Program-made: the position numbers and the translations under genes
The notes under the pieces: model-generated
Databases searched by the model: none
What the model was told of the DNA's origin: nothing
The model's input: the letters and a program-made list of their open reading frames with translations, nothing else
Assembly: GCA_001516055.1 (NCBI GenBank)
Contig: LOEZ01000007.1
Location: 1-64,000, forward strand
Length of the DNA: 64,000 nucleotides
Direction: 5' to 3'
DNA from: Gracilibacter sp. BRH_c7a
GTDB lineage: Bacteria > Bacillota > Desulfitobacteriia > Desulfitobacteriales > Syntrophobotulaceae
Shown here: positions 1 through 64,000 of the stretch, piece after piece
How the letters are laid out: every line of letters begins with the position of its first letter
How positions within the stretch are numbered: the stretch's first letter is position 1

Positions 1-44
1 AGTGCCGCGGTGCCATGGATGGCAAGGAGCGGCCCAGGTAATAA

Positions 45-68
45 AAAGGAGTACGCATGTACTCCTTT
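45..68 (+). terminator. Hairpin after an upstream gene
   Basis: A perfect 10-bp inverted repeat (AAAGGAGTAC, loop GCAT, GTACTCCTTT). The right arm ends in T residues but no longer T-run follows. A reading frame open from the window edge stops at TAA 39-41, just before the hairpin, so this is probably the terminator of a gene truncated by the window. The remaining codons (about 12) are too few to name it. Bases 69-345 hold no gene that I can support. Confidence 0.5.
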
Positions 69-345
69 ACTATATTAATACGACTTACCTTCCCGTGCAT
101 GCATTAAAGTCGTTGCGACAGAGCCTAATAATTATTTTCAAAATATTTAGATTTTGTAGTCTTGGCTACAGATAGTATCTAGCTATACATAATACAATGA
201 AAAAAATAACACTAAATGTTATTTTGCCTAGGCTTTACTTTCTAACCTATTTGCTGTTAGACGGAGGTGGTTACAAATACTTGCATTCGTTCAGAAATAT
301 CAGGGATTAAAGTGAGGAAAAATATTTGATCCAAGGAGAACTGCT

Positions 346-1530
346 ATGAATACAGAAAAAATAGGATTAACCCTAGAAGATAAGAATTGGCGTTATAGTA
401 GGGTAAGGAAGTTTATCAAAGATGAAGGACTGGATGCTATCCTGCTTTCGGGGAATGCGTGGGAAGAATCTAATATTAGGTATATCACGGGTCAGTATTT
501 TAGAATTGGCCAACGGTATGCTTACGTTCTGTTTCCGGCAGATGGTGAGCCGGAGGTATTTGCGTTTCACCCGTCAAGGTCATATCAGTTGAGAGCTATC
601 GAAGAATTCAAAGATGATATATGGTTTGATGGTGAACACTTTCACTTCCCTACTTTTGAAGAAATATCTAGTTACATAAGGAAGTTAGGATTGGAAAATG
701 GCAAAATCGGAGTTGACAAGGTACTTATGGATGCAGCCAAATACGAAGCACTTTTGAAGGTGTTCCCAAATGCAGAATTCACCGATATAAACGAAGGATT
801 CACTGCATTAAGAAGGGTTAAATCTCCCGGGGAATTGAGCCTGTGTAAAGAGTCAGCTCGTGTCTGTGATGAAATTTGGGACTCCATGAGGTATTTTATT
901 AAGCCAGGTATGTACGATTATCAGATTACTGCCGAATGGTGCAGGATTATGTATGCAAACAAAGCAGATAAGGATTTTAACCTTATGCAGATTAATCCTT
1001 ACGATGTATCAGTGCCTTACTGGACAAGTTCGCACTCTCCTGTAAGGATCGATAGTAATAGTATGATTTTGATGGAGATTACCACCTGTATTGGCGGTTA
1101 TTGGACTCAACGGGTAGGCTGTGCCAGTATAGGTGAGCCTGAACCAGTTATGGTGGATCTGTATACAGCTACCAGCACAGCACAAATAAACTCTTCTAAG
1201 ATTGTCAAGCCTGGTATTAATGCAAAGGATGTATGCTTGGTAATGGATGAAACCATCACTAAGGCAGGCTTCCTTAATTCTTCTGATTTTAATGCCGGAC
1301 CACACGGTCATCTTATGGGGCTGACCATGGACGAAGGAACGTTTTCTCCTCAAGCAGATTTAATTCTCGAGGAGGGGATGGTATTTGTTCTCCATCCTAG
1401 TGCCGCTGTCCCAGGATTTAAACTCGGTGAGCCTGGTATGTTCAGTCCAGGAAATATGTATGTTGTAACAAAGAATGGTTGCGAGAAGCTGTATGGTTTG
1501 GATATCGAATTAATGATTATAGGTGAATGA
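346..1530 (+). CDS. M24-family (creatinase/aminopeptidase P fold) hydrolase lacking metal ligands
   Basis: A 394-residue protein with an N-terminal creatinase-like domain (about 15-150) and a C-terminal pita-bread domain (about 160-390). It starts at ATG 346 with AAGGAG at 333-338. The five M24 metal-ligand positions are altered: E244 and Q255 replace the two Asp, H322 is kept, H350 replaces the first Glu (context FVLHPSA) and G369/N370 replace the last Glu-Asp. Loss of metal binding with retained fold is the pattern of creatinase and ectoine hydrolase, which cleave C-N bonds without metal. The gene heads a cluster with a TRAP transporter and a second M24 gene, so it may hydrolyse the imported solute. 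The substrate is unknown. An ordinary Xaa-Pro peptidase is unlikely given the missing ligands. Confidence 0.8.
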   Translation: MNTEKIGLTLEDKNWRYSRVRKFIKDEGLDAILLSGNAWEESNIRYITGQYFRIGQRYAYVLFPADGEPEVFAFHPSRSYQLRAIEEFKDDIWFDGEHFHFPTFEEISSYIRKLGLENGKIGVDKVLMDAAKYEALLKVFPNAEFTDINEGFTALRRVKSPGELSLCKESARVCDEIWDSMRYFIKPGMYDYQITAEWCRIMYANKADKDFNLMQINPYDVSVPYWTSSHSPVRIDSNSMILMEITTCIGGYWTQRVGCASIGEPEPVMVDLYTATSTAQINSSKIVKPGINAKDVCLVMDETITKAGFLNSSDFNAGPHGHLMGLTMDEGTFSPQADLILEEGMVFVLHPSAAVPGFKLGEPGMFSPGNMYVVTKNGCEKLYGLDIELMIIGE

Positions 1531-1610
1531 TTCCAGTTTCCGTTATTGACAATCAGTGTAATGCAGAACCGCTGAACACAAATATATTATATATTTTGAG
1601 GAGGATGACT

Positions 1611-2705
1611 ATGAAAATGAAAAGAATTTTAACTTTGATTCTTGTAATTGCAGTTGCCTTTACAATGGCAGGGTGCTCTTCGAGCAGTAGTACCCCAAGT
1701 AGTAGTACCCCAAGCAGTGCCCCTAGCAGTGGTGCCGAGGATCTTGAAACGGCTCTTGCAAACATGGAGCCAATGGAACTTAATATGCCCATTAATTTAC
1801 CAGGTAATCATATTTTGACTCAGGCTTTTGAGACATGGGCGGACAGTATCAATGAAGTTACTAAAGGCAAAATTACCGTAACTATCCACCGAGGTGGTAC
1901 TCTTCTAAAGTCTGGGAGTATTTACCAGGGAGTTCGTGATGGGGTTGCTGAAATTGGGGAGGAAGACTTAGCTTATAACCCTTCCGAGTTCCCACTTTTT
2001 GGTGCTTTCTTCATGGGCGGCATTAAATTCCCTGATACCATCACGGCTTCCAAGGCGGTAAACGATTGGGTTCATGCAGACTTTGAAGAGTATAAAGATG
2101 TAAAAATGCTTTGGGCCTATAGTATGCCCCCATCTGTTTTAATGGGTAACAAAAAAATTGAAAAACTGGAAGATCTCCAGGGAACTCAAGTTAGGGTTAC
2201 AGGGTTCTGTCAGGATACTATCAAAAGATTAGGCGGCACTCCTGTAGGTATAACGATGTCGGAAACATATGATGCCTTACTAAAGGGTACAGTTGATCTT
2301 AATATGGCCAATCCCGGAGTTATGGGTGCTCCTCTTAATTTAGGTGAGGTTTCAAAATACATGACTATAACCCCAGGTATTTCTAATATTCCGCATGTAA
2401 TTTTCATGAATCTAGACGCATGGAACTCGATTCCTCCAGCTGTTCAGGCGGAAATTGAGAAGATAAACTTAGAAGCAGTTGTGAATACGGCAGAGCTCGG
2501 CGAAAAGTACTATAATGATGGACTTCAGATTTCTAGAGATAAAAACATTGAAATTATAGAACTAAGCGATACGGAGCTTCAAAGATGGTATGACGTCTTG
2601 AAGTCTCAGCATGATGATTGGATTAAGGAAAAAAATGCTGCAGGTCTTGATGGTCAGGGTGCTTACGATTATTTGATAGATCTGGTTAATAAATACTCTT
2701 CCTGA
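1611..2705 (+). CDS. dctP: TRAP transporter solute-binding lipoprotein (DctP family)
   Basis: A periplasmic-type receptor of the DctP family, tethered as a lipoprotein, that captures a small, usually carboxylate-bearing solute for the DctQM membrane proteins. Met at 1611 is preferred because GAGGAGG lies 6 bases upstream; the open frame extends further 5' without a ribosome site. Residues 1-20 are a lipoprotein signal ending in lipobox TMAGC (Cys21). A low-complexity Ser/Pro/Thr linker follows, encoded by a near-perfect DNA repeat at about 1681-1730. The mature domain has the DctP pattern, including the arginine-bearing segment GTQVRVTG expected to bind a carboxylate. It is about 364 residues, normal for the family. 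It lies 80 bases after the first M24 gene. Confidence 0.9.
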   Translation: MKMKRILTLILVIAVAFTMAGCSSSSSTPSSSTPSSAPSSGAEDLETALANMEPMELNMPINLPGNHILTQAFETWADSINEVTKGKITVTIHRGGTLLKSGSIYQGVRDGVAEIGEEDLAYNPSEFPLFGAFFMGGIKFPDTITASKAVNDWVHADFEEYKDVKMLWAYSMPPSVLMGNKKIEKLEDLQGTQVRVTGFCQDTIKRLGGTPVGITMSETYDALLKGTVDLNMANPGVMGAPLNLGEVSKYMTITPGISNIPHVIFMNLDAWNSIPPAVQAEIEKINLEAVVNTAELGEKYYNDGLQISRDKNIEIIELSDTELQRWYDVLKSQHDDWIKEKNAAGLDGQGAYDYLIDLVNKYSS

Positions 2706-2723
2706 TTGTTTTGTTATAAATGC

Positions 2724-2753
2724 AAGGGAAGGCGGCTTTTGTCACCTTCCCTT
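2724..2753 (+). terminator. Stem-loop between receptor and membrane genes
   Basis: A perfect 9-bp stem (AAGGGAAGG / CCTTCCCTT) with a 12-base loop in the 83-base gap between dctP and dctQ. No T-run follows. Stem-loops at this place in binding-protein transporter operons commonly stabilise the receptor mRNA or partly terminate transcription, so that receptor exceeds permease. That role is inferred here. Confidence 0.45.
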
Positions 2754-2788
2754 CGTAACTAATTTGAAGCAAGGAGAGTAGTATATTT

Positions 2789-3295
2789 ATGGACAAAACT
2801 TTTATGAATAAATATGAAAGAATTATTGATATACTTACCAAAATAACGGGCATTGCGGCAAATGTTGTTCTATTTTCTACAATGATGGTTGTAGCAATAA
2901 GCGTTCTGATGCGTATATTTCTAAATGCCCCGATTCCAGGACTGACGGACATTGTCAGTATGTTAAACGCCTTAGCTGTTGCATTTGCTGTAAGTGTAAC
3001 AGAGAAACAGCGTAAGCACATTAGAATAGATTTTGTTCGTCAATACCTACCATCGCATATCGCTAAATTTATCTTCGTCGTAGTGAACTCACTTGCGATA
3101 TTAGTCATAAGTGTTGTGACTTGGCGTTTTTTTCTGTACATTTTTAGTGCCTATGGACATGGAAATGCTACTTGGATTATGAAAATTCCCCATTGGCCTG
3201 TGATTCTATGTCTTTTTTTAGGCTTGGTGATCTTTCTTCTTACAGCAATCTGCAATCTTTTATCAGATCTTAACAGTTGGAAGGGGGCAGAATAA
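2789..3295 (+). CDS. dctQ: TRAP transporter small membrane subunit (DctQ)
   Basis: A 168-residue protein with four predicted membrane segments (about 20-45, 55-75, 92-115, 135-158), the layout of the DctQ subunit that pairs with DctM in sodium-driven TRAP uptake. The segment KQRKHIRIDF between helices 2 and 3 is the characteristic DctQ loop. GGAGAG lies upstream of ATG 2789. Its stop codon overlaps the start of the large subunit (TAATG), so the two are translationally coupled. Confidence 0.88.
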   Translation: MDKTFMNKYERIIDILTKITGIAANVVLFSTMMVVAISVLMRIFLNAPIPGLTDIVSMLNALAVAFAVSVTEKQRKHIRIDFVRQYLPSHIAKFIFVVVNSLAILVISVVTWRFFLYIFSAYGHGNATWIMKIPHWPVILCLFLGLVIFLLTAICNLLSDLNSWKGAE

Positions 3296-4596
3296 TGGAC
3301 ACAACAATTACATTGCTTGTATCCCTTTCTTTTTTCTTGTTTTTAATACTGGGTATGCCAATCGGTACGACAATGGCGTTATTCGGATTTTTGGGATTCA
3401 GTTTGCTTAGTAGTACTAAAGCTGCTACAAATTTGATAGCCATTGATATGTTTGCTAGTTTTGCTAACTACGATTTGAGTACTGTAGTTATGTTTGTCTG
3501 GATGGGTTATATTGCCTACCGATCTGGTATCGGTAGTCAACTTTTCGAATTAGCATATAAATTAATCGGGCATCGCCCGGGTGGACTATGCTTAGCTTCT
3601 GAAGTAGCTTGTGCTTCTTTTGGTGCAGTTTGTGGTTCGGCACCTGCTACTGTAGCAACAATTAGTTCCATAGCTTACCCCGAAATGAAAAAGCATAATT
3701 ATGATGACGGGCTACGTACTGCCTGTACAGCTGCGGGTGGAGGACTGGGACTTTTGATTCCACCTAGTACCATTGCTATCATCTACGGTATCGAAACAGG
3801 TTGCTCTATCGGCAGATTGTTTATCGCCGGTATAGGAGCAGGCATCTTATTGTTGTTACTTTATATGTTGGTCATCTATATCCAAGTGAAGAGAAATCCT
3901 TCATTAGCACCCAGAGGAGAAAAATTCACGTGGAGGGAACGTATTGAAGCTATGAGAGGCGGTCTGATTGAAACATTCATTATTTTTGGGCTATCAATAG
4001 GCGGTCTTTCAATTGGTTTCTTTACGCCGACTGAAGGTGGTGGAGTCGGTTGTTTTCTGCTACTTGTCCTTACAGTAGTTAGAAAAAAACTGCCTTGGAA
4101 AGCTTTTGTGGCTTCACTCAGAGATACGGCTGAGACTATTGGCATGATTTTGTTTATTCTTGCTTGTGCCATGATTTTCGGCAGATTTATTTCCATCTCG
4201 GGAATTCCTATGATAATTTCCGACTGGCTTATTGGTTTAAATACTTATCCCATTGTAGTGATGATACTGATATGTATAATCTTGCTGATTGCGGGTTGCT
4301 TTATTGATGGAATTATTGTAGTTATCCTTACAGTACCGATTTTCTTCCCAATTGTAGAAATACTTGGCTTTGATGCAATATGGTTTGGAGTTATTATTAC
4401 TCTTTGTGTTATCATGGGACAGATTACTCCACCAGTTGGCATGGGATGTTATATTGCCCACGGGATTGCACCGGAGGTTCCTCTGCCAGTAATTTTTAAA
4501 GCAGCTTTACCATTTTTATTAGCATTAATAATCTGTACTGCTTTGGTAATGGCATTTCCGCAGATTGTTCTCTTCCTTCCCAACATGCTTATGTAA
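3295..4596 (+). CDS. dctM: TRAP transporter large permease (DctM)
   Basis: The 433-residue channel-forming subunit of the TRAP transporter, with about 12 hydrophobic segments. The N-terminal SFFLFLILGMPIGTTMALFG and the glycine-rich stretches around GGGLGLLIPPS and ITPPVGMGCYI are DctM hallmarks. The start is placed at ATG 3295 because GGGGG precedes it closely and it overlaps the dctQ stop; the open frame reaches 3277. It is the third gene of the M24-TRAP-M24 cluster. About 60 bases separate it from the second M24 gene, and no terminator is visible between them. Confidence 0.9.
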   Translation: MDTTITLLVSLSFFLFLILGMPIGTTMALFGFLGFSLLSSTKAATNLIAIDMFASFANYDLSTVVMFVWMGYIAYRSGIGSQLFELAYKLIGHRPGGLCLASEVACASFGAVCGSAPATVATISSIAYPEMKKHNYDDGLRTACTAAGGGLGLLIPPSTIAIIYGIETGCSIGRLFIAGIGAGILLLLLYMLVIYIQVKRNPSLAPRGEKFTWRERIEAMRGGLIETFIIFGLSIGGLSIGFFTPTEGGGVGCFLLLVLTVVRKKLPWKAFVASLRDTAETIGMILFILACAMIFGRFISISGIPMIISDWLIGLNTYPIVVMILICIILLIAGCFIDGIIVVILTVPIFFPIVEILGFDAIWFGVIITLCVIMGQITPPVGMGCYIAHGIAPEVPLPVIFKAALPFLLALIICTALVMAFPQIVLFLPNMLM

Positions 4597-4659
4597 ATTC
4601 TAGTAACCGAAGTTGAAATTTGTATTAATGCAAATAATTAATAAGGATGGTGAGTTATT

Positions 4660-5856
4660 TTGGGTGAAAAAGAACGCAAAGAGAGACTAAAAGAGCCTAT
4701 TCCTGAGAGAGAATTGAAGAGGCGCCATGAAGCAGTAAGATCCGTGATGAAATCTATGAACATCGATTGTTTAATTATGCAGAACTGTAATAAGCATCTG
4801 GGTGGTTATGTACGATGGTTTACCGATGTATTTGCGGAGAATTCTTACCCCATTACGGTAATTTTCCCCTTAAATGAAGAGATGACTATAATTTCCTGCG
4901 GGGGCCCTCCAAGACCAGCTTTTCCTCCTTTATGGGCAACATATGGAGTCAAGGAAGTAATCGGGCTTCCCTATTTTCTTACCTTTAATTACACAAACAC
5001 ATTAGATGCAGAGGCTACGGAAAAAGTTATTCGTCAAATGAAAGCAAAGACTGTTGGTATTGTGGGGCCAGCTTTTATTCCCTCAACCTTTGATAAACAT
5101 CTTAGAAATAACTTACTCAATGTTGAATTTCTTGATATAACTGATGCTATTGATGAAATAAAAGCCATAAAAAGTAAAGATGAGTTTAATCTTATTAAGA
5201 AGACCTGCGCTATTCAAGATAGTGTAATTATGGCTATTCCCGCCTTTCTTCATCCTCGAATGAAAGACATTGAACTACGGGCAATTATCCAGCATTTACT
5301 TTTTGACATGGGTTCTGAGGAGCAACTGCTGATGCTCGGTTCTGCACCAATTGGCGGCTTGGCAAAACACAGCAGCCCATACTTACAAAATAGAGTTATT
5401 GGTGAAAACGATTATATTACAGTTTTAATTGAAACCAACGGACCAGGTGGTTATTATGCTGAAATCGCCAGGGTATTTTGCCTTAATGAGCCGACTGAAG
5501 AAATGCTGAAACTCTGGGAAGCAAATATAAAGGCTCAGAAAATCTGTGCAGATATGCTTAAACCCGGGGCAAATCTATTTCAAATACAGGAAGCACTTAA
5601 TTCATTTCTGGAAGAGAACGGCTACCCCACTGAAAATAGTCTTTTTGCCCACGGCCAAGGATACGATTTAGTTGAGCGTCCGGCTAATTTATCGGAGGAG
5701 ACAATAAAGATTAAACCCAATATGAATATTGCAATTCATCCCCGACTATCCACCAACACAGCATTTACTTTTTGTTGTGATAATTTCTTTACGACTGAGT
5801 TTGGATGTATGCGACTGCACAAAGCTCCCCAAGAGATCTTTGTCATACCTCATTAA
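4660..5856 (+). CDS. Second M24-fold hydrolase without canonical metal ligands
   Basis: A 398-residue M24-fold protein beginning at TTG 4660, with the purine-rich GGATGGTGAG just upstream. It is a distant paralogue of the gene at 346. At the M24 ligand positions it has E258 and E268 (in YYAEIAR) instead of two Asp, H331 in AHGQGYD, H360 in place of Glu (NIAIHP) and C373/D374 instead of Glu-Asp. The two genes are substituted differently, so they likely act on different compounds or on successive steps. It closes the TRAP cluster and is followed by a strong terminator. Ectoine/hydroxyectoine or creatine-like substrates are possible by analogy with other M24 plus TRAP clusters; this is unproven. 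Confidence 0.78.
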   Translation: MGEKERKERLKEPIPERELKRRHEAVRSVMKSMNIDCLIMQNCNKHLGGYVRWFTDVFAENSYPITVIFPLNEEMTIISCGGPPRPAFPPLWATYGVKEVIGLPYFLTFNYTNTLDAEATEKVIRQMKAKTVGIVGPAFIPSTFDKHLRNNLLNVEFLDITDAIDEIKAIKSKDEFNLIKKTCAIQDSVIMAIPAFLHPRMKDIELRAIIQHLLFDMGSEEQLLMLGSAPIGGLAKHSSPYLQNRVIGENDYITVLIETNGPGGYYAEIARVFCLNEPTEEMLKLWEANIKAQKICADMLKPGANLFQIQEALNSFLEENGYPTENSLFAHGQGYDLVERPANLSEETIKIKPNMNIAIHPRLSTNTAFTFCCDNFFTTEFGCMRLHKAPQEIFVIPH

Positions 5857-5880
5857 AAATATAAATCTGTTCGCCCTAAG

Positions 5881-5937
5881 AAAATGAAGCTCCCATTAGC
5901 ATATGAGAGATATGCTAATGGAGGCTTCATTTTTGTT
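5881..5937 (+). terminator. Strong bidirectional-type terminator
   Basis: A long inverted repeat: AAAATGAAGC and CCATTAGCATAT on the left, with the matching ATATGCTAATGG and GCTTCATTTTT on the right, around a GAGAG loop. It ends in TTTTTG on the plus strand and in A-rich DNA that reads as a T-run on the minus strand. It separates the TRAP/M24 cluster from the convergent regulator gene and can serve both. Confidence 0.85.
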
Positions 5938-5962
5938 AGAGAAATATTAAACAATTACAAAG

Positions 5963-6625
5963 TTAATAAATATTTGAATTAGTCTTATCATTTATTTTAA
6001 ACTTGCCTTTACCCAAGCAAATAATAAGACCAGACTGTTTAAGATTATCGATAACACGGCTTGCCGTTACTCGATTCATGCCTGCTAAAAGAGCTAATTC
6101 CTCATGGGTGAAAGAAAATACCTGTTTCTGTAAGGACATGAATTCATAGCTTAGTTTTTGAATCCGATAAAGTATTTTTTCCGTGCTATTATCTAAAGCA
6201 TGATGTTCAATGTTACTAACGGCCTGAGAAAAGCGTTGACTTAACTTATGAATAATTTCAATACTTAATTCGGGAGATTTTGAACAGAGATCAATAAAGT
6301 CTTTAGTAGAAAAACAACAAGCTTCTATCTCTGTCTTGGTATAAAAAGTTATGTCGTTTCTTTCTTCCAGGAGAATATTGCCTAGTCCAATAATATTACC
6401 TTGTCCCACGCAGTCGATACCAATCTGCCTTCCATCAGGACGCTGCTTTAATGTAATAGCCACACCTTTAACAATTAAAAACAAATAACCGTGTTTACCA
6501 ATTTTCACAGTAATATTCTTTTTTGGTGGGTATGTACAAGGTGATGAAATATTGCACAAACATTCTCTGATATGTGACTCTAGGGAGAGACAGAATGGAT
6601 TTAGGCCGCAAGATGGTCTGGACAT
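5963..6625 (-). CDS. Crp/Fnr-family transcription regulator, cysteine-rich
   Basis: A 220-residue regulator with an N-terminal cyclic-nucleotide-binding-like barrel (about 25-140) and a Crp-type helix-turn-helix (about 172-202, with ELALLAGMNRVTASRVI). It carries ten cysteines, five of them in the first 30 residues (6, 12, 22, 24, 30), plus C72, C103, C104, C114 and C203. That is enough to bind an Fe-S cluster or act by thiol-disulfide switching, as in FNR or CprK; this is inference. The barrel lacks an obvious cAMP-binding signature. It faces the TRAP/M24 cluster and is divergent from the lipoprotein gene at 6812. A CAATATATTG palindrome at 6660-6669, about 35 bases upstream of its start, could be its own operator. 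Confidence 0.85.
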   Translation of the reverse strand: MSRPSCGLNPFCLSLESHIRECLCNISSPCTYPPKKNITVKIGKHGYLFLIVKGVAITLKQRPDGRQIGIDCVGQGNIIGLGNILLEERNDITFYTKTEIEACCFSTKDFIDLCSKSPELSIEIIHKLSQRFSQAVSNIEHHALDNSTEKILYRIQKLSYEFMSLQKQVFSFTHEELALLAGMNRVTASRVIDNLKQSGLIICLGKGKFKINDKTNSNIY

Positions 6626-6811
6626 GATTTCCTCCTTGCACCAAAAAATTACTCTCTTACAATATATTGCTAGATAACAATATGATACTATTATTTAAAA
6701 ATTTGGTCAATGAACTGGAAGTTTGTGAAAAGTATATATAATATGATTGAAGTGATGTATTATTAGTATCGAAAGCAAAATGATGAATAACCAAGAAGGT
6801 GATGATTAATT

Positions 6812-8410
6812 ATGCTAAGAAAAGTCATGTCCTTTTTCCAAAGAAATTTTAGAGGAAGTCTAACCCAAAATGTCATTATTACATTCTTTATAATCCTGTT
6901 AGTAATCTTGCTAACATCATGTAATAAAGATGAGCAAGTCGAAAAGCCTATACCTGTTCCTAAAATAGAATCCGAAGCCGAACTTGAGCCAGAACTTGAT
7001 CCTGAAGTTAACCCTCAAATCGAAGAAGCAAAAGATTACATAATTCAAGAAGGGTTGAAACCTGTTGAAGTAATTAATGAAGGTATTGATAAAGTGATAA
7101 CATGGGAAGACCTATGCATCGATACCAATATCCAAAGCCTGAATGCTTTCCTTGATGATGAGGTCGCAAATATCAGTGAGCACGATAGCTACGGTCCTGT
7201 TAATCTTAAAAGTATAATATTACTTTTAGAAGACAAGAAAACTGTAGCTGAAATATATTTTCAAGATGAAAAAATCCTGGGGGGAGTAACCTATTCTAAG
7301 GACGAAGTATCCAGAACGAATAGACAATACCGTTCTTTATCTGGAAAGACTCTTGAGCAAATAAATGATATGGATTACCCAGTCTGGAAAGCAGAACAGG
7401 TTAATCAGCCTACTTTGTACCTCGCCCAAACAGCAAATGCTTTCGAGGATGGATTTAATGAGATAAGTCATGTGATAAGCTTCGATTCGGGACGCAGTTT
7501 AATTGTCTTCCGTAATGATACAGAGAGCAGGGTCTATGTTTATGATACTCAAAACGGTACTGATTTTTACACTGGGATTTCACTCCAAGAGAACAGTTCT
7601 ATCAAGGTTACGGAATTAGAAGATAATAAAACTGCCCTTATGTTGTCAGATAAGATTATAATATTAGACAGCTCAAGTTTTAAGTTGCTGGAAGAGATAA
7701 AATATCCAGAGGGTGAGATATTACAACCAGATGATATGGATATTTCTTCAGATGGAAGAACCATTGCTTATACTACACAAAAGGGGCTTTTGGTCTCTGA
7801 TATCAACTTTGAAAACAAGATGATAATAGTAGAATCTAAAATTGGGAAAGATCCTAACGGCATGGATTGGGAAGTACCAAGATATCCAGTCTTTTCTCCG
7901 GATTCAACGCAGATTCTGTATAGAATAGTTGGATATGAATGGTCCGTAGGTACGGGAGTAATAAAAGTGGACGGATCAGACAATAGGTTTTTTGAGTGTG
8001 ATGCGGAGGAGAGAGTATTCACCGAATGGTACGATTATAACTTGCTTTATAGTAACAACATTGCATATAGTGAAACCAACCACCCAATGCTGCTTAATAT
8101 TGATACCGGTGAAAAAATTGATCTTATAAAGGATGTTCCAAAGGATAAATTTACAAACTACTATCCCGATAAGAAAGGCAAATTGTTCTATTGGGAAACA
8201 AAATTACCCACTGGGGAAACTGACGATAAAAATAGCCTATTAGTTTTTGGCAGTTATGATGTCCATACGCATAGTTCTGAAAAGGTACTAGAGATTCCTA
8301 TGATTAATATGGAGAGTGGCGTATACGATAGTTTAGACAGTAATTTCATCTTCACAGCAAGTAAATATCCGGTTAGAACCAAACTCTTCATCTTGGCAGG
8401 TATTGATTGA
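6812..8410 (+). CDS. Lipoprotein with a probable beta-propeller domain
   Basis: A 532-residue secreted lipoprotein. A long positively charged leader and hydrophobic helix (about 20-34) end in lipobox LLTSC, lipidating Cys37. An acidic Glu/Pro linker (about 42-70) follows. The rest has repeating strand patterns such as DISSDGRTIAYT and FSPDSTQILYR, as in TolB/WD40-like propellers, so a propeller is likely, but I cannot assign a named family. AGGTGAT precedes ATG 6812 by 8 bases. It has its own terminator, so it appears monocistronic. The function is unknown; a surface binding or sensing role would fit the architecture. Confidence 0.7.
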   Translation: MLRKVMSFFQRNFRGSLTQNVIITFFIILLVILLTSCNKDEQVEKPIPVPKIESEAELEPELDPEVNPQIEEAKDYIIQEGLKPVEVINEGIDKVITWEDLCIDTNIQSLNAFLDDEVANISEHDSYGPVNLKSIILLLEDKKTVAEIYFQDEKILGGVTYSKDEVSRTNRQYRSLSGKTLEQINDMDYPVWKAEQVNQPTLYLAQTANAFEDGFNEISHVISFDSGRSLIVFRNDTESRVYVYDTQNGTDFYTGISLQENSSIKVTELEDNKTALMLSDKIIILDSSSFKLLEEIKYPEGEILQPDDMDISSDGRTIAYTTQKGLLVSDINFENKMIIVESKIGKDPNGMDWEVPRYPVFSPDSTQILYRIVGYEWSVGTGVIKVDGSDNRFFECDAEERVFTEWYDYNLLYSNNIAYSETNHPMLLNIDTGEKIDLIKDVPKDKFTNYYPDKKGKLFYWETKLPTGETDDKNSLLVFGSYDVHTHSSEKVLEIPMINMESGVYDSLDSNFIFTASKYPVRTKLFILAGID

Positions 8411-8440
8411 AATGTAGGTTAGATTAGGATAGATATAATT

Positions 8441-8471
8441 GGGCATCTATAAAGGATGTCCTGTTTTTTTT
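8441..8471 (+). terminator. Rho-independent terminator
   Basis: The stem GGGCATC / GATGTCC (one G-U pair) is followed directly by TG and eight T residues. It ends the lipoprotein gene and isolates it from the hydrogenase gene downstream. Confidence 0.85.
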
Positions 8472-8608
8472 ATTGTGATAACTAAATAGAATTGAACATT
8501 TTAAATATTCATAACAGTACGTGTATTCCTAGAGGTACATACAAATAATCTTTTATTTGCTACAATTAGAATAAATATACTGATTTTCACAAAGAGGGGA
8601 TTATACTA

Positions 8609-11600
8609 ATGAAAAAAATCACAAAGCATAATCGAATTACTGTAACTGTTAACGGACGAGAAATGGAAGTTTATGACGACCTCACTATCCTACAGGCATT
8701 GATTCAGGAAGATATTCATATTCCTCATCTCTGTTATGATATCAGACTTGAGCGTTCTAATGGGAACTGCGGATTGTGTGTGGTTGAGTTAGGGGAGGGA
8801 CACGATCAACGGGATGTAAAAGCGTGTCATACTCCTATTAAAGAGGGCATGGTGATATGTACCAATAGCCCCAAACTGGAAAATTATCGAAAGATTCGTC
8901 TGGAACAAATTCTATCCGATCATAATGCAGATTGTGTCGCTCCTTGTGTAATGACTTGCCCTGCAAACATTGATATTCAAGCTTATCTTCGACATGCAGG
9001 TAATGGTAATTTTGAAGCAGCAGTGCAAGTGATTAAAGAAAAGAATCCTTTCCCAATTGTCTGTGGACGGGTTTGCCCACATCCCTGTGAGGCACAATGC
9101 CGACGTAACCTGATTGACTCTCCTGTAGCAATTAATAATGTGAAACGTTTTATTGCAGATTGGGATATAGAGCGAGAACAACCATGGATTCCAAAAAAAA
9201 ATCCTGCAACAGGTAAGAAAATTGCTGTTGTCGGTGCGGGCCCATCCGGCCTTACAGCATCCTATTACAGTGCGATAAACGGCCATGATGTAACTGTATT
9301 TGAAGGACAATCTTATGCAGGAGGAATGATGCGTTATGGAATTCCTGAGTATCGTCTGCCTGAAGCTACACTGGATCAGGAGATTGAGCTTATAAAAAGT
9401 TTAGGCGTTAAGATTATGACCAAGAAGAAACTCGGAACCCATATTCATCTCGAGGATCTTCATAAAGATTTTGATGCTGTTTATCTTGGGATTGGCTCCT
9501 GGCGGGCAACTTCCTTGCAGATTGAAGGTGAAAACCTGGAAGGAGTGTGGCTGGGAATACAGTTCCTGGAACAGGTAACCAAGCAGGAAGAAATTAAGCT
9601 GGGTAATAATGTAATTGTTATTGGTGGTGGCAATACGGCAATTGACTGTGCCCGTACTGCACTCCGTAAAGGAGCAAAATCTGTTAAACTTGTCTACCGC
9701 CGCACCATGGAAGATATGCCTGCTGAAGCTTATGAAGTAGAAGAAGCTTTGCAGGAAGGTGTCGAAATGCTATTTTTGACAGCACCAAGTAAAATTGTTG
9801 CTGAAGGCGGTAAAAAGGTGCTTCATTGCATTCAAATGGAGCTTGGGGAACCTGATCGTTCCGGTCGTCGTCGCCCAATTCCGATTGAAGGCAGTGATAT
9901 ACACGTTGAAGCGGACACAATTATTGGAGCAATTGGTCAGAGTACAAACACCCAATTTCTCTATAATGACCTGCCGGTAAAATTGAATAAATGGGGAGAC
10001 ATTGAAATCAATGGCAAGACTTCTCAGACGTCTGAACTCAACATTTTTGCTGGCGGTGACTGCGTTACAGGGCCCGCAACTGTTATTCAGGCAGTAGCAG
10101 CAGGGCGTCGTGCAGCTGAGGCTATGGATAGTTTCTTGATGAAAGGATATGTCAAGGAACAACATATTGACTATAGTTGCAGCCGTGGTTCTATGGAGGA
10201 TCTCCCCAAATGGGAGTTCGAGATAATCCCAAAATTAGAACGTGCTAAGATGCCTGCAATTTCCATTGAAGAACGTAAAAATAATTTCAAGGAAGTTGAT
10301 TTAGGTTACACGGAACAAACTGCAAGAGAGGAAGCTCGTCGCTGTCTTAAATGTGGCTGTCATGAACGGTATGATTGTGACCTAAGAAATGAAGCAAGTG
10401 CTCATAATATTGAATATTCGAATCCAACTCATGAACGTCCACTTATTCCTCTAGTTGAAGACCATTCTGTGATTGTGCGTGATCATAATAAATGCATTTC
10501 GTGCGGGCGATGTATAGCTGCCTGTGCTGAGGTTGAAGGACCGGATGTTCTCACATTTTATATGAAACATGGTCGCCAACTTGTTGGGACAAAAAGCGGC
10601 CTTCCGTTAGAGAAAACTGATTGTGTTAGTTGTGGTCAATGTGTAAATGCCTGTCCCTGCGGTGCTCTCGATTACCGGAGTGAAAAAGGAAAAGTTTTCA
10701 GAGCAATCAATGATCCGGATAAAACTGTTGTGGCCTTTGTTGCCCCGGCTGTGCGCAGTGTTGTTTCTTCTCATTTCGGGATTCCCTTCAATGATGCGTC
10801 TTCTTTTATGGCAGGCCTGCTTAAAAAAATGGGCTTTAATAAAGTGTTTGACTTCACTTTCGCAGCAGATTTAACCATAATTGAAGAAACAACAGAGTTT
10901 TTGAACCGCATAGCGAAAGAGGAGGTAATGCCTCAATTTACTTCCTGTTGCCCAGGTTGGGTTAACTTTGTGGAAAGGCGTTATCCAGAAATAATCCCTC
11001 ACCTTTCAAGTTGTAAATCTCCCCAAATGATGATGGGGGCTACGGTAAAAAATCATTTTACCAAGTTAGAGGGTATCGATAAAAAAGATTTGTATGTTGT
11101 TTCAATAGTTCCGTGTATTGCCAAGAAATATGAGGCGGCTCGTCCAGAATTCGCACCTGAAGGAATGCGTGATGTGGATGCTGTTCTAACTTCAACTGAG
11201 ATGTTGGAAATGGTTGAACAGAAACTAATTGACCCGAATGACGTCGTGCCTCAAGACTTTTGTAATCCCTACAAACGAGTTTCAGGTGCAGGCATACTCT
11301 TCGGTGCCTCAGGAGGTGTAGCTGAAGCTGCTCTGCGTATGGCAGTTGAGAAGCTTACAGGAAAAGTACTCACTGATCATTTGGATTTTGAAGAAGTACG
11401 GGGTTTCGAAGGTGTAAAAGAAGCTACTGTTGAAGCTAGCGGCACTAAAGTACACGTTGCGGTCATAAGTGGTCTGAATAATGCCGAGCCGATTATCGAA
11501 AAAATTATTCAGGGTGTAGATGTTGGCTACGACCTGATTGAAGTAATGGCTTGCCCAGGGGGCTGTATCTGTGGAGCAGGGCATCCTGTTCCGGAAAAAA

Positions 11601-12064
11601 TAGATGCCCTAGAAAAGCGGCAGCAGGTACTTGTGGATATAGATAAGACTTCTATCTACCGTAAGTCGCAAGAGAACCCAGATGTGCTCAGATTGTATAA
11701 AGACTTTTACGGTGAAGCTAACTCGGATCTAGCTCATAAACTGCTGCACACCCAGTATAGCCCTGTAAATAGTGAGTATGTTGGTATAAATGTTCGCAAA
11801 AAGGACGATTCTGCGTTTGTAACACGTGAATTTACTATTTGCACATGTGATGCGTGTACAGCTTTGGGCTCTAAAGAGTTATACCATAAAATGACTGACA
11901 AAATTGAACAATTAAAAATGAATGCGTTTGTTAGAGTAAAAACCATCCGTTTGAAAGGAAACCATACTGGTTCAGGTAAGCAGATCTATATTACTTTAGA
12001 TGGAAAAATAATTGAAGAACCGAAATTTGAAGATATTTATAAAAGCATACATCAGCCGATATAA
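8609..12064 (+). CDS. [FeFe] hydrogenase fused to an NAD(P)-dependent GltD-like oxidoreductase module
   Basis: An 1151-residue, multi-cofactor cytoplasmic enzyme. In order it has: a plant-type [2Fe-2S] domain (about 8-85; CGLC); a GltD-type N-terminal Fe-S domain (about 108-160; CVAPCVMTC, CGRVCPHPC); FAD and NAD(P) Rossmann motifs (VVGAGPSGL near 205, IGGGNTAIDCA near 337); two [4Fe-4S] motifs (CISCGRC near 631, CVSCGQC near 672); and the H-cluster domain with TSCCPGW (C780, C781), PCIAKKYE (C836) and ACPGGCICG (C982, C986). The C-terminal 70 residues contain CTCDACTALGS, like half of a thioredoxin-fold [2Fe-2S] domain. It likely couples H2 formation or uptake to pyridine nucleotide, possibly by electron bifurcation. 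L2 has Val instead of the usual Met before PC. It is flanked by terminators on both sides, and no maturase genes are in view. Confidence 0.93.
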   Translation: MKKITKHNRITVTVNGREMEVYDDLTILQALIQEDIHIPHLCYDIRLERSNGNCGLCVVELGEGHDQRDVKACHTPIKEGMVICTNSPKLENYRKIRLEQILSDHNADCVAPCVMTCPANIDIQAYLRHAGNGNFEAAVQVIKEKNPFPIVCGRVCPHPCEAQCRRNLIDSPVAINNVKRFIADWDIEREQPWIPKKNPATGKKIAVVGAGPSGLTASYYSAINGHDVTVFEGQSYAGGMMRYGIPEYRLPEATLDQEIELIKSLGVKIMTKKKLGTHIHLEDLHKDFDAVYLGIGSWRATSLQIEGENLEGVWLGIQFLEQVTKQEEIKLGNNVIVIGGGNTAIDCARTALRKGAKSVKLVYRRTMEDMPAEAYEVEEALQEGVEMLFLTAPSKIVAEGGKKVLHCIQMELGEPDRSGRRRPIPIEGSDIHVEADTIIGAIGQSTNTQFLYNDLPVKLNKWGDIEINGKTSQTSELNIFAGGDCVTGPATVIQAVAAGRRAAEAMDSFLMKGYVKEQHIDYSCSRGSMEDLPKWEFEIIPKLERAKMPAISIEERKNNFKEVDLGYTEQTAREEARRCLKCGCHERYDCDLRNEASAHNIEYSNPTHERPLIPLVEDHSVIVRDHNKCISCGRCIAACAEVEGPDVLTFYMKHGRQLVGTKSGLPLEKTDCVSCGQCVNACPCGALDYRSEKGKVFRAINDPDKTVVAFVAPAVRSVVSSHFGIPFNDASSFMAGLLKKMGFNKVFDFTFAADLTIIEETTEFLNRIAKEEVMPQFTSCCPGWVNFVERRYPEIIPHLSSCKSPQMMMGATVKNHFTKLEGIDKKDLYVVSIVPCIAKKYEAARPEFAPEGMRDVDAVLTSTEMLEMVEQKLIDPNDVVPQDFCNPYKRVSGAGILFGASGGVAEAALRMAVEKLTGKVLTDHLDFEEVRGFEGVKEATVEASGTKVHVAVISGLNNAEPIIEKIIQGVDVGYDLIEVMACPGGCICGAGHPVPEKIDALEKRQQVLVDIDKTSIYRKSQENPDVLRLYKDFYGEANSDLAHKLLHTQYSPVNSEYVGINVRKKDDSAFVTREFTICTCDACTALGSKELYHKMTDKIEQLKMNAFVRVKTIRLKGNHTGSGKQIYITLDGKIIEEPKFEDIYKSIHQPI

Positions 12065-12108
12065 TCCGATTAAGTATCGCTGCTGTTGTATCTGAATCTT
12101 ATTGACTT

Positions 12109-12134
12109 AAACCGCTGCATTCAGCGGTTTTTTC
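12109..12134 (+). terminator. Rho-independent terminator of the hydrogenase gene
   Basis: A perfect 9-bp stem AAACCGCTG / CAGCGGTTT with a 4-base loop, running straight into a T-run (TTTTTTC). It lies 45 bases after the hydrogenase stop codon. Confidence 0.9.
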
Positions 12135-12220
12135 TTAGGCGATTAAGGTTGTAAAATTAAAGAACAGAACGAATAGAAAAGGCGAACACTGAGTTTTTTA
12201 GAGTTATGATAAAAATGGAC

Positions 12221-12359
12221 AAAAAAAGAGCCCGACATAAGTCAGGCCAATAGAGGGGTTAGATAATATTGAGGAGGAGTAGATGAGAATATACAACTCC
12301 ACGACAATATTCTAACCTATTTTATCGGTATTGGCCAGACCAATTACAAAAGTCTGAAA
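12221..12359 (-). ncRNA. Candidate structured small RNA (about 139 nt) with alternative folds
   Basis: On the minus strand a sigma-A-like promoter (12366-12395) predicts a start near 12359. A terminator (stem GCCTGAC / GTCGGGC, loop TTAT, then TC and seven T) ends near 12221. Between them, nested inverted repeats form a rod: 12241-12252 with 12329-12340 (11 of 12 paired), 12257-12271 with 12305-12317 (13 bp with a 2-base bulge), and GGAGT/ACTCC inside. The outer helix uses the same bases (12241-12247) as the 5' half of the terminator. A third hairpin (12336-12340 with 12352-12356) competes with it. No minus-strand gene follows, so a small RNA rather than an attenuator is inferred. I do not recognise the family. 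Confidence 0.5.
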
Positions 12360-12365
12360 ATTCAA

Positions 12366-12395
12366 TTTATACTAGTCGTAATCAGACTCTTTCAA
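12366..12395 (-). promoter_or_regulatory. Promoter for the minus-strand small RNA
   Basis: Minus-strand TTGAAA (12395-12390), an 18-base spacer and TATAAA (12371-12366). It lies about 7 bases before the inferred RNA start and points away from hypF. Confidence 0.45.
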
Positions 12396-12445
12396 AAGAA
12401 TGTTTAAGTTTTAGTTTAGGTGATTTGTTGTTTCGCAAGAATAAT

Positions 12446-12522
12446 AAGTGTAAAATACTTTTAAGTGTAATATTAAGACATCAAGTTTGAAAAATAGATT
12501 ATAGTGTTATTAACTTACACTT
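12446..12522 (+). promoter_or_regulatory. Three-copy octamer and promoter region upstream of hypF
   Basis: The octamer AAGTGTAA occurs exactly at 12446-12453 and 12463-12470, and inverted as TTACACTT at 12515-12522. The last copy is part of a larger inverted pair AGTGT (12503-12507) / ACACT (12517-12521). A possible promoter, TTGAAA at 12487-12492 with TATTAA at 12508-12513, is overlapped by this pair. The layout suggests repressor or activator binding in front of hypF. The cognate regulator is unknown. Confidence 0.4.
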
Positions 12523-12554
12523 AGTAACGTATGAAAGTTTAAGAGATTATCAGA

Positions 12555-15029
12555 ATGAAAAAAGCTATTAAAATTCATTATGATGGGATAGTACAAGGTG
12601 TTGGTTTTAGACCGTTTGTGTTTAAGATTGCCAACAATTTTGATATAAATGGTTGGGTCAAGAATTCCAGTAACGGTTTGGATATTCATGCTGAAGGAGA
12701 AAAAATTGAGGAATTTACTTTTGCTCTCCAAAATGAGACTCCTCCTTTGGCAACTATTACCGCTACAGATATAAGTGTTACTGAATATCAAGGTTATACG
12801 GATTTTAAAATAATTAAGAGTGATAACGCTGCTCAAGCAGATGTTCTAATATCTCCTGATATCAGAACATGTCCTGACTGTTTGCAAGAAATGTTTGATA
12901 AAGGTGATAGAAGATACTTGTATCCCTTTATCAATTGTACAAATTGTGGTCCCCGTTATACAATTATTCGAGATAGACCCTATGATCGTGATAAAACTAC
13001 TATGGACACTTTCTCTATGTGCTCTAGGTGTCGAGAGGAATATGAGGATCCGCTGGATAGGAGATTTCATGCTCAACCAGTTGCTTGTGAAGTTTGTGGT
13101 CCTTCTCTGAGACTATTAGATGGTGATGGCCGAGAGATTGAAGTCTTGCAAAGCGTTAAGTTATTGGAATCTGGCGCAATCATCGCTGTCAAAGGGCTTG
13201 GAGGATTCCATCTGGTCTGTGATGCTTATAATGAACCTTCAGTAAAAAAACTACGTGATATTAAGGAACGTGGGCTTAAGCCTTTTGCCCTTATGGTACG
13301 TAATCTAGATATTGCATCTCAAGAAGTCTATCTGTCTGAAGAAGAAAAAAACATTCTAACTAGTCCCGCTTCACCTATAGTCTTATTATCACGATTAGAC
13401 AAATACGATAGTAAGCTTTCCAGTCATGTTGCTCCTAACCTACATACCCTAGGGATCATGTTACCGTATACACCTATACATCATTTATTATTTCAGAGTA
13501 CTATCGATGTTTTAGTTATGACTAGTGCCAACTTGAGTGGCCAGCCTCTTATATATGATAATGAGATAGCTTTGAGAGATTTAAATGGGATTGCTGATTA
13601 TTTCCTTGTTCATGATAGAGATATTTTTCATCCTTGCGATGATTCTGTTATTCAAGTTATTGGAGGCAAGACTACTTTTCTACGAAGAGCCAGAGGATAT
13701 GTACCTCTGCCAATATTTTTACAGAGTGAAGTCCACGGATCTATAGCTGCTTTAGGGGGAGAGCTGAAAAACGCTTTTTGTCTGGCATCCGGAGAAAAAG
13801 CATTTATGAGTCAATATATTGGAGACATGCATGGCTATGATAACTATGAGCGCTTTGAACTAGAATTCCACTCTTATCAGAAAGTAGCCAATGTTTTTCC
13901 GGACAAAGTCTCTTATGATCTTCATCCTGAATATGCGACTTCGAAAATGGCAAAACAGATGAAATTACCCAAATGTACAGTGCAGCATCACCATGCCCAT
14001 CTGGTGAGTGTGATGGAAGAATACCGTCTAAACAAACCTACGCTAGGAATTATTTGTGATGGAACAGGTTATGGTGAAGACGGTAGAATATGGGGATTTG
14101 AATTCCTGTATGGTGACGCTACGAGTTATGAACGCAAAGCACATCTTGAGTATCTTCCTTTACCTGGTGGTGACGCAGGGGCTAAGAAACCATTAAGGAT
14201 TGCTTATGCCTACTTGCAGCAACTGCTTAGTCCAAGTGAGTATCAGGATACAGAGCTTCTTTGGGCTAATCTTTCCGCCCTGGAAAAAACAATTCTTGAT
14301 GGCCAATTGAAGAGTGGTTTCCAGATATATGAGACATCAAGTGCGGGTAGATTATTTGATGTGGTAAGTGCATTACTTGGTGTCTGTCTAGAAGTTTCCT
14401 ATGAAGGACAAGCAGCAATAGAACTCGAAAGTGAAGCAATATCTTGGCTAACGAAAATTAATAAGCACCACTCAGCTCAAGATTATGCTACAATATTTGG
14501 GTTGGATTATGCACCTGAAGTTAGAAAAATGAAACAGGAAGCTTCTGACAGGTTAGAATGCTTAAGGCAATTGATAGGACGTTCACAAGATTCTCAGACT
14601 AGTTTTAATACTCTAAAATCAAGTATTGAAGATATATATACGAAGATGTTTGAGACACGGAAAGAAAATGATTTGTATTCTTTCGACTTCGATATGGATT
14701 TAGAAGCAGTTGTACTTAAGCCAGGTAGTTTATTCAGGACGATTGTATCAGAAATCCTTGTTGGTAAACCAAGAGATGAGATAGCTTTTCGTTACCATTA
14801 CTCTTTAGCCTGTATCATGTTGGAAACGGTTCTGATAATAGAACCAAAGAAGAAAGAAGTTGTTTTAAGCGGCGGTGTCTTTCAGAACAAACTTCTAACA
14901 GAAATCTTGTTAGATTTGGCTAAGGAGATTGGAGTAATAACACATTATCCCAGTCTGTTACCGGCAGGTGACGGAGGCCTGGCACTGGGCCAAGTTCTGA
15001 TAGCGAATAGTTATTTTAAGCAAATCTAA
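12555..15029 (+). CDS. hypF: Carbamoyltransferase HypF ([NiFe]-hydrogenase maturation)
   Basis: HypF transfers carbamoyl from carbamoyl phosphate to HypE on the way to the cyanide ligands of [NiFe] hydrogenases. The 824 residues have the full architecture: an acylphosphatase domain (about 1-90, with VQGVGFRPF), paired CxxC zinc motifs (about 105-180: CPDC, CTNC, CSRC, CEVC), a YrdC-like domain (about 200-380) and a Kae1-like domain (HHHAH near 479, DGTGYGEDG, LSGGVFQNK near the C-terminus). The ribosome site is weak (AAGAG). No other hyp gene or [NiFe] hydrogenase gene is in the window, and its neighbour is an [FeFe] hydrogenase that does not need HypF. The full-length, intact motifs argue that it is functional, with partners elsewhere in the genome. 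Confidence 0.95.
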   Translation: MKKAIKIHYDGIVQGVGFRPFVFKIANNFDINGWVKNSSNGLDIHAEGEKIEEFTFALQNETPPLATITATDISVTEYQGYTDFKIIKSDNAAQADVLISPDIRTCPDCLQEMFDKGDRRYLYPFINCTNCGPRYTIIRDRPYDRDKTTMDTFSMCSRCREEYEDPLDRRFHAQPVACEVCGPSLRLLDGDGREIEVLQSVKLLESGAIIAVKGLGGFHLVCDAYNEPSVKKLRDIKERGLKPFALMVRNLDIASQEVYLSEEEKNILTSPASPIVLLSRLDKYDSKLSSHVAPNLHTLGIMLPYTPIHHLLFQSTIDVLVMTSANLSGQPLIYDNEIALRDLNGIADYFLVHDRDIFHPCDDSVIQVIGGKTTFLRRARGYVPLPIFLQSEVHGSIAALGGELKNAFCLASGEKAFMSQYIGDMHGYDNYERFELEFHSYQKVANVFPDKVSYDLHPEYATSKMAKQMKLPKCTVQHHHAHLVSVMEEYRLNKPTLGIICDGTGYGEDGRIWGFEFLYGDATSYERKAHLEYLPLPGGDAGAKKPLRIAYAYLQQLLSPSEYQDTELLWANLSALEKTILDGQLKSGFQIYETSSAGRLFDVVSALLGVCLEVSYEGQAAIELESEAISWLTKINKHHSAQDYATIFGLDYAPEVRKMKQEASDRLECLRQLIGRSQDSQTSFNTLKSSIEDIYTKMFETRKENDLYSFDFDMDLEAVVLKPGSLFRTIVSEILVGKPRDEIAFRYHYSLACIMLETVLIIEPKKKEVVLSGGVFQNKLLTEILLDLAKEIGVITHYPSLLPAGDGGLALGQVLIANSYFKQI

Positions 15030-15146
15030 CATCGCTTTGTTTGGTAGATAGCGTAGTTGACAAGTGAATATACTACAAAGAATTGCTTTAGGCGCAAAGT
15101 GGGGTATTTGCAGAAAAACTGAATTTGATAAGTAGGAGGGTTTGAA

Positions 15147-15902
15147 ATGGCCGGTCATTCCAAGTGGGCTAACATTAAACACAGAAAAGCAAAATCGGAT
15201 GCTGTTAAGGGTAGAATCTTTACTAAAATAGCTAGAGAGATCTTAGTTGCGGCTCGAACTGGTGGTGCTGACCCCAACGGTAATTTCCGTTTAAAGATAG
15301 CTATAGAAAATGCTAAAGCGGCTAATATGCCTAACGATAATATTAATAGGGCCATTCAAAAAGGTGTCGGAGACGGAGAGGGAACGAATTACGAAGAACT
15401 TCGTTACGAAGGTTATGGACCAGGTGGTGTTGCTATTATGGCACAGGTTTTAACGGATAATAGGAACCGCACCGCAGGAGAAATGAGACATCTCTTTTCT
15501 AAAAACGGAGGTAATCTGGGAGAAAGTGGCTGTGTAAGCTGGATGTTTGCAGAAAAGGGACAAATTACAGTAAGCAAAGAAGAAACAAAAAATAATGAGG
15601 ATGACCTCTTGCTTTTAGCCTTAGAAGCTGGTGCAGAGGATGTTGAGATACAAGAGGAAAGCTATGAGATATTTACTTTGTCTTCAAATATGGAAGATGT
15701 AAGGCAAGCTCTTTTAGATAGTGATATTTCTATTCAAGAGGCAACAATTAATCTTATACCTATAAATAAAACTGAGATTTCAGATATAGATCAAGCAAGA
15801 AAAGTGATAAAACTAATTGATTTAATGGAAGAACATGATGATGTTCAAAAGGTGTATACTAATTTTGACCTTTCTGATTCCCTTATGGACGAAGATTTAT
15901 AG
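15147..15902 (+). CDS. yebC: YebC/PmpR family regulatory protein
   Basis: A 251-residue member of the YebC family, beginning with the diagnostic [15 protein letters not shown] and containing [10 protein letters not shown]. Family members are described as DNA-binding regulators, and some help ribosomes through proline stretches. GTAGGAGGG lies just before ATG 15147. It opens the conserved block yebC-ruvC-ruvA-ruvB, 25 bases before ruvC, and is probably co-transcribed with it. Confidence 0.95.
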
Positions 15903-15927
15903 ATATAATTGACTCTAGGAGAAAAAG

Positions 15928-16404
15928 ATGTTGATTTTGGGGATTGATCCAGGAACGGCGATAGTGGGTTATGGCTTGATTGAGAAACAGGGACAAAAGC
16001 TCATCCCTGTTAGTTATTCTTGTTGGCGAACCAAATCGGATATGCCCATGGCCGAAAGGCTGCTTATAATATACGAATCTCTTGACAAATTCCTAAGAGA
16101 AAATCCACCTGATGTGATGGCTGTGGAAGAATTATTCTTTAATCGCAATACGACAACTGCTCTTACAGTAGGACAAGCAAGAGGTGTGATACTTCTGGCT
16201 GCTGCCAAAAATAATATTGAAGTATTTGAATATACTCCTTTGCAGGTTAAACAAGCAGTTGTAGGTTATGGTAAAGCTGACAAACAGCAAGTTCAGTTCA
16301 TGGTTAGGGCTTTGCTGGCTCTTAAAGAAACCCCTAAGCCAGATGATACCGCAGATGCTTTAGCTGTTGCGATATGCCATGCCCATAGTATGAGACGTAT
16401 CTAA
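15928..16404 (+). CDS. ruvC: Holliday junction endonuclease RuvC
   Basis: RuvC cuts Holliday junctions held by RuvAB. The 158-residue protein has the RNase H-like fold with acidic residues in LGIDPG (D7), VEELFF (E67/E68) and the C-terminal KPDDTADALAVAICH segment, giving the expected four-acid centre. GGAGAAAAAG precedes ATG 15928. It lies 13 bases before ruvA. Confidence 0.96.
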   Translation: MLILGIDPGTAIVGYGLIEKQGQKLIPVSYSCWRTKSDMPMAERLLIIYESLDKFLRENPPDVMAVEELFFNRNTTTALTVGQARGVILLAAAKNNIEVFEYTPLQVKQAVVGYGKADKQQVQFMVRALLALKETPKPDDTADALAVAICHAHSMRRI

Positions 16405-16417
16405 GGAGGATTAAGAG

Positions 16418-17044
16418 ATGATAGGTTTATTGAGAGGAACTGTTTGGGTTATCAGTACAGATAAATTGGTCTTAGATGTTAACGGTATTGGCTACATCGT
16501 AAATACAACGGTTGCTTGTACTGCTAATGTGCAGGTTGGAGATGAAATATCATTCCATACTCATTTAATTGTTCGCGAAGATGACTTAATCCTCTATGGA
16601 TTTAGTAATGTTGAAGATAAGGATCTGTTTATTCAATTATTAGGGGTTTCGGGTATTGGTCCCAAAGCTGCTCTTGCTATATTATCAACCTTTTCCGTTC
16701 GTCAGATTATTACTGCAATTGTCCAAGAAAATAGTTCTATGCTCACTGAAGTTTCCGGGATAGGTGGTAAAACAGCTAAACGAGTAATCCTGGAATTAAA
16801 GGAAAAGGTCAAAGATAAGGCTGAAATGTACGCAGGAATAGATAATATGGATACTAAGAACGACAGCACCATCATCTCTTCTGGTCAGGGGAATGAAGAG
16901 TTTGATTATCTACTGGCTTTAGGATTTAGCAGACAGGAAGTAAGAGAAGCATTGGAGAAAATTGACAAAAATCAAGTACTTAATATGGAAGATCGTATAA
17001 GAGAAGCGTTAAGATTTATGGCTATGTCTAAGGAAAAAAGATGA
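16418..17044 (+). CDS. ruvA: Holliday junction DNA helicase subunit RuvA
   Basis: RuvA binds the four-way junction and loads RuvB. The 208 residues comprise an N-terminal OB domain (1-65), tandem helix-hairpin-helix motifs ([15 protein letters not shown] and [17 protein letters not shown]) and a C-terminal three-helix RuvB-binding domain (about 160-208), joined by a flexible linker. AAGGAGG precedes the start. Its stop overlaps the ruvB start as ATGA. Confidence 0.96.
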
Positions 17045-18093
17045 TTGGTGGTGGGGAAGAATTGGACAGCGAGAGAATAATAAGTTCCACTGAGCATTTT
17101 GAGGATAGGGATACTGAGGGTCTAAGACCTAGCAGACTAAAGGAATATATCGGGCAATCCGTGGTCAAAGAAAACCTGATTGTCTTCATCCATGCTGCCC
17201 AAAACAGGGGAGAGGCTTTGGATCATGTTCTGTTATATGGCCCTCCAGGGTTAGGAAAGACAACTTTAGCCAATATTATTGCAGCTGAAATGGGGGTTAG
17301 TATCAGAACTACCTCCGGTCCGGCTATTGAAAGACCAGGAGACCTAGCAGCACTTCTTACTTCTCTTGAGCCTAACGATGTGCTCTTTATTGATGAAATA
17401 CACCGCTTAAGCAGGACGGCTGAAGAAATACTATATTCGGCAATGGAAGATAATTGTCTGGATATCATGATAGGGAAAGGTCCAAGTGCTCGCTCTGTCA
17501 GACTATCCTTAGCACCTTTTACTTTAATCGGGGCCACGACCAGAGCTGGTCAGCTTACATCTCCTTTAAGAGATAGATTTGGGGTCATAAGCAGATTGGA
17601 ATTCTACACTACAGAGGAACTATTGGAGATAGTTTTCCGTGCCTCCCGGATACTTAAGGTAGAATTATCCAGTGATGGAGCGGAAGAAATAGCAAAAAGA
17701 TCCAGAGGTACCCCCAGAGTAGCAAATAGGTTACTTAAAAGGGTGAGAGATTATGCGCAATTCTGGGGAGATAAGATAATAGATATAAATGTAGCTTCTA
17801 AAGCATTAGATAAATTAGAAGTGGATCCTGTAGGTCTTGACAGTTTAGACAAGAAAATTTTACTGACTATTATCCAAAAGTACGATGGGGGTCCAGTAGG
17901 TTTGGAGACCCTGGCTGCTACTGTTGGTGAAGAAGCTGAGACACTGGAAGATGTTGTTGAGCCATTTTTACTTCAGCAGGGTTTTATCCAACGAACTCCC
18001 AGAGGAAGGGTTGTAACTGGCCAGGTGTATACACATCTTGGAATTACTACCCCGCAGGTTCAAGATAATACACTGTTTACCGACTCTGATTAA
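17041..18093 (+). CDS. ruvB: Holliday junction branch-migration ATPase RuvB
   Basis: The hexameric AAA+ motor of branch migration. The 350 residues include Walker [11 protein letters not shown] (about residues 67-76), Walker [10 protein letters not shown], sensor 1 GATTRAG and the arginine finger in LRDRFGV, then a C-terminal winged helix (about 270-335). The start overlaps the ruvA stop by four bases, so the two are coupled. A downstream GTG at 17050 is a less likely start. Confidence 0.96.
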
Positions 18094-18179
18094 ACCAGAA
18101 AGTTATGGAAAAATATTGAATATAGCTTATCGAATATGGGCAATCTGTTTAACAGGAAGATGTGTAATGAGGTAAAAGA

Positions 18180-19499
18180 ATGAAGTTTTGTGTTAAACAG
18201 AAAGCTTTTTTATTTATTGTATTTATAGCTCTGTTTTTTTCTCCTTCTGTATGTTTGGCCAAGAATATCAGCGTAGAGCTTGTCTGGAAGTTTCCTGACT
18301 CTGGTTGGCTCGAGGTAGAAGTAACTCAGGGAATTTATCATTTAAGCTATAATGAAGCAAATGAGCTACTACAACCTGGAGAGAGTTATTATGTTGGACA
18401 GAGCGGACTAACTAAATTCATACAAATACATAACCAACTTATCATTTTAGATAAAAAAACTATTCAAATGGTTACTAATAATGGGGTTTTTAAAGTCAGA
18501 GAGCCTGATAAAGATTGGCTAAGCTATAGGGGGGATCTCCAAATAACCGAGCAAGGGATTCCCTGGAAGCTTGTTAATACTTTGGATAGCGAAGACTATT
18601 TAAAAGGCGTAGTTCCGATAGAAATGAGCAATGCTTGGGCAGCAACGGGTTTTGAAGCACTTAAAGCGCAAGCTGTTGCTGCTAGAACATACTTTATTAA
18701 GAATGCTGATTCAGGTGGACTCATCACTGATTCGCCAAATATTCATCAGGCCTATGCAGGAAGAAGCGTAGAAGGGGAAGCAAGTCAGGCTGTAGAAATG
18801 ACCGAAGGAGAAATACTTGTAGATCTAGCGACAGGTAAGCCGATCTCCGTTTACTATTCTGCCCATAATGGTGGTTATATGGAAGAAACGCAAAATGTCT
18901 GGGTAAGTCATGACCCACACTATTCTTCGAAGCCTGATCCATTTTCGGACGGTGTAGGAGGAATAGTGGATAGATGGCAGTTCTGGATTGCGGCCGATAC
19001 GTTAGGAAAAGCTTTTGATCTTGCTCCTGTCAGAACTATTGAGGTTAAAACCCTCAAATCAGGGCGAGTATATGAAGTTTATCTTTCTGATTGGCTTGGA
19101 AATAGTAAGGCCATATCTGGGGGAGCTTTTGTTCAAAAATTTTATCCTTATGGCAGAAATATATCTGATAAATCTTTTCTGGGGAGATTATACCAAGTTG
19201 AATTTATCCTGCCAGATGTAACCTATGTTAAAGGTCAGCCTATGTTCTTATTGAATGATTATGAACCTAAGAATAAGGATATTCCCGGACCCGTTTTAGC
19301 TAAGTTAGTAAGTTCGAATGACGGAATAAGGAGTGAACCACGTCATTTTGGGGTCTTTGTATTTAATGGAAGAGGATGGGGTCATGGTGTTGGGATGTCT
19401 CAATGGGGTGCCTACAATATGGCCAGACAGGGTTATTCTTACGTGGATATCTTACAACACTATTATCACGCATCAACCATTAGTAGAATCCCTACTTAG
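18180..19499 (+). CDS. spoIID: SpoIID/LytB-domain protein (sporulation lytic transglycosylase homologue)
   Basis: A 439-residue exported protein with a signal peptide (about 1-26, ending CLA), a divergent N-terminal region and a SpoIID/LytB catalytic domain (about 140-435). The domain has VVPIEM with the candidate catalytic Glu, ALKAQAVAARTYF, YYSAHNGGYMEET and the C-terminal GWGHGVGMSQWGA. SpoIID degrades glycan stripped of stem peptides during engulfment. This copy sits in the ruvB-queA interval, where Clostridia often carry a SpoIID-like gene, so it may be a paralogue rather than the engulfment enzyme itself. The start at ATG 18180 follows GAGGTAAAAGA. Confidence 0.82.
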   Translation: MKFCVKQKAFLFIVFIALFFSPSVCLAKNISVELVWKFPDSGWLEVEVTQGIYHLSYNEANELLQPGESYYVGQSGLTKFIQIHNQLIILDKKTIQMVTNNGVFKVREPDKDWLSYRGDLQITEQGIPWKLVNTLDSEDYLKGVVPIEMSNAWAATGFEALKAQAVAARTYFIKNADSGGLITDSPNIHQAYAGRSVEGEASQAVEMTEGEILVDLATGKPISVYYSAHNGGYMEETQNVWVSHDPHYSSKPDPFSDGVGGIVDRWQFWIAADTLGKAFDLAPVRTIEVKTLKSGRVYEVYLSDWLGNSKAISGGAFVQKFYPYGRNISDKSFLGRLYQVEFILPDVTYVKGQPMFLLNDYEPKNKDIPGPVLAKLVSSNDGIRSEPRHFGVFVFNGRGWGHGVGMSQWGAYNMARQGYSYVDILQHYYHASTISRIPT

Positions 19500-19604
19500 T
19501 AATTTAAGATGAGCCAAAAAAGTAGTAATAGTTTTTGATTTTGTAGAATTTTTTTTGATTTTAATCAGATTTATTATGATTCGTTTATAGAGGAGACATT
19601 CAAT

Positions 19605-20642
19605 ATGCAGTTAAAAGATTTTGATTTCTATCTACCTGAGGAGCTGATTGCTCAAGTTCCTATCGAGCCCAGGGACAGGTCGAGGATGATGCTTATAGAT
19701 AGAGCAAAAGGTGAATTATTTCATTATCAATTTAATCAGTTGGATAAACTACTGAAAGCCGACGACGTTCTTGTTTTAAATAAAACAAAAGTAATACCAG
19801 CCCGTCTGTTTGGAAATAAGAAAGCAACCGGTACCCAGATTGAAGTATTGTTACTGAATCGTTTAGAAAAAGATCTCTGGGAAGTAATCTTAAGACCGGG
19901 AAAAAGACTTAAACTAGGACAGAAAGTAGTATTTGGCAAAGGGCTACTTGAAGGGGAACTAATAAGTATCAAGGATAATGGCAATCGGTTGATAAAATTT
20001 GAATATGAGGGACTATTTGAAGAGGTACTTGATGAGTTAGGGAAAATGCCTTTGCCTCCTTATATTCACATCGAACTTGAGGATAAGGAAAGGTATCAGA
20101 CAGTTTATGCCAAAGAGAGTGGATCAGCAGCAGCTCCGACAGCTGGACTTCATTTTACAGAGGATTTATTGGAGAAGTTAAGAAGTAAAGGTGTAGAAAT
20201 CTTGGAGATTACACTTCATGTTGGTTTAGGAACTTTCAGGCCTGTGAAGACTGAGAATATTCTGGAGCATGAGATGCATTCAGAGTATTTCAGGCTTGAT
20301 CCGCAGACGGCAGATAGGATTAATCTAGCAAAAAAGGAAGGCCGTAAAGTGATAGCTGTCGGAACAACTGTAGTAAGAACTTTGGAATCTGCGGCTACCT
20401 ATAGTACTAAGAAGGAAGGGGAACTCTCAGCTCTTGATGGTTGGACAGATATATTTATTTATCCAGGTTATGAATTCAAGATAATTGATGGGTTAATCAC
20501 TAATTTTCATTTTCCTCGTTCTACTCTGATAATGTTAGTTAGTGCTTTTGCTAATAGAGAATTGATAATGAAAGCCTATGAAACAGCTGTTAAAGAGCGT
20601 TATCGGTTTTTTAGTTTTGGAGATTGTATGTTAATATTATAG
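19605..20642 (+). CDS. queA: S-adenosylmethionine:tRNA ribosyltransferase-isomerase QueA
   Basis: QueA adds the ribosyl moiety of SAM to 7-aminomethyl-deazaguanine in tRNA, giving epoxyqueuosine. The 345-residue sequence has family hallmarks [50 protein letters not shown] and the C-terminal [23 protein letters not shown] precedes ATG 19605. It is followed at once by tgt, the preceding enzyme of the pathway. Confidence 0.97.
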
Positions 20643-20648
20643 ATATGA

Positions 20649-21794
<1,146 letters not shown>

Positions 21795-21834
21795 TAAATA
21801 TTTTGAAATATTTGCTGATTTAAGGAAGAAAAAA

Positions 21835-21843
21835 TGATATAAT
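21835..21843 (+). promoter_or_regulatory. Extended -10 promoter for yajC
   Basis: TGA directly followed by TATAAT forms an extended -10 element about 90 bases before the yajC start. No clear -35 is seen. It suggests that yajC can be transcribed independently of queA-tgt. Confidence 0.35.
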
Positions 21844-21929
21844 CATGCATGGTAAGGTTAACCAACTGGTTCTTTATTAAATTTAGGAATAATAACAAAC
21901 TTTATATTTTAAAGGAGGATTCAAGTCTA

Positions 21930-22298
21930 ATGGATCAAAGCTTAATGAATATGGTTCTTTGGTTTGCAGTATTCTTTGGGATCATATACTTCATTATCAT
22001 CAGACCGAATAGCAAACAACAAAAAGAACGCAGGAACATGTTGGACAGTTTAAGGCTCAGGGATAAAGTAATCACAATTGGCGGTATTAATGGTACTGTC
22101 ACCAAGATTAACGAAGATACTGTTATAGTAAAAGTTGCCAATAATGTTGAACTAGAATTTATCAGACCAGCAATCCAAAGTATTGAAAATAGAGATTATA
22201 AAGAAGATACCAAGAAAAAATCCAAGAAAGATAAAGATGAACCTGTTGAAGTTGATGATGCTGATAATGCACCAAGTGAATATGAAGATGACAAATAG
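21930..22298 (+). CDS. yajC: Preprotein translocase accessory subunit YajC
   Basis: A small single-pass protein associated with SecDF. The start at ATG 21930 is chosen because AAAGGAGG lies upstream and it gives the normal short N-terminus; the open frame extends to 21849. A membrane helix (about 9-27) is followed by RPNSKQQKERRNM, the YajC signature, and a KOW-like patch (GDKVITIGGINGTV-type: LRDKVITIGG). The tail is highly charged (KKKSKKDKDE), about 122 residues in all. It precedes secDF as in most Clostridia, with a terminator between. Confidence 0.93.
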   Translation: MDQSLMNMVLWFAVFFGIIYFIIIRPNSKQQKERRNMLDSLRLRDKVITIGGINGTVTKINEDTVIVKVANNVELEFIRPAIQSIENRDYKEDTKKKSKKDKDEPVEVDDADNAPSEYEDDK

Positions 22299-22369
22299 AT
22301 AAGATAACATAATATCATTTTAGATAGGGTATCTATGATACAAGGTACACGATGAAATTTTTTGAAAGA

Positions 22370-22395
22370 GCAAGTGATAAAACACTTGCCTTTTT
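22370..22395 (+). terminator. Rho-independent terminator after yajC
   Basis: GCAAGTG / CACTTGC with a 6-base loop, then CTTTTTATT. It lies 70 bases after yajC and just before a strong secD promoter. Confidence 0.85.
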
Positions 22396-22429
22396 ATTGT
22401 AATTTAGAACGATGCTTATTGTCACTTAA

Positions 22430-22459
22430 TTGACACTCTAAGTCTTCTAGGGATATAAT
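22430..22459 (+). promoter_or_regulatory. Strong sigma-A promoter of secDF
   Basis: Exact consensus TTGACA (22430-22435) and TATAAT (22454-22459) with an 18-base spacer, 47 bases before the secD start. Together with the preceding terminator, it makes secDF a transcription unit separate from yajC. Confidence 0.8.
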
Positions 22460-22505
22460 AATTTTTGTATAGCATGTCCGATGTATTCTATTAGGAGGAA
22501 CGAGA

Positions 22506-23747
22506 ATGAAACGGGGAAATATTATTAAACTCGCACTAACAGTTATACTTGTCACAGTCGCAGTTTTCTTTTCTATCCAGCCCCTAACGAACCCTGATAC
22601 CGGTATTCCGCTGGGGCTAGATTTGCGGGGTGGTGTTCACCTTGTCTTACAAGCAGAACCTGATAAAGATGGTAATCCTGTAACAGAAGAAGATATTGAT
22701 AAGGCGAAGGCTATCATTGATCAACGTGTCAATAGTCTAGGTGTAGCCGAACCTTATATTCAGGCCGATTACGATAAAAAAAGGATAATAGTTGAGCTTG
22801 CTGGGATCGAAGATCCTGATCAAGCTGTAAATATTCTAAGGACAACTGCTAAGCTAACTTTCCGAGATGCAGAAGGTAATATCTTATTGGATGGAACCGA
22901 ACTGAAAGATGCTAAAGCCGGAGTAGATACTTCCGGTACAAGAACCGATTATGTTGTTCATATCACTTTTACTCCTGAAGGAACCAAAGAATTTGGACAG
23001 ATTACTACCGAATATCTTGGTAAACAAATCGGGATTTATCTAGATGAAGAAAGAATTCAAAATCCTGTTGTTAATACGCCTATCCTTACTGGAGAAGGTC
23101 AGATACAAGGATATTCTTCTCTCGAAGAAGCAGCTCAATATGCTATCCTCTTACGTTCCGGTGCTCTTCCGGTAAGCATGAGCATTGCCGAAAAACGTCA
23201 GGTTGGTGCCCAATTAGGTGCAGATTCTCTAAGCAAAAGTCTTGATGCTTTACTGTATGCAGCAGTGCTTATACTTCTGTTTATGGTGATTGTCTACCGC
23301 TTACCAGGTATGGTAGCTGATTTTTCCCTAGTTTTATTTTCTTTAATCGTCTTATGGTTACTCTATGCGATAGGGACCGTACTTACCTTGCCAGGTATAG
23401 CAGGTCTTGTACTGTCTGTCGGTATGGCAGTGGATTTGAACATCATTGTATACGAGAGAATAAAGGAAGAGATCAAACTGGGTAAATCTTTACGGGCAGC
23501 AGTGGATGCTGGATTTAGTAGAGCTTTCCTAACTGTTCTTGACTCCAATATTACAACACTTTTCGCTGCTCTGGCATTATTCCTCCTTGGTTCATCTTCG
23601 ATTAAGGGTTTTGCCATCACCTTAATAATTGGGATAATAGCTAGTTTATTTACTGCAATAACCTTCACCAGAATGCTTATGCGTTGGATAGTAGGAATTA
23701 ACCCTCGTATGAGCAAATCCTTGTTTGGAGTAAGGAGTGATATATAA
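22506..23747 (+). CDS. secD: Protein translocase subunit SecD
   Basis: SecD pairs with SecF in the membrane and uses the proton-motive force to help late translocation. The 413-residue protein has an N-terminal helix, the signature GIPLGLDLRGGVHLVLQ, a large external domain (about 40-240) and five C-terminal helices including IAGLVLSVGMAVDLNIIVYERIKEE (in two segments). AGGAGG precedes ATG 22506. Its TAA overlaps the secF start by one base. Confidence 0.96.
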   Translation: MKRGNIIKLALTVILVTVAVFFSIQPLTNPDTGIPLGLDLRGGVHLVLQAEPDKDGNPVTEEDIDKAKAIIDQRVNSLGVAEPYIQADYDKKRIIVELAGIEDPDQAVNILRTTAKLTFRDAEGNILLDGTELKDAKAGVDTSGTRTDYVVHITFTPEGTKEFGQITTEYLGKQIGIYLDEERIQNPVVNTPILTGEGQIQGYSSLEEAAQYAILLRSGALPVSMSIAEKRQVGAQLGADSLSKSLDALLYAAVLILLFMVIVYRLPGMVADFSLVLFSLIVLWLLYAIGTVLTLPGIAGLVLSVGMAVDLNIIVYERIKEEIKLGKSLRAAVDAGFSRAFLTVLDSNITTLFAALALFLLGSSSIKGFAITLIIGIIASLFTAITFTRMLMRWIVGINPRMSKSLFGVRSDI

Positions 23748-24733
23748 TGGCGGATAATAACACGATAAAAAGAACTGAGCAAGCAGAACTTACTCCTGCA
23801 GCGGGTGTAGCCAGCTATGAGCAGGTCCAAAAAGAGCATAAGGCTTATTTCAATATTGTTAAGAAACGTTATCTATGGTTCGCATTATCTGCTTTATTGT
23901 TAATTCCTAGTATTATTTCACTTGCTGTTCAAGGTCTGAACCTAGGGATAGACTTTACAGGTGGTACCATGTTAGATATTCAATTTAATCAAAAAGTAAC
24001 TCAAGCGCAGATTACTGAATCGTTAGATTCAGTTGGTCTTACCGGTCAAGTACAGTTATCGCAAGAAGATACAGAAGCACTCATTAGAACAGAGGCTTTG
24101 GACCCTGAGAAAAGAGATGCGTTATTAGCATCTATCAAGGAGAATGCCGGAGAATTTGATTCGGAAAAACTAGGTGAAGATTTAGTTGGTCCGGCTATAG
24201 GTGCAGAATTACGGACGAATGCTTTCAAAGCTCTGATAGTTGCGACCATTCTTATCCTGGCTTATGTCACACTCCGTTTTCGTTTAATATATGCTATCGG
24301 TGGTATTGTGGCACTTGCGCATGACATTCTTATTACGCTAGGGATTTTCTCGATTTTCCAATGGCAGGTTGAAGCGGCTTTCATAGCAGCGATTTTGACT
24401 GTCTTCGGGTATTCGATTAATGATACTGTTGTTATCTATGACCGGATGAGAGAAAATGAAAAACGTCTTAAGAAAAGAGATAGTTATGAAGACATGGTAG
24501 ACAAATCAGTATGGCAAAGTATGGAAAGATCGGTTAAAACATCGATGACTGTATTGATTGCCCTCTTTGCTATCTTTATTCTAGGCGGAGCTTCTACCAA
24601 AGTTTTCGCCCTAGCTATGATTATTGGGGTAACAACAGGAACTTATTCTTCTATCTTTATCGCTAGTCAGATTGTGGTTGAACTTAGAAAAAGATTTCGC
24701 GTTAACATTACAAAGAAAGAAGCTCAAGTCTAA
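23747..24733 (+). CDS. secF: Protein translocase subunit SecF
   Basis: The 328-residue partner of SecD. After a hydrophilic leader of about 35 residues come a first helix, the signature LNLGIDFTGGTMLDIQF, an external domain, and the C-terminal membrane bundle with FGYSINDTVVIYDRMRENE and ALFILGGAS-type segments. The start at ATG 23747 overlaps the secD stop (TAATG). It ends at a terminator at 24793. Confidence 0.96.
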   Translation: MADNNTIKRTEQAELTPAAGVASYEQVQKEHKAYFNIVKKRYLWFALSALLLIPSIISLAVQGLNLGIDFTGGTMLDIQFNQKVTQAQITESLDSVGLTGQVQLSQEDTEALIRTEALDPEKRDALLASIKENAGEFDSEKLGEDLVGPAIGAELRTNAFKALIVATILILAYVTLRFRLIYAIGGIVALAHDILITLGIFSIFQWQVEAAFIAAILTVFGYSINDTVVIYDRMRENEKRLKKRDSYEDMVDKSVWQSMERSVKTSMTVLIALFAIFILGGASTKVFALAMIIGVTTGTYSSIFIASQIVVELRKRFRVNITKKEAQV

Positions 24734-24792
24734 GTTAGAAATTGCTTGATATATAATTTTTTTGGTTATTAAAGGTTAATATAGTATTACAA

Positions 24793-24822
24793 GGGGCCTC
24801 GAGAGTTTCCTCGAGGTCTTTC
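24793..24822 (+). terminator. Terminator of secDF
   Basis: GGCCTCGAG / CTCGAGGTC (one G-U pair) with a 6-base loop, then TTTCCTT. It lies 60 bases after secF. Confidence 0.75.
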
Positions 24823-24874
24823 CTTAATATCCGCATCTATCATGACTCGTAATTTATTGGGAGGTGTTTTCTGG

Positions 24875-25606
24875 ATGAGGATAACTGTTCTTGGCTGTTG
24901 GGGAGCTTACCCCCAACCTGGGGAGGCTACTTCAGGTTATCTCCTTCAGACCGATAAACATAACATTCTATTGGATTGTGGTTCTGGAGTGTTAGCGAAC
25001 CTCTTTAAATTTATAAATAAAGAGGATCTTGATGCAGCGATTATCTCACATTTTCATCATGATCACTCCGCTGATATTGGATGTCTGCAATATGCCAGTA
25101 AATTCGCTATGGTCTTCAAAAAAAGAGATGTTCCTCTTCCTATCTATGCAAATACAAAATCGAATCGTTTCGCAGATCTTACCTATGAGGAATATACTGT
25201 AGGGAAAGAAATCAGTCCTAATATAAGTTTGGATTTAGATGGTCTTAAGGTATCTTTTAGGGAAACTGTTCACCGCGAGTATAATCTTGCTATGAGGTTG
25301 GAATATGAGGGTAAGGTATTAATCTATACAGGAGATCTGGGTCCAGAGACAGATTTGGCAAGTTTTTGCACGGGAGCTGATCTGATAATCTGCGAGACCA
25401 GTCTTTTTGAACATGAATCAGGATTATTCCCTGGACATATGACTACCAGAGAGACAGCAGAGATGGCACAAAAGGCAGGGGCTAAGAAATTAATCTTGAC
25501 TCATTTCCCCCACGTAGGTAATATCAGAACCATGCCGACCGAGGCTGCTAAGTATTTTACTGGAATAATACATCTAGCCGAAATTAATAAAGTTTTTGAA
25601 ACTTAA
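24875..25606 (+). CDS. Metallo-beta-lactamase-fold hydrolase
   Basis: A 243-residue cytoplasmic metallohydrolase close to the RNase Z/YhfI-like group. The zinc motif SHFHHDHSAD (HxHxDH), later histidine FPGHMT, aspartate YTGDLG and final THFPH complete a two-metal site. The start at ATG 24875 follows GGGAGGTG and gives the usual MRITVLGCWGAYP N-terminus; an ATG at 24842 lacks this. YhfI-type proteins may act on phosphodiesters; the substrate here is unknown. Confidence 0.85.
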   Translation: MRITVLGCWGAYPQPGEATSGYLLQTDKHNILLDCGSGVLANLFKFINKEDLDAAIISHFHHDHSADIGCLQYASKFAMVFKKRDVPLPIYANTKSNRFADLTYEEYTVGKEISPNISLDLDGLKVSFRETVHREYNLAMRLEYEGKVLIYTGDLGPETDLASFCTGADLIICETSLFEHESGLFPGHMTTRETAEMAQKAGAKKLILTHFPHVGNIRTMPTEAAKYFTGIIHLAEINKVFET

Positions 25607-25607
25607 A

Positions 25608-25690
25608 TGGGGACATTTCTTAAAAAAAGAGGAATAATTGGGGACATTCCATAAGAGTAGAGGAATACTAGATATGAAGGTGTGTCCCCA
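25608..25690 (+). repeat. GGGGACA direct and inverted repeats
   Basis: TGGGGACA followed by similar bases occurs at 25608-25615 and 25639-25646, and inverted as TGTCCCCA at 25683-25690. A second inverted pair, ATACCTT / AAGGTGTAT, follows at about 25690-25712. Such GGGGACA motifs are known as dispersed palindromic repeats in many bacteria, often linked to IS200-like transposases. No transposase is present here. Confidence 0.45.
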
Positions 25691-25785
25691 TACCTTGAAA
25701 AAAAGGTGTATACCCTGACCTTTAATTAGTGCATTAATTATACAGCTGTACTATAATACCAATATGAGAGGGGCGGATATAACGA

Positions 25786-27486
25786 ATGAAAATGACCGGC
25801 GCACAAGCAATTATTGAATGTTTAAAGCAAGAGAATGTCGAAGTCATATTTGGTTACCCAGGTGGGTCAGTTCTAACTTTGTATGATGCACTTCAGACAG
25901 CTAAGTACCCGCATGTATTACCACGACATGAACAAGGAGCTGTACATGCCGCTGATGGTTATGCGAGATCGACAGGAAAGGTTGGAGTTTGCATAGCAAC
26001 TTCCGGTCCTGGAGCGACTAACCTGATTACTGGTATCGCTACGGCATATATGGATTCCATTCCCTTGGTAGCTATTACTGGTCAGGTGGCTGTTTCCCTC
26101 ATTGGAAGGGACTCTTTTCAAGAGGCTGATATTAGGGGAATAACCACACCTGTCACGAAACACAATTATCTGATAAAAGATGTAAATGATTTACCCAAAG
26201 CTTTTAAGGAAGCATTTTACATTGCTCGAACAGGAAGACCTGGTCCGGTGTTGATAGATATTGCTAAAGATATTTTTGCGGCAGAAATAGATTTTGAATA
26301 TCCAGAAGAAGTAAAAATGCGTGGATACAAACCTGTTGCTGCAGGTGATATTACTGCTGTTGAAGAAGTATATCAAGAACTAACTGCCGCTAAAAAACCT
26401 TTATTCTTTGTTGGTGGTGGAATAAACTTATCGGACACTTCCGAGTTTATAAGGGAGATTGTATCATATACAGGTATCCCTGTCGTAAGCAGTCTGATGG
26501 GATTAGGTTGTATTTCTGAAGATGATCCCAGATATTTTGGGATGATAGGAATGCATGGAACTTATGGCGGTAATATGGCTACTACCGAAACAGATCTTTT
26601 GATTGGTCTTGGAGTAAGATTTGATGACAGAGTGACAGGTCTATTGAAAGAGTTTGCTCCTAAGGCTAAGATTGTTCATTTTGATATTGACCCCGCTGAA
26701 GTCAATAAGAATGTAAGAGCTAATATAAGGGTCATCGGTAATCTTCAATGGTCATTAGATAGCTTTAAAGAAAAGATAATGAATCGATCCAGTGCAGATT
26801 GGCATGAGCAGGTTAATCCTTGGTATGAAACTATACTGGCTTGGAAGAAAGATAAACCTCTTTTCTATAAGCGGAATTCTGAAAAAATTCTGCCTCAGGC
26901 TGTGCTTGAAAGCATAAGCAATATCACTGCTGGAGAAGCGATAATAGTTACTGATGTTGGCCAACATCAGATGTGGACTGCTCAGTTCTTTAATTTTAAA
27001 CATCCTCGGTCTTTCCTAACTTCGGGCGGGTTGGGAACTATGGGTTATGGTGTTCCAGCTGCTTTAGGAGCTCAAGTAGGTAATCCGGATAAACCTGTTG
27101 TATGTATTTGTGGAGATGGCGGTTTCATGATGAATTGCCAGGAGTTGATTGCTATCGCTGACTTGAATCTACCAGTGAAAATCATTATTCTTAATAATCA
27201 ATATATGGGAATGGTTGCCCAATGGCAAAGGTCTTTCTATAAAAAGAACTATGCCCATTCCAGCCTAAAAACTAAGGCGGATTTTGTTAAGATTTCTGAG
27301 GCTATGGGAGTTCCGGCATTTAGAATAGAGAAAACAGAAAAGATGGATGAAGAACTTGAAAGAGCATTAAAAACCGAAGGTCCTGTATTGGTTGAAATCC
27401 GTATCCCTGAAGACGAAGATGTTTTACCCATGGTCCCCGCGGGTGCTCGCTTAGACCAAATGATTATGGGAGGAAGCTCGGAATGA
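25786..27486 (+). CDS. ilvB: Acetolactate synthase large subunit
   Basis: ThDP-dependent condensation of pyruvate with pyruvate or 2-ketobutyrate, the first common step to valine, leucine and isoleucine. The 566 residues show VIFGYPGGSVL with the catalytic Glu in PRHEQGA, the central FAD-type domain, and the ThDP motif GDGGFMMNCQEL...NN (about 440-470). The start at ATG 25786 follows GAGGGGCGG. A TATAAT at 25752-25757 may be its -10. Its stop overlaps the ilvN start. No T-box or leucine-rich leader peptide was found upstream. Confidence 0.96.
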   Translation: MKMTGAQAIIECLKQENVEVIFGYPGGSVLTLYDALQTAKYPHVLPRHEQGAVHAADGYARSTGKVGVCIATSGPGATNLITGIATAYMDSIPLVAITGQVAVSLIGRDSFQEADIRGITTPVTKHNYLIKDVNDLPKAFKEAFYIARTGRPGPVLIDIAKDIFAAEIDFEYPEEVKMRGYKPVAAGDITAVEEVYQELTAAKKPLFFVGGGINLSDTSEFIREIVSYTGIPVVSSLMGLGCISEDDPRYFGMIGMHGTYGGNMATTETDLLIGLGVRFDDRVTGLLKEFAPKAKIVHFDIDPAEVNKNVRANIRVIGNLQWSLDSFKEKIMNRSSADWHEQVNPWYETILAWKKDKPLFYKRNSEKILPQAVLESISNITAGEAIIVTDVGQHQMWTAQFFNFKHPRSFLTSGGLGTMGYGVPAALGAQVGNPDKPVVCICGDGGFMMNCQELIAIADLNLPVKIIILNNQYMGMVAQWQRSFYKKNYAHSSLKTKADFVKISEAMGVPAFRIEKTEKMDEELERALKTEGPVLVEIRIPEDEDVLPMVPAGARLDQMIMGGSSE

Positions 27487-27983
27487 AGCATACGTTAGCT
27501 GTTTTAGTGGAGAATAAACCTGGTGTCTTAACTCATATCTCCGGATTAATCAGTAGAAGAGCTTTCAATATTGAAAGCATCGCTGCAGGTTATACCGAAG
27601 AAGATGATATGACCAGAATTACCATTGTAGTTGATGCTGATGACCAATATGAATTGGAACAGGTGGTTAATCAGCTTTCCAAGTTAATAGATGTCATAAA
27701 GATTATTGACCTTACTGGGCAAGACCGTGTACACCGTGAACTAGCTATGATTAAGGTGGTTGCTACACCAGATATAAGAGCAGATGTCATCAATATTGTA
27801 GAAATATTTAGAGCTCACATAGTAGATGTAAACAAAGAGACTATGATTATTGAACTAACTGGCGAAGAAATGAAGATTGACGCTATGTGTGATTTACTCA
27901 AGGACTATGGTATTAAAGAAATAGTCAGAACAGGGAGAATAGCTATTTGTCGAGGACCTAAGTCTGCCAAAGAAGTGAGTTGA
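27483..27983 (+). CDS. ilvN: Acetolactate synthase regulatory subunit
   Basis: The 166-residue small subunit that activates IlvB and mediates valine feedback. It has an N-terminal ACT domain (3-78, VENKPGVLTHISGLISRRAFNIES) and a C-terminal ferredoxin-like domain (about 85-160). It starts within the ilvB stop (ATGA). It is the last gene before a terminator, and no ilvC or leu genes follow. Confidence 0.96.
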   Translation: MKHTLAVLVENKPGVLTHISGLISRRAFNIESIAAGYTEEDDMTRITIVVDADDQYELEQVVNQLSKLIDVIKIIDLTGQDRVHRELAMIKVVATPDIRADVINIVEIFRAHIVDVNKETMIIELTGEEMKIDAMCDLLKDYGIKEIVRTGRIAICRGPKSAKEVS

Positions 27984-28027
27984 GACATTCCTTAAATATT
28001 GTAATTCCAATAAGTGTTGTCTTTTCG

Positions 28028-28060
28028 ATAAGAACGTAGATTTACGTTCTTATTTTTTTA
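28028..28060 (+). terminator. Terminator of ilvBN
   Basis: ATAAGAACGTA / TACGTTCTTAT, an 11-bp perfect stem with a 4-base loop, leading into a run of T. Confidence 0.9.
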
Positions 28061-28140
28061 AATGCCAGCTATCATTATTATTCTAGCAAAATTAGGAAAT
28101 ACTATAATTTGAGCTATTATTAGAATCTCTTGTTTGGGAA

Positions 28141-28626
28141 ATGCTCATCTCTAAACTAAATGCGTATAGAAAAAGCTGGGTGAATTATTTGCTGTTTTTA
28201 AAACTAATAGGTCTAGAACTATTACTCCTTTATGTAGCAGGATTATCCTTCTTTGCTGGGATTAAGGGGATATTGATATCTGGGATTTTCGTATCTATCT
28301 TGAACTTTATTTTTAATTATCAAAACTTTTGGAGCTGGCAATTAATTATTATTCTTATGGTAATGATAGGAAGTCTAATAAACTATTTATTAGATAAAAA
28401 AACCCATGAATTAAGAATTATTAAAGTAACTGCTGGTTCGATAGTATCGTTATTTACTGCCCCGATATTTTTCTCTATTGTTCCGGCATTTTTAATATGG
28501 ATAGTAATAATAGGTATTCCTCTTGGTTTCACTTACCGCAATATAACTAAGTTTGTATATCTTCAAATATTATTTAGATTTATTTTTGGGTTCGGGTGGA
28601 TTATAATTGGAAATGTTATTTATTAG
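28141..28626 (+). CDS. Hypothetical membrane protein
   Basis: A 161-residue, very hydrophobic protein with about five predicted membrane segments (about 17-40, 42-60, 66-85, 95-118, 120-158). I do not recognise its family. Base use is more AT-rich than its neighbours and no good ribosome site precedes ATG 28141, so the start and even expression are uncertain. It sits alone between the ilvN terminator and the LapA-domain gene. Confidence 0.5.
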   Translation: MLISKLNAYRKSWVNYLLFLKLIGLELLLLYVAGLSFFAGIKGILISGIFVSILNFIFNYQNFWSWQLIIILMVMIGSLINYLLDKKTHELRIIKVTAGSIVSLFTAPIFFSIVPAFLIWIVIIGIPLGFTYRNITKFVYLQILFRFIFGFGWIIIGNVIY

Positions 28627-28746
28627 TTAAATTGCTAACAGGTTGAAATATTATCCAAATATATTATTTTTAACCTAGAATAAAAGGAAATAATAAATTG
28701 AAACCGAAAATATTAATAATAAGATGAAAGATGGAGGAATTAGCAT

Positions 28747-29052
28747 ATGGTTATACTGATGATTTCCATTATTATTGGTCTGATAATAGTAGTATTCGCA
28801 GTACAAAATTCTGCAGTAGTCCCGATTCAGTTCTTTATCTGGAGTATGGAGCTACCCTTAGTACTTGTGATTTTTTGTGCTGTCTTTGCAGGTGCTCTCC
28901 TAATGTTCTTCCTAGCACTCTGGCGAGATGTAAAATACCGTATTGAACATGGTAAGAAGAGTATTAAGCTCAGCCAAGATAAGGGTCCCATAGATATCTC
29001 TAATGAAGAACCTATAGGAAACCAAGAACAGAAACAGGAAGAAAAACAGTAA
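28747..29052 (+). CDS. LapA-domain membrane protein
   Basis: A 101-residue protein with two membrane helices (about 3-20 and 32-56) joined by VQNSAVVPIQFF, the pattern of the LapA (DUF1049) family, and a charged, glutamine-rich cytoplasmic tail. GATGGAGG lies 8-15 bases before ATG 28747. LapA homologues are found next to recJ in several Firmicutes. The role in Gram-positive cells is not established, since these cells make no lipopolysaccharide. Confidence 0.75.
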   Translation: MVILMISIIIGLIIVVFAVQNSAVVPIQFFIWSMELPLVLVIFCAVFAGALLMFFLALWRDVKYRIEHGKKSIKLSQDKGPIDISNEEPIGNQEQKQEEKQ

Positions 29053-29144
29053 AATAGTATTATTTATAAAATATTTTATGGCTCTATTCGAATTAATACC
29101 GATCCAATAAGCTTCATAAGAGAAAGAGAGTTATATACATTAAA

Positions 29145-31169
29145 ATGAATAATTTGTGGATTTTATCACAAAAAAGACAACAGGAAATAAACAACCTGCA
29201 AAAACTTGGCTTTTCTCCAATAATGATAGATATTCTCTTTCGAAGAGGGTATACATCGATAACAAGTATTCTTGAATATCTGCAACCTTCATTATTTGAA
29301 TTGCATTCTCCCTTTCTTTTTAAAGATATGGAGAAAGTAATTCAAAGACTGGCCAGAGCTCATAAGCAGAAGGAGAGGATACTTGTCTATGGAGATTATG
29401 ATGCTGATGGAGTTACTGGTACCGCCTTATTATTTAAAGTGTTTAAAAAGTTAGGTTTTAATGTTGTTGTTCATATTCCCAGCCGGGAAGAAGGATATGG
29501 TCTTCATGTTGAAATAATTAAGAAGGCTATTGAAAGTAAGGTAACTTTAATAGTGACTGTAGATTGCGGTATTACGGCTGTCAAAGAAACGGAATTAGCC
29601 GCAAGTGAAGGTATAGATATAATAATTACTGATCACCATGAACCATTAGAGGAACTCCCTGCAGCCGTAGGGATTCTAAATCCAAAAGTAAATAATTCAG
29701 GATATCCCTATGAATATCTTGCAGGAGTTGGAGTCGCCTATAAACTCGTTCAGGCGTTATTCAGTCATTTTCGAGATTCGTTAGCTGACTCCACTTCTGA
29801 ATTAGATTATCTTGATCTCGTTGCCTTAGGTACTATCGCCGATATTGTTCCTTTAACCGGAGAGAATAGAATAATAGTAAAATTTGGTTTACAGAAGATG
29901 GAAAGAACAAGTCATGATGGACTAAGGGCTTTGTTGGAAGAGTGTGGATTATGGGGGAAAAAGTTAAAGGCAGGACAAATTTCTTTTATTGTAGCACCTA
30001 GAATTAATGCGGCAGGACGTATGGATACGGCTCAAATGGCCTTGAATCTCTTATTGGAAGAAGATTTTGAGGATGCCCAAAGTATTGCTAAGGATTTGAG
30101 TAAGGAAAACTATCTAAGACAGACTGTTGAAAAGGAAATATTTAATGAGATTCAAAAACAATTAGAAAGTGATAAACTACCCAAGGTAATCGTATTATCT
30201 TCTGCAACTTGGCATCACGGTGTAATTGGAATCGTTGCGTCAAGACTTGTTGAGCGTTACCATCGTCCAGTTTTTCTGATTTCAGAGGATGGTGAAACCG
30301 CTAAAGGTTCAGCAAGAGGTATTCCCGGTTATAATGTTATCAAGGAATTAGATCAGCAGGCTCATTTACTTGATAAATATGGCGGGCATAAGCAAGCGGC
30401 TGGTTTTTCATTATCGGTTAAGAATATAGAATCGCTGAGGACTGAACTTAATGAAACTATGCAGACTAAGAATCTATTATTATCTGTCGAATACAACGTT
30501 GACTCTACTGTCTCCTGGAATGAGCTGAACATCGAATTACTTAAAGAATTAGAACTGATGTCACCTTTCGGGGCAGGAAATCCAGCCCCTATGTTAATGA
30601 CTTCCGGATTGAAAATCTGTAAGATTTTTACTATAGGTAAAGAAGGGGACCACTTAAAATTAATCTTAGAAGAGAAACAAAAGACCCTTGAGGCACTTGC
30701 GTTCAAAAGAGGTCATGAACTTGAACAATTGAAAAATATCCATAATCTTGATATTATATATTATCTTGAATCTAATTCTTTTACCGGAGAAGAAAGATTA
30801 CAAGCTATCATAAAAGATTATCGTGATTCAATCATTGATAGCTCTGGTGAGATTGCTTGTGCTGGGGAAGAAAATGAAGAAGAATCTAATAGACAAGTAA
30901 ATGAAAAATATGCTATTCTTTCTCGTGAAATACTTGTGGACTTTTACAAGCGTCTGAAGGAGATGGCACGAGATACTGATTGTTTTTGTTGGCAACCTGA
31001 TGAAAACTTAGAAGACTCAGAAATTTCTTTACTAAAAGTCTTTGAAGAATTAGGTCTAATCACTTGGGTAGGGGGAACAGGTCCCTTTTATCTAAAGGTA
31101 AATAAGATTAATAAAACAGATCTTAATCATTCTTTGCGATATAGATTGCTAAGCAGAGATATAGACTGA
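29145..31169 (+). CDS. recJ: Single-stranded-DNA exonuclease RecJ
   Basis: A 5'-3' single-strand exonuclease of recombination and mismatch repair. The 674 residues contain the DHH-phosphoesterase motifs VYGDYDADGVTGTALL, VDCGIT and TDHHEP, the DHHA1 domain with GSARGIPGYN and KYGGHKQAAGFSL, and an OB-like domain (about 460-570). An extra C-terminal region of about 100 acidic and helical residues is often seen in Firmicute RecJ. The ribosome site is weak. relA follows after 120 bases; the apt gene often found between them is absent. Confidence 0.95.
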   Translation: MNNLWILSQKRQQEINNLQKLGFSPIMIDILFRRGYTSITSILEYLQPSLFELHSPFLFKDMEKVIQRLARAHKQKERILVYGDYDADGVTGTALLFKVFKKLGFNVVVHIPSREEGYGLHVEIIKKAIESKVTLIVTVDCGITAVKETELAASEGIDIIITDHHEPLEELPAAVGILNPKVNNSGYPYEYLAGVGVAYKLVQALFSHFRDSLADSTSELDYLDLVALGTIADIVPLTGENRIIVKFGLQKMERTSHDGLRALLEECGLWGKKLKAGQISFIVAPRINAAGRMDTAQMALNLLLEEDFEDAQSIAKDLSKENYLRQTVEKEIFNEIQKQLESDKLPKVIVLSSATWHHGVIGIVASRLVERYHRPVFLISEDGETAKGSARGIPGYNVIKELDQQAHLLDKYGGHKQAAGFSLSVKNIESLRTELNETMQTKNLLLSVEYNVDSTVSWNELNIELLKELELMSPFGAGNPAPMLMTSGLKICKIFTIGKEGDHLKLILEEKQKTLEALAFKRGHELEQLKNIHNLDIIYYLESNSFTGEERLQAIIKDYRDSIIDSSGEIACAGEENEEESNRQVNEKYAILSREILVDFYKRLKEMARDTDCFCWQPDENLEDSEISLLKVFEELGLITWVGGTGPFYLKVNKINKTDLNHSLRYRLLSRDID

Positions 31170-31290
31170 AAATAATTAACTGCATTATTCTAATGTATAT
31201 AGTGTGGGGAATGCACAAATATTCAATTTTTAACATCAAATGAATAGAGCAGCAATATAAGACAGAGATATGAACAATTTGAGGTGACTT

Positions 31291-33453
31291 ATGGATATCC
31301 AAGCTCTCAAGGATAAATTATTATTTAATAATGCTCAGTATAACTTTGAAAAAATCGAAAAGGCTTATCGCTATGCCCAAGAAGCCCATAGTGGGCAAAG
31401 GCGAAATTCTGGCGAAGAATATATTAATCATCCTCTTGAAGTCGCTTCTATCTTAGCTGAATTAGAGATGGATGATTCAACAATCATTGCCGCTCTCCTT
31501 CATGATGTTGCGGAAGATACTGAACAAACGCTTGATAATATCCGTAAAGTTTTTGGTTCAGAAGTCGCAGATTTAGTTGATGGTGTGACGAAATTAGGGA
31601 AAATAGAATATAAAAGCAAGATGGAAGTCCAGGTTGAAAATCTACGTAAAATGTTCTTAGCTATGGCAAAGGATATCAGAGTAGTATTAATTAAGCTGGC
31701 CGATCGTCTGCATAATATGAGAACCCTAAAGTATCAATCTGAAAAAAAACAAAAAGAAATATCTCAAGAGACTTTAGAAATCTATGCACCTCTAGCTAAT
31801 AGACTGGGGATTTTTCGTATTAAATGGGAATTAGAAGATCTTGCCTTTAGGTTTTTGAATACTCAAGAATACTATGATTTGGTTGAAGGGATTGCCCTAA
31901 AAAGAAAAGAAAGACAGGACCAGATAAATGAGGTCATAGAGATCTTAAAAGTTAAACTTGAAGAGGTAGGAATAGAAGCTGATATCGCTGGTCGTCCGAA
32001 GAATTTTTATAGTATATATAAAAAGATGGTCAATCAAAATAAAGATTTGAGTGAAATATTTGATTTGACTGCGATTCGGGTAGTTGTAGAAACCGTTAAC
32101 GATTGTTATGGCTCTCTAGGAATCATTCATACCTTATGGAAACCGATTCCGGGCAGATTTAAAGACTACATCGCTATGCCTAAACCAAATATGTATCAAT
32201 CACTCCATACTACATTAATTAGTAACCATGGAGAACCTTTTGAAATCCAAATAAGAACATGGGAAATGCATCGGACAGCAGAGTATGGAATTGCTGCCCA
32301 TTGGAAATATAAAGAAGGTAAAAAAGACGAAAATAATTTTGAACAGAAGCTCTCTTGGCTTCGCCAACTATTGGAGTGGCAACATGACTCGCGCGATGCC
32401 GGAGAATTTATGGAATCTTTGAAGCTAGATCTATTTGCAGATACAGTCTTTGTATTTACACCAAAGGGTGATGTAGTTGAATTACCCGCTGATTCTTGCC
32501 CTATAGATTTTGCCTACCGAGTCCATACTGATGTTGGACACGGCTGTATCGGTGCCAAAATCAATGGACGTATAGTGACTCTTGATACCAAGTTAAAAAA
32601 TGGTGATATTATTGAAATTCTAACAACCAAGAATCCAGCCGGACCCAGCAGGGATTGGGTTTGTCTTGTTAAAACTTCTCAAGCTAAAAATAGGATTCGA
32701 CAGTGGTTCCGAAAAGAAAAGAGAGAAGAGAATATACTTAGAGGTCGCGATGGTCTAGAGAAGGAAGCACGCAAGATGGGGATGGAGCCTGCCAGTGCTT
32801 TAAAGAATGAGAATATCCAAAAACTTGCTAAAAGCTTTAACTTTAATGGAAATGAAGATTTATATGCAACTCTTGGGGACGGAGCCATTACCTTTAAAAG
32901 AGCACTTGGTCGCCTAAAGGATGAGATTCTTAAGGAAGAAGTAGAAATCAATTATCTGCAAAAAGGCGAGCAACGACCTCCTAGCAAATCTTCTCATGGT
33001 GTTAGGGTGAAAGGGGTCGATAATATACTTGTCCGTTTTTCTCGGTGCTGTAACCCACTTCCAGGAGATGATATAGTTGGTTTTATTACTAGAGGAAGAG
33101 GGGTATCGGTTCATCGTAGAGACTGTAATGAGCTCTTCGGTATGACTTCAGAGGAACAAGAAAGATTAGTGGAAGTAGAATGGGAGAAAAATATTGATTC
33201 AGTATATCCTGTAGATATTGAGATCATAGGAATGGACAGGGCCCGTTTTGTGACGGATATAATGAATGTTATAATGGAAACTAGAACACATATGCTGGCC
33301 ATGAACGCTAGAGTTGGTAAGGATCATGTATCTCATGTTAATCTAAAAATCGAAGCACGTAATCTGGAACATTTAAACTTTGTGTTACAGAAAATTCGTA
33401 GAATTAAAGATGTAACAGTTGTAGAAAGAATACAAAGTGGAGGAAGTAATTGA
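31291..33453 (+). CDS. relA: Bifunctional (p)ppGpp synthetase/hydrolase
   Basis: Makes and degrades the stringent-response alarmone. The 720 residues have an HD hydrolase domain (about 25-175; [27 protein letters not shown]), a synthetase domain (about 235-345; [31 protein letters not shown]), a TGS domain (about 390-455; [12 protein letters not shown]), a zinc-finger-like region with RCCNPLPGD and a C-terminal ACT domain. Intact HD and synthetase motifs imply both activities. GAGGTGACTT precedes the start. It overlaps dtd by one base. Confidence 0.96.
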
Positions 33454-33902
33454 TGCGTTGTGTGGTTCAGCGGGTAAAAAAGGCTGCAGTAACTGTTGCG
33501 GGTCAAACTGTAGGCAAGATTAACAAAGGTTTACTGGTTCTGGTAGGTATCGGTCAGGAAGATGGGGAAAACGACATTAGGTGGCTCGGAGATAAAATAA
33601 CTGGATTGCGGATATTTGAAGATGAGGAAGGTAAATTCAATTTATCCCTGGCTGATGTTCAGGGGCAAATACTCCTAGTTTCCCAGTTTACTCTTTTTGG
33701 CGATTGTCGTAGAGGTAAAAGGCCTAGTTTTTCAGAGGCAGCCCCACCCCTACAGGCTAAGGAATCATTTGATAAACTAGTTGAATATCTTAGGGTTAAC
33801 GGATTTATGGTAGAAACTGGTGAATTTCAAGCTAATATGGATGTAGAGCTCATTAATCAAGGACCGGTAACAATAATGCTAGATAGTAAGAAGAAATTTT
33901 GA
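33453..33902 (+). CDS. dtd: D-aminoacyl-tRNA deacylase
   Basis: Removes D-amino acids and glycine mischarged on tRNA. The 149-residue sequence begins [15 protein letters not shown] and contains [17 protein letters not shown] and NQGPVTIML. The latter corresponds to the family's cross-subunit GPVT motif (more often NDGPVT). The start at ATG 33453 overlaps the relA stop (TGATG), so translation is coupled. Confidence 0.95.
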
Positions 33903-33924
33903 TAAGGAATTTGAGGTGGATATC

Positions 33925-34551
33925 GTGATTGAGAGTATAACTACTCCAGGAATGGGAGTAAATTGTTACCTATTAACTTGTGGCCAAACAAAAAAAGCAA
34001 TTCTAATCGATCCTGGGGCGGGCAGTAAGATGATCCAAAACTGGCTAAAAGAAAAAGACCAAGAAATTATCTACATACTACTAACTCATGGACATTATGA
34101 TCACATCGGGTCTGTAGAATATTTAAGAAATGAGCTACAAGTTCAAGTGGCAATTCATAAAGATGATGCTGAGATGTTAACAAATCCGGCTAAGAATCTA
34201 TCCAGTTTTCTTGGCAAGGATGTAAAGTTATCGCCTGCCGAAATCTTGTTAGACGATAACCAAGAACTAAAAGTAGGGGAAATTACGCTTAAGGTGATTC
34301 ATACGCCGGGACATACACCTGGAGGTATTTGTATATTAACAGATGATGGCCTGATTAGTGGAGATACACTATTTAATGGATCGGTTGGCAGGACCGACTT
34401 TCCAGGTGGTGATATGCAGAAACTGATAAGCAGTATTCAGAATAGGTTAATGGATTTACCTGATGAAACAGTTGTTTATCCTGGTCATGAATCAAGAACA
34501 ACTATAGGCAGAGAAAGAAGTTCCAACCCTTTCATTAATGGGACTATTTAA
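33925..34551 (+). CDS. Glyoxalase II-like metallo-beta-lactamase hydrolase
   Basis: A 208-residue MBL-fold hydrolase with the complete two-zinc site LTHGHYDHIG, HTPGHTPGG, SGDTLF and YPGHE. The start is placed at GTG 33925, spaced 7 bases from GAGGTGG; a GTG at 33916 falls within that site. Family members hydrolyse thioesters such as S-lactoylglutathione, but low-GC anaerobes often lack glutathione, so the real substrate is open. It lies between dtd and hemZ, as in related genomes. Confidence 0.85.
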   Translation: MIESITTPGMGVNCYLLTCGQTKKAILIDPGAGSKMIQNWLKEKDQEIIYILLTHGHYDHIGSVEYLRNELQVQVAIHKDDAEMLTNPAKNLSSFLGKDVKLSPAEILLDDNQELKVGEITLKVIHTPGHTPGGICILTDDGLISGDTLFNGSVGRTDFPGGDMQKLISSIQNRLMDLPDETVVYPGHESRTTIGRERSSNPFINGTI

Positions 34552-34553
34552 GT

Positions 34554-36059
34554 ATGGTAGAGATTGTATTAGTTGAAAGCGATACAATTGAAAATAAGGT
34601 TTTATTAAGCTGCCATTCACTAATCGCAGCTTTTTTTCCGGGCAAAAGAGTGCAAGCTGGTTCAGATAAGCTGGATGAACAATCCTATCTATATAAATTG
34701 AATCTACACTTTAATCATAATCGACATCAGCCTGTATTTAAATTCAAGATATGCGATCAAAAGAAAGTACTTACATCTTTAAGTCACCAAGCTCTTGATA
34801 TGGATATTCTGGAAAAATTGACTCTGCCAGGGAAAGAATCAGCTCTTCAGATATTACTGAAACAAGCAGTAATTGTATTTCTTACAAAATATACTAAAGA
34901 GACAGCTCCTTGGGGAATATTAACAGGTATAAGACCAGGAAAACTTATACAGAAGATGGTTGAACTGGGTATTCCCGACTCGGAGCAGACTAAACTACTC
35001 GAAGATATTTATCTTGTGCACAGTGATAAAATCACCCTTTTGAAATCAGTAGCAAGAGCACAGAAACCATTTTTGCAAACCATGAAAGCACAGACTGATC
35101 TTATTTCTCTCTATATCTCTATTCCTTTCTGTCCCTCCCGCTGTTACTACTGTTCGTTTCCTTCAAATAATTTAAATTGTTCTGATCTCCATAAGTATTT
35201 GGATGTTCTTGTTAAAGAAATTGAACTGGCTGCGGAAACAATAAAGAGTAAAGGTTTACGGGTCAATGCTATTTATATTGGAGGAGGGACTCCAACAGTC
35301 CTCAGTGCTAAGGAATTGACAAAAATATTAGATAAGATCAGCAAGCACGTTCCTGTAAATGATAATTTTGAGTATACCGTAGAAGCTGGGAGACCAGATA
35401 CCATAGATGAAGAAAAACTCAGAGTATTAGAACGGTATGGTATCAATCGAATCAGTATTAATCCTCAATCCATGCAAGATTCAACTTTAGAGAGAATCGG
35501 TAGGAGACATACGATTGCAGATGTTTATAAATGTTATGAACTTGCTAGGAAGAACCAAAACTGGGCAATCAACATGGATCTAATTCTTGGCTTACCAGAA
35601 GAAGGATATAAGGAGATAGAAGATACCTTAAAGAAAGTAATCGCATTAAATCCTGAAAATATTACTGTGCATGCTCTGGCTATAAAAAGAGGCTCAACTG
35701 CTTGGGCAGAAAACTATACTTCTAATACGATGAATTATTGGCTGGATATCCAAAAGTATGTACATACGAATATTGTCAGCAAGGGATTTGTACCATATTA
35801 TCTTTATAGACAGAAATATATAATAGGTAATCTTGAAAACATAGGTTACGCGTTAGCGGGTAATGAGTGTCAATATAATATTGCAATTATTGAAGAGAGG
35901 CAGAACATATTAGGTATTGGTGCAGGTTCAGTAAATAAGATCATGAATTCCGATAAGACTACTCATAGGAATATCTATCATCCTGTTGATCTTAAATCGT
36001 ATATGAGGGGTTATGAAGATGTACATTTTAAGGTAAGGAAAGCTTTAGATTATAGTTGA
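34554..36059 (+). CDS. hemZ: Oxygen-independent coproporphyrinogen III dehydrogenase HemZ
   Basis: A radical-SAM enzyme of the HemN/HemZ group for anaerobic haem synthesis. An N-terminal region of about 180 residues, typical of HemZ, precedes the radical-SAM core with C193, C197 and C200 (CPSRCYYC), IYIGGGTPT, VEAGRPDT and LGLPEEG. At 501 residues it has normal HemZ length. It starts 3 bases after the MBL stop, with a poor ribosome site of its own, so coupling is likely. Some HemZ/HemW relatives have other roles, so activity is inferred. Confidence 0.9.
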   Translation: MVEIVLVESDTIENKVLLSCHSLIAAFFPGKRVQAGSDKLDEQSYLYKLNLHFNHNRHQPVFKFKICDQKKVLTSLSHQALDMDILEKLTLPGKESALQILLKQAVIVFLTKYTKETAPWGILTGIRPGKLIQKMVELGIPDSEQTKLLEDIYLVHSDKITLLKSVARAQKPFLQTMKAQTDLISLYISIPFCPSRCYYCSFPSNNLNCSDLHKYLDVLVKEIELAAETIKSKGLRVNAIYIGGGTPTVLSAKELTKILDKISKHVPVNDNFEYTVEAGRPDTIDEEKLRVLERYGINRISINPQSMQDSTLERIGRRHTIADVYKCYELARKNQNWAINMDLILGLPEEGYKEIEDTLKKVIALNPENITVHALAIKRGSTAWAENYTSNTMNYWLDIQKYVHTNIVSKGFVPYYLYRQKYIIGNLENIGYALAGNECQYNIAIIEERQNILGIGAGSVNKIMNSDKTTHRNIYHPVDLKSYMRGYEDVHFKVRKALDYS

Positions 36060-36063
36060 TCTT

Positions 36064-36145
36064 ATTATTAATATTTGTGCATTACCCGCATGTGCGTCGT
36101 AAAATAATTTAGTATATGGGTTGCGGAAGCACAAATATTAATAAT
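36064..36145. repeat. Long imperfect palindrome between hemZ and hisS
   Basis: A perfect 17-bp inverted repeat (36064-36080 with 36129-36145; arm begins ATTATTAATATTTGTGC) closes a stem that continues inward through CCGCA (36086-36090) / TGCGG (36122-36126) to a loop of about 31 bases. No T-run follows on either strand, so it is not a simple terminator. A related string, GCACAAATATT, occurs at about 31214-31224 upstream of relA. It may be a small RNA, an mRNA-stability element or a mobile palindromic repeat. Confidence 0.5.
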
Positions 36146-36248
36146 TTGTGGACAAACTGTAAAAGTTCTAATAAATGTAGTAAAATATTAGTTTGAGAGA
36201 TAATTATGAAAGAATTATCATTGGGCCGTGGAAGCTAGGAGGTAGAAT

Positions 36249-37529
36249 ATGTCCATTAATAGACCTAAAGGTACTCAAGATATTGTTCCAGGTAATGTGG
36301 AAAGATGGCATTATCTTGAGGATGAAATACGAAAAATTTGCTCCGATTATGGATATCAAGAAATAAGGACTCCGATATTTGAAGCAACTGAATTATTCCA
36401 GAGAGGGGTCGGGGAAACAACTGATATAGTAAATAAAGAGATGTATACTTTTGAGGATAAGGGTAAGCGATCTATCACCTTACGGCCGGAGGGAACAGCA
36501 TCTGTTTGTAGAGCATATGTGGAAAATAAGCTATATGCTCAACCTCAACCTATGAAACTATATTATCTGGGCCCAATGTTCAGATATGAGAATACGCAAG
36601 CAGGAAGATTTCGTCAGTTTCATCAGTTTGGTGTAGAAGTCTTAGGTGGCGATGCCCCTTTGGTTGATGCGGAAGTTATCCACTTAATTTGGGAATTCTA
36701 CCGAAGAATAGGTATTAATAATATTAAAGTACATATAAATTCGGTTGGTTGTTCAGAATGCAGAGGAGAACACCGAGAAAGATTACAGGAATTCTTACGG
36801 GATAAAAAATCTGACTTATGTAGTGACTGCCAAGTAAGATTTGAAAAGAATCCGATGAGAATTTTAGATTGTAAAAACACTTCTTGCCAGGAGATAGTAG
36901 CCAATGCTCCAACTACTTTAGATACTCTGTGCGAAGACTGTGCGCAACATTTTACTAAACTACAGCAGTTGCTGAGTCTAGCAGAGATAGATTATCATAT
37001 CAATCCGAAAATGGTTAGAGGATTAGATTATTATCAAAAAACTGCTTTTGAAGTAATTGCTGAGGGGATAGGAGCTCAAAGTGCAATCTGTGGCGGCGGT
37101 CGTTATGATGGTTTAGTAGAAGAAATAGGTGGACCAACAACTCCCGGGATCGGTTTTGCCATGGGAATAGAACGAATCCTGGCTGTACTAGAAAATCAAC
37201 AAAAGGATTCTGAAGAGGAAACAAAAAGAGGAGTTGTGGTAGCAGCTTTAGGAGACTTAGCTCAACAGGAAGGATTCAAACTAGCTTCAGAGCTCAGAAA
37301 AGCCGGAATCTCAACTGTTATGGACTTAATGGGAAGAGGGCTGAAAAGTCAGATGAAATTTGCTGATCGGCAGGGGGCAAGATATGTACTAATAATAGGA
37401 GAAGAAGAATTAACCAAGAATATTATAATCGTACGGGATATGAGTCTGGGTGATCAGACTGAAATAACCAGAGATAAGATTATCAACTTCTTATCAGATA
37501 AATTAACTAACAGTGAATTATTATTATAG
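36249..37529 (+). CDS. hisS: Histidyl-tRNA synthetase
   Basis: Class II synthetase charging tRNA-His. The 426 residues contain motif 1 ([10 protein letters not shown]), motif 2 ([21 protein letters not shown]), the histidine-specific [13 protein letters not shown] and motif 3 ([12 protein letters not shown]), then the anticodon-binding domain (about 330-420). A cysteine-rich insert ([18 protein letters not shown]) is usual in this subfamily. AGGAGG precedes the start. No T-box leader was recognised upstream. Confidence 0.97.
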
Positions 37530-37539
37530 GGGGATTAAA

Positions 37540-39309
37540 ATGTTAGCAGAAAGAACAAATGCTGGTCATCTTACTATAGTTAATGAAGGAGAAACAGTTC
37601 AGCTATATGGTTGGGTACAAACCAGAAGAGATCACGGAGGCGTTATATTCGTTGATTTACGTGATCGTTCCGGTATAGTACAGGTAGTTTTTAATCCCGA
37701 TATGGCTGGGAATGGTTTTGATGAAGCCGAAAAAATCCGCACAGAATATGTGATATCTTTAGAAGGAAAAGTAAGAAAAAGACCGCAAGGATCAGAAAAT
37801 CCTAATATGAAAACAGGCGAGATAGAAGTTGTTGCCGTTAACCTTACTATCTTAAACAAAGCTAAGACTCCTCCATTTTATATCCAGGATAATGTGGATG
37901 TAGATGAAAGTGTGAGATTAAAGTATAGATATTTAGATCTGCGTAGACCGGAAATGCAGAATATATTTATTATTAGACATAAAGTGATGCAGATAGTTAG
38001 AAATTTCTTAGACAAACAAGATTTCCTGGAAATCGAGACTCCCATGCTTACAAAGTCAAGCCCGGAAGGTGCTAGAGATTATTTGGTTCCCAGTAGGGTT
38101 AATCAGGGAAATTTTTATGCCTTACCGCAATCACCTCAATTATTTAAACAGCTATTAATGGTCGCCGGTTTAGAAAAGTATTTCCAGATTACCCGTTGTT
38201 TCAGGGATGAGGATTTACGTGCAGACCGTCAACCTGAATTTACCCAAATCGATTTAGAGATGTCCTTTGTTGAAATGGATGATATCCTGCCCCTTATGGA
38301 AGAAATGGTAGCAAAAGTCTTCTTGGAAATAACCGGTACAAAGATAGCCCTGCCATTTTTACGTTTAAGCTATCAAGACGCAATGGAGAGATTTGGTTCA
38401 GACAAACCAGACACGCGTTTTGGTTTAGAACTAATAGACGTTGCAGATGTCGTCAAGAATGCTGGTTTTAAAGTTTTCGCTGATGTGATAGCAAAGGGTG
38501 GAAGAGTAAAAGGTATTTGTGCAAAAGGTTGTGCGGGCATGCCCCGCAGAGAAATAGATGCTCTGACGAATTATGTCAATATCTATGGTGCCAAAGGGCT
38601 GGCCTATATTGTACTAGGAGAAGATGGGATTAAATCACCGATTTTGAAATTCTTCACTGAAGATGAAATCAAGAATCTTATCGCTACCATGGGCGGGGAA
38701 ACTGGAGACATTCTTTTCTTCGTAGCTGACAAAGAGAGTGTCGTGCATAATGCTTTAGGAAACCTTAGATTAGAACTTGCCAAAAGACTTAATCTAATCC
38801 GTGACGATATTATAAACTGTCTTTGGGTTATAGGTTTTCCACTTCTGGAATATGATGAAGAAGAAAAAAGATATGTAGCTATTCATCATCCGTTTACAAG
38901 CCCGATGGATGATGATCTCAATATTCTTGATACTGAACCGCTGAAAGCTAGAGCTAAAGCTTATGATATGGTCATGAACGGAATGGAACTCGGTGGCGGA
39001 AGTATCAGGATACACCGTCGTGATACTCAAGAAAAAATGTTCCAGCTTTTAGGTTTAAGTCCTGAAGAAGTAAAGGATAAATTCGGTTATCTTCTAGATG
39101 CTTTTGAGTACGGGACTCCGCCTCACGGGGGAATTGCTTTTGGACTAGACAGGCTTATCATGATTTTGGCCATGAGAGATAATATCAGAGACGTTATTGC
39201 TTTTCCCAAGACACAAAGTGCTAGCTGCCTGCTTACTCAGGCACCTTCACAAGTTAGTCCGGGACAACTTAAAGATCTTAGTATTAAATTAGATATAAAA
39301 GCCAAATAA
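37540..39309 (+). CDS. aspS: Aspartyl-tRNA synthetase (bacterial type)
   Basis: Class II synthetase of 589 residues with an N-terminal OB anticodon domain (about 1-105; [19 protein letters not shown] in part), motif 2 ([16 protein letters not shown]), a GAD insertion domain (about 290-410) and motif 3 ([13 protein letters not shown]). ATG 37540 follows AGGGGGATTAAA and is preferred over an in-frame ATG at 37513 that overlaps hisS. It forms the hisS-aspS pair common in Firmicutes. Confidence 0.97.
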
Positions 39310-39364
39310 TAAGTAGCATAGTGGTTCAATATCACGACCGAGTTCATAAAAAACATAAAATGGG

Positions 39365-39420
39365 TTGACATAAAAAGATAAGATGCATATAATGTAACTG
39401 TAGATACCCCACGGGGGTAT
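39365..39420 (+). promoter_or_regulatory. Consensus promoter with CsoR-type operator
   Basis: Exact TTGACA (39365-39370), 17-base spacer and TATAAT (39388-39393). Immediately downstream, across the expected start point, lies the G/C-rich palindrome ATACCCC (39404-39410) / GGGGGTAT (39413-39420). CsoR-family repressors bind such TACCC-GGGTA sites, so negative autoregulation of csoR (and trxA) released by metal is inferred. Confidence 0.8.
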
Positions 39421-39432
39421 GAGGGGGTACCG

Positions 39433-39711
39433 ATGGGTCAAGATAGAAGTGTTAATATATCTAGAAGTGATATTATTAAACGCCTTAGGAGAATTGAAGG
39501 TCAAGTAAAAGGCCTCCAAAGGATGCTCGAAGGGGAAAAATGCTGCACAGATATTCTGATTCAGGTAGCTGCAGTGAGAGCTGCAATGAATAAAGTGGGT
39601 ATTCTTATTTTTGAAGAGCACTCACGTGCTTGTTTAGAGAGGGCTAGCAAGGAAGATAATAACGAATCAATGGATAGCTTAATAGAAGTTCTAAACAGGT
39701 TTGTCAAATAA
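39433..39711 (+). CDS. csoR: CsoR-family copper-sensing repressor
   Basis: A 92-residue, all-helical DUF156 repressor. Ligand residues C38, H63 and C67 match the Cys-His-Cys pattern of Cu(I)-sensing CsoR; persulfide sensors (CstR) lack the His. An additional C37 precedes C38. GAGGGGG lies before ATG 39433. The gene is expressed from a perfect promoter overlapped by its likely operator. No copper ATPase or chaperone is next to it. The downstream partner is thioredoxin, 25 bases away. Confidence 0.88.
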   Translation: MGQDRSVNISRSDIIKRLRRIEGQVKGLQRMLEGEKCCTDILIQVAAVRAAMNKVGILIFEEHSRACLERASKEDNNESMDSLIEVLNRFVK

Positions 39712-39736
39712 TTATGTTGAAACGGAGGGATAATTA

Positions 39737-40066
39737 ATGGCTGGTGAAAATGTTAAAACCTTTACAGTGGGTAATTGGGAATCTGAAGTATTAAAGTCCG
39801 AAAATATAGTATTAGTTGATTTTTGGGCTGCTTGGTGTGGTCCTTGCAGAATGATTGCCCCAATTGTGGAAGAACTAGCAAGTGAATATGCAGGGAAAGT
39901 GGTTGTCGGAAAGTTGAATGTGGATGAGCAAGGGGAAGTGGGCTCTAAATATGGAATTATGAGTATTCCTTCACTCTTACTGTTTAAAAATGGTGAAGTC
40001 GTTGAGAAAATCGTTGGTTTTAGACCAAAACAGGATTTAGTTAAGCTTTTTGAGAATCATATGTAG
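39737..40066 (+). CDS. trxA: Thioredoxin
   Basis: A 109-residue classical thioredoxin with WCGPC (C34, C37), the cis-proline segment GIMSIPSLLLF and normal length. It is a general disulfide reductant in the cytoplasm. GGAGGG precedes ATG 39737. Co-transcription with csoR is suggested by the short gap and by the shared terminator at 40097. Confidence 0.95.
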   Translation: MAGENVKTFTVGNWESEVLKSENIVLVDFWAAWCGPCRMIAPIVEELASEYAGKVVVGKLNVDEQGEVGSKYGIMSIPSLLLFKNGEVVEKIVGFRPKQDLVKLFENHM

Positions 40067-40096
40067 AAAACACTACTATAATTTACTGGAAATAAT

Positions 40097-40136
40097 AATA
40101 AGTTCGTCGTTTAACATGGCGAACTTATTATTTTTG
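40097..40136 (+). terminator. Terminator between trxA and convergent gene
   Basis: AATAAGTTCG / CGAACTTATT with a 13-base loop, followed by ATTTTTG. The upstream side is A/T-rich, so it may also end the minus-strand gene at 40162-40440. Confidence 0.8.
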
Positions 40137-40161
40137 CTATATTATTAATTTGAATGATTAA

Positions 40162-40440
40162 TTAGATTAACCTTTTTTCTCCCAATTGATCTAATCGTTT
40201 GTTTCTGAAGTATAGATAGGTATCGGTTGCGATAAGGAAGAAGTTTAGAATATATAAGACGATAATATAATCCAGTGAATAAAAAACTTTGTGCATAATA
40301 CCGGAAAAATATCCGATAAGTAAGACAACAAGGAAAAAAAGGCTCTTTCCTTTGGCTGTTCGTGCTTTATAGGAAGTATAAATAGAGAAGGGCCAAGCCG
40401 AACCAAAGCACAATAACATAATAGCTTCAAAAATACTCAT
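40162..40440 (-). CDS. Small membrane protein, possibly PQ-loop/SemiSWEET-like
   Basis: A 92-residue protein with three predicted helices. GSAWPFSIYTSYKARTAKGKS resembles the PQ-loop pattern of SemiSWEET half-transporters (a helix with a central Pro, then a Lys/Gly/Ser-rich loop), and the three-helix length fits. AGGGTGG lies upstream of its ATG on the minus strand. The assignment is tentative. Confidence 0.55.
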   Translation of the reverse strand: MSIFEAIMLLCFGSAWPFSIYTSYKARTAKGKSLFFLVVLLIGYFSGIMHKVFYSLDYIIVLYILNFFLIATDTYLYFRNKRLDQLGEKRLI

Positions 40441-40497
40441 ATTGTTGCCACCCTAAATTTATTTTTAATTTACCAAGAAGGAAATGGTATGTAGAGT

Positions 40498-41577
40498 ATG
40501 AATATCAATATTAATAACTCTCCCATACTAAATAAAAATGTAGAATTGTCTAAGTTGCTGGTTGGACAGCGCCTGACGGTTGAAGTAATAAGTACAGATA
40601 GAAATCAACAGGGCTTAGTCTCTCTCGGGGGGAAGATTCATCCCGCTAAGATAGAAGCTGAGGTTAAACCAGGGGATCGTTTTTTGGCAGCTGTAAGAGA
40701 GACTAATGGCCAAGAGATAATTCTATCTCGTGAAAATATCAACGGGAGAATTACCGGTCTTTCTAATGAGCAATTTATTCTTTTGCTGAATAGAGGATTA
40801 GGGATAGATTCTAAAATACTTTTGCTACTAAATCAATTTACTCAAAGTACCGATACCGCCTTAATGTCTATATTAATGACCAAAAGCCCCGATTTGAACA
40901 ATCTAGCAAGGAATATATGGAAAAGTATTCCTCAATGGGCAGAAATCAATGGACAAACCTTTAATTATTTGGTTAAGTATTATTACCTGTTGGGACTGGA
41001 ACATGAAAGGGATATCTACGAGTTATATAAGAATGATGCTAGACAGAAAGAAACAAATGAACCTTCAGTGAAGGAGCAAATCCTTTTACTCTTAAAAGAG
41101 CATGCCGGTAAGCTTCCAATTCAACAGAAAGAATACCTGGAATTATTACTGGATAAGATAACGGCACAACAAATGTGGATCCAAACTGGTGCTAGGGAGA
41201 ATGCATATTTTCTTATGCACATTCCGTTGCAATCTAATGGTACAATATATAATTGCCGAATCGCTGTTGAAAGTTCGCGTAAAGGTAATAAAATAGATGT
41301 TGATCACTGTCATATTGCTATAGAGGTTGAGACAGAGAATCTGGGAATAATTGGAGCTGATTTACGATTGTTTGAACAAAGGCTTCAAATTTGTTTACTT
41401 AACAACGACACTGATCTTCACCCATTATTAGAGACCATCTACGAATCAACTAAGGAAAGGTTTACTAACCTTGGTTTAATCCTTGATAATATAACAATCA
41501 AAACTTTTGAGGAAAATCCTCAATTCGCCAATTTTATTGCCGGTCAATTTGTTAGTGGAGTTGATTTTGAAGGATGA
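40498..41577 (+). CDS. FliK/YlqG-like protein
   Basis: A 359-residue cytoplasmic protein with no signal peptide. The C-terminal part (about 225-335; [22 protein letters not shown]...) resembles the C-terminal domain of hook-length control proteins (FliK). The gene overlaps an FlhB C-domain gene, the same pairing as B. subtilis ylqG-ylqH. No flagellar genes are nearby. The N-terminal third ([14 protein letters not shown]...PGDRFLAAV) looks like a beta-rich domain. The biochemical role is unknown. Confidence 0.6.
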
Positions 41578-41849
41578 AAAAAGAAAGGACTTACAAGAAA
41601 AAAGCAGTTGCTCTAGCCTACGATCATATAGGTGCACCCAAGGTAGTAGCTAAAGGCGATGGATTATTAGCCAAGAAAATAATTGAAACAGCAGAAGAAC
41701 ATGGTATACCTGTTCAAAATAATGAGGTCCTTGTTGAGGCCCTCATGCAAGTGGGATTATCCAAAGAAATACCTCCTGAACTATATCAGACTGTTGCCGA
41801 GGTATTAGCTTTTATATACAGATTAGATAGAACGAAAAAAAATCTTTGA
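41574..41849 (+). CDS. Orphan FlhB C-terminal (export-switch) domain protein
   Basis: A 91-residue homologue of the cytoplasmic domain of FlhB/YscU, similar to B. subtilis YlqH. The sequence [21 protein letters not shown] aligns just after the NPTH autocleavage site of full FlhB; the NPTH itself and the membrane domain are absent. It starts inside the preceding gene (4-base overlap). Orphan FlhB C-domains can partly replace the cleaved domain in flagellar export in other species. That role is inferred here. Confidence 0.82.
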
Positions 41850-41852
41850 ATA

Positions 41853-42167
41853 TTAGATACTATTAGATTTTTTCTTCCTGTCTAGCTGTTTACGAGCAAG
41901 GATCTGGGCAACTTTCTCGCTATCACCGAGGACAAGACCCTGAAGGCGCCAATCCCTAAAAGTATGCCAAAACTGTTCTTCGGAAATATGCCGAGTGTAT
42001 TTCTCTGATTCCTCATCATAGGGCCAAAAGACGTCAACCCAAAGTTTTCCTTTATTAGTCAGTACTAAGATATAATGGTGAAGTTCTTGATTTGTTGAAT
42101 CTAGATTACGCATCAATAGATGTGATCTGCCGTTGGGGAAATCGGTCTGTAGATATGTTAGCTTCAT
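41853..42167 (-). CDS. Hypothetical protein
   Basis: A 104-residue soluble protein, rich in Trp, Tyr and charged residues (WVDVFWPYDEESEKYTRH), with no motif I recognise. A strong ribosome site (AGGAGG) precedes its ATG on the minus strand, which supports it as a real gene. It is convergent with the FlhB-C gene, with a 3-base gap. A G/C-rich, hairpin-prone segment (42187-42229) lies in its presumed leader. Confidence 0.55.
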   Translation of the reverse strand: MKLTYLQTDFPNGRSHLLMRNLDSTNQELHHYILVLTNKGKLWVDVFWPYDEESEKYTRHISEEQFWHTFRDWRLQGLVLGDSEKVAQILARKQLDRKKKSNSI

Positions 42168-42360
42168 CCATTCTCCTCCTAAAACGGTGGACGGCCACGC
42201 TTAGCATCCATGCTCCGCATGCCGTGCTTACTTCAGTACATTCTATGTGCATAAGCAGTAAACGTTCACAGAGAACCAAATATAGTATATCATTAATAGA
42301 GCTTGTATTTGAACCATCATCCAAGATTAGTATTATTTGCATATTGAAGGGAGCTTCATT

Positions 42361-45039
42361 TTGTTGAATCAATCCATTGTCGTTCTATCTTTTGTACCTC
42401 CTGATGATTATGATGATCAATGGCATATCGTAGCTTTAAAAATAAATGAAGGAGTATTGCCCAAATACCTATTATTCTCTTCAAGTGATAATTCCTTATT
42501 CAATTATCAAACAAAGATTAATGACTTCATAGGATCAGCAGATCTTTATATTTTTGAAGAAAGGGAAAAGGATAGGGTAATAATCGAAAAACTTGGGCTT
42601 CAGGCTCATCAGATTTTCTGTGTAAAGGAAATAGTCATGATCGTATTTCCCTTAATCGGGAAATATGAATTCGAGGAATTAGTCAAACGTTTAAATATCA
42701 AATTGAAAAACTATAATCGTCCGTTATCCTACTTAAATGCCCGCTTGACCTGGGAAATACTGAAACAATGTTTTGAAAAAACCTTAAAGATGGAATTGAC
42801 CTTTATTACCAAAATTATTGGAAATACAGAGGGTCTAAAATCACAGGCATATTTCCAAAAAATAAGTACAATAATAGTTAAGAAATATCCGGACAGACCG
42901 ATTAGAACTGATTCTTCTTTTAGGAAAAAAGCAAGAAATATTTTTGCTCAGGTCAAAGATGAAAACACTCAACAGTATCCAATACTTAGAGAATGGGTAA
43001 TAAGTTGTTTTGAAGAAGGTGGATTACTCTCTAAGAGTTTCCCGAGTTTTGAATATAGATCCATCCAAACTAAAATGGCTAAAACATTAACAGATGGTTT
43101 TATACAAGGTGTTGATAGTATTATTGAAGCGGGTACCGGAACAGGAAAAACAATAGGCTATCTTATACCTTCATTATGGTGGGCCAAGAAAAATGGGGAA
43201 AAGGTAATTATTGCTACCCACACAATTACTTTACAGGAGCAGATATTTTTCAAAGATTTACCGAACTTGAAGGGAATTCTGCCATTTTCTTTTATCACCG
43301 CATTACTCAAAGGACGTAGTAATTATATCTGTCGCAAGAGTTTTTTAGAACAAAAGGGTAGTTATCTACAGTTTTCATCACGAGAGCGACTTGAGCGTGT
43401 AATAATCCTATCCTGGCTAGAAGAGACAGAAACAGGAGACTTTGCGGAATTAACACATATTAATATTAATGACATAGCTAAGAGATATGGATGTGATAAT
43501 CGATTATGTCAACCTGGAGATTGTCAGTACAGACAATCTTGTTATTATCTGGAGGCCAGAAAGATAGCCGAGGAAGCAGATTTAGTTGTAATTAATCACT
43601 CGTTGCTGCTTGCGGATATTAAAACAAAGAACAGAGTTTTACCAGAATATTATAATCTGATTATTGATGAAGCACATAATCTTTATCCTACGGCACTAAG
43701 ACAACTGGGGTTTGAACTATCATTAGAACAGATGTTAAGAATTATGGATATCCTGCAAGGTGATGATAAGACGAGTTTGTTAAGCTCTCTAAAGAGATAC
43801 TATATAACGTGGTCTCGAGCTTATCCTGATTCCCAACTGAATGTCTTAGATCAAACTCTAAAAGATATTCCTGCAAGTGCGCTTTCTATTGTAGAGCAAT
43901 CCAAAGAATTGTTTAAAATGGTCGATTCGATATTAGAAGGTAGATCGAGTCTTCTCGTTGATGAAGAAAGTTTGGATCGATATACATTGGAATATTTTTC
44001 TCTAGCTATAGAAAATCTGCTCAACAGGCTGGATGTTCTAAACAGTTTATTGGATAAAATAAATTCTTCTATAATAGCTGACAGTGAGCAATTTGATAGT
44101 ATCAAACACGAGATTATTAGATACAAAAGCGAATTGGCAGTTATAATTGAGGGACTTAGTGCGATTCTGGATAAGGAAAGTGATTCTCAGATTACTTATC
44201 TGGAAAAAACGAATACTGTCTATATAAAAAGCTGTCCTTTTGATGTTGCACCTATATTGAAAGAAGAGATATTCTCTAAAAATAATTGTACAGCATTAAT
44301 TTCTGCAACACTAAGTGTTGCGGACAGCTTTGCTTATATTGCCCAGGATATTGGACTAGAGAGTTATAATTCACTTAAGTTAGATTCTTCATTTAACTAT
44401 GATGAGCAGATGCTTTTTTGTATTGTTAATAATTTATTTGATGGACAGGGTGAAGACACTCTCATCACTAAAACGGCGTCATTTGTTAAAGAAATATCCG
44501 AATTAATGCAAGGTCGTACTTTGGTATTATTCACCTCACATCGCGTTCTGCGCTTAGTGCATTACCAACTACAAAGAGAATGGGAATCTTATGATTTAGA
44601 AGTGCTTTCTCAAGGGATTAATGGTAACAGAGATACAATCTTAAAAGAATTTATGCAGAAGGAACGATGTGTCCTGATGGGAACGAATACTTTTTGGGAA
44701 GGAATAGATGTTCCCGGTGATGACCTAAGGTGCGTAGTAATGGTAAAACTTCCTTTTTCTTCACCTGAAACACCGATAATAAAAGCAAAATCGGGTTTAC
44801 TAAAGAAACATGGTAAGGATCCTTTTAACGAGTTACTTCTGCCGGAAGCCGTGATTAGGTTCAAGCAGGGTTTTGGGCGTTTGATAAGAACGAAAGATGA
44901 TCAAGGCGTCGTAGTACTGCTTGATGACAGAGCTGTCAAAAAAAACTATGGAAGAAGTTTTATCAAATCTTTACCGATATCGTCATATTTTAAAGGTGAT
45001 GCCAGGATGGTATTAGGTGAGGTATCAAAGTGGATATGA
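42361..45039 (+). CDS. dinG: DinG-family ATP-dependent helicase with degenerate exonuclease domain
   Basis: A superfamily 2 XPD/DinG helicase of about 892 residues, beginning at TTG 42361 after GAAGGGAG (an in-frame ATG at 42337 lies before that site). Helicase motifs: Walker A EAGTGTGKTIGY, DEAH box IIDEAHNLYP, motif VI FKQGFGRLIRT. Cysteines in YICRKS, CDNRLCQPGDC and QSCYY can hold the family's [4Fe-4S] cluster. The first 180 residues have the size and helix pattern of the epsilon-type exonuclease domain of Firmicute DinG, but the DEDD acids are missing (it begins IVVLSFVPPDD). A 19-base tandem duplication covers its 3' end. Confidence 0.87.
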   Translation: MLNQSIVVLSFVPPDDYDDQWHIVALKINEGVLPKYLLFSSSDNSLFNYQTKINDFIGSADLYIFEEREKDRVIIEKLGLQAHQIFCVKEIVMIVFPLIGKYEFEELVKRLNIKLKNYNRPLSYLNARLTWEILKQCFEKTLKMELTFITKIIGNTEGLKSQAYFQKISTIIVKKYPDRPIRTDSSFRKKARNIFAQVKDENTQQYPILREWVISCFEEGGLLSKSFPSFEYRSIQTKMAKTLTDGFIQGVDSIIEAGTGTGKTIGYLIPSLWWAKKNGEKVIIATHTITLQEQIFFKDLPNLKGILPFSFITALLKGRSNYICRKSFLEQKGSYLQFSSRERLERVIILSWLEETETGDFAELTHININDIAKRYGCDNRLCQPGDCQYRQSCYYLEARKIAEEADLVVINHSLLLADIKTKNRVLPEYYNLIIDEAHNLYPTALRQLGFELSLEQMLRIMDILQGDDKTSLLSSLKRYYITWSRAYPDSQLNVLDQTLKDIPASALSIVEQSKELFKMVDSILEGRSSLLVDEESLDRYTLEYFSLAIENLLNRLDVLNSLLDKINSSIIADSEQFDSIKHEIIRYKSELAVIIEGLSAILDKESDSQITYLEKTNTVYIKSCPFDVAPILKEEIFSKNNCTALISATLSVADSFAYIAQDIGLESYNSLKLDSSFNYDEQMLFCIVNNLFDGQGEDTLITKTASFVKEISELMQGRTLVLFTSHRVLRLVHYQLQREWESYDLEVLSQGINGNRDTILKEFMQKERCVLMGTNTFWEGIDVPGDDLRCVVMVKLPFSSPETPIIKAKSGLLKKHGKDPFNELLLPEAVIRFKQGFGRLIRTKDDQGVVVLLDDRAVKKNYGRSFIKSLPISSYFKGDARMVLGEVSKWI

Positions 45040-45056
45040 GGTATCAAAACGGATAT
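45019..45056 (+). repeat. 19-base tandem duplication at the dinG stop
   Basis: Two adjacent 19-base copies beginning GAGGTATCAAA (45019-45037 and 45038-45056) match at 17 of 19 positions. The TGA stop of the helicase gene lies across the junction. Confidence 0.7.
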
Positions 45057-45227
45057 AATGATAGAAATAGGCAATAGTCCTCATAATAAACTACCAAAAG
45101 CTCATATTTATTGGACAAAAAACCTAGTGTAGATGTAGAAGTTGGTGTTATAATTAGATTCAGTGTTCATAAACTTTGATATTACGCTAGCATTAATTGG
45201 ATGCACTAATCAGGAGAGTGAATTGAA

Positions 45228-45755
45228 ATGAAAGGCAAAACCTTTGATTTGCGTATTTTACCTTGCTTTTTTACTTTAGCTAATTTATTATTTGGCTTTT
45301 TTGCTATTATTCTTGCTTTTAAGTATGAGCTGAGGCTAGCAGCAGGAATGATAATGTTAGCAGTTCTTATGGACTCTCTCGATGGTAAAGTAGCCAGAAA
45401 GTTTAAAGCAAATTCCGATTTCGGTAAAGAATTAGATTCATTAAGTGATGTTGTATCTTTCGGGTTATCCCCAGCTGTCTTAATCTACATATTTGTTTAT
45501 CAAAACTATATTCCCATATGGGGTCTAGGAATATCAGCACTGTTTGCAATGTGCGGTGCAGTACGTTTAGCTAGATTTAATGTAATGAGTAATGCGGATT
45601 TTTTCGTAGGAGTTCCAATTACGTTTGCTGGGGGATTTATGGCTTTGCTCTTATTCTTCATGGAAAGGTTACCATGGCAGACATTTCCTGTAGCTATGGT
45701 TATTATGAGTTTCCTTATGGTTTCTTCATTCCAGGTTCCGAAAATTGGTAAATAA
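45228..45755 (+). CDS. pssA: CDP-diacylglycerol-serine O-phosphatidyltransferase
   Basis: A 175-residue membrane enzyme making phosphatidylserine, the precursor of phosphatidylethanolamine. The CDP-alcohol phosphatidyltransferase motif (DG-x2-AR-x8-G-x3-D-x3-D) is present as DGKVAR followed by FGKELDSLSD. About six helices are predicted. CAGGAGAG precedes ATG 45228. No psd gene follows. Phosphatidylglycerophosphate synthase has the same motif, but the start LRILPCFFTLANLLFGFFA is typical of PssA. Confidence 0.9.
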   Translation: MKGKTFDLRILPCFFTLANLLFGFFAIILAFKYELRLAAGMIMLAVLMDSLDGKVARKFKANSDFGKELDSLSDVVSFGLSPAVLIYIFVYQNYIPIWGLGISALFAMCGAVRLARFNVMSNADFFVGVPITFAGGFMALLLFFMERLPWQTFPVAMVIMSFLMVSSFQVPKIGK

Positions 45756-45849
45756 GTGCGAGTTAAAAAGAAAAATATTCTAACTCACCTCTAAGGTCAC
45801 TTGAGCATATAGTATGGCACAGGTGATTTTTCTTTTAGGAGGGAATATA

Positions 45850-46197
45850 ATGGGTCAACCAATAGATTGGGCAAATATTGGAGTAAGGATCGTTCAAGGA
45901 CTAAATACTACTATCGATGCTGTAAGACAACTAGATACCCAAGAGGCAGCTTTAGTAATGAAGCTATTAGGCAAAAGCTGTACCAAGATGATGAAGGAAG
46001 GCGTTGGTCATCAATTTGGTATTGCAATGATTGAAACAAGTGAAAAGTTAGCTTTAAAAGACAAATTAGTTTTCGAAGATGTTATAAAGATGATTACAGC
46101 TATTGTAGGTAAGCTATATTTCTCAGCAAAAACTGCCGAGGAACTGGAGCTTGTTAAACAGCTTGATGAAGCTGTCAGAAATTACCAAGTAGTATAA
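45850..46197 (+). CDS. Hypothetical protein
   Basis: A 115-residue, soluble, helical protein (MGQPIDWANIGVRIVQGLN...). ATG 45850 follows AGGAGGGAATATA, much better than the in-frame ATG at 45814. No membrane segment or known motif is seen. It lies directly upstream of spoVM, 53 bases away, and may be expressed with it; any sporulation role would be a guess. Confidence 0.6.
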   Translation: MGQPIDWANIGVRIVQGLNTTIDAVRQLDTQEAALVMKLLGKSCTKMMKEGVGHQFGIAMIETSEKLALKDKLVFEDVIKMITAIVGKLYFSAKTAEELELVKQLDEAVRNYQVV

Positions 46198-46250
46198 GGT
46201 ACGATTTGTGCATAAATTAATACATGATATGCTTATAGGGAGGAGTCGGA

Positions 46251-46322
46251 ATGAAAATATATTATATCAGGCTGCCACAATCAGTACTTAATGTTTTAAA
46301 AAAAGTATTTAAGACAAAATAA
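46251..46322 (+). CDS. spoVM: Stage V sporulation protein SpoVM
   Basis: A 23-codon gene with a strong ribosome site (GGGAGGAG, 5 bases before ATG). The peptide MKIYYIRLPQSVLNVLKKVF matches the 26-residue B. subtilis SpoVM: the same MK-aromatic-Y-x-I-basic-LP start, the key Pro9, then an amphipathic cationic helix and basic C-terminus. SpoVM senses the positive curvature of the forespore membrane and anchors SpoIVA during coat assembly. It is too short for usual gene callers. The spacing Pro9-helix and Lys/Arg placement make the call likely despite the short length. Confidence 0.8.
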   Translation: MKIYYIRLPQSVLNVLKKVFKTK

Positions 46323-46388
46323 AAATTTCTAGACATGAATTAGCTCTTTCCCTCCTATTATATAGTAAAAGATTTTAGGAGGGAAATT

Positions 46389-46811
46389 ATGTTATTTAAC
46401 CGTCATTTAATTATAATGTCTTTAAGTATTCTATTAATTGGAGTAATTTTTTGGTGGCAGAATCCTACTGTAGCAATTACGGCCATGAGTCAAAGCGATT
46501 ATGCTTGGAACTCTTACACTGCTGTTAAGAGTTATTGGAAGAGGATGGATAATAGGCAGTTTGATTTGGCAAAATCTTTGGTTACAGAAGAGGCAATAGA
46601 AGATCATAATATTATTCAGAATAAACTTAATGAGAGCCAATTACTAAGTATCCAGAGAATTGAAATCAAATATGCTCAAGAAACTGATACTTATTTATGT
46701 GATGTAACGCTAGGTTCTGTTATAGATGATAGAGAAGAAGGTACATATTTGGTGAATGTTCATCCGTCCGATAATGGTTGGTCTATTACATCAATAAAAG
46801 CAATGATGTAA
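46389..46811 (+). CDS. Membrane-anchored hypothetical protein
   Basis: A 140-residue protein with one N-terminal helix (about 7-24) and an extracytoplasmic domain of about 110 residues. The domain (YTAVKSYWKRMDNRQFDLAKSLVTEEA...) has the helix-then-sheet pattern of NTF2-like or DUF4878-type domains. AGGAGGG lies before ATG 46389. I cannot name the family with certainty. Confidence 0.6.
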   Translation: MLFNRHLIIMSLSILLIGVIFWWQNPTVAITAMSQSDYAWNSYTAVKSYWKRMDNRQFDLAKSLVTEEAIEDHNIIQNKLNESQLLSIQRIEIKYAQETDTYLCDVTLGSVIDDREEGTYLVNVHPSDNGWSITSIKAMM

Positions 46812-46882
46812 CTTAAACCGTATATCTTAGCAAAGCATGGGAAGAATATTAACAAGATGTTTTTGCTGAGGTGAAAATAAAG

Positions 46883-47071
46883 ATGAATACTCATGTTGAA
46901 AAAGATGAATGCATCAGTTGTGGGGTATGCCCTTCTTTGTGTCCAGAGGTATTCGAATTTGATGATGACGGACTAGCTATGGCCAAAATTGAAGAAGTAC
47001 CTGAAGAACTGGAAGATTTAGTTCAAGAAGCAGCTGAGAGCTGTCCTACTAGTGCGATAGTCGTAAACTAA
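46883..47071 (+). CDS. [4Fe-4S] ferredoxin
   Basis: A 62-residue acidic ferredoxin. CISCGVCPSLCP gives three cluster cysteines plus a fourth nearby, and SCPTSAI near the C-terminus supplies the distal ligand, as in single-cluster clostridial and Desulfovibrio ferredoxins. ATG 46883, 9 bases from GAGGTG, is preferred over a GTG at 46871 that lies in that site. It is an electron carrier, potentially a partner for hydrogenase or other Fe-S enzymes. It ends at a strong terminator. Confidence 0.93.
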   Translation: MNTHVEKDECISCGVCPSLCPEVFEFDDDGLAMAKIEEVPEELEDLVQEAAESCPTSAIVVN

Positions 47072-47095
47072 CATTACAATTGAATATCTATCCCA

Positions 47096-47153
47096 AATAT
47101 ACAATGAGTACCAACGATAATACGAATATTGTTGGTTTCATTGTATATTTTTT
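47096..47153 (+). terminator. Terminator of the ferredoxin gene
   Basis: A long stem (AATATACAATGA outer part, CCAAC / GTTGG inner part) closing to TCATTGTATATT, followed by TTTTTTAG. Confidence 0.88.
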
Positions 47154-47466
47154 AGATCGGGGCTTTATTTCTAATTATTTCTTAATTAAGTCTATTACTC
47201 GCCAACAGTAGACAAAACAACGTACCAATTATATGTTTCATACTGTAGTTCGGGAGAATAATTAGTATAGCAATAAAAATAGGGTAATTTAACGATTGAA
47301 AAATATGTCTGAAAAGTAAAAAATGCCCTGATTAATCAACTTTAATAATATTTTCCAAAAATGGATGGTGTTACTTATTTTTTAAGAATTCGACATCCCT
47401 GCTGATTTATAATGAAGACACCGGAAATGAGCACCGGAAAAAATATATAAGGCGGGAAATGTTAAA
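47154..47466 (+). promoter_or_regulatory. spo0A upstream region with a 0A box
   Basis: This 313-base gap holds no gene. TTCGACA at 47389-47395 is an exact Spo0A-binding 0A box (TGTCGAA on the minus strand), 71 bases before the spo0A start. A possible sigma-H-like promoter (GGATGG near 47363 and GAAT at 47386-47389) lies next to it; this part is weak. AAGGCGGG at about 47450 is the ribosome site of spo0A. The rest is AT-rich with nothing recognised. Confidence 0.6.
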
Positions 47467-48264
47467 ATGTCAAAAAAGGTAAAGATAATTGTTGCAGAAG
47501 ACAACCGTAATTTGTGTCAAATCCTTCAAGATTATATCCAAAGAGAAGAAAACCTGGAAATGGTAGGAGTCGCATATAATGGTCTTGAAGCTTGGGAGCT
47601 GATACAAAAGCATAATCCAGACCTTGTTATAATGGATTTGGTTATGCCTAATTTAGATGGATTAGAAGTATTGGAAAGATTGAACAGCCGATCTTCCGTT
47701 CCAAGACCTAAAACTATTATGTTAACTGCCTTTGGACATGAGACGCTTACGCACCAAGCAATGGTAATGGGTGTAGATTATTTTATTCTTAAACCTTTTG
47801 ATTTGGAGATTCTAGGGAAACGTATCAGGACTCTTACTCAAGAAGTAGAAGTGTCAAATGCACCTCTTCAGCAAAGTTGTTCTTCAATTGTATCTCCTAG
47901 CGGGAGAGGTTTGAATATAAACATGGAAGTTACAACGATGATGCATCAATTAGGTATTCCAGCTCATGTTAAGGGATATCAATACATAAGAGATGCAATT
48001 CTGATGGTAATTGAAGATGTATCCTTGCTGGGTGCCGTAACCAAAGAGCTATATCCAGCTATTGCCAAGAAATACAACACTGCTCCAAGCAGAGTTGAAA
48101 GAGGAATAAGACATGCGATTGAATTAGCTTGGGAACGCGGCCATATGGAGACTCTAAAAAGAATCTTTGGCTATTCTATGAATATTGAAAGACAAAAACC
48201 GACTAATTCAGAGTTTATTGCTTTATTGGCAGATAAACTAAGAGTGATGAGCAAAGTAGGGTAA
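47467..48264 (+). CDS. spo0A: Sporulation master regulator Spo0A
   Basis: A response regulator of 265 residues. The receiver domain has acidic pocket E11/D12, phospho-acceptor D57 (MDLVMP), T87 (MLTAFG) and K109 (FILKPF). The C-terminal Spo0A effector domain (about 150-262) contains GIPAHVKGYQYIRDAI and the recognition region TAPSRVERGIRHAIELAW. Phosphorylated Spo0A binds 0A boxes to start sporulation. A 0A box in its own upstream region suggests autoregulation. The usual spoIVB neighbour is not present; tmk follows. Confidence 0.97.
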   Translation: MSKKVKIIVAEDNRNLCQILQDYIQREENLEMVGVAYNGLEAWELIQKHNPDLVIMDLVMPNLDGLEVLERLNSRSSVPRPKTIMLTAFGHETLTHQAMVMGVDYFILKPFDLEILGKRIRTLTQEVEVSNAPLQQSCSSIVSPSGRGLNINMEVTTMMHQLGIPAHVKGYQYIRDAILMVIEDVSLLGAVTKELYPAIAKKYNTAPSRVERGIRHAIELAWERGHMETLKRIFGYSMNIERQKPTNSEFIALLADKLRVMSKVG

Positions 48265-48373
48265 AAGCAAAGTAAATTGAAAATTGTTATAAATATTTTC
48301 GAAATAACAGACACCTTTTGTTATAATATATAAAGGTGTTTGTTATTCTTTTGTGTAGATAGGAGTTAATATC

Positions 48374-49021
48374 ATGCAGTCACAGCAAAATAAGGGGAAA
48401 TTCATTGTCTTAGAAGGAATTGATGGCTCAGGGATTAGTACACAAATCTTAGAATTAAAAAGGATCTTAGAATCTGAGTATGATTTACAAACTATACTTA
48501 CCAAGGAGCCTAGCACTGGGCCTGTAGGAGTAATTATTCGTCAAGTTTTAAGCGGTAGGTTATCTGGGTTAGAAGATAGCTGTTTAGCACTACTATTTGC
48601 CGCTGATCGAGTAGACCATAACCGGAATGTTATAATTCCAGCATTGCAACAAGGTAAACATGTTATTTGTGATCGGTATCTTTGGTCATCTTTAGCATAT
48701 CAAGGTAGAAAAGAAGATACAGAATGGCTTGAAGAAATCAATAAATACGCTTATAAGCCAGATTTAACATTTTTTATTAGAGTTAGGCCAGAAATATCAT
48801 TAAAGAGAATAACGTCAAGCAGGCTTAGTACGGAAATATTTGAAGAACTCAACATTCTTAGGCAAGTATACAATAATTACATAAAAATATTCAAAAAGTG
48901 GCAAGATTTAGGTGAACAGGTAATCGAGATAGATGGAGAGCTGAGCCCAGAGGCAGTTACGGCTGAAATAAAAAAAGAGTTGCAAAACTATTTCTTAGCA
49001 GAAAACAAAAAAACCAACTAA
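48374..49021 (+). CDS. tmk: Thymidylate kinase-like protein with altered P-loop
   Basis: A 215-residue protein of the dTMP kinase fold. FIVLEGIDGSG, KEPSTGPVG, FAADRVDHN and CDRYLWSSLAYQG match family motifs, but the Walker A lysine is replaced: EGIDGSGIST has Ile21 where Lys is expected (codon ATT). Other residues, including the DRY motif, are intact. The change could be inactivating, so another tmk may exist elsewhere in the genome; alternatively it is a sequencing error. ATG 48374 follows AGGAG. Its stop codon lies inside a hairpin shared with the tRNA terminator. Confidence 0.85.
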   Translation: MQSQQNKGKFIVLEGIDGSGISTQILELKRILESEYDLQTILTKEPSTGPVGVIIRQVLSGRLSGLEDSCLALLFAADRVDHNRNVIIPALQQGKHVICDRYLWSSLAYQGRKEDTEWLEEINKYAYKPDLTFFIRVRPEISLKRITSSRLSTEIFEELNILRQVYNNYIKIFKKWQDLGEQVIEIDGELSPEAVTAEIKKELQNYFLAENKKTN

Positions 49022-49036
49022 ATTCAAGTTGGTTTG
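49003..49036 (-). terminator. Terminator of the tRNA-Arg gene
   Basis: On the minus strand AAACCAACT / AGTTGGTTT with a 7-base loop runs into a run of seven T. It overlaps the end of tmk and may also terminate that gene in the other direction. Confidence 0.8.
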
Positions 49037-49046
49037 TAAGCTGAAA

Positions 49047-49122
49047 TGGTGCGCCCGGCAGGATTCGAACCTGCGACCTGCGGCCTCGGAAACCGTCACT
49101 CTATCCCCTGAGCTACGAGCGC
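49047..49122 (-). tRNA. tRNA-Arg (anticodon CCG)
   Basis: A 76-base cloverleaf on the minus strand: acceptor GCGCTCG / CGGGCGC, D-stem GCTC/GAGT, anticodon loop TTCCGAG (anticodon CCG, plus-strand positions 49087-49089), T-arm GCAGG-TTCGAAT-CCTGC, discriminator A and an encoded CCA end. The anticodon stem has an A27-C43 mismatch and a T31-G39 wobble. It reads CGG codons. Confidence 0.93.
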
Positions 49123-49233
49123 AATTAAACTGCTACATTACTTTACTAGATTGAAATATTTTTGTCAATGATAACCGTGGGGATAAGTCAATTAATATCC
49201 TATTATTTTTATGGGACGAGGTAAATAAGGATT

Positions 49234-50100
49234 ATGCATTTTCTGCGTAAAATCCCATGGACTTTTGTCAAGCAGTTGTTTGGTATAATAATTGGTTCCA
49301 TAATTGTTGCTATCAGTATAAATGTTTTTATTCTTGCTAACCGTATTGCTGATGGAGGATTAACAGGGATAGCAATAATATTCTATTATTTATTTCAATG
49401 GGATGTGGGACTTACCGTCTTGATCCTTAATATCCCTCTGTTTATTTTGGGGTATAAAGTTGTAGGGAAAAGGCTATTAATTCTAACCATTATTGGCGTA
49501 GGTGTATTCTCTACTGCTTTAGATTACGCAAATGGTCTTCCAGCTATAACCCATGATCCCTTTCTAGCAGCTGTTTTCGGTGGTTTGATAACTGGAATCG
49601 GAATGGGTATAATATTCCGTTCGCGAGGGTCTTTAGGGGGAACGGATATTATTGCTATTGTATTAAATAAGAAAACATCTTTTAGTGTTGGTCAGATTAT
49701 TCTGGGTTTTGATGCCTTTGTTTTCTTAGGAGCTGCTATTATATTCAATCCTGAGATGGCCATGTATGCCATGATTTATATGTTTATTGCGACAAAGGTA
49801 ATTGATCTGGTTCAAGTAGGATTGAATTACTCTAAAAGTGTTATGGTAATATCAGAGAAACCTCATATTATAGCATCTGAAATAATAAAAAGTTTAGGAA
49901 GAGGAGTAACGCTCTTTGAAGCAGAAGGAGCTTACTCCAATAACAATAAAAAAGTTGTATATAGCATAGTAAACAGAGCACAATTAAGTCAAATTAAGGA
50001 TATAATCCATAATCATGACCCAGATGCATTTGTGGCTATTGGTGATGTGTCAGAAGTAGTAGGGGAAGGTTTTATTGACTGGAAGTCTCTTAAAGGTTAG
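49234..50100 (+). CDS. YitT-family membrane protein
   Basis: A 288-residue protein with five or six N-terminal membrane segments (about 10-200) and a C-terminal soluble domain (about 215-285, DUF2179; FEAEGAYSNNNKKVVYSIVNR). The glycine signature NRIADGGLTGIAII and GGLITGIGMGIIFRSRGSLGGTD are typical of YitT. The transport substrate is not established for the family. It converges on pdaB with an 11-base overlap. Confidence 0.88.
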   Translation: MHFLRKIPWTFVKQLFGIIIGSIIVAISINVFILANRIADGGLTGIAIIFYYLFQWDVGLTVLILNIPLFILGYKVVGKRLLILTIIGVGVFSTALDYANGLPAITHDPFLAAVFGGLITGIGMGIIFRSRGSLGGTDIIAIVLNKKTSFSVGQIILGFDAFVFLGAAIIFNPEMAMYAMIYMFIATKVIDLVQVGLNYSKSVMVISEKPHIIASEIIKSLGRGVTLFEAEGAYSNNNKKVVYSIVNRAQLSQIKDIIHNHDPDAFVAIGDVSEVVGEGFIDWKSLKG

Positions 50101-50854
50101 ATTCGGGAGGCCAAGTTTCCACTGCATCGTTAAGTAATATCCCTACAGGAACAAGCTCATAATTCTTTTCCTTAAGAGTTTTAATAATAGTCGGAAGAGC
50201 AAGGGGAGTATCTGGAGCAGAATCTGAAGCGTGGAAAAGAATTATATCTCCTGGAGAGGCTCCTTTATTACTCTTACGACCATTGATAACGTATTCTATC
50301 ACCATCTGTGGACCGGGCTTCTTCCAATCTAGAGAGTCTACGCTCCATTGAATAACTCTATAACCCTGATTTGTTGCAATTGAAATAACTTTATTGTTAT
50401 AAGCTCCGTTAGGAGGACGTAATAAAGTTATTTTTTGTTTGGTTGTTTTCTCTAAAACATCTTTGGCTAGCCTAAGCTCCTCAATTAGTGTCGATTCACT
50501 TAAAGTATTAAAATCGACATGCCGTCGTCCGTGGGAGCCAACTTCATGTCCATTGGCTACAATCTGTCCAACTAACTCTTGATGATCTTCTGCCCAGGGA
50601 GAAGAGAGAAAAAAAGTTGCTTTTATTTTTTCTTGATTAAGAATATCTAAGATAGGTAATACGTTTTGGCTACCCCAGCTAATATCAAATGTTATCGCTA
50701 TACGGTTATTCGTAACTTTGGCGGAGTAAATAGGTTTAAGATTATTGGCTACTACAGACTTTATACTGTTCTGAGCACCTAAAATCATTAAAGAAAGAAC
50801 TAATGCTCCAAGAACAATAAGCAAGCTCTTTCTTCTAACAATAAGAAATCTCAT
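50090..50854 (-). CDS. pdaB: PdaB-type polysaccharide deacetylase (sporulation)
   Basis: A 254-residue protein with an N-terminal anchor (about 10-28) and NodB domain (about 45-235): ITFDISWG (metal Asp, with the second Asp replaced as in PdaB), HEVGSHGRRH (HxxxH-type metal site), LRPPNGAYN and ILFHASDSAPDTPLALP. The length and the lead-in LKPIYSAKV match B. subtilis PdaB, needed to keep spores stable. AAGGGGTG lies upstream of its ATG on the minus strand. Confidence 0.88.
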   Translation of the reverse strand: MRFLIVRRKSLLIVLGALVLSLMILGAQNSIKSVVANNLKPIYSAKVTNNRIAITFDISWGSQNVLPILDILNQEKIKATFFLSSPWAEDHQELVGQIVANGHEVGSHGRRHVDFNTLSESTLIEELRLAKDVLEKTTKQKITLLRPPNGAYNNKVISIATNQGYRVIQWSVDSLDWKKPGPQMVIEYVINGRKSNKGASPGDIILFHASDSAPDTPLALPTIIKTLKEKNYELVPVGILLNDAVETWPPESNL

Positions 50855-50913
50855 AATTAATCACCCCTTTATGAAATACTTATTCTCCATCTATAAAATA
50901 AAGAATAAAAAAA

Positions 50914-51204
50914 ATGGGTTCTATAAATAACCAGGACTTTATGGTCATGGTTATAATTTTTTTACTTAGTTGCACTTATATTTTTAGGAATAATATACCG
51001 TAGATTTATTCTCAATTCCAATGGAATACTAAACTTAAAATCATCCAAGACTTATTTTGCGCTAATGTAGTATATGGCATGGTTACAACTATTTTGCTTA
51101 CAAGTATAGGTGATGATAGTTTGTTTGATAGTGAACCACTTAATGATAGGGTAAAACCTACTTTAAAGACATCAGAGCAAGTAAGAATTGAAAAAAATAT
51201 CTGA
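50914..51204 (+). pseudogene. 97-codon frame interrupted by one TAG
   Basis: Starting at ATG 50914 a frame runs 29 codons with a hydrophobic segment (FMVMVIIFLLSCTYIF), meets TAG at 51001-51003, and then stays open for 66 more codons to TGA 51202-51204, including a second hydrophobic stretch (NVVYGMVTTILLTSIG). The two parts are in the same frame, so a single mutation of an old small membrane-protein gene is the simplest reading. No convincing ribosome site is seen. It could also be chance. Confidence 0.35.
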
Positions 51205-51212
51205 ATAAACGA

Positions 51213-51243
51213 AACAACCTAAACATTTTGAGTCTAGGTTGTT
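51213..51243 (-). terminator. Hairpin between convergent units
   Basis: AACAACCTA / TAGGTTGTT with a 13-base loop. On the minus strand TTCGTTTATT follows, so it may end the small gene at 51275. The T-tract is poor. Confidence 0.45.
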
Positions 51244-51274
51244 AGTCTGTGTAATTGTTAATAAAGTAATGAGT

Positions 51275-51529
51275 TTATCTTCGCCAATTTCGTCCAAAAA
51301 TCATATGAATCAAATCAATGGCGAAAATTAGTTTGAGGAAAAGATGGATGACTAAGAAACCTACCGCTATAAAAATTACAAATTTTATTATCCAGAAGCT
51401 AATGCCCAAAAGTACAGTTAGTAACGGTCTAAGGATTAGATAAGCTAGATATAAGGCTACTAAGAAAAATAGTATTTTCGCTATGTTTAGCCATATATTG
51501 TTATATTTATTATTTCGTTTTGTACTCAT
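51275..51529 (-). CDS. Small membrane protein of unknown function
   Basis: An 84-residue protein with two or three closely packed hydrophobic segments (about 14-32, 34-55, 56-76) and positively charged ends. AGGAGG lies 9-14 bases before its ATG on the minus strand. I recognise no family. It is divergent from the TPR gene, with a shared 77-base promoter region. Confidence 0.55.
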   Translation of the reverse strand: MSTKRNNKYNNIWLNIAKILFFLVALYLAYLILRPLLTVLLGISFWIIKFVIFIAVGFLVIHLFLKLIFAIDLIHMIFGRNWRR

Positions 51530-51606
51530 GAGAAATACCTCCTTATTGTAGTTTAGCCAACGGTTTTAGTATAGCATATTATAGCTAATATAGAGGAGGG
51601 TTATTT

Positions 51607-52872
51607 ATGAATGTTTCTCTAAAAACATGGCAAAATCATTTAGAAATAGGGATAAAGTGTTTGAGCGAAGGTAATATATCGGAAGCAGAAAAACACTTAG
51701 AAATAAGTATGACGGAAGCAGAACAAATTGGAGTTCCTGTAATTATTGCATTCTCTCAACGGTTATTAGCTACAGCGTATTTACGAAATGATAAACTGGA
51801 TGAAGCTCAAAGAGGTTTTCAACGTGCATTAGAGTATTGTCAGATGTTGGAGAATAAGAAAGGTATTGCTGAAGCTAAGGCAGGGTTGGCTAATGTTTCT
51901 TTTATCAATGGTCAGTATACCAAATCTATAAGTCTCTATAAAGAGGCACTAAGCAGTTACCCCCAAGGATCATCCTCTTTGCGCTTAGCAGTAATGTATA
52001 CTGATTTGGGGCAGGTCTATGTAAGAATGAAAGAATGGACTAAAGCCGAAGAATGTTTTACCAAAGGATGTAAGCTATGTAGGGAGTGCGATTATGACAA
52101 AGGAGAAGCGGAGATTGATCTTTATCTTGGTGAGATTAATTATAATCAGGGGAAGATTAACGTAGCTAAAAGGAAATTTACTGAAGCTGCAAGAGTTTTT
52201 AGTTTGATAGGCGAAGAAGTATCTTTGGCTAATGCTCTTCAATACTTGGCTTTTCTAATGTTGGAAAAAGAAAGGTATGATGAAGCTCTCCTATATCAAT
52301 ACAGAGTTATTGCACTGTATTTTAAGAATAGGCTTTATGCGGAAGTAAGCGAAAGTTACTATTTACTTAGTAATATCTTTCAAGCTCTAAAACTTTTGGA
52401 TGAGGCAGAACAAAGCTTGAACTTATCACTTCGGTATTACAAAGGCTATGAATTAGGGCTAGCACTTCGTTATCATGGTTTGGCCATGGTTGCTATAATG
52501 AAGAAAGAATATGTTGAAGCGCAGAGATACTATTATGAAGCATTACGATACTTTCAATTTTTTGGAGATGGCAGCAAAGTTGGAGACGTCTGTGAGGAAT
52601 TAACCTTCCTCTTAAAATATAAAGATGTAGATTTCCATAACAATTATTTAAAAGAAGTATCTTTTCGTTATCTTAACAAAGACATATCAAAATATGAAAT
52701 TATGACCAAATTAGCTTATTCCCTTAAGAATAAAGGTAATGATATTGTAGCCTTAAAATGTGGTTGGAAAGCTCTGGAGATAGCTAAAGCAAATAAATAT
52801 GAAACTTTGGAAATAGAGAAGCTTATTCAAAATATATCTGAAAGTATAAGGAAAAGTAGGGGGTATTTTTAG
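51607..52872 (+). CDS. Tetratricopeptide-repeat protein
   Basis: A 421-residue protein made almost wholly of about nine TPR-type helical hairpins (for example GNISEAEKHLEISMTEAE, KLDEAQRGFQRALEYC, RYDEALLYQYRVIAL, EYVEAQRYYYEALRYF). It has no N-terminal DNA-binding domain and no signal peptide, so it is a cytoplasmic protein-interaction scaffold. GAGGAGGG precedes ATG 51607. The arrangement recalls Rap/aspartate-phosphatase-like or anti-activator proteins, but no catalytic motif is visible. Confidence 0.8.
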   Translation: MNVSLKTWQNHLEIGIKCLSEGNISEAEKHLEISMTEAEQIGVPVIIAFSQRLLATAYLRNDKLDEAQRGFQRALEYCQMLENKKGIAEAKAGLANVSFINGQYTKSISLYKEALSSYPQGSSSLRLAVMYTDLGQVYVRMKEWTKAEECFTKGCKLCRECDYDKGEAEIDLYLGEINYNQGKINVAKRKFTEAARVFSLIGEEVSLANALQYLAFLMLEKERYDEALLYQYRVIALYFKNRLYAEVSESYYLLSNIFQALKLLDEAEQSLNLSLRYYKGYELGLALRYHGLAMVAIMKKEYVEAQRYYYEALRYFQFFGDGSKVGDVCEELTFLLKYKDVDFHNNYLKEVSFRYLNKDISKYEIMTKLAYSLKNKGNDIVALKCGWKALEIAKANKYETLEIEKLIQNISESIRKSRGYF

Positions 52873-52942
52873 AAAAAAGACTGGGAATTTGCTAGACAAT
52901 AGTTTAAAATAGTTGTGACACCAAATAAAAGGCGGGATAGAT

Positions 52943-53476
52943 TTGTTACATGATGATCAGACACTTCTAAACAGTTTTGAAAGATTGTTTTGTGTCCTTG
53001 AAGAAGAATCCAGAAACTTAAAGAATATAAAATCAATCCATGCAGAACGAATTCGCCTCTGGGAAAAAGAAATAAGGGCATACGCACGAATCTTTGAAGA
53101 CATTTCGCTGCCTGCCAGGTTTATACTTGAGCATATCTTAGAATTGAAGCATAAAGGTGGTCAGATGGCTGTGGAAGCAGAAAACATCAGCCAAAGCTTT
53201 TCCAATATCAATGATGTTCAAGTTGAAGAGTTTGGAGTAATCACGATTCATACGAGTAACATTAGACTTTCTTGGCGAGATAATTTTTATAATTATTTAC
53301 TTTATCCAGATAAGGTAGAGTTAAGAACACTAGATGAAAAGACAGCGATTAAACTATTTTTTTCTCACGTTTTCGGAGAGCAAGATGTTCATAGATTTTC
53401 CGCTGTTACTTCCAGCGAACAGTTATTATATATTCATCCGGTATTGCAAAAACTTATTGATAAAAATCAAGAATAA
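52943..53476 (+). CDS. Hypothetical protein upstream of glnA
   Basis: A 177-residue soluble protein starting at TTG 52943 after AAAGGCGGG. The first 95 residues are predicted mainly helical; the rest alternates strands (VEEFGVITIHTSNIRLSW). No motif is recognised. It lies between the TPR gene (70-base gap) and glnA (65-base gap), all on the same strand, and may share their transcript. Confidence 0.6.
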   Translation: MLHDDQTLLNSFERLFCVLEEESRNLKNIKSIHAERIRLWEKEIRAYARIFEDISLPARFILEHILELKHKGGQMAVEAENISQSFSNINDVQVEEFGVITIHTSNIRLSWRDNFYNYLLYPDKVELRTLDEKTAIKLFFSHVFGEQDVHRFSAVTSSEQLLYIHPVLQKLIDKNQE

Positions 53477-53541
53477 TTATCAGTAATTCTTGGCATTAAT
53501 CTTAGTGTTAGATTTTTTAATTATGAAGGGAGAGCTTCTAC

Positions 53542-54870
53542 GTGGCAGTTACCAAAGAAGATGTTTTAAGAGAGGCACACGACAAAGGAGTTAAGTTTAT
53601 TCGACTTCAGTTTACTGATATTTTAGGCGTACTAAAGAATATCGCTATGCCTATAGAACAATTAGAAAAAGCCTTAGACGGCGAAATGATGTTTGACGGC
53701 TCTTCAATCGAAGGTTTCGTTCGTATCGAGGAATCAGACATGTACTTAAAACCTGATCCTGATACGTTTATGGTCTTCCCTTGGCGTCCTGCCGAAGGCG
53801 GTGTTGCCAGAATTATGTGTGATGTTTATAATCCTGATGGAACACCTTTTAGCGGCTGCCCTAGGAACACCTTAAAAAGAGCAATTGCTGAAGCATCTGA
53901 ACTAGGTTATACATTATTTGTAGGGCCTGAATTGGAATTCTTCCTATTTCATGTTGATACTGAAGGTCGAGCTACAACGATTACCCATGATAAAGCTGGC
54001 TACTTTGATATGACACCGGTTGATCTAGGGGAAAGTGCTAGAAGAGATATGGTATTGAACCTTGAACAAATGGGATTTGAAATCGAAGCATCTCATCATG
54101 AAGTGGCACCTGGTCAACATGAAATTGACTTCAAGTATGCTGATGCGTTAGAGATGGCAGATAAAATGGTTACTTTCCGATTTGTCGTACGTACAGTTGC
54201 TCAAAGACATGGTCTCCATGCTACATTTATGCCCAAACCAATTTTCGGCATCAATGGTTCCGGTATGCATGTTAACCAATCGTTATTTAAAGATGGTAAG
54301 AATGCTTTCTATGATCCAAGTGATTCTATGGGTTTGTCGAAAGAAGCGTATCAATATATAGCTGGAATAATGAAACATGCTAAGGCTTTTACAGCGATAA
54401 CCAATCCAACTGTAAATTCTTATAAGCGCCTTGTTCCAGGATATGAAGCTCCTTGTTATATAGCTTGGTCTGGCAGAAACAGGAGCCCACTTATTCGAAT
54501 TCCTGCCAAGAGAGGGCCTTCAACGCGCATAGAGCTAAGAAGTCCAGATCCATCCTGTAATCCATATCTGGCATTAGCGGTTCAATTAAAAGCAGGGTTA
54601 GATGGTATTAAGAATAATCTTGTTCCTCCTACTGCTGTTGATCTGAATATTTTTGCTATGAACAATGAAGAGCGTAAAGAATTGGGAATAGATTCATTGC
54701 CTGGTGATTTAAGCGAGGCTCTTAAAGAATTAAGTAACGACGAAGAAATCAAAGATGCACTCGGCCCCCATATTCTTAATAGATTTTTAGAAGCAAAGAG
54801 CAAGGAATATGAAGAGTTCCGTATGGCTGTTCATAAATGGGAAATAGACAGATATCTGGAGACTTACTAA
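53542..54870 (+). CDS. glnA: Glutamine synthetase, type I
   Basis: ATP-dependent amidation of glutamate, the main entry of ammonia. The 442-residue, GlnA-alpha-size protein has [36 protein letters not shown], the glycine-rich [11 protein letters not shown] and [20 protein letters not shown]. It starts at GTG 53542 after AAGGGAGAG. No glnR, glnB or nitrogen-regulator gene is adjacent. Feedback through the C-terminal tail, as in B. subtilis, is possible. Confidence 0.97.
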
Positions 54871-54894
54871 GAATAAGCTTTTAAGCTTATTCTT
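54869..54894 (+). terminator. Terminator overlapping the glnA stop
   Basis: AAGAATAAGCTT / AAGCTTATTCTT, a perfect 12-bp stem with a 2-base loop that includes the last base of the stop codon. The T-tract is only partial. Confidence 0.65.
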
Positions 54895-55042
54895 CAAGAA
54901 TGCTAATATAATATTAAGAAAAAGCTGCCTCATTCAAAGCATTGGAAGATAATAAGGTGAATCGTTAAGGGTTCAGATATATTCTAGAACCCTTGTTATT
55001 TGGTTTGAAAATGATTTCTTCTTATTGGTATGGGGGCATAAG

Positions 55043-55666
55043 GTGAATAATAAGAGTTTAAAGAAATGGCTATTATTCTCCCAAGGGATAATCATCCTAA
55101 GTATTGGTATTGCTTTAACCGTTTGGGCCAAGATATGGGGAGTAAGTCCATGGGATGCCTTCCATTTAGGTCTGGCTAACCATCTTAACTTTAATTTTGG
55201 ACAGATTGTCCAGTTAGTTGGAGCTGTAGCTATTGTTCTAGGAGCAATCTTAGGGGTAATACCCAAACTTGGTACTATTCTTAATATGTTCATAGTAGGC
55301 TGGTTAGCTAACTATTTGTTAGTATTACTCCCAAATAATAGCTTAGGGAAATTCAGCTTTGTATCTTTAATATTTTTTGTACTTGGTATTATTTGTTATG
55401 GGATAGGGACGGGATTATACATAGCTGCCGATGTGGGCATAGGTCCCCGTGATTCTATTATGGTAGGACTAAATAAAAAATTCGGGATTAAAATAGCACG
55501 GGCGCGAACTTTTACGGAAATAACGGCTGTTTTTTTAGGATTTATGCTTGCAGGGCCGATAGGAATTGGGACTGTATTATTCTCTGTAACCATAGGATAC
55601 GTTGTGGAAAAAACCCTAAATCTGTATAAAACTTATAGTTTAACCAATAACCAAGGTGATAACTGA
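55043..55666 (+). CDS. YczE/YitT-like membrane protein
   Basis: A 207-residue protein with about five membrane segments and the motifs GVSPWDAFHLGLANHL, GIGTGLYIAADVGIGPRDSIMVGL and AGPIGIGTVLF, typical of the YczE group related to YitT. GTG 55043 after GGGGG is the best start; TTG 55025 is also in frame. The function is not known; YczE is described as an integral membrane protein affecting lipopeptide production in Bacillus. Confidence 0.8.
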   Translation: MNNKSLKKWLLFSQGIIILSIGIALTVWAKIWGVSPWDAFHLGLANHLNFNFGQIVQLVGAVAIVLGAILGVIPKLGTILNMFIVGWLANYLLVLLPNNSLGKFSFVSLIFFVLGIICYGIGTGLYIAADVGIGPRDSIMVGLNKKFGIKIARARTFTEITAVFLGFMLAGPIGIGTVLFSVTIGYVVEKTLNLYKTYSLTNNQGDN

Positions 55667-55738
55667 ATATAACAAGTCTTATATCAGCCATTTATTCATA
55701 ATTATTTACGAAGATAGCGAATAAATGGGGGTATTATC

Positions 55739-56353
55739 TTGGAACAAATTCTAGACGTGTTGAGTAAGGTAGTTGTTTATCTTATTACAAGCTTTGGTTA
55801 TGTTGGAGTTTTCTTTACAATGGTTCTACAAAGCACCTGTATTCCTTTACCCAGTGAGATTATTCTTCCTTTAGCAGGTTATATGGTATTCTTAGGTAAA
55901 CTTTCTTACTGGAAAATTACTGTCTTGGCCACTTTAGCTAATGTTGTAGGCGGTCTCATCGCCTATTATTTTGGGAAATTTGCAGGCAGACCTTTTATAC
56001 TAAGTTATGGTCGATATATATTCATTACTGAATCCAAACTAAGGAAAACGGAATACTTCTTTGATAAATACGGAGAAATCACCGTTTTTGTAGGTAGAAT
56101 GCTTCCTGTTATCCGTACTTTCATATCTGTACCTGCCGGTATTGCTAAGATGAATGTGATTAAGATGAGTGTCTATACATTTCTCGGTTCGTTGCCTTGG
56201 TGTGCACTCCTTATCTGGTATGGTTATGAATTAGGAGAGAACTGGGGGACGCTTAAGCAACTATTCCATAAATTCCACTTGCTACTAGGCTTGATGATAT
56301 TCCTGATATTTATTTTGCTTCTAGTTTTTCTCTTTGTGTCGAAACGCAAATAA
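55739..56353 (+). CDS. DedA-family membrane protein
   Basis: A 204-residue protein with the DedA/SNARE-associated pattern: FTMVLQSTCIPLPSEIILPLAGYM, a Gly-rich ANVVGGLIAYYFGKFAGR, the FDKYGEITVFVGRMLPVIRTFISVPAGIAKM segment (given in part) and a C-terminal helix. DedA proteins recycle undecaprenyl phosphate or similar lipids. It starts at TTG 55739 after GGGGG. Confidence 0.9.
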   Translation: MEQILDVLSKVVVYLITSFGYVGVFFTMVLQSTCIPLPSEIILPLAGYMVFLGKLSYWKITVLATLANVVGGLIAYYFGKFAGRPFILSYGRYIFITESKLRKTEYFFDKYGEITVFVGRMLPVIRTFISVPAGIAKMNVIKMSVYTFLGSLPWCALLIWYGYELGENWGTLKQLFHKFHLLLGLMIFLIFILLLVFLFVSKRK

Positions 56354-56404
56354 AACTATAACTGATACGAATATTGTTTATTAAACGTTTATAGGGAGTA
56401 CAAT

Positions 56405-57355
56405 ATGTTTATTAGTAATTACAATTTGCTTGCTTGTAAACTTCTAGAGAGTTATGATTTCATAACCTCTCCTCAGGTTGTCATAATTTTCGGTTCAAGA
56501 GGTCTCGGTAAAACAGAAATATTGAAGAAAATATCTGATAAAATGAGGCATGCTAATACTGCCACTGTTTTAATTGATGCTGAGAAATTCGCTGCAAAAT
56601 ATGCTTTTGCAGCCCAAACCGGACAACTTAAAGCCTTTCGGCGAGAGATGAGATCATGTGATTTACTTCTTCTTGACAATATTAATATGCTGAGGGGGAA
56701 AGATCGGTCTATTGAGGAATTGTTTCATACATATGAGAGTATTATCGCTAAAGGTGGAAAAACAATTGTTACTTTTTGTAGCGATTGTCCTTCTTATGAG
56801 TTTCTCGGAGAAAGATTTGCATCACGTTTAAAATGTGGCTTAGGTATTCCCTTGTTAGAGCCAAGTGACAAAGAATTAAAACAGTTCGTTTCTTACTACC
56901 TTAAAAAAAAGCTGCCAGGTGAGGATATTACATCGAAGTATGAATTGTCTACCTTACCAAAGAATCTACATAAAATTATCGAGCGTATTAACAGAGGAAG
57001 TCTGAATTCTTTGGCTAGTGAACCTGAGAATGTAAAGACATCTTTCATTAAAAGAAGTATGGACTATGAAACCAGGATATTAATAAGTCAAGTTTCTGAA
57101 TACTTTAAGCTTGAAGAAAGCATGCTGTTAGGAAATGGCCGAAGCAATACCGTGGTTAAAGGCAGATACATGCTCTACCTTATTCTTCATGAACTCTATG
57201 AATACTCTTTCAAAGATATAGCCCAATATTTCTTGAAGGACTCTAGTAATTTGAAACGGCAAAGTCTTATTATAAAAGAAAAAAATAAAGAAGAATTTGA
57301 AAGACTATGCCATAAATTGTATAATCAATTAACTGCCGACAATAAGGCTCAATAA
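56405..57355 (+). CDS. Short DnaA paralogue (AAA+ domain plus divergent DNA-binding domain)
   Basis: A 316-residue protein with DnaA domain III and IV layout but no domain I/II. Walker A is GSRGLGKT (30-37), Walker B LLLLDN (87-92, with Asn in place of the second Asp), and the arginine-finger box FASRLKCGL (138-146). The C-terminal part (about 220-310) follows DnaA domain IV up to GRYMLYLILHELYEYSFKDIA, but the GGRDHTTV signature of true DnaA is replaced by LKDSSNLKRQS. It cannot be the main initiator. A regulator of initiation such as Hda, or an unrelated DNA-bound switch, is possible. It lies 21 bases before pfkA's Shine-Dalgarno region. Confidence 0.72.
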   Translation: MFISNYNLLACKLLESYDFITSPQVVIIFGSRGLGKTEILKKISDKMRHANTATVLIDAEKFAAKYAFAAQTGQLKAFRREMRSCDLLLLDNINMLRGKDRSIEELFHTYESIIAKGGKTIVTFCSDCPSYEFLGERFASRLKCGLGIPLLEPSDKELKQFVSYYLKKKLPGEDITSKYELSTLPKNLHKIIERINRGSLNSLASEPENVKTSFIKRSMDYETRILISQVSEYFKLEESMLLGNGRSNTVVKGRYMLYLILHELYEYSFKDIAQYFLKDSSNLKRQSLIIKEKNKEEFERLCHKLYNQLTADNKAQ

Positions 57356-57385
57356 AACGGAAAGATCTCGTATGGAGTGATAATT

Positions 57386-58354
57386 ATGAAATCAAATAAG
57401 AAAGTTGCAGTCTTGTCAAGCGGAGGTGATGCACCAGGTATGAATGCTGCTATTAGAGCAGTAGTAAGGAAAGGTATTTATCATAATCTCATAGTATATG
57501 GAGTCTTCCACGGATTTGAAGGATTGATACGTGGGGATATTCAAGAAATGAAAGTTGGATCGGTTGCGGATATCGTACATAGAGGCGGAACAATTCTTAA
57601 AACTGCACGGTCAGATGAGATGTTTACCATAGAAGGTCAACAAAAAGCTGCTAATCAACTGTTAGAGAGGGGAATAGAAGCACTCATCGTTATCGGTGGT
57701 GATGGTTCCTACCGTGGAGCACAAACTTTGGCTGAGTTAGGTATTAAAGTGGTAGGGATTCCTGGTACCATAGACAATGATATAGTAGGGACAGATCAGA
57801 CAATTGGGTTCGATACAGCAGTAAACACAGTAGTTGATGCTGTTAGTAAATTAAGAGATACAGCAACTTCACATGAGCGTGCTTTTATAGTGGAGGTAAT
57901 GGGACGTAACTGTGGAGATATTGCTTTACGCTCAGGACTTGCTATAGGTGCGGAGTCAATCCTCATACCTGAAATACCGTTCAACCTAGAAGAGATCGGC
58001 GAAAAGTTACTACGAGGATATAGAAGAGGCAAGCATCACAGCATAATAATTGTTTCTGAAGGTTCTGGAGATATAAAAGAAATTTCAACAAAATTAAAAG
58101 AATATTCAGGATTCGATAGTAGAGTTACCATTCTGGGACATATCCAAAGGGGAGGTGCTCCCTCGGCATCTGATTCAGTTTTAGGAGCCACTATGGGAGG
58201 GAAGGCTGTCGAAGTGTTATTAGAAGGGAAATCTGAAGTTATGATTTCTTATATAAACAACGATATAATTGACAGACCCCTAGACTTAGCATTTGGTCCC
58301 AGACCGCCATTTAACCCAGAACTGTATAACCTGGCTAACGAATTGGCTATTTAG
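57386..58354 (+). CDS. pfkA: ATP-dependent 6-phosphofructokinase
   Basis: The committed glycolytic kinase. The 322 residues include SSGGDAPGMNAAIRAVV, the ATP-type GGDGSYRGA (Gly, not the Asp of PPi-dependent enzymes), PGTIDNDI with the catalytic Asp, VEVMGR and IQRGGAPSASD. ATG 57386 follows GGAGTG; a GTG at 57377 is in frame but less likely. pyk, often next to it, is absent here. Confidence 0.95.
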   Translation: MKSNKKVAVLSSGGDAPGMNAAIRAVVRKGIYHNLIVYGVFHGFEGLIRGDIQEMKVGSVADIVHRGGTILKTARSDEMFTIEGQQKAANQLLERGIEALIVIGGDGSYRGAQTLAELGIKVVGIPGTIDNDIVGTDQTIGFDTAVNTVVDAVSKLRDTATSHERAFIVEVMGRNCGDIALRSGLAIGAESILIPEIPFNLEEIGEKLLRGYRRGKHHSIIIVSEGSGDIKEISTKLKEYSGFDSRVTILGHIQRGGAPSASDSVLGATMGGKAVEVLLEGKSEVMISYINNDIIDRPLDLAFGPRPPFNPELYNLANELAI

Positions 58355-58445
58355 TAAGAAATCTTAGTTCAAAAATATTTGTTGATATTTGATGAACCGA
58401 TGGACAGATAGTAGAGAGAGGTCTTTTTCTAATGAGGTGGGGAAA

Positions 58446-60551
58446 ATGAGTACAGTATTTGCGCTGGATATAGGGACAAGAGTAGTTATCGGACTGGTGA
58501 TGCAGAAAACCGCTAATGGTTATGAGATTAAAGCTAGTTCCCGAACAGAACATACTCAAAGAGCGATGTATGATGGACAAGTTCATGATGTAAATGAAGT
58601 TGCAGCTGCGGTTCAGAGAATAAAGAATGATTTGGAAAAAAAGGTTAACATAGAGTTAAGAAAAGTTGCTGTAGCAGCAGCAGGAAGAGCATTGTGTACG
58701 GAAACAGCATCAGTATCAAGGACAGAGCCTTTACCCATAAACTGGGAACGTCCAGATGTCTTAACTCTCGAGATGGAAGCCGTTCAGCAAGCTATGAAAA
58801 AAATCAGCTCAGCAGAAATCGAAAATGATTTCTTTTATTGTGTCGGCTATAGTACTGTGCGCCAATTATTAGAGAATCAGACAATCACTAATTTGATAGG
58901 TCAAAGAGGTAAACAAGCTCAACTAACAGTGATAGCTACTTTTTTACCTAGAACGGTAGTTGATGGACTGGTAGCAGTTCTCTCCCGAGTAGGTCTAGAG
59001 ATGGAGAGCTTAACGCTAGAGCCCATTGCGGCTGGACAAGCAGCTATCCCAATTGATATGAGAAACCTCAATATAGCTCTCGTAGATATTGGAGCAGGTA
59101 CTTCAGATATTGCGCTTACCAAAGAAGGTTCATTTTTCTCTTATGGAATGGTTCCCATGGCAGGAGATGAGATTACGGAAGTAATTTGTTCTCACTTTCT
59201 CCTAAGTTTTCAAGAAGGAGAAAGAGTAAAGAGAGATCTCCAAGATAACTTGGACGTTGAGATGAATAATTTCTTCGGCGAGAAAGTACTGGTTTCCAAA
59301 GAAGAGATAATAAAAATCATTAATCCTACTGTTCAAACCCTTGCTGATAGAATCTGTAAAGAAATCGTGTATCTGAACAACAGGTCACCGCAAGCTGTGA
59401 TCCTAGTAGGTGGAGGTAGCCTGACCCCATTACTTTGTCAAACTATTGCAGAAAAAATGAATCTACCAAGTAATAGAGTCGGAATTCAGGAAAGAAAAAG
59501 ACTTATTAACATTCTGGGAGAAGATGAGCATCTGGAAGGACCTGATGTCATTACTCCTCTGGGGATAGCTATGACAGCTTTGGATGAACAAGTTCTACAT
59601 TATTTTTCAGTTGAGGTTAATAATGCAGTTATTCCTATTTTCGAGTTGAACTTAGCTACAGTCGCGGAAGCTCTTTTAGCTGCAGGAATACACCCTAAAG
59701 CATTTATTGGTCGTCCAGGAGCAGCCTTAATATATGAGTTGAATGGTGAAATAAAAGTACTCAAGGGTGGTCTTGGCAGCCCTGCAGAAATATATGTAAA
59801 TGGTCAAACAGCTAAACTTGATAGCCATCTTAGACCTGGAGATAGCATAAGGTTTATACCAGGCTCCGACGGGAAGGCTGCTAAAGCAAAAGTTAAGGAT
59901 ATTATTGGACTTCCTCAAAATAAAAGAATAGTCTTTAATAACGAGGAAGTAATTTTTAAAGCAGTAGTTATGTCTGAGGGCAAAGAGTTATGCGGTGAAG
60001 ATGAGATTGAAGATAATTGCCGCCTCACAATCATAAAGAATGAAAATTTAGAAGATTTTCTAACTGTAATCAACATAAATCCAAATGATTATAAAAAACG
60101 ATCGATTATTATTAATGGTCAAAAGCAAGAACTAGAACCGAAAATTAAAGTATGGCTTAATGGAGAAGTTATAGAAAATAGTTTTACCTTACAGGAAGGT
60201 GACACTATAGATATTAAAGCCAGATCTACTACTATTAAAGACCTGGGATTGCAAGCTGAACCTATGAATTTTATAGTAAATGGACAAGACTTTCTTCTTC
60301 CTCCTAAAGAGAATAGAGTTCTATATAAGGGTAAACAGATAGGCGAAGATTACGCAGTTGAAGATGATATGGAATTAAAGGTGGAAGGGTTTTTAAGCAA
60401 ACCAATACTTTCCGACTTACTACCTTATCTAAACTTAACCAAGGAAGTGAGTCCACATGGCAGGTTGGAAATGCTTGTGAATGGAAAAAATGCAGAATTC
60501 ACAACAATCCTAAACCGTGGTGACAGAGTAGTAATAATATGGATTAAATAA
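58446..60551 (+). CDS. FtsA/PilM-like actin-fold ATPase with long C-terminal extension
   Basis: About 701 residues from ATG 58446 (after GAGGTGGGG; an ATG at 58389 is less likely). Residues 1-390 have the actin/HSP70 ATPase fold: FALDIGTRVVIGLV (phosphate 1), ALVDIGAGTSDIAL (phosphate 2) and VILVGGGSLTPLL (adenosine), plus an SHS2-like subdomain. Residues 400-700 form several small beta-rich modules (PILELN..., VNGQTAKLD..., FIVNGQD...LPPKENR, MLVNGKNAEF), each with an N-G turn, like beta-grasp or SH3-type units. It lacks the C-terminal amphipathic anchor of FtsA. A role in cell-envelope assembly is possible; it is not the canonical ftsA, as no ftsZ lies beside it. Confidence 0.75.
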   Translation: MSTVFALDIGTRVVIGLVMQKTANGYEIKASSRTEHTQRAMYDGQVHDVNEVAAAVQRIKNDLEKKVNIELRKVAVAAAGRALCTETASVSRTEPLPINWERPDVLTLEMEAVQQAMKKISSAEIENDFFYCVGYSTVRQLLENQTITNLIGQRGKQAQLTVIATFLPRTVVDGLVAVLSRVGLEMESLTLEPIAAGQAAIPIDMRNLNIALVDIGAGTSDIALTKEGSFFSYGMVPMAGDEITEVICSHFLLSFQEGERVKRDLQDNLDVEMNNFFGEKVLVSKEEIIKIINPTVQTLADRICKEIVYLNNRSPQAVILVGGGSLTPLLCQTIAEKMNLPSNRVGIQERKRLINILGEDEHLEGPDVITPLGIAMTALDEQVLHYFSVEVNNAVIPIFELNLATVAEALLAAGIHPKAFIGRPGAALIYELNGEIKVLKGGLGSPAEIYVNGQTAKLDSHLRPGDSIRFIPGSDGKAAKAKVKDIIGLPQNKRIVFNNEEVIFKAVVMSEGKELCGEDEIEDNCRLTIIKNENLEDFLTVININPNDYKKRSIIINGQKQELEPKIKVWLNGEVIENSFTLQEGDTIDIKARSTTIKDLGLQAEPMNFIVNGQDFLLPPKENRVLYKGKQIGEDYAVEDDMELKVEGFLSKPILSDLLPYLNLTKEVSPHGRLEMLVNGKNAEFTTILNRGDRVVIIWIK

Positions 60552-60557
60552 GAAAAA

Positions 60558-60593
60558 ACCCCATTCGTTAATGGGGTAAAGGCCATACGGCCT
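60558..60593. terminator. Two tandem hairpins
   Basis: ACCCCATT / AATGGGGT with a CGTT loop, then AGGCC / GGCCT with an ATAC loop three bases later. No T-run follows on the plus strand, whereas the minus strand has TTTTTTC after the first stem. They separate the FtsA-like gene from lgt. Confidence 0.5.
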
Positions 60594-60710
60594 AGGTGGA
60601 AAAGGGTAGAGAGTATACAATTGGTATTATATTAGAAATAATAGTAATTGTCAGGATTTAACACCTAAACAGTATTTTTTAGTGGGTGAATGGTTTTAGG
60701 AGGTTTAAAT

Positions 60711-61538
60711 ATGCATCCTTATTGGTTTTTCATTGGTGATTTTCCTATAAGAGCATATGGTACAACGATTGCATTAGCCTTCATCCTTAGTTTAGGAGTT
60801 ACAATCTTCCTTGCCAAAGCAGATAAAAAAGAAGAATATGTTGAACATATTCTGGATTTAGCACCTTTGCTTTTATTAGGCGGATTGATAGGAGCTAGGT
60901 TTTGGCAAGTTTTTTTCTTTGAATGGGGATACTATAGTCAAAACCCTCAAGAAATCATTGCTATCTGGCATGGAGGATTATCTATCCAAGGTGGAATTGC
61001 AGGGGCTCTTATAGTAGCACTTATATATACTAATATTAAGAAAATTTCATTCTGGCAATTGGCAGACTTGTTTGCTCCAGGAATTATTTTAGGACAGAGT
61101 ATTGGTAGAAATGCCAACCTTCTCAATGGAGATGCTTTTGGAGGCCCGACAGGCGGTGATTTCGGGATTTTATATCCTGAAGGTACAATTGCCAGGCAAA
61201 CTTTCGGAGATCAGCCTCTTTGGCCAGCAGAAGTCTGGGAAGGACAGGTAGATATTCTGATTTTTGCTGTTTTGATTATTCTAAAGATTTGGAGATGGAT
61301 ACCAGGTTACATGTTCTTTTTCTATTTAATACTGTATAATTTTAGCAGAATATTCCTCGAATACATAAGAGGAGACAGTACGCGTTACCTCTTTGACTGG
61401 ACAGCTGCTCAATGGAGTAGTGTTGTCACTATACTTATTGTAATAATTCTCATGGTTTATTTATACAAGAAAAATAATAATGGAAAAAAAGCTAAGACCG
61501 ATGTCCTGGTAAGTTCATCTAACCATGATGATAGTTAA
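60711..61538 (+). CDS. lgt: Prolipoprotein diacylglyceryl transferase
   Basis: The first enzyme of lipoprotein maturation, acting on the lipobox cysteine of proteins such as the two lipoproteins at 1611 and 6812. About 275 residues with seven helices, the signature LGQSIGRNANLLNGDAFGGPTGG (in part, Arg and Asn conserved), IWHGGLSIQGG and FSRIFLEYIRGD. ATG 60711 follows AGGAGG; an ATG at 60690 is in frame but lacks one. Confidence 0.95.
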   Translation: MHPYWFFIGDFPIRAYGTTIALAFILSLGVTIFLAKADKKEEYVEHILDLAPLLLLGGLIGARFWQVFFFEWGYYSQNPQEIIAIWHGGLSIQGGIAGALIVALIYTNIKKISFWQLADLFAPGIILGQSIGRNANLLNGDAFGGPTGGDFGILYPEGTIARQTFGDQPLWPAEVWEGQVDILIFAVLIILKIWRWIPGYMFFFYLILYNFSRIFLEYIRGDSTRYLFDWTAAQWSSVVTILIVIILMVYLYKKNNNGKKAKTDVLVSSSNHDDS

Positions 61539-61555
61539 TTATATAGTGTATGGAG

Positions 61556-61927
61556 CTAACCTCTTTTGAAAACTGCTCCAACAATACCTCCTAATACACC
61601 TGCTACGAGGCTTGCGAGAGCTTTTTCTAACAGAACTAACCAGGAAGGGCTGCCTGAATAGAAAATATAATAAACAATGATTGATAGAATAAAGAAACCA
61701 AGGCCAATAGATAAGCCATAGATTATTCCCTTGGAACCTGCTTGGTAAGACACAAGTGCACTTGCCAAAAAAACACTGATAGCAATACAAACTATAGAAT
61801 GCAGAGTAGACTCTTGAATAGAAGAAAAATAATAGATTATGCTTAGAAATATAGTTAGGATTAGAGACGCTAGAGCAGCAATTAATATTCCTTGAGTTAC
61901 TAATGTTAGTCTATAAGAATTTGGCAT
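61556..61927 (-). CDS. TIGR04086-family membrane protein
   Basis: A 123-residue protein with four helices. LTLVTQGILIAALASLILTI and the final GGIVGAVFKR match TIGR04086, a family found near yajC-secDF in many Firmicutes. Here it is about 40 kb away. AAAGGAGG precedes its ATG on the minus strand. It has no known function. It is convergent with lgt, with a 17-base gap. Confidence 0.8.
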   Translation of the reverse strand: MPNSYRLTLVTQGILIAALASLILTIFLSIIYYFSSIQESTLHSIVCIAISVFLASALVSYQAGSKGIIYGLSIGLGFFILSIIVYYIFYSGSPSWLVLLEKALASLVAGVLGGIVGAVFKRG

Positions 61928-62065
61928 AAGTAATCCTCCTTTGGAGTTTAATCCTCCATTAATCTAGTACAAACTATGCTGAACAATCATTTCTTATACC
62001 AAAAGAGACGTTAATATTATTAGTTATTATATATATAAGTTTCAATAAATTACTCTGGAGGGAAT

Positions 62066-62908
62066 ATGGCAAAGAAGACTATCCATGATTTTCAAAGAAT
62101 GGTTTCTAAAAATGAAAAAATCTCCATGCTTACGGCATATGATTATCCATCAGCAAGTATTTTAGAGAAAGCTGAAATTGATATTATACTTGTGGGGGAT
62201 TCTTTAGGGATGGTAGTGTTGGGATATGACTCTACGGTTCCAGTAACAATGGAGGAAATGCTCCATCATACTAAGGCAGTTAGAAGAGGAGCACCCAATA
62301 CCTTCATTGTAGCTGACCTTCCTTTTCTTAGTTATGCCACTTCAGAGGATGCTTTGAAAAATGCTGGCAGACTAATAAAAGAAGGAGATGCTGATGCCGT
62401 AAAACTTGAGGGAGGAGAGGGATTCGCTGAAACAGTGAGAGTATTGACAAGAGCAGGAATCTCTGTCGTGGGGCATATTGGTTTAACTCCCCAAACCATT
62501 AGCCAATTAGGAGGTTATAAAGTTCAAGGGAAGGATTTCGAGAGTGCATCTCAACTTAATCAAGACGCTTTAAGTTTAGAAAAAGCTGGTATAATAATGC
62601 TTGTCTTAGAAGCTATTCCTAAACAGTTAGCCGAGATAATTACCACCGAACTTTCAGTACCAACTATTGGTATTGGAGCAGGTGATAAGTGTGATGGACA
62701 AGTTCTTGTCTTTCATGATTTAATGGGTTTATTTGATAAGTTTGTCCCTAAATTTGTTAAACAATATGAATCACTAGGATCTTTAGCTGTTGAGGCTGTT
62801 AAAAAATATAGTAAGGAAGTGAAAGAATCAGCTTTCCCGACGGATAAACACTCTTTCTCTCTAAGTGAAGAAATTACGAATAGGTTATATGATAAAAAAA
62901 GAAAATAA
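62066..62908 (+). CDS. panB: 3-methyl-2-oxobutanoate hydroxymethyltransferase
   Basis: Makes ketopantoate for coenzyme A from 2-oxoisovalerate, a product of the IlvBN pathway, and methylene-tetrahydrofolate. The 280-residue TIM barrel has MLTAYDYPSA, VGDSLGMVVLGYDSTVPVTMEE, KLEGG with the Mg-binding Glu, and HIGLTPQ. GGAGGG precedes the start. panC and panD are absent nearby, so the gene is an isolated unit. Confidence 0.96.
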   Translation: MAKKTIHDFQRMVSKNEKISMLTAYDYPSASILEKAEIDIILVGDSLGMVVLGYDSTVPVTMEEMLHHTKAVRRGAPNTFIVADLPFLSYATSEDALKNAGRLIKEGDADAVKLEGGEGFAETVRVLTRAGISVVGHIGLTPQTISQLGGYKVQGKDFESASQLNQDALSLEKAGIIMLVLEAIPKQLAEIITTELSVPTIGIGAGDKCDGQVLVFHDLMGLFDKFVPKFVKQYESLGSLAVEAVKKYSKEVKESAFPTDKHSFSLSEEITNRLYDKKRK

Positions 62909-62957
62909 CACAATAAAAACTTTTTTTTAATTAAATGAGAAAAAAATAATTTGTTTA

Positions 62958-62966
62958 TGTTATAAT
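62958..62966 (+). promoter_or_regulatory. Extended -10 promoter
   Basis: TGT directly followed by TATAAT, about 50 bases before the gene at 63015. It is the same nine-base string as the element in front of the 6S RNA candidate. No clear -35 is visible. Confidence 0.45.
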
Positions 62967-63014
62967 ACAACAATAGAAGAGTTATTTTAAACTAATCGGG
63001 AAGGAAGAGCTAAA

Positions 63015-63449
63015 ATGAAGTTAAAGGATAAAACGTATAAGAAGTTTGTTGTCTTTTTTGAGAAAATCTCAAAAAACCATGATGAGAACGAATTTGAGAT
63101 AGCTTATTCCGAAATACAAAGAGAAACAGGAGTAGCCAGTATCACTTTGAAAAAAGCTATTCAAGTTTTAAAGAAAGATGGGATAGTTGAGGTATCCCCA
63201 GGAAGAAATACACGTTATGGAAGATTTAGATACCTATTAGATACGCAAGAATCTAGTTCTAAGGAATTAATAAGCAAGAATAATAAAGAGGTTAATAATA
63301 ATGATGAAATTAGTATTGATTCTTTAGCATTACAAATAAAAAATATGACGACAGCCATTGATCAGCTTAGACAGAGAGTAAGAACTCAAGAGATGTCAAT
63401 TTCAGTTATCCTGGATAGAATAGCTGAGCTTGAAGATAATAATATATAG
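63015..63449 (+). CDS. Winged-helix protein with C-terminal coiled coil
   Basis: A 144-residue protein. Residues 1-75 read as a winged helix (YSEIQRETGVASITLKKAIQVLKKDGIVEVSPGRNTRYGRF). A Ser/Asn/Lys-rich linker follows (80-98), then a helical, heptad-like segment (about 99-142; LALQIKNMTTAIDQLRQRV). The layout resembles small chromosome- or polar-anchoring DNA binders such as RacA or MerR-like forms, without a clear family match. AAGGAAG precedes ATG 63015. The 6S RNA candidate follows 60 bases later. Confidence 0.65.
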   Translation: MKLKDKTYKKFVVFFEKISKNHDENEFEIAYSEIQRETGVASITLKKAIQVLKKDGIVEVSPGRNTRYGRFRYLLDTQESSSKELISKNNKEVNNNDEISIDSLALQIKNMTTAIDQLRQRVRTQEMSISVILDRIAELEDNNI

Positions 63450-63493
63450 ATAATAATTTCCATTGTTTTTATAAGGAAATATCTATATTCTAG

Positions 63494-63502
63494 TGTTATA
63501 AT
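63494..63502 (+). promoter_or_regulatory. Extended -10 promoter of the 6S RNA candidate
   Basis: TGT followed by TATAAT (63497-63502). The expected start, 7-8 bases later (63509-63510), coincides with the first base pairs of the RNA's closing stem, which supports both calls. Confidence 0.55.
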
Positions 63503-63509
63503 AATAGTA

Positions 63510-63711
63510 ATCCTGCTTTGTTTGTATTAGATTTGCTTGGTTTTGATCCTATTATTTTTTTGGGAGCCATTTAGTGACGTTTAAGTACATCATGCTTTAG
63601 ACACTAATGAAGATGGAAAGAAAGTCTAGGTGCCCACCTGCGAGAGCAGGGTCAGAAAACCAGGTGTCTTGCGGCATAGCGGGAAGGTAGGGTATCTGCC
63701 CTACCTTTTTT
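63510..63711 (+). ncRNA. ssrS: Probable 6S RNA
   Basis: An RNA of about 175 bases plus terminator that folds into the rod-with-bubble shape of 6S RNA. The closing stem pairs 63511-63517 with 63678-63684; the long stem pairs 63534-63550 with 63648-63666 (one 2-base bulge). Opposed single-stranded tracts at 63551-63560 and 63637-63647 form the central bubble. The apical arm pairs 63561-63568 with 63629-63636, and 63571-63576 with 63602-63607. The terminator is AAGGTAGGG / CCCTACCTT (63684-63692 and 63699-63707), then T-rich DNA. 6S RNA mimics an open promoter and holds sigma-A RNA polymerase. The identity is inferred from shape, start site and length, not from sequence identity. Confidence 0.62.
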
Positions 63712-63719
63712 AATTTTCG

Positions 63720-63774
63720 CTAAGATCAAAAGTGAGGTCCTGAGAAAAACTCAGGACCTCACTTTTGATCTTAG
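63720..63774. terminator. Perfect 25-bp palindrome with AAAAA loop
   Basis: The 25-base arms at 63720-63744 and 63750-63774 (CTAAGATCAAAAGTGAGG...) are exact inverted copies around a five-A loop. It lies between the 6S terminator and the 3' end of a minus-strand gene. No T-run follows on either strand. It may terminate the minus-strand gene or protect its mRNA 3' end. Confidence 0.55.
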
Positions 63775-63844
63775 TTCACTTTACAGTATACAACGTAATG
63801 AAAAATTATTTTATCCGAGGAGAGTCTGTGTAGTGTAGGGCAGT

Positions 63845-64000
63845 TTATGGTGTTGTAGTCCCGTTTTCCCATTCTTCAGCAAAAATCTTATCCAATTTAT
63901 TTACCACTTCAGGTGAAGGAATAGTTAGGGAAGACTCGTGATTGATAACGAAGGCATAATATGTCCAAGAGGAGCTACTTATAATAACCTGCTTACCATC
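63845..64000 (-). CDS. Phospholipase D-like protein, C-terminal end (truncated by window)
   Basis: The last 51 codons of a minus-strand gene entering from the right edge. DGKQVIISSSSWTYYAFVINHES matches the region just after the HxK of a PLD HKD motif: the motif Asp, then a Gly/Ser-rich turn, Trp, and Asn-x-Glu. The tail EVVNKLDKIFAEEW is the usual C-terminal helix of PLD-family nucleases and phospholipases. The His and Lys lie outside the window. TAA is at 63847-63845. Confidence 0.65.
   Translation of the reverse strand, partial: DGKQVIISSSSWTYYAFVINHESSLTIPSPEVVNKLDKIFAEEWENGTTTP

Follow-up and report, generated by a model that had tools for sequence, protein, structure and literature searches.

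M24 proteins, which make up the pita-bread superfamily, are routinely annotated as metallopeptidases and include Xaa-Pro dipeptidase and aminopeptidase P (e.g. PepQ and YpdF), in which two metals are held by a canonical D/D/H/E/E ligand set (Asp-1, Asp-2, a central His, and the glutamates E1 and E2). The DMSP lyase DddP is an M24 scaffold with new, non-hydrolytic chemistry on a small solute, and creatinase and the ectoine hydrolase DoeA/EutD share the fold. DoeA gene clusters also contain TRAP importers (PMC5924519), and an arginine of TRAP binding proteins has a carboxylate-binding role (PMC11668362).

Here, we describe five consecutive genes on the + strand (positions 346-5856) of a 64,000-nucleotide stretch of Gracilibacter sp. 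BRH_c7a DNA, referred to below as the window, in which a TRAP transporter lies between two M24 homologues, A and B. All five products pass their Pfam cut-offs. Homologue A (346-1530, 394 aa) matches Creatinase_N (PF01321, 55.4 bits) and Peptidase_M24 (PF00557, 78.7 bits), and is followed by the solute-binding lipoprotein DctP (1611-2705; PF03480, 123 bits), the small permease DctQ (2789-3295; PF04290, 69.8 bits), the large permease DctM (3277-4596; PF06808, 323 bits, with TIGR00786 also above cut-off), and homologue B (4660-5856, 398 aa, TTG start; PF00557, 91 bits). All three subunits of the transporter are thus present in one operon. A Shine-Dalgarno-like AAGGAG lies upstream of A and, because GAGGAGG precedes the ATG at 1611, this is probably the true DctP start and the reading frame opening at 1527 an artefact. 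The window begins at the edge of its contig (C7, in a 4.1 Mb genome), leaving 345 nt upstream of A; these contain a perfect 9-bp inverted repeat (AAAATAACA-N5-TGTTATTTT, 203-225) that is a possible operator of the operon.

A 24-bp inverted repeat (92%; 5881-5933) of terminator-like character separates B from a convergent gene (5963-6625, - strand) for a CRP/FNR-type protein with cNMP_binding and HTH_Crp_2 domains, which is a candidate regulator. It has five cysteines within its first 30 residues and might be a redox or Fe-S sensor; a 41% identical homologue that keeps several of these cysteines adjoins the syntenic operon in the related genome G066, and searches of the PDB gave general CRP/FNR-family matches only. 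Further along, the window encodes a 1151-aa [FeFe] hydrogenase fused with a glutamate-synthase-small-subunit-like flavin domain (8609-12064); this hydrogenase and the Gracilibacteraceae relatives agree with the anaerobic host proposed in the initial annotation.

Homologues A and B were compared in an alignment of 56 M24 homologues from the order, to which creatinase, alphaproteobacterial homologues and others were then added. The five canonical ligand positions correspond to E244, Q255, H322, H350 and G369 in A (codons at 1075, 1108, 1309, 1393 and, for G369-N370, 1450), and to L256, E268, H331, H360 and C373 in B (the last four with codons at 5461, 5650, 5737 and, for C373-D374, 5776). The Asp-1 column is gap-shifted in some rows of the extended alignment, and this position was read straight from the sequence for A and B; when residues are counted along the strand starting at the conserved D251, Asp-1 of B falls on L256, and we read its invariant glutamate as E258 (codon at 5431), two residues further on and on the same strand face. 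Neither protein has the D/D/H/E/E set of the PepQ/APP metallopeptidases, with four of the five ligands replaced in each, and no member of either clade has Glu at E2. The initial annotation had correctly placed the retained histidines (H322 and H331) and listed replacements that stand, but it left out the Glu-to-His change at E1 (H350 and H360). Its statement that the metal ligands are lost holds for the canonical set in both proteins and goes too far for B, where three canonical positions of the M1 site are still occupied by Glu/His/His.

These signatures are clade-wide. In a maximum-likelihood tree A belongs to a clade of six proteins and B to one of 52, each with full support (100/100), and a sister relation between the two clades is unsupported (90/55, with long branches). 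Since each clade has its own fixed signature and the M24-TRAP-M24 order recurs, the observation goes beyond chance. In the B clade, all 45 non-degenerate members have Glu, Asp or His at the second ligand position together with both histidines (mostly Glu, with Asp in L082-L084 and His in L050, L080 and L081), and a motif of the form H-G/S-Q-G ... ER ... HP is near-constant. A single position at which Glu, Asp and His replace one another, beside two fixed histidines, is the pattern that metal ligands would be expected to give, and since these residues occupy three canonical metal positions, B may have a mononuclear metal site rather than none.

The other seven members of the B clade are degenerate, with Thr at Asp-2, Asn at E1 and often Tyr or Phe replacing the central His. 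The flanks are intact for six of the seven, and each of the six lies directly beside a non-degenerate protein from one other subclade (L065, L071, L072, L073, L074 and L075), which suggests that the two subclades, always found together, form obligate pairs. Tentatively, the B clade may have converted the two-metal M24 centre to a mononuclear 2-His-1-carboxylate (or 3-His) site and diversified into numerous catabolic enzymes that are linked to transporters and act on organic acids, perhaps aromatic ones, with one branch an obligate heteromer containing a degenerate, non-catalytic M24 partner. The whole genome that contains the window (G000) has ten M24 matches, and among those aligned only the C83 copy has the full canonical ligand set; one (C53:35001) has D/C/H/E/E and lies beside genes for a galactitol-type PTS IIC and PDH-like E1/E2, and the C21 copy has lost most ligands.

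AlphaFold models, built on alignments of 10-11 sequences, predict the full creatinase/prolidase fold for both A (pLDDT 83.8, pTM 0.85) and B (pLDDT 75.7, pTM 0.80). The best PDB match of A is DoeA (6yo9, Z 37.0), and those of B are DoeA (Z 34.3) and creatinase (Z 34.0), with prolidases one or two units away at most. Overall, the Z scores of DoeA, creatinase and the prolidases lie within about 1-3 units. Together with the PF00557 matches, Z scores of 34-37 place both proteins in the M24 superfamily; the predicted structures fix the fold and not the function. The transporter flanked by two M24-fold enzymes, as first described, is confirmed by the gene run, the Pfam matches and the predicted folds.

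The two homologues differ in their distribution. A is found in only a few Gracilibacteraceae-like genomes: a scan of genome contigs recovered close relatives on three Gracilibacteraceae MAG contigs, the other 15 matches being remote M24 proteins of at most 31% identity, and A has no relative among viral contigs and is present in no other genome of a phylum-wide sample (299 genomes). B is patchy, occurring in 12 of the 74 genomes from the order and in two other genomes of the phylum sample, with clear homologues on three plasmids; it is absent from the 21 other genomes of the order to which G363 belongs. Such a spread suggests that accessory modules have been gained and transferred. The M24-DctPQM-M24 order was also found in G066:C125, where A and B are 66% and 69% identical to those of the window and an MFS gene lies between B and the regulator, as well as in G067:C146 (two A-type proteins), G065:C103 and G066:C96 (both with B-type proteins).

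Gene neighbourhoods were counted at 42 loci with A- or B-clade genes, selected by M24 alone and scored within four genes on the understanding that the loci are phylogenetically related and the counts are not independent events. A labelled organic-anion transporter is present at 31 loci (TRAP at 24), a 2-hydroxy/2-oxo-acid dehydrogenase of D-2-hydroxyacid, ketopantoate-reductase-like, tartrate/isopropylmalate or malate type at 19, and a labelled regulator at 23. The 346-5856 operon itself contains no dehydrogenase. In the whole genome, with its 15 DctM genes, the single strong ApbA gene and one of just four strong D-2-hydroxyacid dehydrogenases each adjoin a B-clade copy. One M24 locus has a DASS permease and another CitMHS and MatC-type carriers, and the closest match of the MFS protein in G066 is the aromatic-acid/H+ symport family, below its cut-off. 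The recurrence of transporters and dehydrogenases upholds the earlier suggestion of an import-plus-catabolism module. Plasmid-borne homologues of B in alphaproteobacteria have a D-2-hydroxyacid dehydrogenase gene and TRAP genes close by in Pacificitalea, with the same 21-kb region in Aminobacter, and are surrounded by ring-oxidation genes in Rhizobium.

The binding protein gives a further indication of the substrate. The Arg in the GTQVRV motif of DctP, the conserved carboxylate-type arginine of TRAP binding proteins, is invariant in 14 of 14 M24-linked DctPs, as is just one other residue. Among solved structures, DctP is closest to 4n6d, 4pgn, 4nap and 4p56, at E-values (E-19 to E-38) too distant for ligand assignment, and a profile of the 14 proteins matches TRAP binding proteins generally, with no single ligand picked out. 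We take the ligands of 4pgn, 4nap and 4p56 to be aromatic (indolepyruvate and D-tryptophan in 4pgn and 4nap). Because the DctPs of other M24 loci are only 17-62% identical to that of the window, their substrates presumably differ and pooling context across loci is unsafe. On the basis of the arginine, the solved relatives and the neighbouring genes, the substrate leans towards organic, perhaps aromatic, acids, and nothing picks out a nitrogen compound.

We propose, with a probability of roughly one half, that the operon is an uptake-and-breakdown module for a carboxylate-bearing small molecule, with A and B hydrolysing a C-N or C-O bond. DctPQM would import the substrate, and A and B would act in the cytoplasm on it or on successive products. 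B would most likely activate water through Glu268, His331 and His360, these residues forming a metal-free acid/base set or the single-metal remnant of a two-metal centre, and A would use Glu244, His322 and His350 plus Gln255. Organic acids set free in this way could pass to 2-hydroxy/2-oxo-acid dehydrogenases, which lie beside many sister copies and outside this operon. Hydrolysis is the most likely reaction, and its assignment rests on analogy because no activity is known for any enzyme of these clades; searches of the open-access literature turned up no description of one.

The initial annotation had instead drawn an analogy with creatinase and ectoine hydrolase and proposed a nitrogen compound as substrate. 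That A and B hydrolyse the C-N bond of a small nitrogenous solute without a metal, the solute being of creatine, ectoine, guanidino or betaine type, seems to us unlikely, although it fits the best structural matches (DoeA for both models, creatinase for B) and the Glu at Asp-1 common to A and DoeA. Anaerobes do have modules of this kind, as in Peptoclostridium acidaminophilum, where a creatinase-like M24 gene on a plasmid (L107, 5956-7194) lies between genes for a BCCT transporter and sarcosine/glycine reductase. A cluster conserved in three genomes (L082, L083 and L084) combines tartrate-dehydrogenase-like, M24 (with Asp/His/His), dihydropyrimidinase-like, malate-dehydrogenase-like and nitrilase-like genes with a PucR-type regulator, and with TRAP genes in two of the three; the hydantoinase-like and nitrilase-like partners keep C-N chemistry possible for this subclade. 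However, the analogy is not supported for A and B: their active-site sets differ from those of DoeA and creatinase, both proteins miss the DoeA NCBIfam cut-offs by more than 500 bits (22-53 bits against 613 for TIGR02993, and 31-35 against 575 for NF038259), and their relatives neighbour organic-anion transporters and dehydrogenases. The narrow spread of Z scores does not separate DoeA and creatinase from the prolidases, the column aligned with the catalytic His232 of creatinase varies in B and has no His in A, the ectoine-binding TeaA is not among the nine closest solved relatives of DctP, and no amine-handling gene is present in the operon.

Lyase or decarboxylase activity, with the M24 scaffold re-used for non-hydrolytic organic-acid chemistry as in DddP, is more doubtful. 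DddP shares the fold (Z about 30), and relatives of A and B have neighbours such as UbiD (near one M24 relative), BKACE and fumarylacetoacetate hydrolase genes, in addition to the 2-hydroxyacid dehydrogenases, but these neighbours vary from locus to locus and DddP is not among the sequence matches of either protein. It is improbable that A and B are M24 peptidases, such as dipeptidases, that depend on metal bound by an unusual ligand set. Prolidases are close in sequence and B retains three metal-capable residues, but the canonical ligands are largely replaced, E2 is never Glu, and the neighbouring transporters carry organic anions rather than peptides.

Hydrolytic breakdown of an imported carboxylate is therefore the reading we prefer, and an import-and-digest module with altered M24 enzymes, one among many in relatives, is supported. 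Because two coherent clades with a rewritten site recur in transporter modules, it is likely that many proteins labelled 'M24 family metallopeptidase' are misannotated, both in anaerobes and on plasmids of alphaproteobacteria. The A and B clades offer a direct test of how a two-metal peptidase site is adapted to new chemistry. In addition, many of the operons encode their own binding protein, usable for finding the substrate.

Alignment with creatinase, DoeA and prolidases confirms that the sites of A and B are non-canonical, as the initial annotation had proposed, with DddP compared by fold alone. The creatinase query matched 1chm over its full length and the EutD query DoeA 6twk at E 2e-174, and DoeA residues were read from the sequence of 6twk itself. 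With the prolidases, A and B share the fold and the central His but not the two-metal set. DoeA (6twj, 6twk, 6yo9) has the same two-domain fold, but its site is E/P/Y/M/T, of which A shares only the Glu at Asp-1, the other four positions being Q/H/H/G in A and E/H/H/C in B. Creatinase (1chm, 7yto, 1kp0) likewise has the fold and an altered metal site, but this is N/A/H/E/H (with Glu262 two residues past the Ala), keeping Glu at E1 and His at E2, whereas in A and B E1 is His and E2 lacks a ligand, a combination present in neither creatinase nor DoeA.
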